Assembly: GCA_026168455.1 (NCBI GenBank)
Contig: CM047431.1
Span: forward strand, 47,185,466 to 47,249,465
Length of the DNA: 64,000 bases
Source: Theocolax elegans
Taxonomy: Eukaryota; Arthropoda; Insecta; Hymenoptera; Cerocephalidae
Direction: 5' to 3'
A program made the position numbers and the translations under genes. Of this stretch, positions 1 through 64,000 are shown piece by piece (positions within the stretch are counted from its first letter, which is position 1; each line of letters opens with the position of its first letter). Under the pieces are notes generated by a model, which saw nothing but the letters and a program-made list of their open reading frames with translations, was not told the DNA's origin and searched no databases.

Positions 1-610
1 AATGCTCGTTCACTTGTATTGTTTTCCAAACTTTTATATTTAATTTATAATAAAACTGTCTTCTCAACGCGGTAAATAAGAGAAATATTTGAATTTCTCG
101 TTACTGCCTCATCGTATTTGAGAAAAAAAGTGGATAATTTTGCGACAAATTGATATTTCAAATATTGTTATTAAAAAATTTAAAATACGTAACCGTAAAA
201 TTTCTTCTTAAAAATTACTATGTTTGTATAAAATTAAAGGTGAAGTGTTCTATACACGTAATTATGGATGTGAAAAATTATACGTAATAACTGCTAAGAT
301 TCAAAGTAATGATTACAAGGGTCGATGGAAAAAGCCGCTTCTTTTATATTACCATGATGGGGGGGGGGGGGCGTATCGACGACAACGACAAAGAAGGTAC
401 CAACTTTCATTTAGCTAAAATACTGTGAGTGAAATTTACTCGAGATCGAAAAAAATATAAACTGTAATTTGAAAAAATGTTCGGTAATAACACCTTCAAA
501 ATTTTAATAAACTGTCATGTTCATAGAAAATTCAATTACTCTTACCTTCCTACCGTGGCCATTGGATGTATACATATAAACTCGATGATACGTTGAACGC
601 TGGTCTGACC
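1..610. other. AT-rich non-coding stretch
   Basis: No supported gene. It contains a run of 13 G at 359-371 in otherwise AT-rich sequence. The short open frames here have no recognisable domain and no splice-site context. Confidence 0.6.
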
Positions 611-1147
611 TGTAGGATAGATGCAGATCATCACATTACATTTTGTAAAAAAATTTATTTATAAATAAATTAAATAATTGCTATTTCAGTTCACTAAAAA
701 TCTCGAAAAATCTGGACTCAACAAAATATAAAACAACTGATATTAAATTTTAATGAAAGAAACAACAAATTTTACTGCAAGTCTTATGAAATAATATCAC
801 AACAGCTACTAAATTTGTTAGACATTTCAGTAAAATTTGTGTACGGCGAATGTTAGTAGGCAGGGTAGTACAATTTTAGTGTCCAGTATAGTAAAATTTA
901 TTGAAATTTCTGCTATTCTCAACGAAACTGTTAGGTTAGCTGGCTTCTATTCGAATTTATGCAATTAATTAACGCATTTGACTAATCTGAATCGACAGAA
1001 TTTTAACCATATTAATTACAAACCGACTGGTTTAGCTTTTAATTGATATTAACAACGGGATAATGCAATAAATGTTAATAAAGTTCGCGCGTCCTTTGAG
1101 CGACGTGTAGCTTATAACGACGATTCGAAGTTAAACAATGGAAAGTT

Positions 1148-1231
1148 GATGGCGCAGCGGTAACGTGCTCGATTTTGACGCGAAGGGTCCCAGGTTCGAA
1201 TCCCGGTGTCGGATGATCCAAAGTTTTTTTT
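1148..1231 (+). ncRNA. tRNA-like Pol III unit (copy 1)
   Basis: An A-box-like TGGCGCAGCGG at 1150-1160 is followed by a good B-box, GGTTCGAATCC, at 1193-1203. An oligo-T run of eight at 1224-1231 could act as a Pol III terminator. The 3' side of an acceptor stem has no matching 5' strand and the anticodon arm is poor, so this is not a functional tRNA. It is more likely the head of a tRNA-derived SINE or a tRNA pseudogene. An identical copy sits at 3411-3494. Confidence 0.6.
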
Positions 1232-1238
1232 CATTAAT

Positions 1239-1458
1239 AGTATATTACACACCTAGGGAGGTAAGTATTGGTTAGTCCATAGCACATGTAATTGACACCC
1301 GAGCCGAAGGTGAGGGTGGCAAACATGTGCTATGGGGTGACCATTTTACCTCCCGTGGATGTATACTATTTTTCACCACCAGTAGGCTGAAAATAAACAC
1401 ATTGCTCTTTCGGTGCCGGGAGGGAATGTGGTACTTTCGGTCTACGTGTGGTGAAAAA
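1239..1458 (+). ncRNA. Two consecutive long hairpins after the tRNA-like head (copy 1)
   Basis: Hairpin 1 spans 1239-1367 and has nested pairing: AGTATA with TATACT, GGGAGGTAA (1256-1264) with TTACCTCCC (1346-1354), CCATAGCACATGT (1277-1289) with ACATGTGCTATGG (1323-1335), and CACCC with GGGTG nearer the tip. Hairpin 2 is closed by TTTTTCACCAC (1369-1379) and GTGGTGAAAAA (1448-1458), with an inner ACATT/AATGT pair and two CTTTCGGT repeats. The ordered nested stems look like a structured RNA or a short foldback transposon. The function is unknown. Confidence 0.5.
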
Positions 1459-1680
1459 TAATTTATTATTCATTTATATTTCAGTTTAAATGTATGTAAA
1501 TAATAGTATATCTAAATAATTCTATGTATAAAATAAAAAAAAGATGGCACGGGAGCCGTCCGAAAAATAAATTTTTCTTTCTTTCAGTCGCAATAAAAAT
1601 TACTATACTGTTTTGTAAAATTTAGTGAACTCGTTCTAAAATTAGTGAACTGCAAGTTTGTCTCGATTTCAAGTATGATA

Positions 1681-2150
1681 ATGAATTTATTGATCTCCAC
1701 AAGACAAAGATTATACCTCACAACTCCGTAAGGCGGACTGCATTTAAAAATCTCACAGAATGAGTGTTTGAAAAAAAGACCAATAAATAGGGCATAATAG
1801 TAGGGCATATACCCCATATCTTCCTCGTCGGAGTAGAGATGTTTTTAAAAATTTTAATATTATATCATTCATCTGTATTTAGAGACGAGATGCCTGGACT
1901 CTACTGGTGAGCCCACCAGGCATACTCAGGGCGAAATACAATAAATTTTCTTTTCCTTTTCCTAATCTTTTTTCCGTTTTATTTAATTTTATACTACAAT
2001 CAATTAAATCTTTTATTTGACTTAGCTTGTCTTGATATTTTTCAAACACTCATCCTGTGAGTTTTTTAAATTGCTGGTATTAATGCAGTCCGCCTTACGG
2101 AGTTGTGAGCAATAGTCTTTGGCTTGTTGAGATTAATAAATTCATTTGTC
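1681..2150 (+). mobile_element. Inverted-repeat element carrying a hammerhead fold (copy 1)
   Basis: The left arm (1681-1795) begins ATGAATTTATTGATCTCCAC. The right arm (about 2025-2150) is its reverse complement with scattered mismatches; both arms contain the AAGGCGGACTG / CAGTCCGCCTT block. Between the arms lie CATATACCCCAT, the hammerhead-like sequence at 1875-1939, then a T/C-rich tract. No coding capacity is visible, so this is a non-autonomous element. It could be a derivative of a Penelope-like or retrozyme-type retroelement, since those are known to carry hammerheads, but nothing in the window proves the class. Confidence 0.6.
1875..1939 (+). ncRNA. Degenerate hammerhead ribozyme (copy 1)
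   Basis: The fold matches the intact copy at 34696-34760: stem III GTAT/ATAC, stem I TAGAG/CTCTA, stem II GCCC/GGGC, GAA, and the complementary loop octamers ATGCCTGG and CCAGGCAT. Two residues differ: the cleavage-site base 17 is U (position 1879) and core A6 is G (position 1907, CTGGTGA in place of CTGATGA). A6 is part of the conserved hammerhead core, so this copy is probably inactive or very slow. Confidence 0.75.
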
Positions 2151-3410
2151 AAATAACTAATAATGTAAATAACAACAGATTCACGAATTTTCTATTTTTA
2201 GAAAAATTTTTAGAATTATTTAGAAAAATTGACATTTTAAAATTCTACTAGGTAATGAAATTTAATAAATATTACGCAATTCGAATAATTTAACATATTT
2301 CTGTTTAATTTAACTACTAGTACCTTTGTACATTTATTTACTTCCCAGGCGTTCGTACATGACAATGATCACACGTCGCAAACATCCCTTTCTCCGAATG
2401 GGTTTTATAAATCCTCGTACCGTAATTAGTCCGTCAAATTGCAAAAGACACAAGAGATTGAAACGACAGATGCGTGGAGTTATTTCGCTCTCGGAGGAGA
2501 AGGAGGAGGAGGATGGTCGTTTCACCCTATTACGGGGCCGGAGAATGTGGCGCGAGAGCCACAGAAGCACCGCAACCGTTGCGGTCTTTGCTTAAACCAA
2601 CCGATGCGCCCGCGAGCGAGCTAGCGAACGCGCCTTACCCGTAACCAACACACCCGTGGATAATCACTGCCCGGTATATATCTCCTGGCAAAACAATCGG
2701 CGACTAACGAGCTGCCGACGAGACTAACCGAAAAGGAGGAGGACTCGGCTATACCATGTAGGATAGATGCAGATCATCACATTACATTTTGTAAAAAAAT
2801 TTATTTATAAATTAAATTAATACACGGAGAAAAGTTCTATGAAAAATTACGATATTTTTACTGTAAGCGAGAGACAAACAAAGTTCAGTTGAAAAAGTGC
2901 AATATTTATTTGGTAATAAGTAAACACTTCCAAGAATAATTGCTATTTCAGTTCACTAAAAATCTCGAAAAATCTGGACTCAACAAAATATAAAACAACT
3001 GATATTAAATTTTAATGAAAGAAACAACAAATTTTACTGCAAGTCTTATGAAATAATATCACAACAGCTACTAAATTTGTTAGACATTTCAGTAAAATTT
3101 GTGTACGGCGAATGTTAGTAGGCAGGGTAGTACAATTTTAGTGTCCAGTATAGTAAAATTTATTGAAATTTCTGCTATTCTCAACGAAACTGTTAGGTTA
3201 GCTGGCTTACTATTCGAATTTATGCAATTAATTAACGCATTTGACTAATCTGAATCGACAGAATTTTAACCATATTAATTACAAACCGACTGGTTTAGCT
3301 TTTAATTGATATTAACAACGGGATAATGCAATAAATGTTAATAAAGTTCGCGCGTCCTTTGAGCGACGTGTAGCTTATAACGACGATTCGAAGTTAAACA
3401 ATGGAAAGTT

Positions 3411-3494
3411 GATGGCGCAGCGGTAACGTGCTCGATTTTGACGCGAAGGGTCCCAGGTTCGAATCCCGGTGTCGGATGATCCAAAGTTTTTTTT
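3411..3494 (+). ncRNA. tRNA-like Pol III unit (copy 2)
   Basis: Duplicate of 1148-1231. A-box-like TGGCGCAGCGG starts at 3413, the B-box GGTTCGAATCC lies at 3456-3466 and the T8 terminator at 3487-3494. It does not fold into a complete cloverleaf acceptor stem. Confidence 0.6.
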
Positions 3495-3501
3495 CATTAA
3501 T

Positions 3502-3718
3502 AGTATATTACACACCTAGGGAGGTAAGTATTGGTTAGTCCATAGCACATGTAATTGACACCCGAGCCGAAGGTGAGGGTGGCAAACATGTGCTATGGGG
3601 TGACCATTTTACCTCCCGTGGATGTATACTATTTTTCACCACCAGTAGGCTGAAAAACACATTGCTCTTTCGGTGCCGGGAGGGAATGTGGTACTTTCGG
3701 TCTACGTGTGGTGAAAAA
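3502..3718 (+). ncRNA. Two consecutive long hairpins (copy 2)
   Basis: Duplicate of 1239-1458. Hairpin 1 is 3502-3630 and hairpin 2 is closed by 3632-3642 with 3708-3718. A 4-base deletion relative to copy 1 falls in an unpaired part of hairpin 2. All paired segments are unchanged, but the copies are too recent for that to be evidence of selection. Confidence 0.5.
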
Positions 3719-3982
3719 TAATTTATTATTCATTTATATTTCAGTTTAAATGTATGTAAATAATAGTATATCTAAATAATTCTATGTATAAAATAAAAAA
3801 AAGATGGCACGGGAGCCGTCCGAAAAATAAATTTTTCTTTCTTTCAGTCGCAATAAAAATTACTATACTGTTTTGTAAAATTTAGTGAACTCGTTCTAAA
3901 ATTAGTGAACTGCAAGTTTGTCTCGATTTCAAGCAAGAATATCGTAATTTTTATATGAAAATTTTTCTCCGTGTATACATAT

Positions 3983-4465
3983 ATGATAAATGAATTTATT
4001 GATCTCCACAAGCCAAAGATTATACCTCACAACTCAGTAAGGCGGACTGCATTTAAAAATCTCACAGAATGAGTGTTTGAAAAAAGACCAATAAATAGGG
4101 CATAATAAGTAGGGCATATATACCCCATATCTTCCTCGTCGGAGTAGAGATGTTTTTAAAAATTTTAATATTATATCATTCATCTGTATTTAGAGACGAG
4201 ATGCCTGGACTCTACTGGTGAGCCCACCAGGCATACTCAGGGCGAAATACAATAAATTTTCTTTTCCTTTTCCTATCTTTTTTCCGTTTTATTTAATTTT
4301 ATACTACAATCAATTAAATCTTTTATTTTGACTTAGCTTGTCTTGATATTTTTTCAAACACTCATCCTGTGAGGTTTTTAAATTGGCTGGTATTAATGCA
4401 GTCCGCCTTACTGAGTTGTGAGCAATAGTCTTTGGCTTGTGGAGATTAATAAATTCATTTGTCAA
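3983..4465 (+). mobile_element. Inverted-repeat element carrying a hammerhead fold (copy 2)
   Basis: Same organisation as 1681-2150: left arm from ATGATAAATGAATTTATTG, a central hammerhead-like fold at 4186-4250, and the right arm ending AATAAATTCATTTGTC. It lies directly after the right end of the TIR element. Confidence 0.6.
4186..4250 (+). ncRNA. Degenerate hammerhead ribozyme (copy 2)
   Basis: Identical over 65 nt to the fold at 1875-1939: all three stems and the kissing-loop octamers are present, but A6 is G and the cleavage-site base is U. It is part of the tandem duplication, so it is not an independent observation. Confidence 0.75.
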
Positions 4466-4779
4466 ATAACTAATAATGTAAATAACCAACAGATTCACGA
4501 ATTTTCTATTTTTAGAAAAATTTTTAGAATTATTTAGAAAAATTGACATTTTAAAATTCTACTAGGGTAATGAAATTTAATAAAATATTACGCAATTCGA
4601 ATAATTTAACATATTTCTGTTTAATTTAACTACTAGTACCTTTGTACATTTATTTACTTCCCAGGCGTTCGTACATGACAATGATCACACGTCGCAAACA
4701 TCCCTTTCTCCGAATGGGTTTTATAAATCCTCGTACCGTAATTAGTCGTCAAATTGCAAAAGACACAAGAGATTGAAAC

Positions 4780-5330
4780 GACAGATGCGTGGAGTTATTT
4801 CTCTCTCGGAGGAGAAGGAGGAGGAGGATGGTCGTTTCACCCTATTAACGGGGCCGGAGAATGTGGCGCGAGAGCCACAGAAGCACCGCAACCGTTGCGG
4901 TCTTTGCTTAACCAACCGATGCGCCCGCGAGCGAGCTAGCGAACGCGCCTTACCCGTAACCAACACACCCGTGGATAATCACTGCCCGGTATATATCTCC
5001 TGGCAAAACAATCGGCGACTAACGAGCTGCCGACGAGACTAACCGAAAAGGAGGAGGACTCGGCTATACCATGTAAATTTGCATCGGACGACGCGCGAAC
5101 AGTTCTCCACACCCCCTTGAGAACCTATACGTATTCCGAGATGTCCATCTTCTCTCCGAGTGTGTGTGTGTGTGCGTCGTCGAAACGAGGAATGGGCAAT
5201 CAGACGATTGGAGCTACAATTTTGGCTGATTCGATTTCTCTTTTGAGAATTTGTACTCGGATACGTGCATCTCGTCTATCCTCGTTTCTCTCGCTAATGC
5301 AGTTTTCCTGTGGATATGTCTCTATACGTT
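4780..5330. other. GC-richer, CpG-containing block, possible promoter or 5' exon
   Basis: A locally GC-rich block containing the palindrome CCGCAACCGTTGCGG, a TATATATC motif and CpG dinucleotides, in an AT-rich neighbourhood. It is repeated at 2466-2755 (partial) and 7388-7940. It could be the promoter or a 5' UTR exon of a gene outside the window, but no start codon or splice pair supports a coding exon. Confidence 0.3.
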
Positions 5331-6761
5331 CCACGAGTCAACACTCATTTTCTATCCCAAGCTTCGAATCCGCGAACAAACTTCTACTCCTCATTTACAA
5401 ATTGATCAACCTGCATACTCTATGTACGTATTTCAATTTATCCCGGAATGCATAATTGTTAATACTATCTCGTATTTTTTCCTTATTTTCGATAGCTCAC
5501 CAATCGAACTACGTACACGCCGCGTGTGGTTTTACTAATTGAAAGGAAAGCTATAATATATACCGTACGTGACGTGCCCAATTTCTAATTTCACGCCTAC
5601 ATAAAAAAAGTAAATATCTTCTACTCTATTGTATATTAAAGGGAAAAAATAGAAGATGAATAGCCCAATGTATTATGTTAAGTATCATTGTGGAATGGGC
5701 AAGTATTTTTAAAAACGAAATAAAAATAGGTATAAAACAAAAAAAACTAATCGATGTCTAAGTCACATAAAGCAATTTCGAAAAGTATTCGACAAATACA
5801 TTTCCTCGCAAAATTTTTGTTTACTTTATTTTTTAAATACTAAATAATGATTAATAATTAGACACCGATCGTTAATTAGATGTGATACACGGTACCGGTC
5901 GAAATAATACTTAAATCGTGGGACGTTGAAATAATAATAACGATGATGATGATGATGATAAGAATGGAAAAAAAAAAGAAAAATGAGGAAAAGAAGAATA
6001 AGAAGGTTACGAAGACGCAGTGTAGGTAACAGAAGCAATAAAAGTCGTATGAATCGAAGCGAGCTCTCACAAAAGAAACTTGACGTCCACTTGCCAATTG
6101 ATTTTCGAGATTGGGAAATTGGGAATTAATTGGCAACCTCGCGAAATTCAACGAGGCCCTCGGTTCATTTACATTGGCAGATTTACGACATTACTAACTT
6201 CGTCCTATCTGTCGCTCTCTTTATCTCTCTTCCTCTTTTCATCTTTACATCTTTCCCTCTCCGCGCGTGCGTGTGCGTATGCTCGCGTGTGTGCGGGTCT
6301 GTATGTGTTGAGCTTGGAATTTCTTAAGAAGCTTCATTTCACAAAGTTAAATCATTGAAATTTATTGGAAAATTTTGATGGCACTTTTATTAACGTTACG
6401 AAGCTGCTGTAAAAATGTTAAATTTATAAGGACGCTTTGTCCTCTGCGAGAAATTTATTCTCATTTTATGCGCGCTCTTATATACGGTAACTACGACTAG
6501 ATGATTTTAAAATTACAAATTAATTTATTTCATTTTACGCGTTGCTCTTTATTAAATTCATCCTTTCTTTTTTTTTTACTTTTTTTCTTACAAATTATGA
6601 TATTTTACAACTATCGTTATTTTTTCTTTTTACCTTTGATTATTATTCGACTCTAATGTCATTTAGTTGGACACGTTGGCTTTTAAGTATCATTCCAAAA
6701 TACGATGCAATTATATCATCGCATATATAAGTCAGAGGTGGAGAAGTATTCGACCGCAACT

Positions 6762-7075
6762 TTTTAAAAATTTTAATATTATATCATTCATCTGTATTTA
6801 GAGACGAGATGCCTGGACTCTACTGGTGAGCCCACCAGGCATACTCAGGGCGAAATACAATAAATTTTCTTTTCCTTTTCCTATCTTTTTTCCGTTTTAT
6901 TTAATTTTATACTACAATCAATTAAATCTTTTATTTTGACTTAGCTTGTCTTGATATTTTTTCAAACACTCATCCTGTGAGGTTTTTAAATTGGCTGGTA
7001 TTAATGCAGTCCGCCTTACTGAGTTGTGAGCAATAGTCTTTGGCTTGTGGAGATTAATAAATTCATTTGTCAAAT
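6762..7075 (+). mobile_element. Hammerhead inverted-repeat element, left arm missing (copy 3)
   Basis: The duplication junction removes everything upstream of TTTTTAAAAATTTTAATATT. The hammerhead fold (6794-6858) and the right arm (about 6950-7075) remain. Confidence 0.6.
6794..6858 (+). ncRNA. Degenerate hammerhead ribozyme (copy 3)
   Basis: Same 65 nt as copies 1 and 2, with G at A6 and U at position 17. It is a duplicate through tandem duplication II. Confidence 0.75.
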
Positions 7076-8860
7076 AACTAATAATGTAAATAACCAACAG
7101 ATTCACGAATTTTCTATTTTTAGAAAAATTTTTAGAATTATTTAGAAAAATTGACATTTTAAAATTCTACTAGGGTAATGAAATTTAATAAAATATTACG
7201 CAATTCGAATAATTTAACATATTTCTGTTTAATTTAACTACTAGTACCTTTGTACATTTATTTACTTCCCAGGCGTTCGTACATGACAATGATCACACGT
7301 CGCAAACATCCCTTTCTCCGAATGGGTTTTATAAATCCTCGTACCGTAATTAGTCGTCAAATTGCAAAAGACACAAGAGATTGAAACGACAGATGCGTGG
7401 AGTTATTTCTCTCTCGGAGGAGAAGGAGGAGGAGGATGGTCGTTTCACCCTATTAACGGGGCCGGAGAATGTGGCGCGAGAGCCACAGAAGCACCGCAAC
7501 CGTTGCGGTCTTTGCTTAACCAACCGATGCGCCCGCGAGCGAGCTAGCGAACGCGCCTTACCCGTAACCAACACACCCGTGGATAATCACTGCCCGGTAT
7601 ATATCTCCTGGCAAAACAATCGGCGACTAACGAGCTGCCGACGAGACTAACCGAAAAGGAGGAGGACTCGGCTATACCATGTAAATTTGCATCGGACGAC
7701 GCGCGAACAGTTCTCTACACCCGCTTGAGAACCTATACGTATTCCGAGATGTCCATCTTCTCTCCGAGTGTGTGTGTCTGTGTGTGCGTCGTCGAAACGA
7801 GGAATGGGCAATCAGACGATTGGAGCTACAATTTTGGCTGATTCGATTTCTCTTTTGAGAATTTGTACTCGGATACGTGCATCTCGTCTATCCTCGTTTC
7901 TCTCGCTAATGCAGTTTTCCTGTGGATATGTCTCTATACGTTCCACGAGTCAACACTCATTTTGTATCCCAAGCTTCGAATCCGCGAACAAACTTCTACT
8001 CCTCATTTACAAATTGATCAACCTGCATACTCTATGTACGTATTTCAATTTATCCCGGAATGCATAATTGTTAATACTATCTCGTATTTTTTCCTTATTT
8101 TCGATAGCTGACCAATCGAACTACGTACACGCCGCGTGTGGTTTTACTAATTGAAAGGAAAGCTATAATATATACCGTACGTGACGTGCCCAATTTCTAA
8201 TTTCACGCCTACATAAAAAAAGTAAATATCTTCTACTCTATTGTATATTAAAGGGAAAAAATAGAAGATGAATAGCCCAATGTATTATGTTAAGTATCAT
8301 TGTGGAATGGGCAAGTATTTTTAAAAACGAAATAAAAATAGGTATAAAACAAAAAAAACTAATCGATGTCTAAGTCACATAAAGCAATTTCGAAAAGTAT
8401 TCGACAAATACATTTCCTCGCAAAATTTTTGTTTACTTTATTTTTTAAATACTAAATAATGATTAATAATTAGACACCGATCGTTAATTAGATGTGATAC
8501 ACGGTACCGGTCGAAATAATACTTAAATCGTGGGACGTTGAAATAATAATAACGATGATGATGATGATGATAAGAATGGAAAAAAAAAAAGAAAAATGAG
8601 GAAAAGAAGAATAAGAAGGTTACGAAGACGCAGTGTAGGTAACAGAAGCAATAAAAGTCGTATGAATCGAAGCGAGCTCTCACAAAAGAAACTTGACGTC
8701 CACTCGGCATTATAGATTTTCATACATTCCATTTAGCAAAAATGAATTTCACTCAAAGAATGTCCCGCGGGCGATTGGCCCTTTGTACGCTCACTCGCTC
8801 TCCCGAGGCTCGGTGTAATCCACTCGATATCAATATCGAGACGCACACGCGCACACACCC

Positions 8861-8892
<32 letters not shown>

Positions 8893-9709
8893 GTGCTCGC
8901 GCGCGGGAACGCGATTCCTCCACCTTCCGGCGGAAACGAGGTCGAGTGATTTCATTCAAGATCGTGAACGTTGTAAGGGAATATTGCGGTCAGAATGGTG
9001 TGCTTGCTTAGCTGCACCCACCTTGCTTTTCCTGGGACTTGCCAATTGATTTTCGAGATTGGGAAATTGGGAATTAATTGGCAACCTCGCGAAATTCAAC
9101 GAGGCCCTCGGTTCATTTACATTGGCAGATTTACGACATTACTAACTTCGTCCTATCTGTCGCTCTCTTTATCTCTCTTCCTCTTTTCATCTTTACATCT
9201 TTCCCTCTCCGCGCGTGCGTGTGCGTATGCTCGCGTGTGTGCGGGTCTGTATGTGTTGAGCTTGGAATTTCTTAAGAAGCTTCATTTCACAAAGTTAAAT
9301 CATTGAAATTTATTGGAAAATTTTGATGGCACTTTTATTAACGTTACGAAGCTGCTGTAAAAATGTTAAATTTATAAGGACGCTTTGTCCTCTGCGAGAA
9401 ATTTATTCTCATTTTATGCGCGCTCTTATATACGGTAACTACGACTAGATGATTTTAAAATTACAAATTAATTTATTTCATTTTACGCGTTGCTCTTTAT
9501 TAAATTCATCCTTTCTTTTTTTTTTTACTTTTTTTCTTACAAATTATGATATTTTACAACTATCGTTATTTTTTCTTTTTACCTTTGATTATTATTCGAC
9601 TCTAATGTCATTTAGTTGGACACGTTGGCTTTTAAGTATCATTCCAAAATACGATGCAATTATATCATCGCATATATAAGTCAGAGGTGGAGAAGTATTC
9701 GACCGCAAC

Positions 9710-10084
9710 TTTTTAAAAATTTTATATAAACGATAGTAAAAGCACAGAAATACGATATCTAGGTGATTGGCGACCTATAAGTGCACTTGAAAAGTATTCG
9801 ATATTGTTTTAAATTCCCCTATACATTTATATAAAAATTTCAAAAAGTGTTCTCTAATATAAGTATATAATTTACTCTCTAATTGAATAGACACTTCAAT
9901 ATCTAACATTTAACGTCGCATTAATTATACATTTATACGAATCAATATAATTGACACTGATGTATATTCGTTAAGTAGAATAATTATATAAGTATTTCGG
10001 GGTTGACAATTCGACGAGTCGATCAACGATTACGTGTTAAATTATTCAGAAATATATATGAGGCAGGTGAGTGAATACAGACAA
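9710..10084. other. AT-rich spacer
   Basis: It starts with the remainder of the AGTATTCGACCGCAAC element (a further AAGTATTCGA at about 9792). Nothing else is recognisable. Confidence 0.4.
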
Positions 10085-11645
10085 ACTTTGTTTTTTCACC
10101 ATCTATCAAGAAGCGTGATTCAGATTAGTATAAATATCATAGAGGCCAGTCTGTAAAGCTAAATATAAATTGAAAATGTTGCATTTTTAGAAGTGTCTTT
10201 GAACACTAACCATCTCTCTTGGTTTAGAGATTTTGAGACTTTTATAGACGCAAAACGTTTCCTCTTGTCAAGAGGTTTCGATTTATCGGTAGATTTTTTA
10301 AATCGATTGATTAGATTTTGAGACATATAGCCCTTAGAACCCGTGTAAAAAAAATGTCTTGGGAACGTCTGGGAAAAGTCTGGCTTATAAAGTCTTGGCA
10401 AAGTCTAGCTGGTAAGATTATCCCATAATTTCTGCCAGACTTAATATATTTTATTTTAAAAGTCTGGAAGAATTCAACCAGACTTTCGCCCGTACATTTT
10501 GCCAGACTTTATAATTATTTTTGAAAAATTTCGCGTCGACATTTTCGCGTATAGACTGCACTACGTTCTGAGGATATGTTTGTGTTAATATCTTGATTTT
10601 CTGGATAGATTTATATGAGTATTTTATATATTTTTATATTATATATTTGTATATACTTTTACATTTTAAAAAATTACAAAGTCTAATATGGTATTAAGTG
10701 CAGGGGAAGCCTGGCAAAATGTACGGGCGAAAGTCTGGTTGAATTCTTCCAGACTTTTAAAATAAAATATATTAATTCTGGCAAAAAGTATGGGATAGTT
10801 TCACCAGCTAGACTTTGCCAAGACTTTATAAGCCAGACTTTTCCCAGACGTTCCCCAAACTTTTTTTTTACACGGATATGACTGTATCATGTGCAAAATA
10901 TGAAATAGAATAATAGAATAGAAAATTAATCAGTACCTTTCATTTAATTATTAGAAAAAAACTTTAAATAATATTCTCAAAAAGATTGCAAAAATTTAAC
11001 TATTCCGTTCATGTCATAATTACCTATGCGTATTACCTACATCTATACATAGCTTCTGTTCTTATCATTTCTCATTGATCCTCAACATTCTTTAGAATTG
11101 TTCTTTCATTATTTAAGGTTTAGAAAGATATAAAAATTTCAAAGTAATATTATTAGTTTGAATGCAATTTTACGTATAACTAAGCGATTTTTAGCTATAT
11201 AAATAACGCAAATATCAAGATCGAAACAGTGTTTTTTAATTACTTTAAAATTTAATAAGCAGGGTCCTGTCAACGAGATTTTTTTATCTTAGTTTAAGGA
11301 ATATTTCTTGTAAATTACAACCCATTAGATTCATAGAGTTTTTTTTATAATGGTGCAAACTCGAAGATTTTTGAAAAATAGAGCTTCTTCTAAGGGTTAT
11401 ATATCTCAAAATCTAATCAATCGATTTGAAAAACCTACCGATAAATCGAAACCTCTTGACAAGAGAAAACGTTTTGCGCCTATTAAGTTTCAAAATCTCT
11501 AACCAAGAGAAATGGTTAGTGTTCAAAGACACCTCTAAAAATGGAAAATTTTTAATTTATATTTAGTTTTACAGACTGGTCTATTTGATATTTCTACTAA
11601 TCTAAATCACGCTTCTTGATAAATGGTAAAAAAACAAAATGATCT
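10085..11645. mobile_element. Outer long inverted repeat enclosing a foldback element
   Basis: The left arm, about 10090-10340, includes ATCAAGAAGCGTGATT and CTCTTGTCAAGAGGTTTCG. It is matched as reverse complement by about 11385-11640 with roughly one mismatch per ten bases. The left arm stops where the AGTCTGG foldback element begins (10341), so the latter appears to have inserted at its inner edge. No transposase is visible; this is an old non-autonomous palindromic element. Confidence 0.6.
10341..10875. mobile_element. Foldback element with AGTCTGG repeats (copy 1)
   Basis: The ends CCGTGTAAAAAAAA and TTTTTTTTTACACGG are inverted. The arms share AACGTCTGGGAAAAGTCTGG followed by a block ending CTAGCTGG, reverse-complemented on the right. 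The arms contain many AGTCTGG / CCAGACT units in alternating contexts. It is non-coding, about 535 bp, and the same family as 20041-20966. Confidence 0.75.
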
Positions 11646-11649
11646 ACGT

Positions 11650-13365
11650 TAAGCTTGTCAAAAAATATTAAAAAGCTAGCTCGGGAGAGCTTTCCAAAAT
11701 TAACCTAATTATAGCAATTTTTGAAACTTTGAAAAATTTGGCAGTTTTTTAAAAGTTCTTTTAGAAAAAAAAATTGGCGATAAAATCGGTGACATGTCCG
11801 CGCAGTGTTTCTCCGTATTTCACTGCCTCATATAAACATATATATATATATATATAATTGTGTTAACTACGAGATTAGTGAAATGAAGTAAAGAAGGGAA
11901 AATGTGTATATATCTCTTGATATTTTAATCGACATCGATATATGTATATATGTATATGTATGGAAGTAATAATTTGAAAGGCAAATAAACGAGCGGTCGA
12001 AAGCACTAGACATCGAGATAAGGGTATATACGAGTTTAGTTCCTCCTCGCGAAGCTCTTTCGGGTATATTGTGCAGTGCGCGCCCGAGAGAGAGAGAGAG
12101 AGGGAGTGAGTGTATTTGTGAGCTCTCGCGCACGAGAGTGCAACAGAAGAGGGGATTAGTCGACTGAAATTATGTCGGGCATTTTGCGGGCAGCTTTGCA
12201 TAACTTCTCCAGCACCTCTCTTTCTCTCTTTACCACGCACTCCTCTTCCTCCTCCTCCTGCATTTATCCCGTTCTCTTTCTCTCTAGTTTTATCTCTTAT
12301 CGAGATTGCCTAATGGGCTTTTAAATTTCCTTTCTTTTCCTACTTTTAATCCTTATTAGCTTACAACACTTTCTCTCTCTCTCTCTCTCCTTGTCTCTCT
12401 TTGCCTCTATGAGAATGGTCGAAAAATAAGACCCGACGGGTAATGAGAACGCGGAAAATGATAATTGGATTAACGCCGACACTGTTGATATATATTTTTA
12501 TTTTCATTCCGAAATAATAACCTATTTCTCCTCGTCGCGTTTACTCTCGAAACTTCAATATTCACCGTTACATCGAGCTATTAATCTTTTTTTTTGGTTT
12601 TTCATCTCCCTTCGTCCTTTTGCCCATATACATATAATAATTTTCATTTATACTATTTTCAGAGTGACGAATACGTTATTTTCTATATTTCGACGTTTAC
12701 TAATTCAACTTTTTACATTATTCGGCGAATAGATTCGAAATTAACGTATAATGACGAGTCGTATTTTTAATGGAATATTTCTCTCCGTGACTTATAGACA
12801 TATAAATACACTTTCCGTGAATATACCCAAACATTTATCTTAATACTTGATACAATCCGATAATTTTCTCTTATCCTTACTCAAATAAAGTTTCTTTTCT
12901 TTTTTTTTTTGTTAATTTAGTTAGTGTAAATTTAAAATTATTGAAATCCGGAGTGAATAGACGTTGGGGGTGGCGGGAACGGTAGCAGCAGCCGGTGCTC
13001 GTACTTCTGCTCTTCTAATTTGTAATCCACCACTTTCCGTCGGATTAGCGTTGATTGCTAACGCGATAACTCTGGATGAATAATCGTAAAATTATTACTA
13101 TAGCGCTTACCTGTGTATATTCCCGGTGGATGTTTTGTTTTAACGTACTTACATTTCATGAGAATTTATCGTTATCATTAGCTTAGCTTAAATAGCTATT
13201 TGTTACGATTGAAGTGATTTCAACCGTTTTCCCATTCGATTTTACAATACACAACAAGATATACTTGTTGACTTTTCAATATTTATATCCAGACTTATCC
13301 TCTAATATAAATACACGTAAATAAATAGTCGTTTACACTATTAATATATTTACTCTAGGAATTCG
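11650..13365. other. Non-coding region with GA/CT-rich tracts
   Basis: It holds a (GA)n run at about 12086-12103, a CT run at about 12370-12390 and a moderately CpG-rich block at 12000-12280. Open frames here are low complexity (Ser/Leu/Tyr-rich from CT and TA repeats) and I do not regard them as coding. Confidence 0.45.
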
Positions 13366-13589
13366 TTGGAGTCAATAAATTACTCATTAAAGTACAAAAT
13401 AAAGACAGAACTGAGTGACTTCATTTTGCGAAGTGGAAATTTTTCACTCGATGGTAACAATTTCTTGATGTTGTGTTTTGCTGATATTCACTCTTCGAGT
13501 GCAAAGAGTCGCTTGATTAAAAACACGAAAAAAAATTTTTGTTATTCCAATAAAGTACACTTCGCGAAATAGTCTATAGTTTTTAAGCA

Positions 13590-14040
13590 AATCTTTTACA
13601 GTTTCCGCTTCAAGTTTTGTAATGCCTTGCAGACTGTTACTTTTGATCCCGATGACATCCGTTTAGTCAAGAACCAGCTTTATAATGACTTATTTCATAA
13701 GGATGAAAACGATTGGGAGATCCGTGATTTATGAGAAAATTACAAATCTATAAGTTACCTAAAACTTCAGTCCAATTTGTTTACATCGTTAAGGAGACTC
13801 CGCTTGCCTTATTGTAATAATTCTAACTGCGACTGTAATCTATTATTAATATTATATGATTATTATTATTATTATTATTATTATTTGAATCTCTTATTAT
13901 ACTGCTAATTACCTTATTATAAATCTACTTATATTAGTAATTTTACTTTAAGTTTTATTGTAAATTATCTTGTATATTCATGAAAGCCAGATAGGGTTAT
14001 ACCCCAAGACTTATTAATAAATAATCAATGAATCAATCAA
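13590..14040 (+). mobile_element. Possible 3' tail of a non-LTR retrotransposon
   Basis: An AT-rich 3' UTR-like stretch with an (ATT)n run at 13858-13885 ends in an AATCAATGAATCAATCAATT short-repeat tail near 14022-14041, a common ending for insect non-LTR elements. The upstream frame at 13366-13572 (68 codons) may be a decayed remnant but matches no domain I can name. Confidence 0.3.
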
Positions 14041-14080
14041 TTACTTAATAAGGGCTGCGGAGTTATTTACAGAGTTTAAA

Positions 14081-14242
14081 CCAGAAACCGACAAGTATTC
14101 GACCGCAGTTTTTATACGAATACTTTTTAAAAATGCTTTTATCTTACTCAGACATCGATTATTCACTTTTTACGTTTATTCATTTTTCGCAAAATTCAAA
14201 AGAAGTACAAATAAAATCGGTTGAATACTTGCCGATCTCTGG
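14081..14242. mobile_element. Short MITE of about 160 bp
   Basis: The left end CCAGAAACCGACAAGTATTC and the right end GAATACTTGCCGATCTCTGG are inverted with three mismatches. The AAGTATTCGACCGCA motif is shared with sequences at about 6745 and 9694, where it marks the boundary of tandem duplication II. No open reading frame. Confidence 0.6.
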
Positions 14243-14482
14243 TGTATACGCGTAGATATCAAAGACGAAATAGCTATAATTTTTCAAAAAGGCTGCATAT
14301 GCGCTCTGTAAAATTTCTCGAACCGCAGTGGATAAAGATTAAAAAACGCCTTGTTCAATATAAAATTAGATTTTAGTTCGAATAGACCGATAAACCAAAA
14401 CCTTATTAAATAGATACTAAACCGAACGATAAATTTATAATTTTTGAATGAAAATATTTATATTTCGAATTGGATGTTACAG

Positions 14483-14744
14483 GTTAACCAGGAATCAATC
14501 GCCTTGGTCGGATGAACCAGGAAATTCGAGTAGCATGCCGAGGCAAGCGACGGTCCACCAAACGACGGAAAGTACCGTAAGCTCGACGACGCGTACGAGT
14601 ATCTCGTGCAACAAGAGCTTACGAATCGGCGTCTACGGTTGGAGAAGACGGTGTCTTTACTTTTTGGTACTCGGTCTCACCGTCATCGTTTTACTCAACC
14701 TCGCGCTTACCCTCTGGCTCCTCAGAGTTATGGAATTCAGTTTC
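14483..14744 (+). CDS. Scgdelta: Gamma/delta-sarcoglycan, N-terminal membrane-spanning exon
   Basis: This is one internal or first coding exon of a type II membrane glycoprotein of the dystrophin-associated sarcoglycan complex, which links cytoskeleton and matrix in muscle. The exon follows an acceptor (TTACAG at 14477-14482) and ends at a consensus donor (GTAAGT at 14745). The first ATG in frame is at 14535; from there 70 codons run to the donor in phase 0. The region [20 protein letters not shown] followed by a hydrophobic stretch (residues about 40-63) and RVMEFSF matches the cytoplasmic juxtamembrane motif, the transmembrane helix and the start of the ectodomain of gamma/delta-sarcoglycan. 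The Ser/Thr-rich N-terminus (residues 11-27) is weakly conserved in the family. The large extracellular domain and its C-terminal Cys cluster must be encoded downstream; I could not find those exons here. Whether 14483-14534 is coding or 5' UTR is open. Confidence 0.85.
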
Positions 14745-14837
14745 GTAAGTTGCATCGACCTTCGTTTTTTCACTATTTACACTTACTCATACAATAAACC
14801 TCCAGAGAAGCATAATTATTATAAAAAATTCTTAAAT

Positions 14838-15197
14838 CTTGAAAACTTATATGCGATCTGACGGAGGCAAAGACAAAAAATCTTAAAAAGACAGATTTTT
14901 TTATTAGACACAACGTTTCCTGTGTTTACACTCACTACACATATAAACACGACGATGTACACAAAATTTAAGAGATCATTTGACGCATCGATAATCCGAT
15001 TAAAGGTACAAAATCTTTTATTATCAGTCTATTTTCATATGTGCGTTCTCAATTGTAATTTTGTTTTTTGTGTCTAATGAATAGCCTGAAGAGGTCGGCA
15101 GACCACGCCAACGAAACGTTGCTTAATATAAAAAAAAATGTGTCTTTTTAAAAATTTTTTTCCTTTGCCTCCGTCAGATCGCATATAAGTTTTCAAG
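14838..15197. mobile_element. 360 bp element with perfect 35 bp terminal inverted repeats, in the sarcoglycan intron
   Basis: 14838-14872 and 15163-15197 are perfect reverse complements (starting CTTGAAAACTTATATGCG). The interior has no coding potential. It includes CTGAAGAGG...CGAAACGTTGC at 15086-15122. The element lies 93 bp after the sarcoglycan exon donor. Perfect ends suggest recent insertion or selection on the hairpin. Confidence 0.7.
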
Positions 15198-16638
15198 ATT
15201 AACACCATGGAGAGTGATTACGATATATACGATAAAAATACTTAAGTTTCTTTATCATTCGTACGTTTAACGCACATGTAATCGCGGAAATAAAGAAAAT
15301 GATGAATAATTTTCAAAAAAAATCTTTAATTAAATAAAGTAATTGACATAGTTTTAGCCAAGTGCGCTCGTCGTGCATCGTTCGAAGTTATTCGAGTATA
15401 TGCAACTCATCCGTAAAATTGGCAAACAAGCGTACGAAATTAAACGTCAATGCGAGTAATCTAAAAAGCCCGGTCATTCCGTTATATACATTTGGAAGCG
15501 GCGGAGAGCTTGAATTCTGGAAGAGGGAAAGACGCGAAACGCTAGAAGGCAGGGGGAGTAGAATATCCGAGTCTAAGAGAGCGACTCAGCCAAACTTTTC
15601 GACAGCTATTAAAGCCGACTTCTGTCTTGCGGCTTAAAATTAGTTTCGCCTCCACCCGCGCAACAACCACTCCTCCCCCCCCCCCCCCCCCCCTTGTGAA
15701 CCTCTCGTAGTCCATCGTGCAGTTGGTACGGCATATATACGCGTTGGAATAACGCGCTTTCCACCTCGAGAATACGGAAGGGAACCGCCTGTATATAAGG
15801 CAAGGATTCACGGTTAATATAATTCGTTCGCGTTAATTGCCGTCGCTATCCGTGTAATCCGCTAACTGACTCTTCAATGATCCACGTACATGGGGACGTT
15901 CATCCCGTTTCCTCACAAATTACCGAAATACTCGTCCGTGCATCATTCTACGATAACATAAATATAAATTGACGATTACATTCGTTTTCTATGTCTAAGA
16001 TGCTTTAACCTTTAGAGGGATGGGATGACGCTTCTAGGCGTTATATGTTTTTTCATTAATTAAGCATACCAAAGTGGGTTTTTAAGGGTTATTTAGGTCT
16101 CAGAACTTGATTCTGTTATCAAAATGAAAATTCAAAATGGCGGATACTATACCGGGTGCTTTTTTTAAACTTTCCACCCGAATTTCTCAGAAACCGCGGC
16201 GTAACTCTCGGAACTCTAGAGGTTAAGGTATATATTTTTACGAAGATGATATGAAGCCTATAAGGAAAAAGTACCAATTGTTGAACGATTTTGTAGGGAT
16301 ATATTTATATTTCTTATGATATAAGGAAAGAGATCATTTTGTTTGTATACACGATGTGTTTATAATTTTTCTTTTTATTTTATTCTTTTAATTCTAATTA
16401 TAGCTCTAAAAATTAAATAATAGATAAAAACTAGTCATGTAGATAATATGGAACACTAGGAAAATAATTTTGAGATTAGATACATTTTTCTCTATATAAA
16501 TATTTTTTATATTGCAATTAAACCTCTTACATGAAGTTATTTGCTTATACAGACATTTCCTGGAAAATATTATCCGGTAGACGATAGCTTAACACTTTAA
16601 AATGTATAGAGATGCGGTAGATAAATTTCTCTCCATGT
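15198..16638. other. Intronic/intergenic stretch with GC-richer core
   Basis: 15360-15840 is richer in CpG and contains a 19-base C run at 15675-15693. It could be an alternative promoter or regulatory block of the sarcoglycan gene. The open frame at 15362-15637 shows no domain. Confidence 0.3.
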
Positions 16639-16858
16639 AGTTTTTATCGAAGGTGGAAGCCAAGAGTTTTCTAAGGTGATTCATAGAACTAATTAATACG
16701 TAATCATAGTACGTTACTGCGACGATTCACTAATTTAGTTCGTTAGCCTCATCAGGCAGTGCTTTATGAAAAATACATAAAAAACACTCATTGGGACTAA
16801 TTAGTTTTTTATTCAATGATCTTAAAAAATCATTGGCTCCTCACCTTCGATAAAAACT
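16639..16858. repeat. Short inverted repeat, 17 bp arms
   Basis: AGTTTTTATCGAAGGTG at 16639-16655 and CACCTTCGATAAAAACT at 16842-16858 are perfect inverses, with CTAATTAG-type sequences inside. MITE-like; no open frame. Confidence 0.55.
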
Positions 16859-16859
16859 A

Positions 16860-19800
16860 CTAAATTTACTTTTTGAAATATAGTTCTTAATAAATTACAA
16901 ATACTATAAAAATGATAAACGAATCTAAGTAAATAAGTATCAAACATTTCGATATAAAGGGGTGCACCATAACTCAATTTTTATAAATAAATAAAATGAA
17001 AATTGCAAATACATTTATTCGAACAAACACTATTCGCAATACCTCGTGAATTATTTGATTATGAGACACTTAAATAATAGTTTATTACTAGTATATATTA
17101 TTTCTTTTAGTGTTTATATTTTTGCATACAAATTTATTATAATTAAAATCTGTATTGTTTGTTATACAGTTTTATACGCACAGGTAATAATGATTTTACT
17201 TAAATAGCGTACGTACCTGCTGTTCCATCAATTATATACTTTATATAAAGTACTATACAAAAGATATTTTACTAAAAACATTTTGACATTTCACGAAAGC
17301 GACTTTTCCCAGACGACATTTCATCGAAGTGACATTTCGCAATGCAACATTTAATATTAATTTAATTATTTAATTATTTGGTTATTGTGGTTATTTGGTC
17401 ATTTGATTATTGAAAATTTCTCCTGGAGGTCTCGAGACGAAGTATCGATAACCCAATTTAAGTTTTTTGGACGTATAAAATTTGAATTAATAAAATAATC
17501 GCAAATATGATATTTGAATGTCCAATCATCTGTAAGTTTGGAGTCACTCGCTCTACGAGTCGAACTATTTTATTGTTTATGTCAAATTTTGGTTATAAAC
17601 CTGGAAGTACATTTAAATTGTTCTTTATAATAAATATTATATATTAAATATTAAATATTAAATATATTAATAAATATTATATATTAAATATTAAATATTA
17701 AATATATTAATAAATATTAAATATTAAATATATTTCAGTTAGTACCCTAGTGGAGATTGAGCATTTTAAGGTTAGTTGAAAATATTTTTTGGCCATTAAT
17801 TGTAGAATTATTGGCCATTTTTGACCAAATGGCCAATTTTTGGTAAAAAAAAACATTTCATAAATGCTTTCATTTCTACTAGGGTATAAGAGTAAGTATA
17901 AGATTAAAGGTTCAAATTTGGGATTAAACACTTTCTTAAAATTTAAATTAAACTATATTTTCAACTTACCTAAGACTAATTTAGGGACAAGTTTAGGGAA
18001 GTCTCGTTGGATACGTTGAGATCAAGTTTCGCTAAACATAAACTTTATCTTTAGTTGATATAAATCTTTTCATTTTTACGTGGGATCGTGATTTTTTTAT
18101 TTACAAATGGGAACCCGTGTACAGAGGTTTTGTCCAATGATTGGTAAGGGGCACTTTCGAATAAATTTAGAAGGAAAATAAGGATAAACAAAAATAAAAT
18201 TTCAGGAATTTTTATTTGAACATATTCTCTAAAGTTAAAAAGTAAAAATTCGTATAATTTTAGTGATGAAACATTCATTTTATTGGGAATTTAGTATGAG
18301 TTGAGTATTATATAGTATCTATGATATTAAAATAGTGCAAAATTCAAGAAATGTATTAATAAATCTTTCTTTACTGTAAAATATTGATTCGTGAAACTAT
18401 ACTTAAAAAATATTTCATATGACATAAACGACATCATTGCAATTATTAATTCGGGTATAAGTGTATACATGTAGTGTACATACAAACTTTTCGAAAAAGT
18501 TAAATTTTGCTTGAGCAATAATTTTTCAAAAGGGTGATTAAATACGTCGTACTATGGTTGATCGACCGGCTTCTGAATACTGACAAGTCCAAACTGAAGA
18601 TCGAGAACAATACACTTATAATTATTTTAAATGTCTATGCACTGATAAATTTTACCAATCGTAGACGATGAAAAGTACACATAAGTCTTTGTAACTGTAA
18701 ACGAATGAATTGAAATTTTTTTCAACAATTAAATAAAAAGTACTTCAATAAAATAGTCAATTTTAATGGAGTATTGAATAAACTGAACTGAAGGATTTAC
18801 AAATTTGGGTGGATAATCATTATCTTTTAATAATGTTTTAACAATTTTAATATTTTCTTTATGGAAACCTGCAGGATTTTGAAAACAAAATTGCTCTGTC
18901 TACTAAATTGTACGCAATGTTTATTTTAAATTGAAATACCTCTTTGTTACTAAATTATTGTTTTTTCTTATTATTGTAAGATCTAAGAAATTCATATTTA
19001 TTACTTTCTATTAACTTACTTTTCAATTTTTTTTGCTATTCCCGACGTATTGAGATATCCACAATCGTTATAATTGCCACTTTATAATTGATGAGTCTAA
19101 TCTTTACCCGATAAAACGTCAAATGTCACTCTATTTTTCTTTTTTTCTATTCCTAGAGTAAAAGAATTATTTATGTATATTTAAGATTTGTTTTACGCTA
19201 TTGTAAAACGTATATTAGAAAATTTCACGCAAAAGGATACCTGATTGTCATATATAAAAATGCGAAAATTACTGTTCTTCAAAATATCATTAATATACTA
19301 TATAGACTCATGTATATATATATATATATATAAGACATCGACAAGGATAACATTATGTCGAAATAATACGATTACAACTGCATGATCGTTGTAAACATTA
19401 GTAACTGCAACAATTAGTTTGTTACGGTGGGAAATATCAGTATTCGATATGAACAACTGCACGGCTCAAGATGCGAATCGCCGTGCATAGAGTAACAAGA
19501 AGTAACAACAGCTGCTTCTGACAGTGTAAGAGAGTTGAATTCAAATTCGCAACCTATACCCAATGAGTTAATAATATGCGTGTTCCTATTTATATGGTAT
19601 ATATATATATATATACAATTCGAATTTATACGACTTTTTAATCAAATATATTTATTATATATATTTTTAAATTTTGACTCTAAATCGCTCGTGCATGTAT
19701 TTATTACAAAGTATTATATGAATTTTAATCGGTATTTTTTGCAACTAAAATTATTGGGTCATCGCGATATATATATCAGCAACACTTACAGATGATTGGC

Positions 19801-20040
19801 AAGTCTTTCTCGTATATAACCACGATTGTAAATGTATTTTCTACAATCTTGTTAGTATTATATTATTATCTTACATTTTAGTAATCATATTTATTTTTAC
19901 TTTTTTTCTTTAATATATGTAGTAAAAAAATCAAACTTTTAATACTCTACATTATTTAACAGTTTCCATAACTGCTGGTCTACTCTACAACTGACACAAT
20001 ATAAAAATAGACTATTTGAAGCTATGATTTTTCTTGATGG
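16860..20040. other. AT-rich non-coding stretch with simple repeats
   Basis: It contains a decayed array of GACATTTCNNCGAAGTGAC-like units at about 17280-17350, an AT-only tandem array (ATTAAATATTAAATATTAAA-type) at 17625-17745, and (TA)n runs at about 19313-19332 and 19598-19615. Sequence at 19970-20040 resembles part of the foldback element at 47820-48500. No gene is supported. Confidence 0.5.
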
Positions 20041-20966
20041 CTAAAAAAAAAAGTATGGGAAACGTCTGGGAAAAGTCTGGCTTATAAAGTCTTGGCAAAG
20101 TTTAGCTGGTGAGACTATCCCATACTTTTTGCCAGACTTAATATATTTTAAATCAACCAGACTTTCTCCCGCACATTTTGCCAGACTTTATAATTATTTT
20201 GAAAGTCTGGGAGAATTCAACCAGATTTTATCCCCCACATTTTGCCAGACTATATAATAATTTTTAAAAGTCTGGGGAATTCAACCAGACTTTCCCCAGA
20301 CTTCCGCCTCGTCGAATCTTCGTCGCACTGCATCTTCAAACATAAAATTTATATTATTTCTAATTAATAAAAACAATACATCCTCGACATGTTTTGAGCT
20401 ATCGAACTCTCAAAACCATCAGATACTTATCTATCACATATAAAAAAAATCACTAATTTGTTTCATGTATCTCGCGACAACAAACTAATAAAATAGTTAG
20501 GGTACAAAACGATATGAAAACCAATTTCAATTTGATGATTGTGTTTTTATAATTGTAACCTAACCGTTTCATCAGTTTGTTGTCGCGAGATACTCGAAAA
20601 ACATTGGTGACTTTTTCATATGTTAGATATGATAGATAAGTATCTGGTGGTTTTATGAGTTTGATAGCTCAAAACATGTCGAGGATGTATTGTTTTTATT
20701 AATTAGAAGTAATATAAATTTTATGTTTGAATAATACAATTCGACGGAGATTCGACGAGGCGGAAATCTGGGGAAAGTCTAGTTGCATTATTCAAGACTT
20801 TTAAAAATGTTTATAAAGTCTGGCAAAATGTGCGGGAGAAAGTCTGGTTGATTTAAAATATATTAAGTCTGGCAAAAAGTATGGGATAGTCTCACCAGCT
20901 AGACTTTGCCAAGACTTTATAAGCCAGACTTTTCCCAGACGTTCCCCAGACTTTTTTTTTACACAG
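20041..20966. mobile_element. Foldback element with AGTCTGG repeats (copy 2)
   Basis: Almost entirely one large palindrome with arms of about 440 bp. The outer parts carry AGTCTGG / CCAGACT units at intervals of about 25-60 bp. The inner part pairs TCGACATGTTTTGAGCTATC with its inverse about 300 bp away, and CTCGCGACAACAAACT with AGTTTGTTGTCGCGAG. The right end reads CCAGACTTTTTTTTTACACA, as in copy 1. The left terminal GTGT is degraded. No coding capacity. Confidence 0.75.
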
Positions 20967-21279
20967 GGGGCTAGTTTAGATCAATAACACTTATCACGAT
21001 TTGTTACGCTCTATATTATTGGACGCCTTTGTTAAAACTTATAAAATGATAAAAATGAGCATTTAAAATCAAACAAGTATGAGAATTACCATTTTTTATT
21101 TGAAATATCTCCAATAGTATTAAATTTTTAATATCCCTTAATTAACATAAACATCCATATTGTGCATAAGAAGGATTTCTCAAATTCATAACAAAAAAAA
21201 ATTGTCAGCTTAATTAAAAATAAATATTGTTTCAAATATTTGAAACCTACAGGAAATCACTTAAAGAAAGTAAAAGAAT
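20967..21279. other. AT-rich spacer before duplication III
   Basis: Nothing recognisable apart from short A/T runs. Confidence 0.4.
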
Positions 21280-22813
21280 TTTTATGGTTTTTATATCTCA
21301 TGTTGGTGCAATGTTACAAACAGTCCAAAATTGAAATTATTCGAAAAATTAACATTATTAGCATTTTTAACAATTTTTAACTCAAAAACTATCAACTTTT
21401 TGTTATATTTGTTAAATGGAGAAAATCTAAATAAATTTAAAGAAGAATCTGTTACAATTTTACTATAAAACCATAATAAATCTTAAAATACAAAAAAAGG
21501 AACGTATGACGAATTATATTTTAATAAACCAAAATTTTTCTTATAGCTAACATTATCTTTCTTTTGGCTCCCAACAGGTTTGTGGCCGAACTTTTTGAGA
21601 CGAGTTACGGCATTTTTAATAAAACGATGATATGTAATATATGCAAATTTTCATATAAATTGTTTTTAATTTTATTAAAAATGCCAAAACTCGGATGAAA
21701 GCCATTGAATCGCAAATAACTCATTTATTGCAAACAAATTTACCTGTATTCGATAACAATGTAAAATAAAAAAAAGAAAGAAGAATATATATATATATAT
21801 ATAAAAGTGCAATAAAAATTTGCGTAAACATTAAAACAGTGGCAACCGTTACACCGTGCGAATTATATTTATTATTATTATTATTATTATTTTTGACATT
21901 TATATTTACTTATGGACATATACTTCGTGCAAGTGTAAGCGGACTCGATGAAAAGAAAAAAAGAGGAAGCATGCGTATATACATGTATATATACAACTAA
22001 TGAGCGATTCCGAGGAGAGGAGTGAGAAGAGACGAAAAAAGTTACTCCGGTGCCGGAACAATCGAGAGGATCCGCAACTAGACCGGATTCGTGAATTTGA
22101 CAATTCAGGAGGGAAAGGGTTTGTATATGTATATATATATACGCGAATGGTACTGAGAGTAAAATGAGCGTATCAGAAAACGAACGAGATATAGAAGAGA
22201 GAAGGTATACCGCTTGATACGTATAGAGAGAAGGAGAGTTTGGAAATTAATGATGAAAGAGAGAAAGAGATAGAGAGGTTTGAGTAAATGTACGAAAAGA
22301 GAAGTTAAAAGGAGAGAGAGATAGATAGATAGAGAGAAATGGAGAGAAATCGATGTCCGAAAGAGAAGAGAGCAAGAGAGCGAGAGAGAGAAGTAAAAAG
22401 AGAAAGGAGACCCGGACGAGGGAAAAAGTGGATAGCCGTGTGCAACTGCGAATTTGGGTAGGATCGATAATAATGTTCTGAATGAGTAAAAATAAAGGGG
22501 TCGGTTCGTTGTAATTTTCAATGAAATGCCATGCACGCGAAAAGCAAAGAAGGTACACACCGGGAATCGGGATGCTCCACTCTTTTTCCTCCTCGTGGGC
22601 GCAAACTCGTCGCGGCGGGGAATAGCAAGAGGAAAGTTAATCAAACGTGATATGAAAAACTTTTCTTTCCTATAATACTGACCCAAGTTTTTCATCTCAT
22701 CTCTCCCTCTTTTTTTTTTTTTTTGCTTTCTCATTATCCGATTACTCGGGTAAATATTACATTTTTATTCCGGCTCGATATTCCAAAGTTTATATATAGT
22801 CCTTCTCCGTAAA

Positions 22814-22935
22814 GTTGAAATAGTGGCAATGTACCGTGAAATAGTAGAAAACTCTACTGTAAAATAGTGTAAATTGCTCGACTGATATTTGCGATCACTT
22901 TTCACTATCTTACAGTGGTATTTTACTATTTCAAC
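22814..22935. mobile_element. MITE of about 120 bp (copy in duplication III-a)
   Basis: GTTGAAATAGT at 22814 and ACTATTTCAAC at 22925-22935 are inverted. The interior repeats GAAATAGTAGAAAACTCTAC and its rough complement. No open frame. Duplicated at 26201-26320. Confidence 0.6.
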
Positions 22936-23684
22936 GTTAGAGAATATTAAGAATTAATAATTACGAAGATCCGTAGCGAATAACGTCTAAATTGTGTACG
23001 TAAAAGTCTGGAAAAAAAATGTTGCGCGTTACATTTCTGTAGGCATGACACGGTCAGCATATTGCCATAAAAGAAAAGAGCGCGGATCCATTTAAAAAAA
23101 ATCCAACCTGAAATAAAATTGATCTTGTATACCGATTTGGCGGAGAGAAAAAAAAACGAAGAAACGATTGATAAATTAGATGGAATCAAGAAACCCGTAA
23201 AAAAAAAGAAGAAAAGAAGGAATAGAGAAAATATCCTGGAGCAATTTCCTGGTAAAAGTAAGAAATTTAAACTGCCAGAAAGTAAGAGAAGAGGGAGACA
23301 GTGAGAAGAAAAATACATGGGCTCCTCTTATACGCGACATAATTTTCCATTATCGTCTCTTTCCTCGATCCGCACACGACGTCGACGAGTCTCGAGGAAC
23401 AGAGCGATTTCCTAATTCAGTGGGATCGTTCGCCGGGGCGCGATTATCGAGTTTACGGAGACGAAGAGAGAAGAGAAAGAGGAAGGGAAGAGGAAGAGGA
23501 GGGATCTGGGAAATCGAGAACAGAGGGTACGGAGACGCAAACTCGATGGAAATTGCGTATCAATCCGTAAGTAAAGAGTCCAGAGAAACTGCTGCTCGTC
23601 GCGGGTACCTCCCGAGGGAAATGCGCCTGAGCCTCTTTTCCCTTCCGTTCAGTCTATCACTTTCTTACCTTTCTTATTTTCTTA

Positions 23685-23690
<6 letters not shown>

Positions 23691-23749
<59 letters not shown>
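23691..23749. repeat. (CT)n microsatellite
   Basis: An uninterrupted CT dinucleotide tract of about 59 bases. It recurs at 27069-27126 in the duplicate. Confidence 0.95.
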
Positions 23750-23755
<6 letters not shown>

Positions 23756-24388
23756 TAATACACGTCAGATCATCCACTTTACTCTTGATCTTCTTAATTG
23801 CAGGATCTAAACCAATGTACATCCGATTTCATTACCGAGTGAAATTTGGACTAGCAAATTTTTCATGATATATAGACGAATACCATCGTGCGCGAACCCA
23901 GCAGTCTTTCCTCTTGTCTAAAGCAAAAAAATAGATAATATGTATATATAACCACAACCATTTGATTTATCAATTTTCGAAAAGCAGAATACTGAACGTT
24001 ACGAGTTAAAAACCAACTCGGGGGAGCATCAATTTTCTTTAAATTTTCAAAGGTACACTCGGAGCGTCGTCCCAAAAACAAAGTTCCATCGAGTCTCTGG
24101 TTAAAATACTTTTACTATTCTATACGAACTGTAATGGAAAACACTCTCACACGTACGTACGCACGTACATACGAACTGTTTTCATTCTTACAAAGCTCGT
24201 CTTCCGCTTTGAAAAAACAAAAAACGACGTAGTGGGTGGGAGAAGGTGAGCTGAGTGCGCGACCCAAAAGAATTTGATTTCCTCCCAAACTGCGAGGGCG
24301 CGGGGAACTTTAGAAAATTCTTCCTAGTTCCTCTTCGCGTCTTCCCTCTTAAGACTTCAATCAACATTCTACAATCGGAAGTTGAACC

Positions 24389-24492
24389 TTTAAGGTCAAA
24401 GTGCGCACGAGAAAATTACATCTGGATCGTATAAATCGTGACCTCGGTTGGCGTGAACCAGACGACCTCCCCGGCCAACCAAAGGATTACAA
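24389..24492 (+). other. Possible small exon with GTGAGT donor
   Basis: An open stretch reading ...HLDRINRDLGWREPDDL and ending KDYN lies directly before GTGAGT at 24493. Its base use is less AT-rich than the surroundings, and a candidate acceptor AAG lies just upstream (24392-24394) but with a weak pyrimidine tract. I do not recognise the peptide. It could be a 5' UTR exon. It is duplicated unchanged at 27768-27871, inside duplication III. Confidence 0.25.
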
Positions 24493-26200
24493 CGTGAGTC
24501 TGTACTTTGTCATATCTTCTTACTCACACATATATATACACCTCTTCACTCGACTATTTTTCAAACGTGTGCAACGTCAAGTGTATAACAGTACGAGTTA
24601 CAAAAGGGATACCGTGCACTTGGTTCATTACCAGTTCTAGATAATCCAAAAATGTTATAAAGTTTTATGGTTTTTATATCTCATGTTGGTGCAATGTTAC
24701 AAACAGTCCAAAATTGAAATTATTCGGAAAAATTAACATTATTAGCATTTTTAACAATTTTTTAACTCAAAAAACTATCAACTTTTTGTTATATTTGTTA
24801 AATGGAGAAAATCTAAATAAATTTAAAGAAGAATCTGTTACAATTTACTATAAAACCATAATAATCTTATAAATACAAAAAAGGAACGTATGACGAATTA
24901 TATTTTAATAAACAAAATTTTTCTCTATAGCTAACATTATCTTTCTTTTGGCTCCCAACAGGTTTGTGGCCGAACTTTTTTGAGACGAGTTACGGCATTT
25001 TTAATAAAACGATGATATGTAATATATGCAATTTTCATATAAATTGTTTTTAATTTTCATTAAAAATGCCAAAACTCGGATGAAAGCCATTGAATCGCAA
25101 ATAAACTCATTTATTGCAAACAAATTTACCTGTATTCGATAACAATGTAAAATAAAAAAAGAAAGAAGAATATATATATATATATATATAAAAGTGCAAT
25201 AAAAATTTGCGTAAACATTAAAACAGTGGCAACCGTTACACCGTGCGAATTATATTTATTATTATTATTATTATTATTTTTGACATTTATATTTACTTAT
25301 GGACATATACTTCGTGCAAGTGTAAGCGGACTCGATGAAAAGAAAAAAAGAGGAAGCATGCGTATATACATGTATATATACAACTAATGAGCGATTCCGA
25401 GGAGAGGAGTGAGAAGAGACGAAAAAAGTTACTCCGGTGCCGGAAACCATCGAGAGGATCCGCAACTAGACCGGATTCGTGAATTTGACAATTCAGGATG
25501 GGAAAGGGTTTGTATATGTATATATATATACGCGAATGGTACTGAGAGTAAATGAGCGTATCAGAAACGAACGAGATATAGAAGAGAGAAGGTATACCGC
25601 TTGATACGTATAGAGAGAAGGAGAGTTTGGAAATTAATGATGAAAGAGAGAAAGAGATAGAGAGGTTTGAGTAAATGTACGAAAAGAGAAGTTAAAAGGA
25701 GAGAGAGATAGATAGATAGAGAGAAATGGAGAGAAATCGATGTCCGAAAGAGAAGAGAGCAAGAGAGCGAGAGAGAGAGAAGTAAAAAGAGAAAGGAGAC
25801 CCGGACGAGGGAAACAGTGGATAGCCGTGTGCAACTGCGAATTTGGGTAGGATCGATAATAATGTTCTGAATGAGTAAAATAAAGGGGTCGGTTCGTTGT
25901 AATTTTTCAATGAAATGCCATGCACGCGAAAGCAAAGAAGGTACACACCGGGAATCGGGATGCTCCACTCTTTTTCCTCCTCGTGGGCGCAAACTCGTCG
26001 CGGCGGGGAATAGCAAGAGGAAAGTTAATCAAACGTGATATGAAAAACTTTTCTTCCTATAATACTGACCCAAGTTTTTCATCTCATCTCTCCCTCTTTT
26101 TTTTTTTTTTTGCTTTCTCATTATCCGATTACTCGGGTAAATATTACATTTTTATTCCGGCTCGATATTCCCAAGTTTATATATAGTCCTTCTCCGTAAA

Positions 26201-26320
26201 GTTGAAATAGTGGCAATGTACGTGAAATAGTAGAAAACTCTACTGTAAAATAGTGTAAATGCTCGACTGATATTTGCGATCACTTTTCACTATCTTACAG
26301 TGGTATTTTACTATTTCAAC
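26201..26320. mobile_element. MITE of about 120 bp (copy in duplication III-b)
   Basis: Duplicate of 22814-22935, with GTTGAAATAGT and ACTATTTCAAC ends. Confidence 0.6.
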
Positions 26321-27064
26321 GTTAGAGAATATTAAGGAATTAATAATTACGAAGATCCGTAGCGAATAACGTCTAAATTGTGTACGTAAAAGTCTGGAAA
26401 AAAAATGTTGCGCGTTACATTTCTGTAGGCATGACACGGTCAGCATATTGCCATAAAGAAAGAGCGCGGATCCATTAAAAAAATCCAACCTGAAATAAAA
26501 TTGATCTTGTATACCGATTTGGCGGAGAGAGAAAAAAACGAAGAAACGATTGATAAATTAGATGGAATCAAGAAACCCGTAAAAAAAAGAAGAAAAGAAG
26601 GAATAGAGAAATATCCTGGAGCAATTTCCTGGTAAAAGTAAGAAATTTAAACTGCCAGAAAGTAAGAGAAGAGGGAGACAGTGAGAAGAAAAATACATGG
26701 GCTCCTCTTATACGCGACATAATTTTTCCATTATCGTCTCTTTCCTCGATCCGCACACGACGTCGACGAGTCTCGAGGAACAGAGCGATTTCCTAATTCA
26801 GTGGGATCGTTCGCCGGGGCGCGATTATCGAGTTTACGGAGACGAAGAGAGAAGAGAAAGAGGAAGGGAAGAGGAAGAGGAGGGATCTGGGAAATCGAGA
26901 ACAGAGGGTACGGAGACGCAAACTCGATGGAATTGCGTATCAATCCGTAAGTAAAGAGTCCAGAGAAACTGCTGCTCGTCGCGGGTACCTCCCGAGGGAA
27001 ATGCGCCTGAGCCTCTTTTCCCTTCCGTTCAGTCTATCACTTTCTTACCTTTCTTATTTTCTTA

Positions 27065-27068
<4 letters not shown>

Positions 27069-27126
<58 letters not shown>
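27069..27126. repeat. (CT)n microsatellite (duplicate)
   Basis: CT tract of nearly the same length as at 23691-23749. For a hypervariable microsatellite, near-equal length implies a very recent copy or one locus assembled twice. Confidence 0.95.
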
Positions 27127-27133
<7 letters not shown>

Positions 27134-28047
27134 TAATACACGTCAGATCATCCACTTTACTCTTGATCTTCTTAATTGCAGGATCTAAACCAATGTACAT
27201 CCGATTTCATTACCGAGTGAAATTTGGACTAGCAAATTTTTCATGATATATAGACGAATACCATCGTGCGCGAACCCAGCAGTCTTTCCTCTTGTCTAAA
27301 GCAAAAAATAGATAATATGTATATATAACCACAACCATTTGATTTATCAATTTTCGAAAAGCAGAATACTGAACGTTACGAGTTAAAAACCAACTCGGGG
27401 GAGCATCAATTTTCTTTAAATTTTCAAAGGTACACTCGGAGCGTCGTCCCAAAAACAAAGTTCCATCGAGTCTCTGGTTAAAATACTTTTACTATTCTAT
27501 ACGAACTGTAATGGAAAACACTCTCACACGTACGTACGCACGTACATACGAACTGTTTTCATTCTTACAAAGCTCGTCTTCCGCTTTGAAAAAACAAAAA
27601 AACGACGTAGTGGGTGGGAGAAGGTGAGCTGATGTGCGCGACCCAAAAGAATTTGATTTCCTCCCAAACTGCGAGGGCGCGGGGAACTTTAGAAAATTCT
27701 TCCTAGTTCCTCTTCGCGTCTTCCCTCTTAAGACTTCAATCAACATTCTACAATCGGAAGTTGAACCTTTAAGGTCAAAGTGCGCACGAGAAAATTACAT
27801 CTGGATCGTATAAATCGTGACCTCGGTTGGCGTGAACCAGACGACCTCCCCGGCCAACCAAAGGATTACAACGTGAGTCTGTACTTTGTCATATCTTCTT
27901 ACTCACACATATATATACACCTCTTCACTCGACTATTTTTCAAACGTGTGCAACGTCAAGTGTATAACAGTACGAGTTACAAAAGGGATACCGTGCACTT
28001 GGTTCATTACCAGTTCTAGATAATCCAAAAATGTTATAAAGTTTTAT

Positions 28048-28443
28048 TGTAATAACCAATGGATCTTAAATAGTAATTCACCTATTCACGATAAAAGTTT
28101 ATCGATAAGATAAGTTGCTTCGGGAAATTTAAATGTTATTCGACTAACAAGGACAGTGTCACATTTTCGGGAAACGGATCTTTACTGAACTCAAGGATAT
28201 GGTTTCTACTATAAAAATATGACGAAACTCGGAGTTACAGATGACAATGCCCCTTTTTACGGAATTTATAAGTAAATAACAAAAAATTCCACAAACAAAA
28301 GGTTTGAATTTTGTTGCTTATAACACTCAAGCAAATAGAGATGTGCTCTCAAACTTAATTTTAAAACAAAGCTGAGATCGAGTAACGAAAATTTTTTAAC
28401 CCATTAAGACCTAAACTTAATCTAAACTAAAATGTTCAGAAGG
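28048..28443. other. AT-rich spacer
   Basis: No gene, repeat or structure I can support. Confidence 0.4.
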
Positions 28444-29087
28444 TCAATTTTATACATCTTGGAATACGTTGGGTCAAGTTGAAATTAATAATAAACTGAA
28501 TAATATTACATAATCTATAATTTTCGTGAAATACGCGTATTATAAATCTTGTTGTTATCTTTCATTGGAACGAATGATTCATTTAAGTGCTTAACTTACC
28601 GTATCCCGAAAAAAATACTTATATTAAATATTGTGAAATAAGTTTGACCGTATTAAAATTGATATCACTGTCTATCTAAATAAGAGGTCGTTTTTTCTCA
28701 AAATTCTGAAATGAAACATTTTTAAATAAAAAATTAAAATAAATAGTTGTTTACTTTATCAAATTTCTTACCCTTTTAATTATACCACTTTAAAAACGTA
28801 CCTTTACACTTTCTATCGACATAGGTCGAAGAAAATCGAATAAGTACACAGTAAAGTGAATTGACGCAGAAAATATGAAATATCGAGGAAGAAAAGAAAT
28901 AAGTTAAAAAGGGACAAAAAAACGACAACTTTATAACGATGAGAATTCCGAGTATAAGGGTGATATCCATCCGGAAGTTACACGTTGTTGCAGCATCCCA
29001 AGATGTAGATAGTACGTATATATATATACATGCTCGAGTGCATTCGGTGGAGGTTGGAAATATTTCATGCCTCTCTAGCGTCGGCAA
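28444..29087. repeat. Duplication IV, first copy (about 640 bp)
   Basis: Matches 29837-30478, from TCAATTTTATACATCTTGG to CTCTAGCGTCGGCAA. It contains a TATATATATACATG run and a less AT-rich 150 bp near its end (28939-29087). Confidence 0.9.
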
Positions 29088-29122
29088 TAAAGATAGATAC
29101 TCGAACCCAAATCGAAAAGAAA

Positions 29123-29348
29123 AGCTGAGATTAAATAGATATAATTAAAAAAGAAAGAAGCTCAAATCGTTAATTTGGAGCCAAGCTATAGAGAAAAATA
29201 AAATTGATGAATTTCGGCCAAAAACGTCAATACATTTTTACTACTAAACTTTAGTTAAAATTTTCATCAATTTCTTGTTTTCTCTATAACTTTGCTCCAA
29301 ATTAACCGTTTTAAGCTTCTTTTTCAGAAATCATATCTACTTGATCTC
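29123..29348. repeat. Imperfect hairpin element
   Basis: Left arm GAGATTAAATAGATATAATT... through GTTAATTTGGAG (29127-29180) pairs with right arm CTCCAAATTAACCG... through ATATCTACTTGATCTC (29294-29348). Arms of about 80-90 bp with bulges; probably a decayed MITE. Confidence 0.5.
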
Positions 29349-29836
29349 TACTTTCTTGTAAAATATATATCGAATATCTAACTTTATTCGTTTCCTTGGG
29401 TACATTAACGCATTAGGGTCTAAAAATCTGACATTCCTCATACTTTTATGTTACAAAACATATCCTAGAGTTTGGTTAAGATCCATGATCCAAAGACCGT
29501 GTCCTCTCCTAGATAGTCAGACATTTTTAATGACTTACACTTCTTTGATAATAAATAAAAACATTGATGCATAATTCAAATAAAAACCAACTTTTTGACA
29601 GATTTTAACAAATGAACGTCGAACCCAAAGTTAAAATGCAGAAAAGGATAATTAAAGTAAATGTAAACAGTCAATTACGAAGAAGACTTAGAACTGCATG
29701 GTAAGTGCAGTATTTTTTTTTCACTCAGCATATGTGGCATAGGTCTATACATATAGTCGAAAAAGCAATTATAAAAATTGTCTTAAAGTGTGTTAAAAAG
29801 AAAAAAGAAACAGTAATGTATAGTTGTGCGTAAAAC
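29349..29836. other. Unique spacer between the copies of duplication IV
   Basis: AT-rich; no gene or structure recognised. Confidence 0.4.
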
Positions 29837-30478
29837 TCAATTTTATACATCTTGGAATACGTTGGGTCAAGTTGAAATTAATAATAAACTGAATAATATT
29901 ACATAATCTACAATTTTCGTGAAATACGCGTATTATAAATCTTGTTGTTATCTTTCATTGGAACGAATGATTCATTTAAGTGCTTAACTTACCGTATCCC
30001 GAAAAAAATACTTATATTAAATATTGTGAAATAAGTTTGACCGTATTAAAATTGATATCACTGTCTATCTAAATAAGAGGTCGTTTTTTCTCAAAATTCT
30101 GAAATGAAACGTTTTTAAATAAAAATTAAAATAATAGTTGTTTACTTTATCAAATTTCTTACCCTTTTAATTATACCACTTTAAAAACGTACCTTTACAC
30201 TTTCTATCGACATAGGTCGAAGAAAATCGAATAAGTACACAGTAAAGTGAATTGACGCAGAAAATATGAAATATCGAGGAAGAAAAGAAATAAGTTAAAA
30301 AGAGACAAAAAAACGACAACTTTATAACGATGAGAATTCCGAGTATAAGGGTGATATCCATCCGGAAGTTACACGTTGTTGCAGCATCCCAAGATGTAGA
30401 TAGTACGTATATATATATACATGCTCGAGTGCATTCGGTGGAGGTTGGAAATATTTCATGCCTCTCTAGCGTCGGCAA
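29837..30478. repeat. Duplication IV, second copy
   Basis: Direct repeat of 28444-29087, separated from it by about 750 bp of unique sequence. After GTCGGCAA the copies diverge; here the flank is GC-richer (CCGCGTCATTC...), and the first copy enters the hairpin element instead. Confidence 0.9.
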
Positions 30479-30984
30479 CCGCGTCATTCTTTCCGACCCA
30501 TTCGTATTTGATGAGAAACTCGAGATTCTCTCCCGACACCTTGAGAATATATATCAACTGATAGTCCGCGCGCACTCGATCTCTTTAACTTAATAAATTA
30601 ATTAACAAATTTATTTATTATTATTTCGGAGATATTGTGGTGAATTTATTGTGGTTCGTCAGGTGTACATTGTTTCAAAGAGTGTTACAATTTATTGATT
30701 TCCACGTACCAGTATACTGTAAATTTATAAATTTTGTAGATTCAATTTCAATATTCACATCCTTTTCTGAGAACAAAAATTTTTGAAAATATTTGTATTA
30801 TTAACTTAGTGCAATTCAAATAACAGATAAACTCCTAGGTAAAAAAACAAAGTTATTAAATTTTATAAAAGATTGTATATTAATTTTTTATAAAGAATTG
30901 ATCCTATAATTAACATTTTTATAAATATTTCAGAAATAATCTTTTTTAACAAAAATTGTGAATAAATATTTTTTTACCCTTTTC
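30479..30984. other. Flank of duplication IV and AT-rich spacer
   Basis: 30479-30590 is less AT-rich and open in one frame, but no domain is recognisable. The rest is AT-rich with no supported feature. Confidence 0.35.
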
Positions 30985-31100
30985 ATCTAAAAAGTCTACT
31001 TTATTAACCTGTACGAGTGGAGTAACATTGTACTTTATTCCTTGGATCACTTTATTCCCCGTAGACTCATTTTATTCATCGTAGACTTACTTTTTTGTTT
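30985..31100. repeat. Dispersed repeat fragment
   Basis: ACGAGTGGAGTAA... through CGTAGACTTACTTTTTTGTTT recurs with about 80-85% identity at 56885-56995. The matching other part, ATATGCACTTCGGGAGTAAA, occurs at about 32054 (and 33697 in the duplicate) and at 57157. This is an interspersed repeat whose interior differs between copies. Confidence 0.55.
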
Positions 31101-32730
31101 ATAACACTTACACGCTTAAGTTTTCAGATTGGAAACGAATCAAAGCCATTGAGTTTTAGATTTAAATAAGCTTAAATTGCATGGTCAATCTAATAGATTG
31201 AATTATTTCAATACCTTAGATTGGTATACTAATTGTCACATTATATTACATTATTAATTAATCTATTAGACTGATGCTAATCAATCTTCTAGATTAATTA
31301 ACACTCGCTTGAGTAAGTGCAAAAGTTAATTGTTTCAGATATATATTAACTATAACATTTTATTAATTGCAATGAACATTTAAATTAGTAATTAAGCTAT
31401 TAAAACTACATTAGTACTGTACATTCTATAAATACATTAATTGTACATTATCAATACATTATTAATATTAATAATATTGTACATTAATAGTGCTCAAAAA
31501 TATTTGTTAAAAAAGTATTGCGCCCTTTTTCTTAGTCACACGAAGGATTGGATTTATTTTTGTACTGTGATTACACAATATTACGAATCAAAATATAATT
31601 TATTCTTCTTTTCATTAAAGCGATGTGATATAAAGTTAAAGGCATGTTTGTTTTATTTAAATCCGACTTAAACCGACAAAATACCATATTATCAAAATAT
31701 AATTTAATTCATTGAATTTGTTTACAAACTATTAGATTTAAACGTATTAATCTATTAGATTGAGCATATTTTTTAAGACGAAACTGAAAAACAATCTACT
31801 ACATTAATCAATTTCAATCTACAAGATTACCATTATCAATAATTTTTAGATTGAAAAATTAATCTATTAGATTGTATTGCCTATGAAAAGGAGAGAAGCG
31901 AGAAATAAAAAGGTGGACTGCGATCATGGACTTTTTCTACACGTACACAATTATATTTCTTATATAATTAAATATATCAAAAAATTTTACAGTACTGAAA
32001 AAAATTTAGGAATTAAAACGAAAATAACTTTTCAAATGAGGGTGAAAAATTGTATATGCACTTCGGGAGTAAAAGGCTGTTATTCCCTTGGATGAATTAC
32101 TGCCAAAAGCTAATTTAATTCAAATGCCTATTTTACTCCCTATAAATGCATAAATTAACTATTATAAAATTATGATAAAATGTTTATTATTATACAAAGT
32201 TTTACGACTTATTATTATCGTATTTCTTAATAATTTTTACGGACATCGACTTGCGACTTTGGAAGTATATGAGAAGAATAGAGTGAGCGATAAGACGTCT
32301 CGACTAATCGAAGCCTACATAGCATCGTGGACGTTAGCCCGATGGGGTTATATAGAGTACGAAATGCGTAAAACCAATCTCCGTATCTTCCATCTCTCAT
32401 CCTCCGTAGATTTTTTCGCTCCTTGTTTTTTTATACGTAACAAATTAATATTTAAATTTATAATCCTGAATTGAATTGCATTACTTATAATAAACTAATT
32501 ATTTTTAAATTATAAACAGTGCACTAGGTATATATGAATGCTCGCAATCATCATGCCATAACAACAAAAATCTCCTATAAAAATATATTACACAATATAT
32601 TTACACAATTGCAAAGCGTAGTGTAGAAAATCAATAATTTGGTTTCCTTTCTTATAAATTTTAAATATCTTTTTAAAAATAAAAAAAGACTATTATATAA
32701 AAACATGTAAATAATAAATGATCACGTATA
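31091..32730. repeat. Tandem duplication V, first copy (1.64 kb)
   Basis: Exact head-to-tail duplicate of 32731-34374, beginning TTTTTTGTTTATAACACTTA. Copies differ mostly by one-base indels, which shift the small open frames (one at 32172-32474 is broken in the duplicate). That argues that none of these frames is a gene. Confidence 0.92.
31186..31874. repeat. Cluster of AATCTATTAGATT palindromic motifs
   Basis: The 13-mer or close variants occur at about 31187 (AATCTAATAGATT), 31260, 31283, 31749, 31794, 31820 and 31861, in both full palindromic and half-site forms. They flank a less-patterned interior, so they could be subterminal repeats of a transposon. The cluster is present again at 32827-33515. 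Confidence 0.5.
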
Positions 32731-34374
32731 TTTTTTGTTTATAACACTTACACGCTTAAGTTTTCAGATTGGAAACGAATCAAAGCCATTGAGTTTTAGA
32801 TTTAAATAAGCTTAAATTGCATGGTCAATCTAATAGATTGAATTATTTCAATACCTTAGATTGGTATACTAATTGTCACATTATATTACATTATTAATTA
32901 ATCTATTAGACTGATGCTAATCAATCTTCTAGATTAATTAACACTCGCTTGAGTAAGTGCAAAAGTTAATTGTTTCAGACATATATTAACTATAACATTT
33001 TATTAATTGCAATGAACATTTAAATTAGTAATTAAGCTATTAAAACTACATTAGTACTGTACATTCTATAAATACATTAATTGTACATTATCAATACATT
33101 ATTAATATTAATAATATTGTACATTAATAGTGCTCAAAAATATTTGTTAAAAAAGTATTGCGCCCTTTTTCTTAGTCACACGAAGGATTGGATTTATTTT
33201 TGTACTGTGATTACACAATATTACGAATCAAAATATAATTTATTCTTCTTTTCATTAAAGCGATGTGATATAAAAGTTAAAGGCATGTTTGTTTTATTTT
33301 AAATCCGACTTAAACCGACAAAATACCATATTATCAAAATATAATTTAATTCATTGAATTTGTTTACAAACTATTAGATTTAAACGTATTAATCTATTAG
33401 ATTGAGCATATTTTTTAAGACGAAACTGAAAAACAATCTACTACATTAATCAATTTCAATCTACAAGATTACCATTATCAATAATTTTTAGATTGAAAAA
33501 TTAATCTATTAGATTGTATTGCCTATGAAAAGGAGAGAAGCGAGAAATAAAAAGGTGGACTGCGATCATGGACTTTTTCTACACGTACACAATTATATTT
33601 CTTATATAAATTAAATATATCAAAAAATTTTACAGTACTGAAAAAATTTAGGAATTAAAACGAAAATAACTTTTCAAATGAGGGTGAAAAATTGTATATG
33701 CACTTCGGGAGTAAAAGGCTGTTATTCCCTTGGATGAATTACTGCCAAAAGCTAATTTAATTCAAATGCCTATTTTACTCCCTATAAATGCATAAATAAC
33801 TATTATAAAATTATGATAAAATGTTTATTATTATACAAAGTTTTACGACTTATTATTATCGTATTTCTTAATAATTTTTTACGGACATCGACTTGCGACT
33901 TTGGAAGTATATGAGAAGAATAGAGTGAGCGATAAGACGTCTCGACTAATCGAAGCTCTACATAGCATCGTGGACGTTAGCCCGATGGGGTTATATAGAG
34001 TACGAAATGCGTAAACCAATCTCCGTATCTTCCATTCTCTCATCCTCCGTAGATTTTTTCGCTCCTTGTTTTTTTTATACGTAACAAATTAATATTTAAA
34101 TTTATAATCCTGAATTGAATTGCATTACTTATAATAAACTAATTATTTTTAAATTATAAACAGTGCACTAGGTATATATGAATGCTCGCAATCATCATGC
34201 CATACAACAAAAATCTCCTATAAAAATATATTACACAATATATTTACACAATTGCAAAGCGTAGTGTAGAAAATCAATAATTTGGTTTCCTTTCTTATAA
34301 ATTTTAAATATCTTTTTAAAAATAAAAAAAGACTATTATATAAAAACATGTAAATAATAAATGATCACGTATAT
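32731..34374. repeat. Tandem duplication V, second copy
   Basis: Colinear with 31091-32730 at an offset of 1640 bp, joined with no intervening base. Confidence 0.92.
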
Positions 34375-34472
34375 TTATCGTATATTATTATTCCAAAGTT
34401 TATTAGAGAATAAAACGCTGGAAAATTTAAAAATATAAGATTGCAAAAATTCGAAGTTATATAAATACTTAT

Positions 34473-34865
34473 ATGATAAATGAATTTATTGATCTCCACA
34501 AGCCAAAGACTATTGCTCACAACTCAGTAAGGCGGACTGTATTAATACCAGCCACTTTAAAAACCTCACAGGATGAGTGTTTGAAAAAAGACCAAGACAA
34601 GCTAAGTCAAAATAAAAAATTTAATTGATTGTAGTATATAATTAAAAAAACTAAAAAAACGGAAAAAAAAGAAAGAAAGGAACTGAAAATTTATTGTATT
34701 TCGCCCTGAGTATGCCTGGTGGGCTCATCAGTAGAGTCCAGGCATCTCGTCTCTAGATACGGATGAATGATATAATATAAAAATTTGGAAACCAGCTCTA
34801 TCCCGACGAGGAAGACATGGGGTATATGTGCCCTACCGATAGCGAACTTTAGTAAGTGCCACTAA
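34473..34865 (-). mobile_element. Hammerhead inverted-repeat element, minus orientation (copy 4)
   Basis: The same family as 1681-2150 but clearly diverged. On the minus strand it reads CATATACCCCATG, CTTCCTCGTCGGGATAGAG, the hammerhead (34760-34696), a T/C-rich tract, then the right arm (34620-34473) ending ATAAATTCATTTATCAT. The upstream arm is missing here. A separate palindromic fragment of the same family lies just beyond, at 34955-35375. Divergence of the flanks from copies 1-3 shows this is not part of the recent duplications. Confidence 0.6.
34696..34760 (-). ncRNA. Intact type III hammerhead ribozyme
   Basis: Read on the minus strand: stem III 5' strand GTAT (34760-34757), cleavage-site C17 at 34756, stem I TAGAG (34755-34751) with CTCTA (34736-34732), core CTGATGA (34731-34725), stem II GCCC (34724-34721) with GGGC (34706-34703), core GAA (34702-34700), and stem III 3' strand ATAC (34699-34696). 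A15.1-U16.1 is present and all conserved core bases are right. Loop I carries ATGCCTGG and loop II CCAGGCAT, which are exact reverse complements, so an 8 bp loop-loop interaction can form. Such contacts are what make natural hammerheads fast at cellular magnesium. The chain enters and leaves through stem III, hence type III. Predicted activity: self-cleavage after 34756. Confidence 0.88.
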
Positions 34866-34954
34866 TTAACAGGTAGCCCCCTAACGCACTTACAAATAAC
34901 TAATGTCTTAATCGTCAGAATATTGCCAAATAAAGCATTTAGTGATCTAATGCC

Positions 34955-35375
34955 ATATAATTTTAAAATTTGAATTTTTCCAACTATTAGAAAATTCGTG
35001 AATCTATTGCTTGTTTACACTATAAGTTATATGATAAATGAATTTATTGATCTCCACAAGCCAAAGACTGGGCGAAATACAAAAAATTTTCAGTTCCTTT
35101 CTTTCTTTTTTTTCCGTTTTTTTAGTTTTTTTAATTATATACTACAATGAATTAAATTTTTTATTTTGACTTAGCTTGTCTTGGTCTTTTTTCAAACACT
35201 CATCCTGTGAGGTTTTTAAAGTGGCTGGTATTAATACAGTCCGCCTTACTGAGTTGTGAGCAATAGTCTTTGGCTTGTGGAGATCAATAAATTCATTTAT
35301 CATATAACTTATAGTGTAAACAAGCAATAAATTCACGAATTTTCTAATAGTTGGAAAAATTGAAATTTTAAAAAT
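34955..35375. repeat. Palindromic fragment of the hammerhead element family
   Basis: 34960-35069 is the reverse complement of about 35265-35375 (arms of about 110 bp containing ATTTATTGATCTCCACAAGC and its inverse). The spacer begins GGGCGAAATAC at 35070-35080, the last 11 bases of the hammerhead fold, then continues through the T/C-rich tract into the right arm. The copy is thus a truncated element starting within the hammerhead 3' strand. Confidence 0.6.
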
Positions 35376-37915
35376 ATATAAATACTTAATTGAACTCTTT
35401 AATAATGCTACGTCCGCAGTATATTGCCTTTGAAATCGTCATCTTTAGGCGATAAAAATGTTACTTTCATTCCTTTTCATGTCAACAATTATTCATTTAC
35501 TACGATTGTTTTTGACAGAAAAGTTACACTTACAGCCTTGCCGCTATAATGAGAGATGAATGCAAATGTTTTTCATTCAGCAGGGTAAACTTGGCGCGGG
35601 TATGATTTTTTGCATAACAACTAAACTTTACTTGTTTATACTTACTTATTTAAAAAAACGTGTCATTTATTAAAAAATCGGCATTATCCCGTTTCTCTGC
35701 AGGTTAAAATAGTTTTTGGTGAAGAGATTCCAGCTAAGGTTTACAAGCGTAAATCATTTATGTTGTGCGTCGACTATTTTTGAAAACAAATATTAGTTAT
35801 AGTTAAAAAAACATACAATCCCAATGCTGTATTCTCTGAATACTGTATAATTTGAAAATTTATTATATTAAATCATGAAAAGAAGATAGAAAAAAGTTTA
35901 TTTTTAACTTGCAATGTAAATAAAAACGTTTTAAAAAGTCATTTTTAAATGTATATAAAAACAATTTCTGTAATAAAAATTTTACAAATTTCTTTTACTC
36001 GCTAAAACATAATTAACAAATCGGACTATCCTCATTAAACGAAAGCTTTCTATCACTGGAAGCTCATACAAAATATTTATAGAAGATCTATAAAATTATT
36101 TAATCGGAACATGAAATAAATATAAAAATATAAAGTGTATGAACAAAAATGTACTTTTATAGCAAAATTAAAACATTATGCAATGTTGGTTTCAATCAAT
36201 TTATACGACTGAATTAAGGACGAAATCTTGACTTTTCTACTAATTTTTTAAATGTTTACTCTCATCCTACTCCTTTTCTTCTACTTACCTTAATTAATTT
36301 TCGATTTAAAATCCATACTTTTATAACACTTAAAAGAGTTAATTTTATAAAATTAGTATTATACGTTTACCTTCGTTTCTCTTCATGTTATCGGCCCGCA
36401 AGCATTCTCTTTTATCCATTTGTTTATATTTTGAAGTTAGAAATAGCTGTTTTATAGGGTATTATTATACCTATCCAATTTCTATCGATTTTTAAAAAAT
36501 CCTCTATTATACACCTCAAAAATCAATTAACGTTTTTACTACACTGTAAATCCTAAATTGTAATAATTGACAGCAAAATGTGTAAATCGACAATTTCACA
36601 CTTTTAAAAAATGTAAAATGTGAAAATTGCAATTTCCAAAAGTTTTACACCTTAGGGTCCAAAGTGTACAAGGATCTCATTTATTTACAATTATTTAAAC
36701 AACAGTGCGAAGAAAATTTACTTTTTTTTACATTTGTTATAATTAAAAAGTAAATAATTCCATTAACCATCTGCGAAAAATTGTGCAGCTTGATGTATTT
36801 AAAAAATCGTTATCTTCCATTCTCTTACTTTCCGCGGATCCCCATCAGTCTTACCATTTAGCAATTAAGAACATAAATCAATTCAAATTTAATCTCGTAT
36901 CCTGGAAAACCAAGCTAACTTGGTCTATATATCTATGTATATATATACACAATCGGAACGATAGAAAAGCTAAACCTCTTCTTACAATATATATATATAT
37001 TTCTTGTTTGTTCTGATCCCTTTGTTTTTTTACCACACACGTATATGTTACACACATAGAGACACACGCACCAGAGAAAGAGTAAATCATTTTTTTCAAT
37101 TACCTCTACCATAGACACGTATCGCGTGCGTGCACGTCTTATTTCGATCGTATCGAGGATTATAGAACGCAGGTAATGAAGGACGGTCAACCATGAATGG
37201 AGAGGAGTGGATCGGAAAATGAATATGGAAAAGTGGCTAACCGAACAATAGACTTTTTGGCTCTGCGTAAAGGCAAGAAATTGGGGAGAGGAAAATTGCA
37301 AAAATGAAATATTCCTACACTTAAGAAATATAAATAGGAATCAACTGTATCGTATATATATATATATACATAGCGTTATACGGTTTATTCTACGAGGGGC
37401 CGAATTATTAGGATATGCGCCCAGGAATTATGGACTTTAATTCATCACGGCTTCTTACTACGAGAACCCGTTGCATATTATACTTGGATGTGTATGTGTG
37501 TGTATATATATATTCACGTAGGAGAACCTACCACGAAATGAAGGCCATGCAATTTTCCTTGAAATTGAAATACATTGAGCTCGTGAAGATATTACTTTAT
37601 AATTTACGGATTTTTCTTTTTTCGTTATAAAAATGTTTAATTTTGTGTATTTATGGATTACTATATTCACTTTTAAGTTAAATAATTCCTTTCCCCTTTT
37701 TTTTAATATTCTTGCAATTTATCGTCTAATAGATTTGTAAAAGGCGAGGGAGGGATTGAAAGAGAGAGAATTAATTTTGAATAACTGTCATTTATTGTTG
37801 TCATATTTTGTTAACTAAAGTTGTAAACCGTTGACTATACAGAAAGCAATGAACAATTCAAGTGATACAACGAATAAAATTTGTATTGTCAACGTTATCC
37901 AATGTTAAATAAAAT
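35376..37915. other. AT-rich intergenic region 3' of the IR genes
   Basis: It includes a small imperfect hairpin around 36580-36650 (TTTCACACTT / AAATGTGAAA) and (TA)n / (GT)n microsatellites at about 36985 and 37350-37500. No open frame has a recognisable domain. Confidence 0.45.
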
Positions 37916-37921
37916 TTTATT
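37916..37921 (-). promoter_or_regulatory. Polyadenylation signal AATAAA
   Basis: On the minus strand AATAAA begins 19 bases after the stop codon of the upstream IR gene. Its position and strand fit that gene's 3' end. Confidence 0.5.
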
Positions 37922-37939
37922 CGACGAAAAATTAATAAT

Positions 37940-39814
37940 TTACGTTAATCCCAATTTCGTTCGCCGCATTACATTCGATAATTTTTTACAAATTCGCCGT
38001 AGTAATTTTCGGTAATCAAACGCGAGGACGATCCGTCGATAAAATAATTCGATGGTGAAAATAAACACCGAGATTCCGTATCCAGCAGCTAAAACGCATA
38101 CGAGGTGTTTCAAAAATATTTGTTCCACATCGTTGTCGTCTTGAGATTTGATGGACTGAACGTCCTTGACACCGTCCTTCAAAATCAACCAAATCCCGGA
38201 TTCGAAAATTCGTTGTAAAATGTCGTAGAATCTCTCGATAAAGGGCGAGCCTCGCTCGAACATGTATATCCATCTCTCGTTAGCGAACATGGGTTCAGCT
38301 ATTTTAATTATTTCCGAGCCATCGTGATCGCGATATTTCAACGTGAACTTTTCCGCCCTGAGGCTCGACATGAAACAAATGGCACTTTGGTTTTTAAGCA
38401 ATATATCGTCGCATTCTTTTGTAAAATTAACAGCTTTCGTCCGTCGTTTTATTTTCTGCACGTAACGATCGTCATTGACAAAACTACGATTGTAAAGTAT
38501 CCGATTGACGTAAAAATCCAATGAAGAATCGCTTATTTCCTTGAATGTGTCGAACGCCACCTCGTTCTGAATGACTTTCATGTTGATCAGTTGGGAATAA
38601 AAGTCAAACGAGCAATTAACGGATACGACGATGATGCTTATGAATATCACTCGGTCTATCAAATTGGTGGGATGCTTAGCTGGCGCTGTTCCCAAAAGTA
38701 CCCGAAACAAATCGAATATTTCGGAATATTGGTATTCTACATTCAACACCTGTAAAATATAAACGAATATGACAATGGTGAAAGGTATGGTCAGTATTAA
38801 AAATAATATTTCCATGGTGGTTTTCAACTCGACGTAAAATATCACGGGGACTACGGCGACGACGCCTTGGTAAATGTAACCAACGTCCAATTCGAGCATC
38901 ATATCTCCGTACGACGTTTTTGGATACGGTATCACCATCATATTCAAAACACCTTCTTCCATTTTCTCGATGGTGTTGTTCACGACGGTCGTCGTCGTCT
39001 CGTTTTTAAAATCGACGACGTAGTTCAACGTGAAATTTGCACATATTGTAGCTAATTTCATCAAAGGATAATAATAACCTTTAATATCTACCAATTGTCC
39101 ATTCTCATCCCACGTGACGTTCAGGTGTGGAGGGCTATTGAACACTGGTGCTTTTAAGGAATATCCATTACCGTTCGTTAATTTATTTGGGAAGACCTTT
39201 TCACTCGATTTAAAATACTCGGCGGTGAGCGTATCGTTAAATGGATTATAACGATGAATCAAACTATTCCCCGAAATTTTCACTTGGATTATCGAAAAAT
39301 CGAGATATTTCCTCGTCCACGCGTATCGCAATGTTGACTCGAAATAACCAACGTCTGTCGTGTCGGTGTACGTTACGACCAAGCATTTCGGCCTAGTTGG
39401 TCTAGGATGCAACTCAACTGAGAAATCGATGAAATTTCTTACGTACTTTGAAAACGACGCGTCACTCTCGTTCACCGTCGAGTGAAACACGACGTACAAA
39501 TTCACGTCTCTGGGATTTGTAAATACCGGTAACTCGAACGACCTACGATCCTCGGTCATCTTAACAAAATCAATCGTGAGCGTTGGTACATTTTCAATTA
39601 TTTTCTTAAACACGTTTTTCCGATCAAATACACTTTTCACACTTGTATCGTTCACGAATATCGTCACTTGATGCGGTTTCAAATATTCCAATATGTTTTG
39701 AATAACAATGTCCAGCCAATTGATAGTCCCATGCGAACACGTAACTTTTATCTCGAAAACGTTCAACACGAAGAAACAGTAGAGCATCCATAATATTATC
39801 TTGCAAAAACACAT
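37940..39814 (-). CDS. Divergent ionotropic receptor (IR), single exon
   Basis: Predicted ligand-gated cation channel of the arthropod IR family (variant glutamate receptors used in taste, smell, temperature or humidity sensing), located in the dendritic membrane of sensory neurons. The start is the ATG at 39814, giving 624 residues. Residues 1-25 are a hydrophobic signal peptide. An N-terminal domain follows with the NPF motif at about 190 and FPNKL at about 208, typical of insect divergent IRs before the S1 lobe. Hydrophobic segments: about 335-357 (M1), 388-405 (M3), 569-590 (M4). Between the first two lies a pore-loop region (EIFDLFRVLLG), and the S2 lobe ends with the SPF...F motif at about 523-530. 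N-glycosylation sequons are frequent in the ectodomain. The frame is uninterrupted, so the gene appears intronless and intact. The neighbour at 40993-42840 is a paralogue on the same strand 1.2 kb upstream. Ligand unknown. Confidence 0.88.
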   Translation of the reverse strand: MCFCKIILWMLYCFFVLNVFEIKVTCSHGTINWLDIVIQNILEYLKPHQVTIFVNDTSVKSVFDRKNVFKKIIENVPTLTIDFVKMTEDRRSFELPVFTNPRDVNLYVVFHSTVNESDASFSKYVRNFIDFSVELHPRPTRPKCLVVTYTDTTDVGYFESTLRYAWTRKYLDFSIIQVKISGNSLIHRYNPFNDTLTAEYFKSSEKVFPNKLTNGNGYSLKAPVFNSPPHLNVTWDENGQLVDIKGYYYPLMKLATICANFTLNYVVDFKNETTTTVVNNTIEKMEEGVLNMMVIPYPKTSYGDMMLELDVGYIYQGVVAVVPVIFYVELKTTMEILFLILTIPFTIVIFVYILQVLNVEYQYSEIFDLFRVLLGTAPAKHPTNLIDRVIFISIIVVSVNCSFDFYSQLINMKVIQNEVAFDTFKEISDSSLDFYVNRILYNRSFVNDDRYVQKIKRRTKAVNFTKECDDILLKNQSAICFMSSLRAEKFTLKYRDHDGSEIIKIAEPMFANERWIYMFERGSPFIERFYDILQRIFESGIWLILKDGVKDVQSIKSQDDNDVEQIFLKHLVCVLAAGYGISVFIFTIELFYRRIVLAFDYRKLLRRICKKLSNVMRRTKLGLT

Positions 39815-40992
39815 TTTAAGTTCACATTTTAACGATTCAATAAGCCTTTGCTGATTTCGATGCAACGATCAAGTAATCACCAACGATACTGAATCGAAAG
39901 AAAAATAAATTTTCGAATCATCAGTGTATATTCACTGATATTTATGTTACATTCGGGGTACATAATGCGCGGTAAAATGTTTTAGTTAGATACAATCTGG
40001 GGGGTATCGTTATGCTCATTCGAATCATTTTAAAAGGTCAACGAAAAAACATGGAAAACTACTATGGATATTATCGCGACCGAATAAATAAATGTCTCTC
40101 TTTTTTTTTTCGTACACATTAATAAATATCAATCATTCTTTACGACTGGAACAACCGAAAATAATATATTACGATCGTATACAAATATTAAATATACTAA
40201 TTCAATTGTAAATTATACAAGCGTTATTCATTTTACAAAATTTGATTAATATATTCCAGTAACGCACTTTGCGAACTGTGCGATTAATAATCGCTAAATG
40301 AGATAAAAAAAAACATTATTTACGGAATTAATAGAGATGTTTGATAAATCTGTTAAAAAAAAGTTCGTACGATTTGACTAAATAAGTAAAAAATATAATA
40401 ATGAAAATTTGGCGAAAAAATGAGTAACGTAATGCACAATACGATAACGAGAACAGTATCAGCCGTTTGCAAATAAATTACAAATAATGCAATTAATTTA
40501 TTTGTGAGTAATAGAAAAACATAATTACTAATTTTGACTGATGCTTGTAATGTGATGCTTGTGATCAATATTATGCTAGTGAAATACTCTTCAACGAAAA
40601 AATGTCAATAATTGCGGAACCTATCAAACGTTTAAAAAATACATTTACAAAACCTGCGTTTTGCAGTCGCGAATAACTTTTTATTATTCGGAAACCGCGA
40701 TTACATGTTTTCGTTATCACTTCGCAAAATATTTATAATTGTGCTTTTTATTTATTTAATAATAATTTGATACAATCATACGCAGTTTGTTTTAACATCG
40801 GTTTCAAACATCCCAATCAATTTCACAATGTATAGTTCCTTTTAGCACTGATTAATAATAACGCACCACATTACAAAATATTACATACTCGAGAATGTAT
40901 GCATCATTTGTACACATTTTTTCTTACATATGATAATGAATATTATGAATTGTGATGAATGAATGAAATAGATGTATTTGAATGTCACCAAT
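39815..40992. other. Intergenic region between the two IR genes
   Basis: 1.18 kb of AT-rich sequence with no open frame of note. It must hold the promoter of the downstream receptor and the 3' end of the upstream one. No clear TATA box or binding-site cluster is recognised. Confidence 0.5.
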
Positions 40993-42840
40993 CTATAACG
41001 CAACACTCGACCGTGATTTTCTTCCGTACAGGTAATAAAAAGCAAGCTCGATGAAAAACGCGGCGGTTGAGGCTGCGTAACCAATAGACAATATCGAAAG
41101 AAGCTGCATCGACAGTTCGTTTTCGACATCTTTGTACCTATCCGCGTTCGAGGATTTTTGGTTGAAGAAATAGCTGTTTACCGCTTTCTCGAATATACCG
41201 GATTCGAAGGTGATTTGCAAGAGTTCGTAAAATTTATCCATAAACGGCGAGGACGATTCGAAAATGTAAGTCCACCTCTCGGAATTGAAGAGGGGCTTGG
41301 CTATTTTCATCAAGGGCGATCCATCGGGTTTACGATTTTTACGTAACAACACGGCCGCCCTTATTTTCGTCGTGATACAAGCCGATTCCATTTCGATTTT
41401 CAACGACTCGACGCACTCCTTGATCGTCTCGACGCGAATGGCTTTTGATTTTAAATTTTGTACATACGGATCGTCGAGATCGAGGGTTCTCGCCCAGAAA
41501 CCTTTGTTTATGTAAGGTCGTAGCGGATACTCGCTGATATCCTCGAAAGTGTCGAACCGTATCTCGTCGTGCATCAAATTGTCTATCAATTTCGAGTAAA
41601 ACTCGACGATGTACTTGGTCGATATTATGATCACGCTGGTGAAGAGTATCCGGCCGACGAGTGTCCTCGGTGGTGAATTTACGCTCACGCCCAGGAGTAA
41701 TTGCAAATTTTTCAATACCGTCAAATTGTCGCATTGAACCTTGAAGTAACGGAGAAGATCCGCGAAAGATCCGGCGATAACGGGGACGATGAGGACATAA
41801 ACGAATACTTTCAACGAGACGTGAACGTCGTCGATGTAGAGTACTGGTACCATAGCGATGTAATCTTCGTATATAAAACCAGCGTCCAATTCGAGATACA
41901 AATCGCTCTTGCGGGAATTTTCCCGGGATCTTGGGAAGGGCACCACCATCAAATTCAAATGACTGCTCTGGAGATTGTCGAAATCCAGTACCGAGGTCAA
42001 CGTGCTGTTCTCCTCTTCCAATACGTATTCCAAGTAAAAGTTCAATTTACGTGCGACCGTCGGTACGAATTCGTAATAAACACCCGATATATTTAATATT
42101 CGACCGTCGTCGTCTTGGGCGACTTCCATGTACGGTGACAAATTGAATATCGGTGCTCTCAGAACATACCCGTTCCCGTCCTGCAATTTGTCCGGAAAAA
42201 TCTCGACGTTCGACGCGTAATCGTCTTTATCGATCCTTTTGTAAAACGGATTGTAATTGTGCAACTTAGTTCTCGCGTTCTTCACACTATCCGCTACGTC
42301 GACGTTCACTTCCAATATCGATACGTCCAAAAATTTGTTGCTCCACGCGTATTCGAAGAAAGCGCGCGTGTACGCGTCGGTCAGCCCGAAGTCGGGATAA
42401 ACGACGAACAAACATCTCGGTAATACGTATTTCATTGACAAATCGATCAAAAATCGTAAATACTCGTTTAAACTCAAGGACTCCACCGTGTTGCTATATT
42501 CACGATGCACGATCACGAAGAGCGTCACGTATTTCGAATTTTGAAGACCCGGCAAGTCGAGGGATCGATAATCACCGATCAATCGCAATTTCCCCAAATC
42601 TATAACGACGCTCGGTGTCTCTCGTACAATTCTTTGCACCACTACGAATTGTTGACTCGTCAATTTCGTCGCGTTCGTGTTCACGAATATAGCTACTTGA
42701 TATACTTTCAAATTCTGCTTGATGTGCCGCAGTAAACAATCCAACCAGTTGGACCGAGTCGCGCGAACGGGGCTGTCCTCGATCGCGCAAAACATTATAA
42801 CGACGTACGTCACCCACGCAAACTTAAAGGGAGTAATCAT
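40993..42840 (-). CDS. Divergent ionotropic receptor (IR), single exon, paralogue
   Basis: Second IR-family receptor, 615 residues, ATG at 42840 and TAG stop at 40993-40995. The hydrophobic N-terminus (about 6-20) is a likely signal peptide. Shared landmarks with the neighbouring gene in the same order: NWLD near 31, NPFY at about 197-200, FPDKL at about 215, GNGY.L.APIFN at about 222-233, LELD.G.IY at about 316-324, pore-loop region LKNLQLLLG at about 376-384, and ERW.Y.FE..SPF at about 521-533. Membrane segments: about 343-361, 396-412 and 579-601. The two proteins are clearly paralogous but strongly diverged, so this is an old tandem pair, unlike the recent non-coding duplications elsewhere in the window. 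No intron and no frameshift. The 3' end lacks a close AATAAA; one lies about 240 bp downstream. Sensory role inferred from family. Confidence 0.88.
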   Translation of the reverse strand: MITPFKFAWVTYVVIMFCAIEDSPVRATRSNWLDCLLRHIKQNLKVYQVAIFVNTNATKLTSQQFVVVQRIVRETPSVVIDLGKLRLIGDYRSLDLPGLQNSKYVTLFVIVHREYSNTVESLSLNEYLRFLIDLSMKYVLPRCLFVVYPDFGLTDAYTRAFFEYAWSNKFLDVSILEVNVDVADSVKNARTKLHNYNPFYKRIDKDDYASNVEIFPDKLQDGNGYVLRAPIFNLSPYMEVAQDDDGRILNISGVYYEFVPTVARKLNFYLEYVLEEENSTLTSVLDFDNLQSSHLNLMVVPFPRSRENSRKSDLYLELDAGFIYEDYIAMVPVLYIDDVHVSLKVFVYVLIVPVIAGSFADLLRYFKVQCDNLTVLKNLQLLLGVSVNSPPRTLVGRILFTSVIIISTKYIVEFYSKLIDNLMHDEIRFDTFEDISEYPLRPYINKGFWARTLDLDDPYVQNLKSKAIRVETIKECVESLKIEMESACITTKIRAAVLLRKNRKPDGSPLMKIAKPLFNSERWTYIFESSSPFMDKFYELLQITFESGIFEKAVNSYFFNQKSSNADRYKDVENELSMQLLSILSIGYAASTAAFFIELAFYYLYGRKSRSSVAL

Positions 42841-43203
42841 CTTTCGTCAAACTCTTCTCCAACCAACTTCATCATGTAGAATAGTCACACTGACGTTCCA
42901 CATACCTTTTTACTTTCAATGTACATCCTTGAATGAGTTGATACTTTTCCTTTTTTTATTATAAAATACGTGTCTACGCCGTTTCGTAAGATAGCATCTT
43001 CATTAGATATTCTTATCGTGTTAATCTGTTTATATATCTTACGAGCACACCGTATACACACACACACACACACACACGCACACATTGGAGTAAACGCGAC
43101 TCCTCCCTTGTGATATAATCTACGTGGAGAATTTCAGAAAACGCGTAATTGCCTTGGCACGCTATTGTCTTGAATTATATACTATTATATAATCAATGTA
43201 TGC

Positions 43204-43236
<33 letters not shown>

Positions 43237-43452
43237 CCTATATAAGTCATAAAAAGGTGTGTACATGTATACGGATACGTTGTTTTGTAAAATAATAATA
43301 AAAAAAAACTTGGATAATTATTAAATGGCTTTTCGACACATCTTATCTCTATCAGTTGAATTATTGAAATGCGGCTCTACAACAACGACATTTAATTTAA
43401 TCGAGTTAGTTGATTAAATTTCTTATGAGTTTGTCTCGACAATTTATATATC

Positions 43453-43490
<38 letters not shown>
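42841..43490. other. 5' flank of the IR pair with microsatellites
   Basis: (AC)n at about 43058-43084 and (TA)n at about 43206-43229 and 43456-43488. The promoter of the upstream IR gene should lie here but no core element can be singled out. Confidence 0.4.
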
Positions 43491-43491
<1 letters not shown>

Positions 43492-44216
43492 TCAAAAAGT
43501 GAACTTTTTCCAGTTTTTTTCAACACCAGCTGGGTTCATCGCTATTTAACTCAAAATCTATCAACTTTTACTATAGAACATTATATGTAACATTCGTTGC
43601 TAATTATGTCTAGAATTCATCCTTCTGGGTTAGAATTTCTAATTTCAAGGTAAATGTTAGATAAACTACATGTCAATATTCAACTTGAAAAAAATCTAAC
43701 TTCGCCACAATTGATTTTTTTATCCAAAAGTCCAAAAGAAAGCTTGGAGCAATACCTTTCAAATGGTCTGTAGCATTTTTATGGCCTTCAATTCTGCAAA
43801 AAGTTATGATAATTTAAAGAAAGACAAAAAATTCACAAAAATTAACATGGTATTTCCCATTTAAATTTTTTAAAAAATTTCGTCTTTCTTTAAATTATCA
43901 TAACTTTTTACAGAATTGAAGGCCATAAAAATGCTACAGACCATTTGAAAGGTATTGCTCCAAGCTTTCTTTTGGACTTTTGGATAAAAAAATCAATTGT
44001 GGCGAAGTTAGATTTTTTTCAAGTTGAATATTGACATGTAGTTTATGTAACATTGACCTTGAGATTAGAAATTCTAACCCAGAAGAATAAATTCTAGATA
44101 TAATTAGCAACGAATGTTACATATAATGTTCTATAGTAAAAGTTGATAGATTTTGAGTTAAATAGCGATGAACCCAGCTGGTGTTGAAAAAACTGGAAAA
44201 AGTTCACTTTTTGAGG
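43491..44216. mobile_element. 726 bp palindromic element
   Basis: The left arm CTCAAAAAGTGAACTTTTTC (43491 onwards) and the right arm ending GAAAAAGTTCACTTTTTGAG (to 44216) are inverted over about 340 bp with very few mismatches. Only about 45 bp at the centre (near 43835-43880) are unpaired. It inserted next to a (TA)n tract. It has no coding frame. Sequence beyond the right arm to 44351 (ACCACTTCACGTGGAATACC) may be the real terminus of a larger element. A diverged single arm occurs at 50660-50985. Confidence 0.8.
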
Positions 44217-44370
44217 TTAGAATAACTTTTGAACTAATAAATTCCAGTACCTAAAAATTTTTTTCTGTATTCTGAAAAACATTTGCAATGTGTACCCAAA
44301 ATTTGGGGCATTTTAAAATTTTGATCGGACCACTTCACGTGGAATACCCCATATATATAACAAATTTAAA

Positions 44371-44755
44371 TTAAATTCAACATAAGAAATTAATTAAATG
44401 ATAAAACAAGTTTATATACAATCATATATTTATTAAATTGTTGAAAAAAACCAAGAACTTATATATTTATGTGTATACTATTTAATAATTTTTATCTTTT
44501 TTTCTTACTATTGTAACGTCGTTCCTTTTACGCTCCCAAATCGATGATAATCAGCGATGCATATGATGTCGTTGTTAAGAAATCACTTGTTAAAAAATAC
44601 ATTCATCATTGGAGCTTGTGTCATGGGCCGAGACCGAGAATCGAACTTACTGTGTAATGATTTGAATTTAATACCGTAAATAATACTAATACTGTAAATT
44701 AATATCTTTAAACTATAAGACCATATTATTGGCTAGTTTTTAGCTAAAAACATTA
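44371..44755. repeat. Duplication VI, first copy (about 385 bp)
   Basis: Direct repeat of 44765-45154 with a 9 bp gap, differing by a few one-base indels. It contains a 3' SINE fragment in minus orientation. Confidence 0.88.
44500..44660 (-). mobile_element. tRNA-derived SINE, 5'-truncated (copy 1)
   Basis: On the minus strand the B-box-like GTTCGATTCTCGG is followed by a body ending GATTTGGGAGCGTAAAAGGA and CGACGTTACA, shared with the SINEs at 60180 and 62177. The A-box half of the tRNA head is absent. Confidence 0.65.
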
Positions 44756-44764
44756 TTATAACAA

Positions 44765-45154
44765 TTAAATTAATTCAACATAAGATTAATTAAATGATAA
44801 AACAAGTTTATATACAATCATATATTTATTAAATTGTTGAAAAAAACCAAGAACTTATATATTATGTGTATACTATTTAATAATTTTTATCTTTTTTTCT
44901 TACTATTGTAACGTCGTTCCTTTTACGCTCCCAAATCGATGATAATCAGCGATGCATATGATGTCGTTGTTAAGAAATCACTTGTTAAAAAATACATTCA
45001 TCATTGGAGCTTGTGTCATGGGCCGAGACCGAGAATCGAACTTACTGTGTAATTGATTTGAATTTAATACCGTAAATAATACTAATACTGTAAATTAATA
45101 TCTTTAAAACTATAAGACCATATTATTGGCTAGTTTTTAGCTAAAAAAAACATT
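44765..45154. repeat. Duplication VI, second copy
   Basis: Repeats 44371-44755, including the SINE fragment. Confidence 0.88.
44900..45055 (-). mobile_element. tRNA-derived SINE, 5'-truncated (copy 2)
   Basis: Duplicate of 44500-44660. The B-box complement lies near 45030-45043. Confidence 0.65.
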
Positions 45155-47819
45155 GCGACGAAAAAAATATATTGAGTAATCGTTGCTACCATATAAATTG
45201 ACCTCTTCCAGGATGATTAGGGTGAAAAATATAGAACTATTATTTCCTTAGTATAAATTTCTATTTTACTCCGTTATTGCATAAGTAACTGTTATTAAAT
45301 CGTGTTGAAGAAATCGAAACAAAAAAAAAAAAAAAGAAAAGTTTATAGAGTACGAACGCGTATGTATAAAAAATATTGTTATAAATGGTAAAATGTATAA
45401 CTTTGATGGCATACAGGACGTAAGGCACGCACATACACTGCGCACACACATCGGGAAGAAAATAAATTTGTGTAAAATGGTTATATTGAAAATAAATCGA
45501 AACGGTCTCGTAAAGTTTACAGCTTATTGATTCCTTTGAAAGAAGAAATTTCAGCCAGTTCGTTGAACGGTGCCGTTTGAAAGTACACCTTTATACCACT
45601 TACTTACCTCGTGCCTTTTCAGACGAAAACTCAAAACCTGTATGTGTGTAACAATACTTGGTTATACATTTTTTCTCAAGTGCAATCGCTATACACTTTT
45701 GTTGTTAATACAACGTGCAACGATGTATATTATTTATAATTATATAATTTTACTATATTGTATAAAGGTATAAAAAGTTCCATCGATACTCAGTTAGTCA
45801 AAGCATTGAGTGGTCGCATTTAAATAGAGTCAATGTCACTCTTTCTTTCTCGCACTCATCGAACATTATCACCTTTGTCTTACCATTTTATGTTATGTCG
45901 TCTGCTAAAGTACAAAAACTATTTTTTTCTCTTATTTACAACTACTGATCGAGTATTTTTAACATTGGAAAATGTTCTCCTATTATTTTTGTAACATTGA
46001 AAAAGAGTTTTAAAGGAATCTGAATGTTAATATTTTTTATCTCTTGAAAATAGATTATTTTCTCGGCTTTTAGGCACTGAACGCTTATGAAAATTTAACT
46101 GAAGCATTTTTATATAATTATTAATCTCTGTATAAATTTTCATTACAAATCTCTATATGTTAACTCTTTGACCGATAGAACTCCCTTAAACTGTGAATCA
46201 ACAATTTACTTTCCGAGTTCGGTGTAATTTATAAGTATACCATTTTAATATAATATTATATAATAAAACACGTATTCACGATAATACTTTGGTCACGTAT
46301 TAAGGGATTGACGTACTATGTTAAGGTATATCATCCGAATAGCTGGCAACTAAGTGAATCATTTAATAACTCGCATTTAATTATCGAAATAATATTCCTC
46401 ACTTTTGATCGACGTTTATTAGATATACCATTAGGAAAAAGAAATTAATTTATTAAAAAGGATAAATTATCTCGAGCTCGTTAATTACCTAAAAGAATTG
46501 ACGTTACAGTGGAATCAATTTACTTCAAAAATTCGTATTCGTACATTCTATACCAAGAAGCAGGGAGAGAGAGAGAGAGAGAGCAACGGCTTCGATATTT
46601 TGCTCTCCTCTCTATCTCTTCGGCTAACAGATGCAAATTAAATTTCACCTTAACCTCGGTCCTTTTCCTTTAATCTCCATTCCTAACGTTCAATTCGCCT
46701 GGCACTTTGCGATCGATTAAGCCTCGTTCCCGACAATTAGAACCCGTCGCTCTTGAGTTGTACGAAGAAAAGGGGGCTACGAGTTCAAAATCGATCCCCA
46801 TCCTCTGCCACCGTGAATGCGCAACGTGCCGTGTCTCGTTTCTCTTTTGGCGGGTGGGTTTTCCGAACGATCGAAGAATGGACCGATAGTTACCAGGTCT
46901 TTACTCGACCATCCACGATAGAATAGACTCTTTTAAGATATATACGTGTGTGTGTGTACCTATATCTGTCCCTTTCATCTTTTACTTCTATCCCTTTTAT
47001 TGTATCGCTACACACACACACACACATACATACTCGTTCAATAATTGATGTACTGAGAATTATTATATACAACATTTTTATCAAAAATATTAATTATCTC
47101 ATAAAATATAGAGAAACGCGTGATGTATACATATGTATATATATATATATTATTACTAAAAGTCTTTGTGTGCGCTTGATATAGGTGTACAAAAAGAAAG
47201 CAAGAGCATAACGTATATACGTTAAGTTTAATACTCCCCGTGGGTATTCCTCGCATAACGAATAGCCTTACTCCACTATACATATATTCGGTTTTACACT
47301 TTTGTTCTATTGTTCTCTGCTTATTTGCCTCTGATAATGTGACGAACCGTATATTTCTTATATATCTCGCCAGACGACTTGTCATAAATTTTCCAATTTT
47401 CTTCCAGTGTTCCAAACTGTTATATATGTAACGTTACGTACTATTATTTATAACACGACTCAAAATATTATTCCATATTTTTGTTATAGATTAATTTCAC
47501 CTCACGGTGCAGAAATTTATCGGTCGTAAGTCAATCGTGAAACGTCTTAATATAATTTCTATACTTACCGTTTGAAATGAATGATTCATCCAAGTCGGAT
47601 AACAAATTCACCGAAGAATTCGAAAATACTGCGTGTTAAATATTTAAATTTTTAATTATTAGAACCAATGCATAAGTCAAATTTTTTTTCTATACATTTG
47701 AGACAAACTTCTCTTGTATAACAGTTTGGATGTTTATGTGAATTGATAGAGACTAAAATATAATAGTTGTGGAAATATTCAAACATTTTTTTCAATTTTA
47801 TCTCCACATTTTTATCCTT
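45155..47819. other. Non-coding stretch
   Basis: 45190-45300 is weakly similar to the end of the dispersed repeat near 32085. 46560-46583 is a (GA)n tract. 46680-46920 is less AT-rich, with one 60-codon frame that has no domain. Paired (GT)n / (CA)n tracts occur at 46947 and 47011. No gene is supported. Confidence 0.4.
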
Positions 47820-48500
47820 TTTATAATGGCTAATCTAACGTAAAAACGTATCACTACCTTTTTTTCTGAAAATTACGTAAATTATTAAAACAAATATTGT
47901 TTACCATCATTGATCGTACCATTACAATTAAACATTGAAAATAAATATTGGGAATTGTAAACAGTGGTTCTGCTCTACAGTTAGTCCACCGGGAAAAACC
48001 ATGGAAATAGCTTTCAACATACTTTTCTATATAACATATTGACTATTATAGTATACTCTAACATTATATTGCTGTATGCATTTTTTAAATATACAAGTTT
48101 ATAGTAGTAACTTTGTAAATAAATTATTATTTCTCTTAGCTAAGAAATCATATGGATAAACTAAGTCTTCTTTCTTTCTTTTTTGATCTTTTTTGATAAA
48201 TATATTCAATATTAAATGAGTAATTAGTATGATAGTATAATCTTGTTAATATTACATCTAATAATGTACATAGTAAAACGATTGTCAATCTTAAGATTAC
48301 GTTACAATATATGTCGAATTGCTCGTTCTTAATTGACAGATATTGTAAAAAGTATATTTGAAGCTATTTCTATGATTTTTCCTGATGAAACAATTTTTCA
48401 CGCTCAACGATATTGGATAATATTTTAATGAAAACGTTATGTAATTTTGCAGAAAAAAGGTATTTAGGTGTTTTTACGTTGAATTAGCCATTTTTAAGTT
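47820..48500. mobile_element. Decayed foldback element of about 670 bp
   Basis: AATGGCTAATCTAACGTAAA (47825) with a following TACCTTTTTTTCTG is matched in inverse by 48437-48496. GGAAATAGCTTTCAACATAC (48003) is matched in inverse near 48343-48381. Arms are roughly 80-85% complementary. Part of the same sequence occurs at about 20000-20040. Confidence 0.5.
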
Positions 48501-50659
48501 ACACAAGATTAAAGATGCCCATAAAATTCAAAAAATGTTAAAATTACCATTTTTGAGTATGAATGTCTCCAAAACTATAGCTTTTTTATCGACATATAGA
48601 AGTGTCATTTTTTTATTTTTATCAATAACCAAAAGTTCTTGGGGAATTTTGGGACCAGAGCGTCGTTTTATACAGTACTATGAGTAATCTGTCAAATTTT
48701 GGTCCAAATACATTGTGTATTTACATAGAATAGTGTGAAATTGTAATTCTTGTGTAAGATAATATTTAGAATTGTTTCCACCTATTCATTGTTATTATTT
48801 AATGGATCTACGCTAAAGTTTTACAGATTACTTATAATACTATATAGAATGGCGCTATCAAAAATAATTGATGACAAACTAAAAATTGACAAACATGTAA
48901 TTTAGATTATTACTCAACTTTGACGTTTCCTTCATCTCTAGAAATTAACGACAATATCCAAAATGTGTAGAAGGTTTTCTTAAATCAGGAAAAAATTTAT
49001 TTTATAGAAAACCCTCTAAATATCAATTTACAGCATCAAAAACAAGATGCATCCCCATGGATTTTGACATCATTTATCACTTTTTCAGAATTAATTATGT
49101 TCGTATATTTATACGTTATACTTGAGGTTTTAAAATTATTAAAACATATTCACATAATTATTTTAACGAACGAAGATAATTAAATGTTGAAATAGTGACA
49201 GATCGTGTCAATATTATGCAAAACATTGTTTTCTCTGTTTATAAACTTTTTTTTTTATCGTAAATAGAAAACCAAAAAATTTCGATCACGAGAAATTAAA
49301 TTTTTCGAATACCTTCGACATCTTCTTAACAATCAGTTCTATTTCTACACATACATTTTGGTAAAGATATTTTAATTTTCAATGGATATCGATAGTAGTT
49401 GATATCGACAGTATTTCTTTCACAATACAAAATAATTCCAAATATACCGTGTATATATATATATATATATAGGTATAATAAAAGAAAAGAAAAAGGTCGG
49501 GTGGTGTAGGTACGTCATTTAAAGAATGGCGATATATCAGGATAAATGGAATTTCCTTCGAATGACTAAACGTCATATATGCGGGTCGTGCAATCGCAAA
49601 GCCGAACGTTCGCCTCAAACTGTTCATTATCCATGCACGGTGTTATATACGCATAATGCACACTGGCAGCCAGGAGTTGCTGTCCCTGTGCGGTATATGT
49701 GGCTCAGGGCAACACCAATCTCCTGGCACCCGCGGTCGAACTTTATTGCCACTCCCCCCACCCCCCCGTTCGCGTTCGCGTACGCGGTGACGCTCAGATG
49801 GTATAGAGGGAGAGAGGGAGGAAAAAAAGGAAGGAACGAACCGCGTATTGTTACGGCACACTTGGCTTTTTTTTATAGCGACCCGTTTCAGAATTATTCG
49901 TTTCACTTCTATATACATTGTATACTTTATTCTTCGATGTTTAAATAGTTATTATTTTCTTTCTCATTGTATCGAATCAACGCGCAGTGTAATTTATCGA
50001 AATGAAATATTGTTAACTCATAAATGTGGAGAAAATTTTCTATGAAACATTGGTATAATCCAACGAAGAGAATGGAGATGTAGTTTCATCGTTTGACTAT
50101 ATAACTACGATTAACTTTTCTAAATTTTACTGTATCAGTGTAGTTATGATAATTCCGTTGAAACGAATATTTAACTTTTCTCCGGTTACTCATTCTCTTA
50201 CCGAATTGTCTGATGTATAATTTTATCTGATGTTTAACAAAATACACAACAATCGAAGAAAATATCGTAAAATAATATAAAAAACAAAACAAAATACAGC
50301 ATATTTCTTTATCTTTCAACTGATATTACTCAAAATTACTAGTATTGATTATTAAAAAAAATCCTCCCATTTTAAATAATGTAAATTTTTTTTCTAAAAT
50401 TAGACAAGTATATTTGAATCAGATTCAGTTTCTTTCGAAAATTAGTTCAGGTGATTCTGATTGATATCAGCTTAAAGATGAAGAAAATACCTCTTTTCCT
50501 TTTTTTAATTATTTTATGATATTTTCTTCGAATGAAATGGATTGTTGAATATCAGATAAAATAAATACATTTAAATATAAAATTTCCAAATGATCCTCTA
50601 ATTACGGACGGTACTCTATATATACACAGTAAATACCGTTTAAATTTTAAAATTTTTTT
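48501..50659. other. Non-coding stretch with a GC-richer block at 49500-49860
   Basis: The GC-richer block contains CCCCCCACCCCCCC and frames in several phases, none with a recognisable domain or clear splice sites. It may be regulatory. The rest is AT-rich. Confidence 0.35.
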
Positions 50660-50985
50660 GTAATTTTTTAACATTACATCACTTTTTACAGATTTATAGG
50701 TTAATTACAAGCTATACAGTCCATTGGAAAGGTATTACTTCAAACTTTTTTTTAGTTTGTTGAATAAAAATATCGATTATGACGTGGTTGCCTTATTTTA
50801 AACATCAATGTTGACCTCTATAGTTTGCGAGTCATTCTTCTTGAGATTAAAAATTCTAACCCAGAATGATACGTTCTGGAGAATACCAGCAACCAATGCT
50901 GTAATGTTGTATAGTAAAAGTCGATTATAGATTTTAAGATAAACAGCTGTAAAGACAGCTATTATTGAAAAAAAATGTAAGTAAT
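50660..50985. mobile_element. Diverged single arm of the 43491-44216 element
   Basis: CATTGGAAAGGTATTACTTC, GATTAAAAATTCTAACCCAG and TGTATAGTAAAAGTCGAT match the right arm of the palindromic element with perhaps 75-80% identity. The other arm is absent. Confidence 0.6.
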
Positions 50986-53900
50986 ATATAAGTATATAAG
51001 TAATAATAATCTATCTAAGGTTTCTCCCTACCAAATAGTAAAAATTTATAGACTCGTAAAATTTGCTATATACTATATGGATATCAAAATTCAAAAGCCG
51101 TTTCAACAAAATATTTCTTTTATTATTAATATTAAAAAATTCTCAATTATTTTCTAATTTCTTCTATAACTTCTATTTGATTACAAAGGACAGTATTTTT
51201 TATTTATATTGCTTAGTATTTAAATTTTTATAATAAATTTTAAATAGTTAACATGTGTCTGTACTAAAATTTAAAAAATTGTAGTATTTTTAATAAAATA
51301 ATATTGGGTTACAAATATATTTGTTTTATTCATACTACAATATTGTATTATTATTCTGTTATAAAAGTTCTGGGTAAAATACTTTCGCTTATTTGTTTAA
51401 TTTTTTTTAATTAAATGCAACAATCAAAAAAATTTTTTTTTATTAAAAATAATATTTTTTATCATTTTTCCTCGATTTCGACTACTCAATTTTTTTACCG
51501 GTTAAATGTATCATTTTCAATTAAAAAAAAAGTATCCATAATACAAAAGATTACGGCTCAAATTAAATTTTCATACCGTATAATTATGATATTTGAGATT
51601 GTAAATTTTATCGACGCTTCAGTCATTGAATATTACGAAAAAAATTTATTGCTCGAAATTACTCGAAATGAGCATCAATTCGAAGATACGAGCAATTTGT
51701 TTGAATAAAAAAAATGCAAAACTCCACAAATATTTAGTATCACATGTTGGATCGCAATATAAATTATTTTAAAGAATCATTTCAGAACGTATAATTTAAT
51801 ACGTAATTCATTAATTCTTGAAATATAATGAATGTCAATATAAACCAGTAATACAAAATTGCACTTACGTAAAGACCAAAAGTTCGTAAGAAAAAGCAAG
51901 GTGGTAACTTGAACTAAAGAACAAAAGACGTGCGAGGTGACTTTCAAAAAATTTATATGTCATTTTCCGATGTGAATCAGACCAGAAAAGTGACTAGTAA
52001 TTGCGACTGTTAATTAAGTATTTAACGAATTTTCGATTCTACTCGATAATTCGTTAATTTTCGAGAAACCTGAATTCGTTGTAAATATGTATGTAGGTAA
52101 CCTCTCGTCTTTTTTTTCTTCGAATAATCGACGAGACAAGGTATATAATCAAGATTAATTATTTTTCAACCGAATAATTTCAAAATGTACGTATAGGGGG
52201 AGACCGGGTAGGATGGATCACTTTTGTAAAACCCAAATAATTTTTTATGCAAATAATATGAGAAATACAAAGTGACAGATATCAAAAGCTTGTAACATTA
52301 TACGAAATACTATTATAAATCGATTTTCTTAAAAATTAATGAGAAAAAAGAATATTTATATAATTAAGTGTAACCCGTCTTACCTGTCTTTTTTTAATTA
52401 AATTTAAAATATATTTTATAGTATGTATTTTCAATTATAATTTAATATTCATTAATAAATTCATTTTTAAGCATATCTTTCATTTATGTGTAACAAAATC
52501 TTCATAGAAATATAAATAATAATAATAATAATAATATTACTAATAAAAATAATAATAATATTAACCTTAATATTAATAACAATCAGTGATTCATTTTACC
52601 CGATTTAAATTTAATTGAAAAAAAATGATACCGTAAAAGAGTCAACGGGCTAATAAAATAAAGTAACCTTTTTTAATTACAGCATAATTAAAAAGCTATA
52701 AGAAGGATCATTATTTAAAATAATTTACCCAAAGTGTATCACAACAGTCGGCGACAGAATGAAAACATTGTTAGGATTACTTCGAATCAAACCTCGAGAC
52801 GACTGTCAGAATAATACTAAAATCTAATTATTGGAAACTTTATGAAGTGTTTGTATTGAAATATCAGTGTCACCTATTGTCAAAGCCGAGCAATTTCAAA
52901 TAATTATCTTACCCCCGCTTCTCCTATACGATTGCCAAATTACACTTTTTATCACAATGCGCAAGGGATATTGAGAGAATTTGGGGTAAAGATATATGTA
53001 TACATGTAGAGAGAGAGAAAGAGAGAGAGAGAGGGAGAAAAGTTTAATTTTTATTGACATAATGTAAAAAGTTAGTATAAAACCGTATATAGGATAATTT
53101 CCGTTCTAAATTAGCGAACTTGGGGAGTTAGCATTGGAACGTCAGAATTAATACTCCGGAGCACGTCATCGACTGAATTGACTGAGGCTAAAATAGAGAA
53201 AGTTTACGGGGAATTGACGTGCCTGACGATTAATTGCAAATCGATAGAGTTTGTATGTTCACGTCACACGGAATCGTATGTTATATTAAATCTTTCTTTT
53301 TTTTTTTAATGCAAATTGACGTTTATTACGTTTATATACTTCCATCCGATAACTCGTGGAAAATTTATCATATATCTTAACATTTCAACCGTGTCAGTGG
53401 TATAATATCAACCCTATAATGAGTGAGTATGTGTGTATATATATATATCTTCGAAATGTACGCTTGTAATTATTACGAATCATTGAAAACTAATTTTTAA
53501 AAAAGAAAATGCATATACAGTTATTTAAATTAAAAAAATAACATCGATATAATTCATCATTACTAAATATATACATTTACAATGATTTCCGGTACACAAT
53601 TAAATATGCATTTATTTTATATAATATTAAATGTAATTTTTAACTTTACGCAAATTTGAATAACGTATGAATATTATTTAATATAATCAGTAAATAATAC
53701 GAATTAGGTATGTGTGATTGTAAATCTTAAATTAAATAAATTTAAAGAAATTTACATTTGAAATATATTATATACAAATTATCTGCTTGAATGATGCTCT
53801 CCCTCTCTCTCTCTCTCTTTCAATAATACACCACAAAAATTTGTAGTGTTTCATTTACTCTTTTTTTTTGTCGATTATTAACAATACACGACGTTATTGC

Positions 53901-55167
53901 GTGCAAATGAATTATATTATATATTTGGGTTCGTTAAACGTGAATTACATTTCCGTGTGCTTTTTTTTTCTTCCTTCTTGTCATGTTCGGCAATTTAATT
54001 CGTGAATGTTTGGCACATAAATATCTTGACTATGTTGGATCGAATAAGGCAAATTCTTTACTGTAATAATACACTGTAATAAGAGGTAATGTGAAACTTG
54101 TACCAATTCCATGTATCCGTTTAAAGCATAACGGCCGAATGAGCATAAGATCTAGTTGTCATTGATGATATCGACTTCGCATCCACGTGTAAATATGCCA
54201 GATCGAACCAGAAGTAAGAGATGTTCCCACTCTATATACAAAGTAACAATAAAATAACAAATATAATCCCTGCTCGGAAAGAATAATAATCGATCGGATT
54301 CGTCAAATTACCACAAACAGCGCTACGTTCCTACACTCTGACACATTGCTCGGTCGACTCGGTTGCCCGAAAATTTGTATATTCGCGTAACTTTAGAAAG
54401 CAATAATGGTACTTGATCAACAGCAACGCAGTAATTCATTCGAAATGATGAAATATATATAACAATTACTATGATTTTAAATAAGAATTTAGTCGTTATA
54501 TCCCCGAAGCATAGCAAACTTAGAATTTTTTTATATCAATATGACATCACTTTATGTGAAATTCTCTAATACGTTCAATAGTATCAGAAAAAAATCTTAA
54601 ATAACAGTTGGAAAATTTCACTGAAAATAGTACTTCGGCCCGTATTACTATTATTATTGCAATATAAAATTATTACAATTTAAACATTGTAGGTTACATC
54701 TGCAGGTTATATAGTGTATCTTATTACTTTTATTAATAAATATGGTGCTACATATATGTTCAGCTTAACACGAAATTGTATCACGTCCGCATAGAACTGT
54801 TACCAAACATTAAGATCTCGGTAGACGGTGATAATTCGACTAATACAAAGGACCGCGTTGATAGAAGTGGTAGACTACTTCTACTAATGGTAGACTACTG
54901 TTTACGTCTCACATATAGGCGAACCGTACTTTTCTATTTTTGCCCAGAATTTTACATAAAAGGTGAAAAAGACTTCGAGATCTTCTATTTTGTTTTACAA
55001 TTTGGTACAAAACATTTAGATACTGTAAAAAAAAATATATTTGTTTTTTGTTTTCTTGATTATACTAGATGGGTAAAAAGGGGGGTCGAATATCTTGATT
55101 TATAAATAATTTACGATTTAAGTATAATGAATAATAAAATTTTATTTCAAATATCACTGAATAATAT
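50986..55167. other. AT-rich non-coding stretch
   Basis: It holds an (AAT)n tract at about 52512-52535, (GA)n at about 53008-53034 and (CT)n at about 53800-53817. 52196-52231 (GGGGGAGACCGGGTAGGATG) resembles a transposon end but no partner end was found. Open frames at 51415 and 54776 have biased composition and no recognised domain. Confidence 0.35.
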
Positions 55168-55640
55168 TAGCCCGTCGCGTTTACACCCATACATATACTC
55201 ACATACATACATACAATAATCTTGAGCGTGACGATGTGCTGTGTAGACGTCAGAGACTCTTCGAGGACTCGGTGATGGCTGGCGATCCGTCGTACCGGTA
55301 TGAAGACCTCCCGGAGAACTTAGAGATGGTCGTCCGAATGCCTTTTTCGGGTGCGCACCCCTTTCGCAAAATTGAGGTTTATGGTTGATGTTATTTGTAA
55401 CGGGCTCTACTCGAAGTCCCGATTTTTCAGTACGCCGATAACGACTTGATTATCAATCGGTCTGCGGTCTAGGACCGCTCGATAGCGAGTGTCTTTCTTT
55501 TCGCCTTGAGCTGTTGCTCTCCAGGCCCCGAATCAAATCTCCAAGTTTCAACGGGCACTCTTTTCCGAGAAGCATGATCTCAAGCGTGACCATCGAGTAG
55601 ACATAAATAGAGATATTGATTGCTTGATCGGGATTATCGG
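55168..55640. other. GC-richer island with short opposed open frames
   Basis: An island of mixed composition between AT-rich flanks. On the plus strand a frame of about 73 codons (55168-55388) contains MAGDPSYRYEDLPENLEMVV. On the minus strand a 46-codon frame starts with ATG near 55594 (MVTLEIMLLGKECPLKLGD). Both have balanced composition unlike nearby AT frames, but I recognise neither. It could be an exon of an unknown gene, a transposon remnant or regulatory sequence. Confidence 0.3.
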
Positions 55641-56877
55641 CTTATTACCATTACAATACTTTTTGAAACAAACTTTTTTCTTCGTGAAGAGTTACGTCTA
55701 TAGTAATGTTAACTTAATCCAGCGAGACTGAACAATTTGTCTATGGTTGAAACGTGTTGAACACGAACATGTTGCGATAGTTTTTATATACATTTTTTTT
55801 GTTTAAGTTTTAAGGAGCAGACAGTTTTTGTATGTATAAATTAGAGAAATTTAAGCACAAGAGAAGAAATAAGTATTTTTATTAGCCAATGGAGACATAA
55901 AAAAGCCCAGTAAATGTTTGAACTAATTCGATTTACAAAGACATGATATTGTATACATGTATTAATGTGTGTTTGAATTTTGGGTATTAAATATTTCTCT
56001 ATCGTATTTGAAATTGTATATCATATAGCACTATTGAGAGTTTATTTCGTTTCTAAATAACGTGATTGACTTATATTATGAAGATTGTTTCACTTTTATG
56101 TATTAATATGTGGATTTTGTTTCACCTCTGACGTATTAAAGTGAGGATTATTATCGCACCTTTATGAATATGGATTAATTATATGATATTAAATCCTATT
56201 AAATATATATGTATACCGTAATCGTATAAAACTATTTCAGTATATGAATGGTTGTAAACTGATCACAAACCGATTAACAGCACGAGAAATTAACAACTGA
56301 CGGATAAACCGAGAGCTCCCACGATGAAGAACTGCGGAAGTCCCAACGATAGGCCCTAAAAACAACATGACTATTGTTGCTCGCGTTGTGAATCGTAACC
56401 CGCGTGAATAAATATAATTTAAAATCTGCGTATATATTTTTAAACTGAATTCATTTAAAAATTGTGCTTATTTATTAAATTACTAATTTTCGGCTTGATG
56501 ATAAAAATAATCAAAATTTATTCTTTATTTATGGTCTAGGTGGTAGAAGAAAATGGTATTTATTATATATTATCATAAAATTTACTTGTACTGGTATTGC
56601 CGCTAATTCATTGATTGTGGCAAAGCCAAATATTCGGCATTCAAATTAGCATTTAATTCGAATATACGATCGACGTACAATATTTCTTGAAAGTCAAAAC
56701 TTGATAGAATTTTAGAAAAAGTTGTACTTATTTTTTGTAATGAAGTATCAATGACTTCAATATATGCTTAGTATAGATGTATTTTTTAAAGACTTATGTG
56801 ATAATGACAAACTGTTTTAGACAAACTCTTCCAATAGTTCAAAAAAATATTCAAAAAACTACTTTTTCATACTGATC
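55641..56877. other. AT-rich non-coding stretch
   Basis: 56250-56420 is less AT-rich, with no open frame of note. No supported feature. Confidence 0.35.
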
Positions 56878-57190
56878 ATCTAAAAATTTTACTTTATTAA
56901 CTTCTACGAGTGGAGTAAAATTGCATTTTATTCCTTCGATTACTTTACTCCCCGAAGATTCATTTTTTTCATCGTAGACTTACTTTTTTGTTTTTAACGC
57001 TTAGTTTACACTTTTTCTAGAAATACAAAATTCAATGTATTAGATTATAATGAATATATCAAAAAATTTTACATTATTGAACAAAATTTAGAAATTAAAA
57101 AAAAAATTGTTATTGCAAAAAGTGACTTTTTAAATAATCAGGTTGAAAAATTTTATATGCACTTCGGGAGTAAAAGGCGATTATTCGGAA
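56878..57190. repeat. Dispersed repeat, second copy
   Basis: 56885-56995 matches 30985-31100, and 57060-57175 matches 31975-32070. The roughly 870 bp between those parts near 31.1-32.0 kb is replaced here by about 60 bp, so this is either a deletion derivative or the ancestral form without an insertion. Confidence 0.55.
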
Positions 57191-60179
57191 ATGTAGAAAC
57201 AGTTTTTTATTAGAATCACACACACTAAAATACATAAGTCCTTTGTGTACCGAGGTGGAACTCATTCTGATTCGACACTCGCTCGTCTCGCTCGTCGGGA
57301 AACTCTCCGACACTACGTTAGGTAGCGCTCGCAAGACTGTACAAAATATAACGCATTGTATCTTATTCATGACACCAGTACATTTAGTCATGGTTAATTA
57401 TTCGTTGCATTATCAAAAGTTAAAGATGAAAAAAAATTTAATAATACAATTTTTAAAATCATTAATGATTCTAAGAAATACAGAGAGAAATATAGTTAAT
57501 AATAATAACATAGAGATAATTGATAATGTAATAACATATATCAAATATAGTTTTTAATGAAGTCTTCAATAATAATAAAAAACTAAATTATAATTTAATC
57601 TGTATTTTAATTTTGTCAGCATCAAACCACGCATAAAATAATAATATTTTTAAAGAATAATATTAAAAGAATAATATTCTTTTGTTTTGAAAATTTGAAA
57701 ATAACGAAATATATCGAAGTTTTTTAGATATATTCAAATAAATCAAACACATCAAAGTATATCAAAATATATTAACTTAATATATTAATTATTCATATAA
57801 TATTATTTATATAATATTATTCATATATCTACTTATTAAAAATCAAAATCAGTCGACCGAGATAGCGTTAGCGACTGAAGATCTACGCTAGTTGTAAATT
57901 AATAAAGTTTTATCCAGTTATATAATATTAAATTATTATTAAATAGATATAAAAGACTAATAATTCATATTATGCAGTTATTATAATGAATAGTAAATTA
58001 AATGGTTTTTTTTTAGCTTTGGTTAAGTTACTGCACCGAGAAAAGTAGTATTCAAAAAATTATTAAACACGTGTGAATTTTTGCTATAAAATGAAAATAT
58101 ATTAAAAATTGCGATGATCGGAGTATATTTCTATACGTTACTATAACAATATTGTACTTTTTAATCTTTAGAAAACCTGGCTTTGATATTTGTGATCGCC
58201 CTCAGAAAGTGATCGAAAAAGGTATCTGATATCATTGATTGACTATGGAGTGAAGGTCGATCAATGGTCGAGTCATTATAATGGTTCTCCGGTCCTGTAA
58301 AAGGTTAATATATTAATTATTGACTCTTTACTTTAATAGTTTGTAATATGTATACCAGCGAACAGAAATTTTTTCTCTTCTGGGTAATTGTACATTTATT
58401 GTATAATGTTAAGTAATGTAATATATGTTACTATCGTTAGACAATAAATAAAAAAATATATAAATACAATTGCAAGACGTTTGTTTATTTTAAATTCTAA
58501 CTTAAAAGTTACAAATGTATTTGGATATAAGAAGATCTTTTTAAACGACGGAATAATTCAGTCGTATACTTCAGCGATTTTCATACAAACACATGACACA
58601 CACACACATATAATGTATCAACATTCCTCATCAACGCTACCAGTATTAAAAAATCGTATTGAATATACATATATAACTTGTTAAAAAAAATTCCACCGTA
58701 TTAAACGCGATACCGTACGTGTATAGCTCTCTCATCAAGTATAACATCGAGAAAGAAGAAGCAAAAGAGAAAAGGAGAGAGAGAGGAGAGAGATAAAAAA
58801 TGTTAAGGGAAAACATTGACGGAAGAGACGGAACACCACGAAACGAAGACGATGGAAAGTATGGGTTAGGGGTAGTCGCGTAATGATGCCCCGTGGCATC
58901 TTTCTGGCATCCGACATCCGTGGCTCCTTTTTGTAGCCGTTGACGGCCTCGGTATATAAACTTATATTAAGTTATTGAAGTATGCGCTCCACCCACTGCG
59001 CGGTAATTATTTTCGTTAGCCCAGACGTATATGTATATATATATATATATACCGTCGGCACAATGCCGAATTTCACCTACATAGCCGTGCCACGCGATTC
59101 GCGAACCATCCGACTTTCCTTTTAATTAAGTTAATGGACATATATAGACACATCTCGTTTTCTTCTCGCCGTTGACTTCAAACTTTTTTCTTTCAATTTT
59201 TCTGCATCCTGCTCGCTCGTCTCGCTTCGCGTCTATTTACCTCTTCCCGCTAACCGCCGAGCGTTATCCTCGCCTTCGGCCAAACGTTCAACCAGTAATT
59301 AGTGTAAGAAGTTTATATATATATAATTTTGTGGCTTATTTACATTGTCCTACGATGAGTTTAATTAATCCTTTTTTCCAACAGATCGAGGGTAATGACC
59401 TTTTATTATTATTGGACATCGTTTCTTTGATAATCTTTATTACGTAATTGTAATAGCTAATGATAAGTCGAATGATTTGACGTAAATTATAATTATATTA
59501 TAATGATTGGCTATATTGAAAGATAATAGCTTAACGTTGACCTGAAGGCAGTGTTTTAATGTCACTTGAATTCGCCTTCCTTAATTTGGCTGAGATTGGC
59601 TTGTTTGTCAAAAAAATTACTAACTAAATAAATTGACCAATATTTTTATCTTTTTCGATCATAAAAGAAAGTTCATAATACATTAATTTGATTCTTATAT
59701 TTCGATCACGCAGTTTCTTATTCGTTTATTTCATGAAAATTTATTTTAAGTTTAAAATATATTATGCAGTGTAGAATATATATTAAAAATCCTCCGAGTC
59801 ATATATTTAGTTATAATGAGATTTCATCTATCCGTTTATTTTTGTTGTCAAAAGAAGCTTTACATCACTATTGACACATTGACGATTCTTTAGAGTTTAC
59901 GTGTACTTACTTCTGCAAGAATTCGATAGTATTTTAACTTTCTGAGTGTGTACAATAATTGGAAATCAAAATATTTTTGACGAATGTCAATTGATTAAGC
60001 GATTATAACAATCCGAGATTAAAAATTATTTTAGAAAATTTATTCTTTAACACAAGTGATTATGATATTCATAGTGATTAAAAGTTGTCACGATACGTTT
60101 TAAAATTATATTTGGCTGAATGTTCGGTAATCTTTATTTAATTCTTATACATTTACCATTCGTATTATATTACTTATCT
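57191..60179. other. Non-coding stretch
   Basis: 57240-57310 is GC-richer (CTCGCTCGTCTCGCTCGTC), 58735-59300 contains GA tracts, TATATA and CpG-containing sequence that could be a promoter region. No coding exon with convincing splice sites. Confidence 0.35.
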
Positions 60180-60351
60180 GAGGCCTGCGATGACTCGGTC
60201 GGTTAAGGCGTCGGGCTCGTAATCTGGAGGTCCCAGGTTCGATTCCTGGCACGGCTGATTAATACAACCATCACTGTGGAATATATTTTCAACAAGTGCT
60301 GATTAGTACCGGGTTTGGGAGCATAAAAAGAGCGACATTAAAAAAAATATA
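60180..60351 (+). mobile_element. tRNA-derived SINE (full head)
   Basis: The head has an A-box-like TGACTCGGTCGG, an anticodon-arm region with CTCGTAA (anticodon CGT, threonine-like) and the B-box GGTTCGATTCC at 60237-60247. The body ends TTTGGGAGCATAAAAAGAGC, then GACATT and an A-rich tail. Same family as 62177-62388 and the two truncated copies at 44.5-45.0 kb. Confidence 0.75.
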
Positions 60352-60393
60352 AAATATTACTTATCTTATAATATTTAGGTATTTCTGTACCAG

Positions 60394-60530
60394 AGGCCTT
60401 ATTCAGTAATTTTAACGCAAGCGCTAAGTACGATTTAACGCCAAAATGTGTTCGTTAAGTGACTTTTATCGACAAATTTTGGCGTTAATTCATTGTTAAC
60501 GATTGCGTTCAAATGACTGAATAAGGTCCC
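60394..60530. mobile_element. MITE of about 137 bp
   Basis: AGGCCTTATTCAGTAATTTT and the inverse of AAATGACTGAATAAGGTCCC define inverted ends. Inner TTTAACGCCAAAATGTG / AAATTTTGGCGTTAA also pair, so almost the whole element is a hairpin. Confidence 0.7.
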
Positions 60531-61137
60531 AGGGCGAAAGAAGTTGAATGACAATAACCCAAATGCTGACGTTTAATTGTTTAAAAATTAAAAATCGATT
60601 TGACTATTATAAACGTACTATTTAGTCATATTTTTAACAGAAAGGCTCTTTGAGCATGCATTTTGTTTAAGATTTTTGACTAAAATGGTATATACTATAC
60701 TACGTACAATTATTATCCAATTAATTGAAATACATTTTAGAACAATTTTCTTTCCGGGTATTAGTTTTATCTGAATTATCGTATCGTATAAATAAACTTT
60801 TTTTATAAATAAATAAATCATACGTTTCAGCAATGATCAATACTTTACTCTTTGACTCACGCACGCGTGGTAATTTTAGAAAAAAATGCATTTATCACGA
60901 GAGATGTGGTTATTTGTTCGATGAATCGTTCATATCGTTAATTAAATAAATGAAACGAATGAAAACTAAAATATTAAAAAAGCACTTTACGCGGATCGAT
61001 CTTTACGTTTTACGCGTTAAAAGGGTATTTTCGGGTACGCCAAGCCTCTCGATCAATCCCGTAAAAATTTCAAGTTCAATAATTGCTACCTGACCGCTCG
61101 ATTTATCTGAACCGCTAAGCACCGACGTTCCTCGCAT

Positions 61138-61169
<32 letters not shown>

Positions 61170-61919
61170 GGAGTGTTCCTACTGAATTTAACAATACCGG
61201 ATTCATCCAGCTCTCGTTGTACCTATAACAAATGGAGGGTTGGTCGAAAGGTATACAGAGAGGGTGGTTCGAGTTCAGTGGGTTTCTCTACCAAAACAAT
61301 CGAGCGCGCGGCAGGGCGACAAGCTCCGACAAATCATTGGGTCAACGTTGAAAATAAGCACGCCCTAATCGTCCGCAATATTTCAGGTGGCAATTACGGG
61401 AGGAGGCTAAACCTCGTAAACATAATTTAGAGGGGCGCGCACGGGTACGCTTGGACCTTACTACCGAGAATGATATCCGTAATCAACGCCACGCAACGCC
61501 TAATTCCAATAAGTGAGCTAATGCATCGCTACTGATAATTGTTCTGAAGGTATATATGAACTGTTCCGACTCGCTAAAACGCTCCTTCTATCTTTTCGCT
61601 CGATCTCGAACCGAAAATTACATACTTTCAATGCAATAGTTAAGGGTTTAAAAATAATAAATATTCACACGAAGAGAAAAATCCATTAATGGTTAGTAAC
61701 TAAATGTGTATTCATTATTAACTCGGTTAGGTAAACTGAAGAGGATAAAGGTAGATAGGTAACATTTACCAAATTGTATATGAGAGCGTACTAATCTTTA
61801 TTTAAACGTTACGTTATGCACAAATAAATGTTAAGTAGGGTAAGGTAAATAGATGTTATTTATTAGTTTAAAATCCATTTTTTAACTGTAATAATTTTTA
61901 ACAATTAAAAAATAAAAAA
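60531..61919. other. Non-coding stretch
   Basis: A CT/TC tract at 61140-61170 and a GC-richer block at 61200-61500 with no recognised domain. No supported gene. Confidence 0.35.
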
Positions 61920-61921
61920 TA

Positions 61922-61995
61922 AATGTACTATCGAGGAATTTGAACCACCCATCTTTAACTCCGGAGGTTTCTTTTATTCCAACTGTGCTATTTTA
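61922..61995 (-). ncRNA. tRNA-like sequence (minus strand)
   Basis: On the minus strand an A-box TAGCACAGTTGG (61990-61979) and a B-box GGTTCAAATTCC (61946-61935) have tRNA spacing, with CTCCGGAG near the anticodon position. The acceptor stem is poor, so this is probably a pseudogene or SINE head. Confidence 0.5.
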
Positions 61996-62057
61996 TTATA
62001 TAAAACGTGTTTCAATTTTTCTTTGTAACCAAAATTTAACATAATAACAAAAACAAT

Positions 62058-62140
62058 AAAATAGCTTAGTTGGTAGAAGGGAAGCCAGCTCCGGAGCTAA
62101 TATAAGTAGATCCGTGTTTTAAATCTCCCGATAAGTAGTT
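62058..62140 (+). ncRNA. tRNA-like sequence (plus strand)
   Basis: A-box consensus match TAGCTTAGTTGG at 62062-62073, CTCCGGAGC at the anticodon position, and a decayed B-box (GTTTTAAATCTCC). It faces away from the copy at 61922-61995, about 65 bp apart, and both have CTCCGGAG, so the pair forms an imperfect inverted repeat. Confidence 0.45.
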
Positions 62141-62176
62141 TTTTTGTCCTCAGACCGCGAAATGAAATAAGTTTAA

Positions 62177-62388
62177 GAGGCTTGCGATGGCTCGGTCGAT
62201 TACGGCTCGTAATCTGGAGGTCCCAGGTTCGATTCCCGGCCCCGGCCGATTGATACAACCACCACTGGCGAATGTATTTTCACCAAGTGCTTTCTTCACC
62301 AAGACATCGTATGACCTCCATCGCTGATTACCACCGATTTGGGAGCATAAAAAGAGCGACGTTAAAATAATAAAAAAAAATAAATAAA
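62177..62388 (+). mobile_element. tRNA-derived SINE
   Basis: TGGCTCGGTCGAT A-box region, the B-box GGTTCGATTCC at 62226-62236, a body with CCAAGTGCTTTC and ACATCGTATGACC, then GATTTGGGAGCATAAAAAGA, GCGACGTTAAAA and an A-rich tail. About 11 bases are missing from the D/anticodon part of the head compared with 60180. Confidence 0.75.
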
Positions 62389-64000
62389 TTTTTTACCTCA
62401 ATATTAAATATAATATTACAGCCCAAGTGAGCTTCCTCGAATAACATTTAAGACGAAATCAACGAGTATGTACATAAAAACAAAACAGGTGTGTGTTTAC
62501 AAACAATACGTCATGGTTTGTGGACATTTGTCTCTTTAAATTATATTCATAACATTTCTATATTGTCGGTTTAAATGTTAAGTAACTTCTATTCTGTTAA
62601 TCGTCAAATTATGATGATTGATATGTAAAATTTCTGAAATGAGTCTTTTTTTATAACAAAGTTCTTTTTTTTAAACAAAAACTATTATTTTTGTATCGTC
62701 CCAATTCAAATTGTAATTCACGTTATTCAAAATAAGGTAGGGACTCATTACATAAAAAATCTAACCGTTAGGGAATCATTACTAATGTTTTCTTTCCGCG
62801 GCACGAAACTCTATAATACGTTCAATCATAACAGAACATAAATATCTAAAAAGACAATTTGTGATTTTAAACAAAAGTTATGTGATTTCCAAGATTATTA
62901 TCTTTACGATCCTTATTGAAATTTAGATATTTATTAATGTTTTGATGTTACAAATGTGTATATTTTATAATTTATAACTAACCATTATATACACGTTTTT
63001 TAAATGTGTCTATTTTATATCGTAATATTCGTTTCAATTCCTACTGAGGAAGTAGTTATATTTATTGCCTGACGAAACGCGGGTTTACTCCACTTGTTTC
63101 GAACGCTACCACTACGCGAAGAGTGAAACACTGAATCAAAGTTATCCCAACGTTTAAGCTAAAATACTAATTTTCGCTTGTTTATGTATATATAATTTTT
63201 ATGTAGTATTTTATATTGATATTGAGAATCGGATTTACAATTTTTACGACGTTGAATATAGTCATTTTCCCCAGAGCACGCGTTTATACTTTCAAAATTT
63301 CCGACTACAATTTTTTATTCAAAACATTCAGATACATTTTATAAAAATTTTCTCTCCGCTGAAAATAGTAGAACCCTTTTTGTTTCTTTTTTAATTACGG
63401 CACGTATATGCGGTAACATTTTTATTTTCCTAGACTATATACGTATATACACATATGTGTGCAGCATCTCGAAATTTTAATCGTAGGTGAAAAATTTTTA
63501 CACGTTGGTACGGACATTTTATTATCGATAAGATAATATATAGACTTTTCTTATTTCATCTTAAGAAGAAGAAATAAATCATATTTTACGGTAAATATAA
63601 GTTACACCTCTGACGTTCGTTTTGATTTATGAATTAAGGTCATTCAATATTTACACAATTACCGCACAGTGACAATTTCAACAGATTTACCGGTTAATAA
63701 TATTTATTATATATACCAGAGAGCACTCGGCAAGCGCTATCAACTGAAATCGAATCAACCGTTACACCCCGCGAAAACATAAAATTGACGACTAGCCGAG
63801 ATTCGATAAAAAGAAAAAAGATGACGTTTAAAAAAATGTAGTAGGAGGGTGGAGATTAAAAGAGAAAATAAAAAGAAAAAAAGAGGGAAAAGTGGAAAGA
63901 GAAAAAAAAAGTGGTATCGAGAAATAAAGAGAAATAAAGCGTAACGGTCTTTAACGCGATTCTGAAAGTTGTATTATAGAGAAAGCCCGTCGTGGTAAGT
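62389..64000. other. AT-rich non-coding stretch to the window end
   Basis: 63046-63085 contains CTGAGGA and CGAAACG but no hammerhead fold. The final 300 bases are purine-rich (GA/AAG tracts). No gene is supported. Confidence 0.4.

Follow-up and report, generated by a model that had tools for sequence, protein, structure and literature searches.

A type III hammerhead ribozyme motif was found inside a non-coding, head-to-head repeat element in the window, that is, the whole 64,000-nucleotide stretch of Theocolax elegans DNA that was analysed, and related copies and two sister families could be detected in the host genome. The reading we favour, at a probability of roughly 0.7, is that the hammerhead serves for self-processing in a non-autonomous retrozyme-like element mobilised by a Penelope-like element (PLE), and that the pairing between its two terminal loops is functional. 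The family of the window (A) and the sister families (B and F) would best be read, from their sequences, as PLE-mobilised animal retrozymes with type III in place of the usual type I hammerheads. Metazoan retrozymes have been described with type I ribozymes by Cervera and de la Pena (2020, PMC7229834), where PLEs are named 'a strong candidate' for copying animal retrozymes. Nearly two thousand exact ribozyme-pattern matches (1347 + 512) are present in this one insect genome, and the ends of the sampled copies repeat the PLE two-start-site signature, so that the copying of animal retrozymes by PLEs becomes testable.

The hammerhead and its element in the window

An intact type III hammerhead had been claimed in the first-pass annotation, and all the core residues and stems named there were found on the minus strand. 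The motif carries CUGANGA, GAA, H17 and A15.1-U16.1, and its stem III is open. Its parts are as follows.

34696..34760, minus strand: type III hammerhead motif of family A, from motif scan and Rfam alignment; predicted cleavage between 34756 (C17) and 34755
34757..34760, minus strand: 5' strand of stem III, GTAT; partner ATAC at 34696-34699
34751..34755, minus strand: 5' strand of stem I, TAGAG; partner CTCTA at 34732-34736
34738..34745, minus strand: loop 1 octamer ATGCCTGG
34725..34731, minus strand: core CTGATGA
34721..34724, minus strand: 5' strand of stem II, GCCC; partner GGGC at 34703-34706
34712..34719, minus strand: loop 2 octamer CCAGGCAT, the reverse complement of the loop 1 octamer
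34700..34702, minus strand: core GAA

Both loops are 14 nt long, and the exact reverse complementarity of the octamers that they carry, which had also been claimed, was verified over 8 bp. When both strands were scanned for type III motifs whose stems measure 5, 4 and 4 bp, this motif, with its 8-bp loop match, was the only one in the window, and 400 dinucleotide shuffles yielded none, by which a chance motif is ruled out and the earlier judgement that a chance origin of the set is very unlikely is borne out. With the stems relaxed to 4, 3 and 3 bp, two type III motifs appeared in the 400 shuffles, neither of which had a loop match of at least 6 bp. The proposed check against the Rfam hammerhead models was also run: Hammerhead_3 (RF00008) aligned over its full length to the motif with 28.5 bits and, for the 1.4 kb searched, an E of 0.0013. 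As this score lies under the gathering cut-off of 48.5 bits, no entry is listed for the window in a default Rfam scan. Taken from the sequence, these results support the presence, in an insect mobile element, of a type III hammerhead (34696-34760) with a predicted cleavage site.

The inverted-repeat element that had been reported around the hammerhead is real, and consists of two head-to-head arms (34469-35379). The element and its further copies in the window comprise the following features.

34469..35069, minus strand: arm 1, a complete unit of 558 nt followed by the initial 43 nt of another, with its 3' end at site T1
35070..35379, plus strand: arm 2, a partial unit from inside the hammerhead (GGGCGAAATAC), through the unit junction, to site T2
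34458..34471, plus strand: left target-site duplication TATATAAATACTTA, overlapping the mapped arm end by microhomology
35375..35388, plus strand: right target-site duplication TATATAAATACTTA, overlapping the mapped arm end by microhomology
34817..34827, minus strand: word ATATACCCCAT, common to family B upstream of its hammerhead; possible TATA box
1674..2219, no strand given: older head-to-head copy of the element, with a degenerate hammerhead core
3980..4533, no strand given: segmental duplicate of the copy at 1674-2219
6768..7141, plus strand: third, truncated segmental duplicate

The arms are joined at their 5' ends, and arm 2 is identical to the arm 1 unit at 305 of 310 positions. Unit length in the family is ~535-558 nt. 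Since arm 1 is longer than one unit and arm 2 runs across the unit junction, the template would have been a circle or a concatemer. The target-site duplication around the element is a direct repeat of 14 bp. No ORF of at least 130 aa was detected in the element region, and the element itself is devoid of an ORF with reverse transcriptase (RT) and GIY-YIG as found in PLEs. The hammerheads of the three other copies in the window have the core CTGGTGA (A6G) and U17, and these copies appear to derive from a single insertion through segmental duplication.

Several other features of the window were observed. Positions 673-8721 form a tandem segmental duplication with ~2-kb blocks that are 96-99% identical. 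An imperfect palindrome of ~94 nt, ~75% self-complementary and doubled by segmental duplication (1367-1460 and 3629-3721), is probably a small foldback element; its copy at 3629-3721 weakly resembles mir-3145 of Rfam, with 33.3 bits against a cut-off of 98. Two receptor-like ORFs (641 and 615 aa) lie in tandem at 37940-42840, ~3 kb from the element, and presumably belong with the insect ionotropic receptors, which we take them to resemble. Neither ORF had a match in Pfam, the one compared with the PDB had none there, and a relative of the 615-aa ORF with 24% identity is present elsewhere in the genome (632 aa, L086). Phage blastn and an IMG/VR look-up (one exact 34-base pattern) returned no match, as expected for an animal genome.

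Genome-wide copies and their ends

The host genome (658 Mb) was searched with a core/stem-II pattern, which gave 1347 exact matches (754+593) for families A and B together and none for a reversed-pattern control. Among 100 matches listed, 72 were assigned by manual count to family A and 28 to family B. The loci fetched by their hammerhead are head-to-head (L009-L011, L015-L017), in one direction (L012, L014) or mixed (L013), and the units of family A arrays measure ~533-539 nt. L015 shares its flanks with L051, so that the two represent one insertion, with a target-site duplication visible by eye. At C3:413,939-441,769 (L009-L011), a segment of ~5.7-6.8 kb that holds a head-to-head hammerhead array is repeated about five times in tandem; in the ~2.9-kb stretch between the L009 arrays, examined as a possible PLE body, the listed ORFs are short (at most 146 aa).

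Conservation of the ribozyme was apparent in two samples of family A. Six representatives, chosen by their hammerhead match and with three of the loci from one repeated array region, show no change at the 65 hammerhead positions despite a difference of 14.5-19% outside. Another sample was obtained with a query blind to the ribozyme (the unit without it), which gave 44 matches, the best 40 of 1462 candidates being scored, and from which 20 loci (L048-L067) were taken; this sample leans to the best-preserved copies. Mismatches to the window unit in these loci amount to 47/1860 in the hammerhead versus 645/13389 elsewhere (Fisher 2.4e-6, with positions and arms not fully independent), and of 25 full copies, 21 retain an intact hammerhead core and five have a hammerhead identical to that of the window.

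The arm ends of the same 20 loci were compared. Two arms are present in 16 loci and are head-to-head in every one of them. Thirteen of the 16 combine an arm ending at T1 (unit position ~599-606) with one ending at T2 (~665-691), including L064, where the second arm is interrupted by ~430 bp; T1+T1 or T2+T2 combinations were absent among the 16. L055, L061 and L063 have one arm end outside T1 and T2, and the single-arm loci L052, L053, L056 and L057 end at T2. Random twin priming without fixed sites was excluded, because the ends recur at T1 and T2. The spacing between the two sites is ~66-70 nt in family A, ~40 nt in the L009 subfamily and ~35 nt in family B (one element). Target-site duplications scored above every swapped-flank control (0 of 26 swapped flanks reached the score) in 16 of 27 tested elements, including that of the window and 13 of the 20 loci from the blind query, and no clear duplication was seen in the other 11; in head-to-head copies their length is about 12-19 bp. 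Further family A end points were noted at unit ~490-504, ~545 and ~382 (L013, L014, L017, L063).

It is conceivable that these copies are ordinary satellite or foldback DNA with a fossil hammerhead, amplified by recombination, which would suit the many arrays and segmental duplicates as well as the fact that copies with a broken core or stem II have been amplified too. However, dispersed copies have target-site duplications, their end sites recur while the 5' ends vary, and the hammerhead is more conserved than its flanks in the blind sample. These findings speak against such an origin, which is considered improbable. As dispersed, non-coding tandem units with one hammerhead and target-site duplications, the elements correspond in this respect to metazoan non-LTR retrozymes.

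Two sister families were characterised. Family B (L068, L069) has a unit of 498 nt and a hammerhead with stem III AATGT/ACATT, stem I TAAGG/CCTTA and stem II GACC/GGTC, whose loops carry ATTGCCAGT and ACTGGCAAT, complementary over 9 bp. The best blast match between A and B lies at the core (E 0.039), and the upstream word ATATACCCCAT is also common to both. In the B element L069, the unit positions at which the head-to-head arms end differ by ~35 nt, and TTAATTTATTTAG was recognised by eye as a duplication. Family F (L076) has stem I TGGGGC/GCCCCA and loops that carry GGGACCGTCTGC and GCAGACGGTCCC, with 12 complementary bp; 512 exact pattern matches were found in the genome (control 0), and their spacing indicates units of ~510 nt. 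A comparison of 601 F bases with A and B gave no significant similarity (best E 0.044 and 0.54). The three families are therefore without significant mutual similarity, yet have the same architecture with different stems and loops. B and F also match RF00008 over its full length (36.3-40.2 bits), below the cut-off of 48.5. As the Rfam cut-off misses the scanned copies of A, B and F, similar elements may be unannotated elsewhere. By eye, the T1-T2 stretches of A and B share the words ATATAAC..ATTCACGA..TTTAAAAT.

Complementary terminal loops

Loop complementarity is perfect over 8 bp in family A, 9 bp in B and 12 bp in F. When the loops were shuffled, at least 8 bp (A) was reached in 4.6e-4 of trials and 9 bp (B) in 1.3e-4, and a simple chance bound for the 12-bp match of F is 7e-7. 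Because stems and loop match change together between families, the pairing is supported, and the sequences suggest a functional loop 1-loop 2 interaction.

Variation within families was also considered. In family A, loop 2 variants (L080, L084) occur with loop 1 unchanged and no compensation; they look like decayed copies, some of which have been amplified in arrays (L080, and L081 for stem II). For family F, 29 distinct 62-mers were compared (5 of 100 listed rows having been dropped for length), in which 94.5% of the combinations at the 12 loop pairs are standard. A two-sided change was seen at one of the 12, in 5 rows; this pair lies in a CpG, where two independent decays are likely. The statistics are weak: the covariation score of F was reached by 17 of 500 shuffles and its number of two-sided pairs by 470 of 500; stem I of this family is fixed by the search pattern and so carries no information on covariation. 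Copies whose loop octamers vary without compensation and whose stems are not conserved had been named beforehand as speaking against the claim; this applies in part, since uncompensated loop variation does occur in the family A variants, though in what seem to be decayed copies.

The pairing could act in the active ribozyme or compete with it. As a kissing loop, the loop-loop helix would take the place of the usual non-Watson-Crick contacts in the tertiary structure of the active ribozyme. This agrees with the perfect complementarity in three families and with reports that a pseudoknot is needed for fast cleavage in a tested type II ribozyme and is predicted for ~40% of hammerheads, and helices of 8 and 9 bp fit loops of 12-14 nt with some single-stranded linker. 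On the other hand, the 12 bp of F are hard to accommodate in loops of 13-14 nt with both stems closed (by our own geometric estimate), and the nested alternative is calculated to be much more stable in all three families. By nested folding, the minimum-energy fold of A, B and F is an inter-loop hairpin that excludes stems I and II, at -18.8, -14.6 and -32.9 kcal/mol versus -6.5, -6.1 and -10.0 kcal/mol for the respective nested hammerheads, a difference of 8-23 kcal/mol obtained with a model that leaves out pseudoknot energy and gives the pseudoknotted hammerhead no score, and with F given a stem II of 3 bp, where a bulged one of 4 bp would suit it better. The kissing loop is regarded as plausible, at slightly less than even odds.

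The same hairpin could instead serve as a lock, in which the loops pair as an ordinary hairpin, stems I and II unfold, and a monomer circle is protected from re-cutting. The hairpin is present not only in the minimum-energy folds of the three ribozymes but also in the one calculated for the complete family A unit as a circle, and the pairing reaches 12 bp in F. Against this stand the neglect of the tertiary fold by energy models, the hammerhead stems and core being kept as well as the loops, and the argument made in PMC7229834 that circles of metazoans do not, as a rule, lock themselves by self-pairing. Such a lock is offered as a tentative possibility. A more elaborate model, which we put forward as speculative and rather doubtful, is that of a self-locking hammerhead: loops complementary in three families would let the RNA take either the cutting fold or the stem-dissolving hairpin, so that multimers would be cut during transcription and finished circles protected, after which the PLE RT would copy them from two starts into head-to-head insertions. 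We think that the pairing is most likely part stabiliser of the ribozyme fold and part competing lock. Of the loop-loop helix proposed in the first-pass annotation, functional pairing is supported by the three families, and the kissing helix in the active fold remains a prediction. The series of 8-12 bp provides a natural set for asking whether loop pairing speeds or blocks cutting, and also bears on how circles escape re-cutting.

The suggestion that an 8-bp loop-loop helix is a new variant could be retained in part. Watson-Crick loop pseudoknots are already described, insects included; the length of the match, its placement between two terminal loops and the element context were not found described in the literature consulted. 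Type III hammerheads with Watson-Crick loop 1-loop 2 pairing are reported in PMC7936874 from termite and toad delta-like RNAs, termite and dipteran genomes, D. pseudoobscura and satRPV. Their GCCR/YGGC motif matches family B, whereas, as described there, they have a longer helix I with an internal loop and a 4-nt contact motif, unlike the hammerheads here. According to the same source, the termite genomic type III hammerheads are isolated motifs, and hymenopterans, hemipterans and a cockroach gave negative results when searched by structure. Pseudoknot hammerheads (Perreault 2011, PMC3088659; PK crystal, PMC11300833) likewise pair the stem I side with the stem II side in a Watson-Crick pseudoknot, but the contacts span 4-6 bp in the described examples and the PK form replaces helix II. 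In the open-licence literature consulted, perfect terminal-loop complementarity of 8-12 bp was not found described.

Proposed mobilisation and relation to known elements

In the mechanism proposed for PLE-mobilised retrozymes, tandem units would be transcribed, and the type III hammerhead, judging from its intact motif, would cut the multimer to monomers of ~535-558 nt, which would probably be circularised by a host ligase as in known retrozymes. From the ends of the genomic copies, a PLE RT may then nick both strands of an AT-rich target and begin reverse transcription of the circle or concatemer internally, at T1 for one strand and at T2 for the other. The outcome would be a head-to-head pair of arms, both truncated on their 5' side, between target-site duplications of about 12-19 bp; such arms and duplications are seen in the copies.

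PLEs are present in this genome. GIY-YIG matches number 98, from the best 150 of 1713 candidates scored, and several of them sit in open frames 800-884 aa long and form part of divergent pairs. One of these frames was sampled in its middle, which encodes a reverse transcriptase in frame with the GIY-YIG match. It is these PLEs that we infer to copy families A, B and F. In published accounts of PLEs (PMC11167929, PMC3846280), the RT of a lizard PLE is described as starting at two adjacent internal sites, with both strands cut and extended, and the stretch between the two start sites is the tail of genomic copies. Rotifer PLEs are described with head-to-head inverted pLTRs, a 31-bp tail on one of them and target-site duplications of 8-10 bp. 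As far as these two accounts go, the elements here share with PLEs the head-to-head arms, a tail on one arm, AT-rich targets and an internal hammerhead, with duplications of ~10 bp in PLEs, and two internal start sites are likewise indicated. However, PLE hammerheads are of the minimal type I and PLEs code for RT and GIY-YIG, whereas the present elements are type III and non-coding. Other observations fit mobilisation by a PLE less well: the T1-T2 spacing of family A (~66-70 nt) exceeds the known PLE tails of 30-40 nt, although that of family B (~35 nt) fits, and one end lies elsewhere in 3 of the 16 two-armed loci, four loci are single-armed and 11 of 27 elements have no clear target-site duplication.

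An integrated viroid-like or delta-like RNA replicon was also considered as the origin of the element, given that type III hammerheads with loop pseudoknots are reported from termite and toad delta-like circular RNAs. The hammerhead occurs on one strand only of the element region, which is devoid of an ORF of at least 130 aa; the fold of the circle is not unusually self-paired (z -0.9, 40 shuffles); and the ends are of the PLE type. Such a replicon appears very improbable.

The PLE-mobilised retrozymes proposed here were compared with other hammerhead repeats. Metazoan non-LTR retrozymes are described with type I hammerheads and RNAs of ~170-400 nt (PMC7229834), whereas the present elements have type III hammerheads, units of ~498-558 nt, head-to-head arms and two recurrent ends. 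Plant LTR retrozymes (PMC4918200, PMC7761336, PMC7229834) likewise carry type III hammerheads, in units of several hundred nt (~700 in plants), but are described with LTRs, PBS/PPT, 4-bp target-site duplications and GC >55%; longer duplications and no LTR layout were seen here. A plant LTR retrozyme was rejected on account of the duplications of at least 12 bp and head-to-head arms, against 4 bp and LTRs. The Dolichopoda satellite pDo500 (PMC2837043) is also a ~500-bp insect tandem repeat with a conserved hammerhead; in that account the ribozyme is 49 nt long, stem III is folded within one sequence and a double-hammerhead model is given, and no description of head-to-head retro-insertion was found. 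Nor were type III ribozymes in PLE-like head-to-head elements found described in the open-licence literature consulted.

Another hammerhead-core pattern, CTGATGAG..CGAAA, gave 3053 genome matches (control 49) and takes in family F and some A variants. Many of these matches, among them the eight loci L070-L075, L077 and L079, look like minimal type I ribozymes as reported for PLEs. An Rfam scan of two of them (L072 and L077) gave no match up to E 1, and no PLE frame was found in the 3.5 kb downstream of two type I-like hammerheads, one of which is followed by a receptor-like gene and the other by no 100-aa ORF. The type I-like hammerheads have an unpaired base after G10.1 in stem II, a bulge that they have in common with family F. 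In L077 and L070, TATAAATA is present ~35 nt upstream and the word TTCAGT just before the type I-like core, as if transcription started next to the ribozyme.
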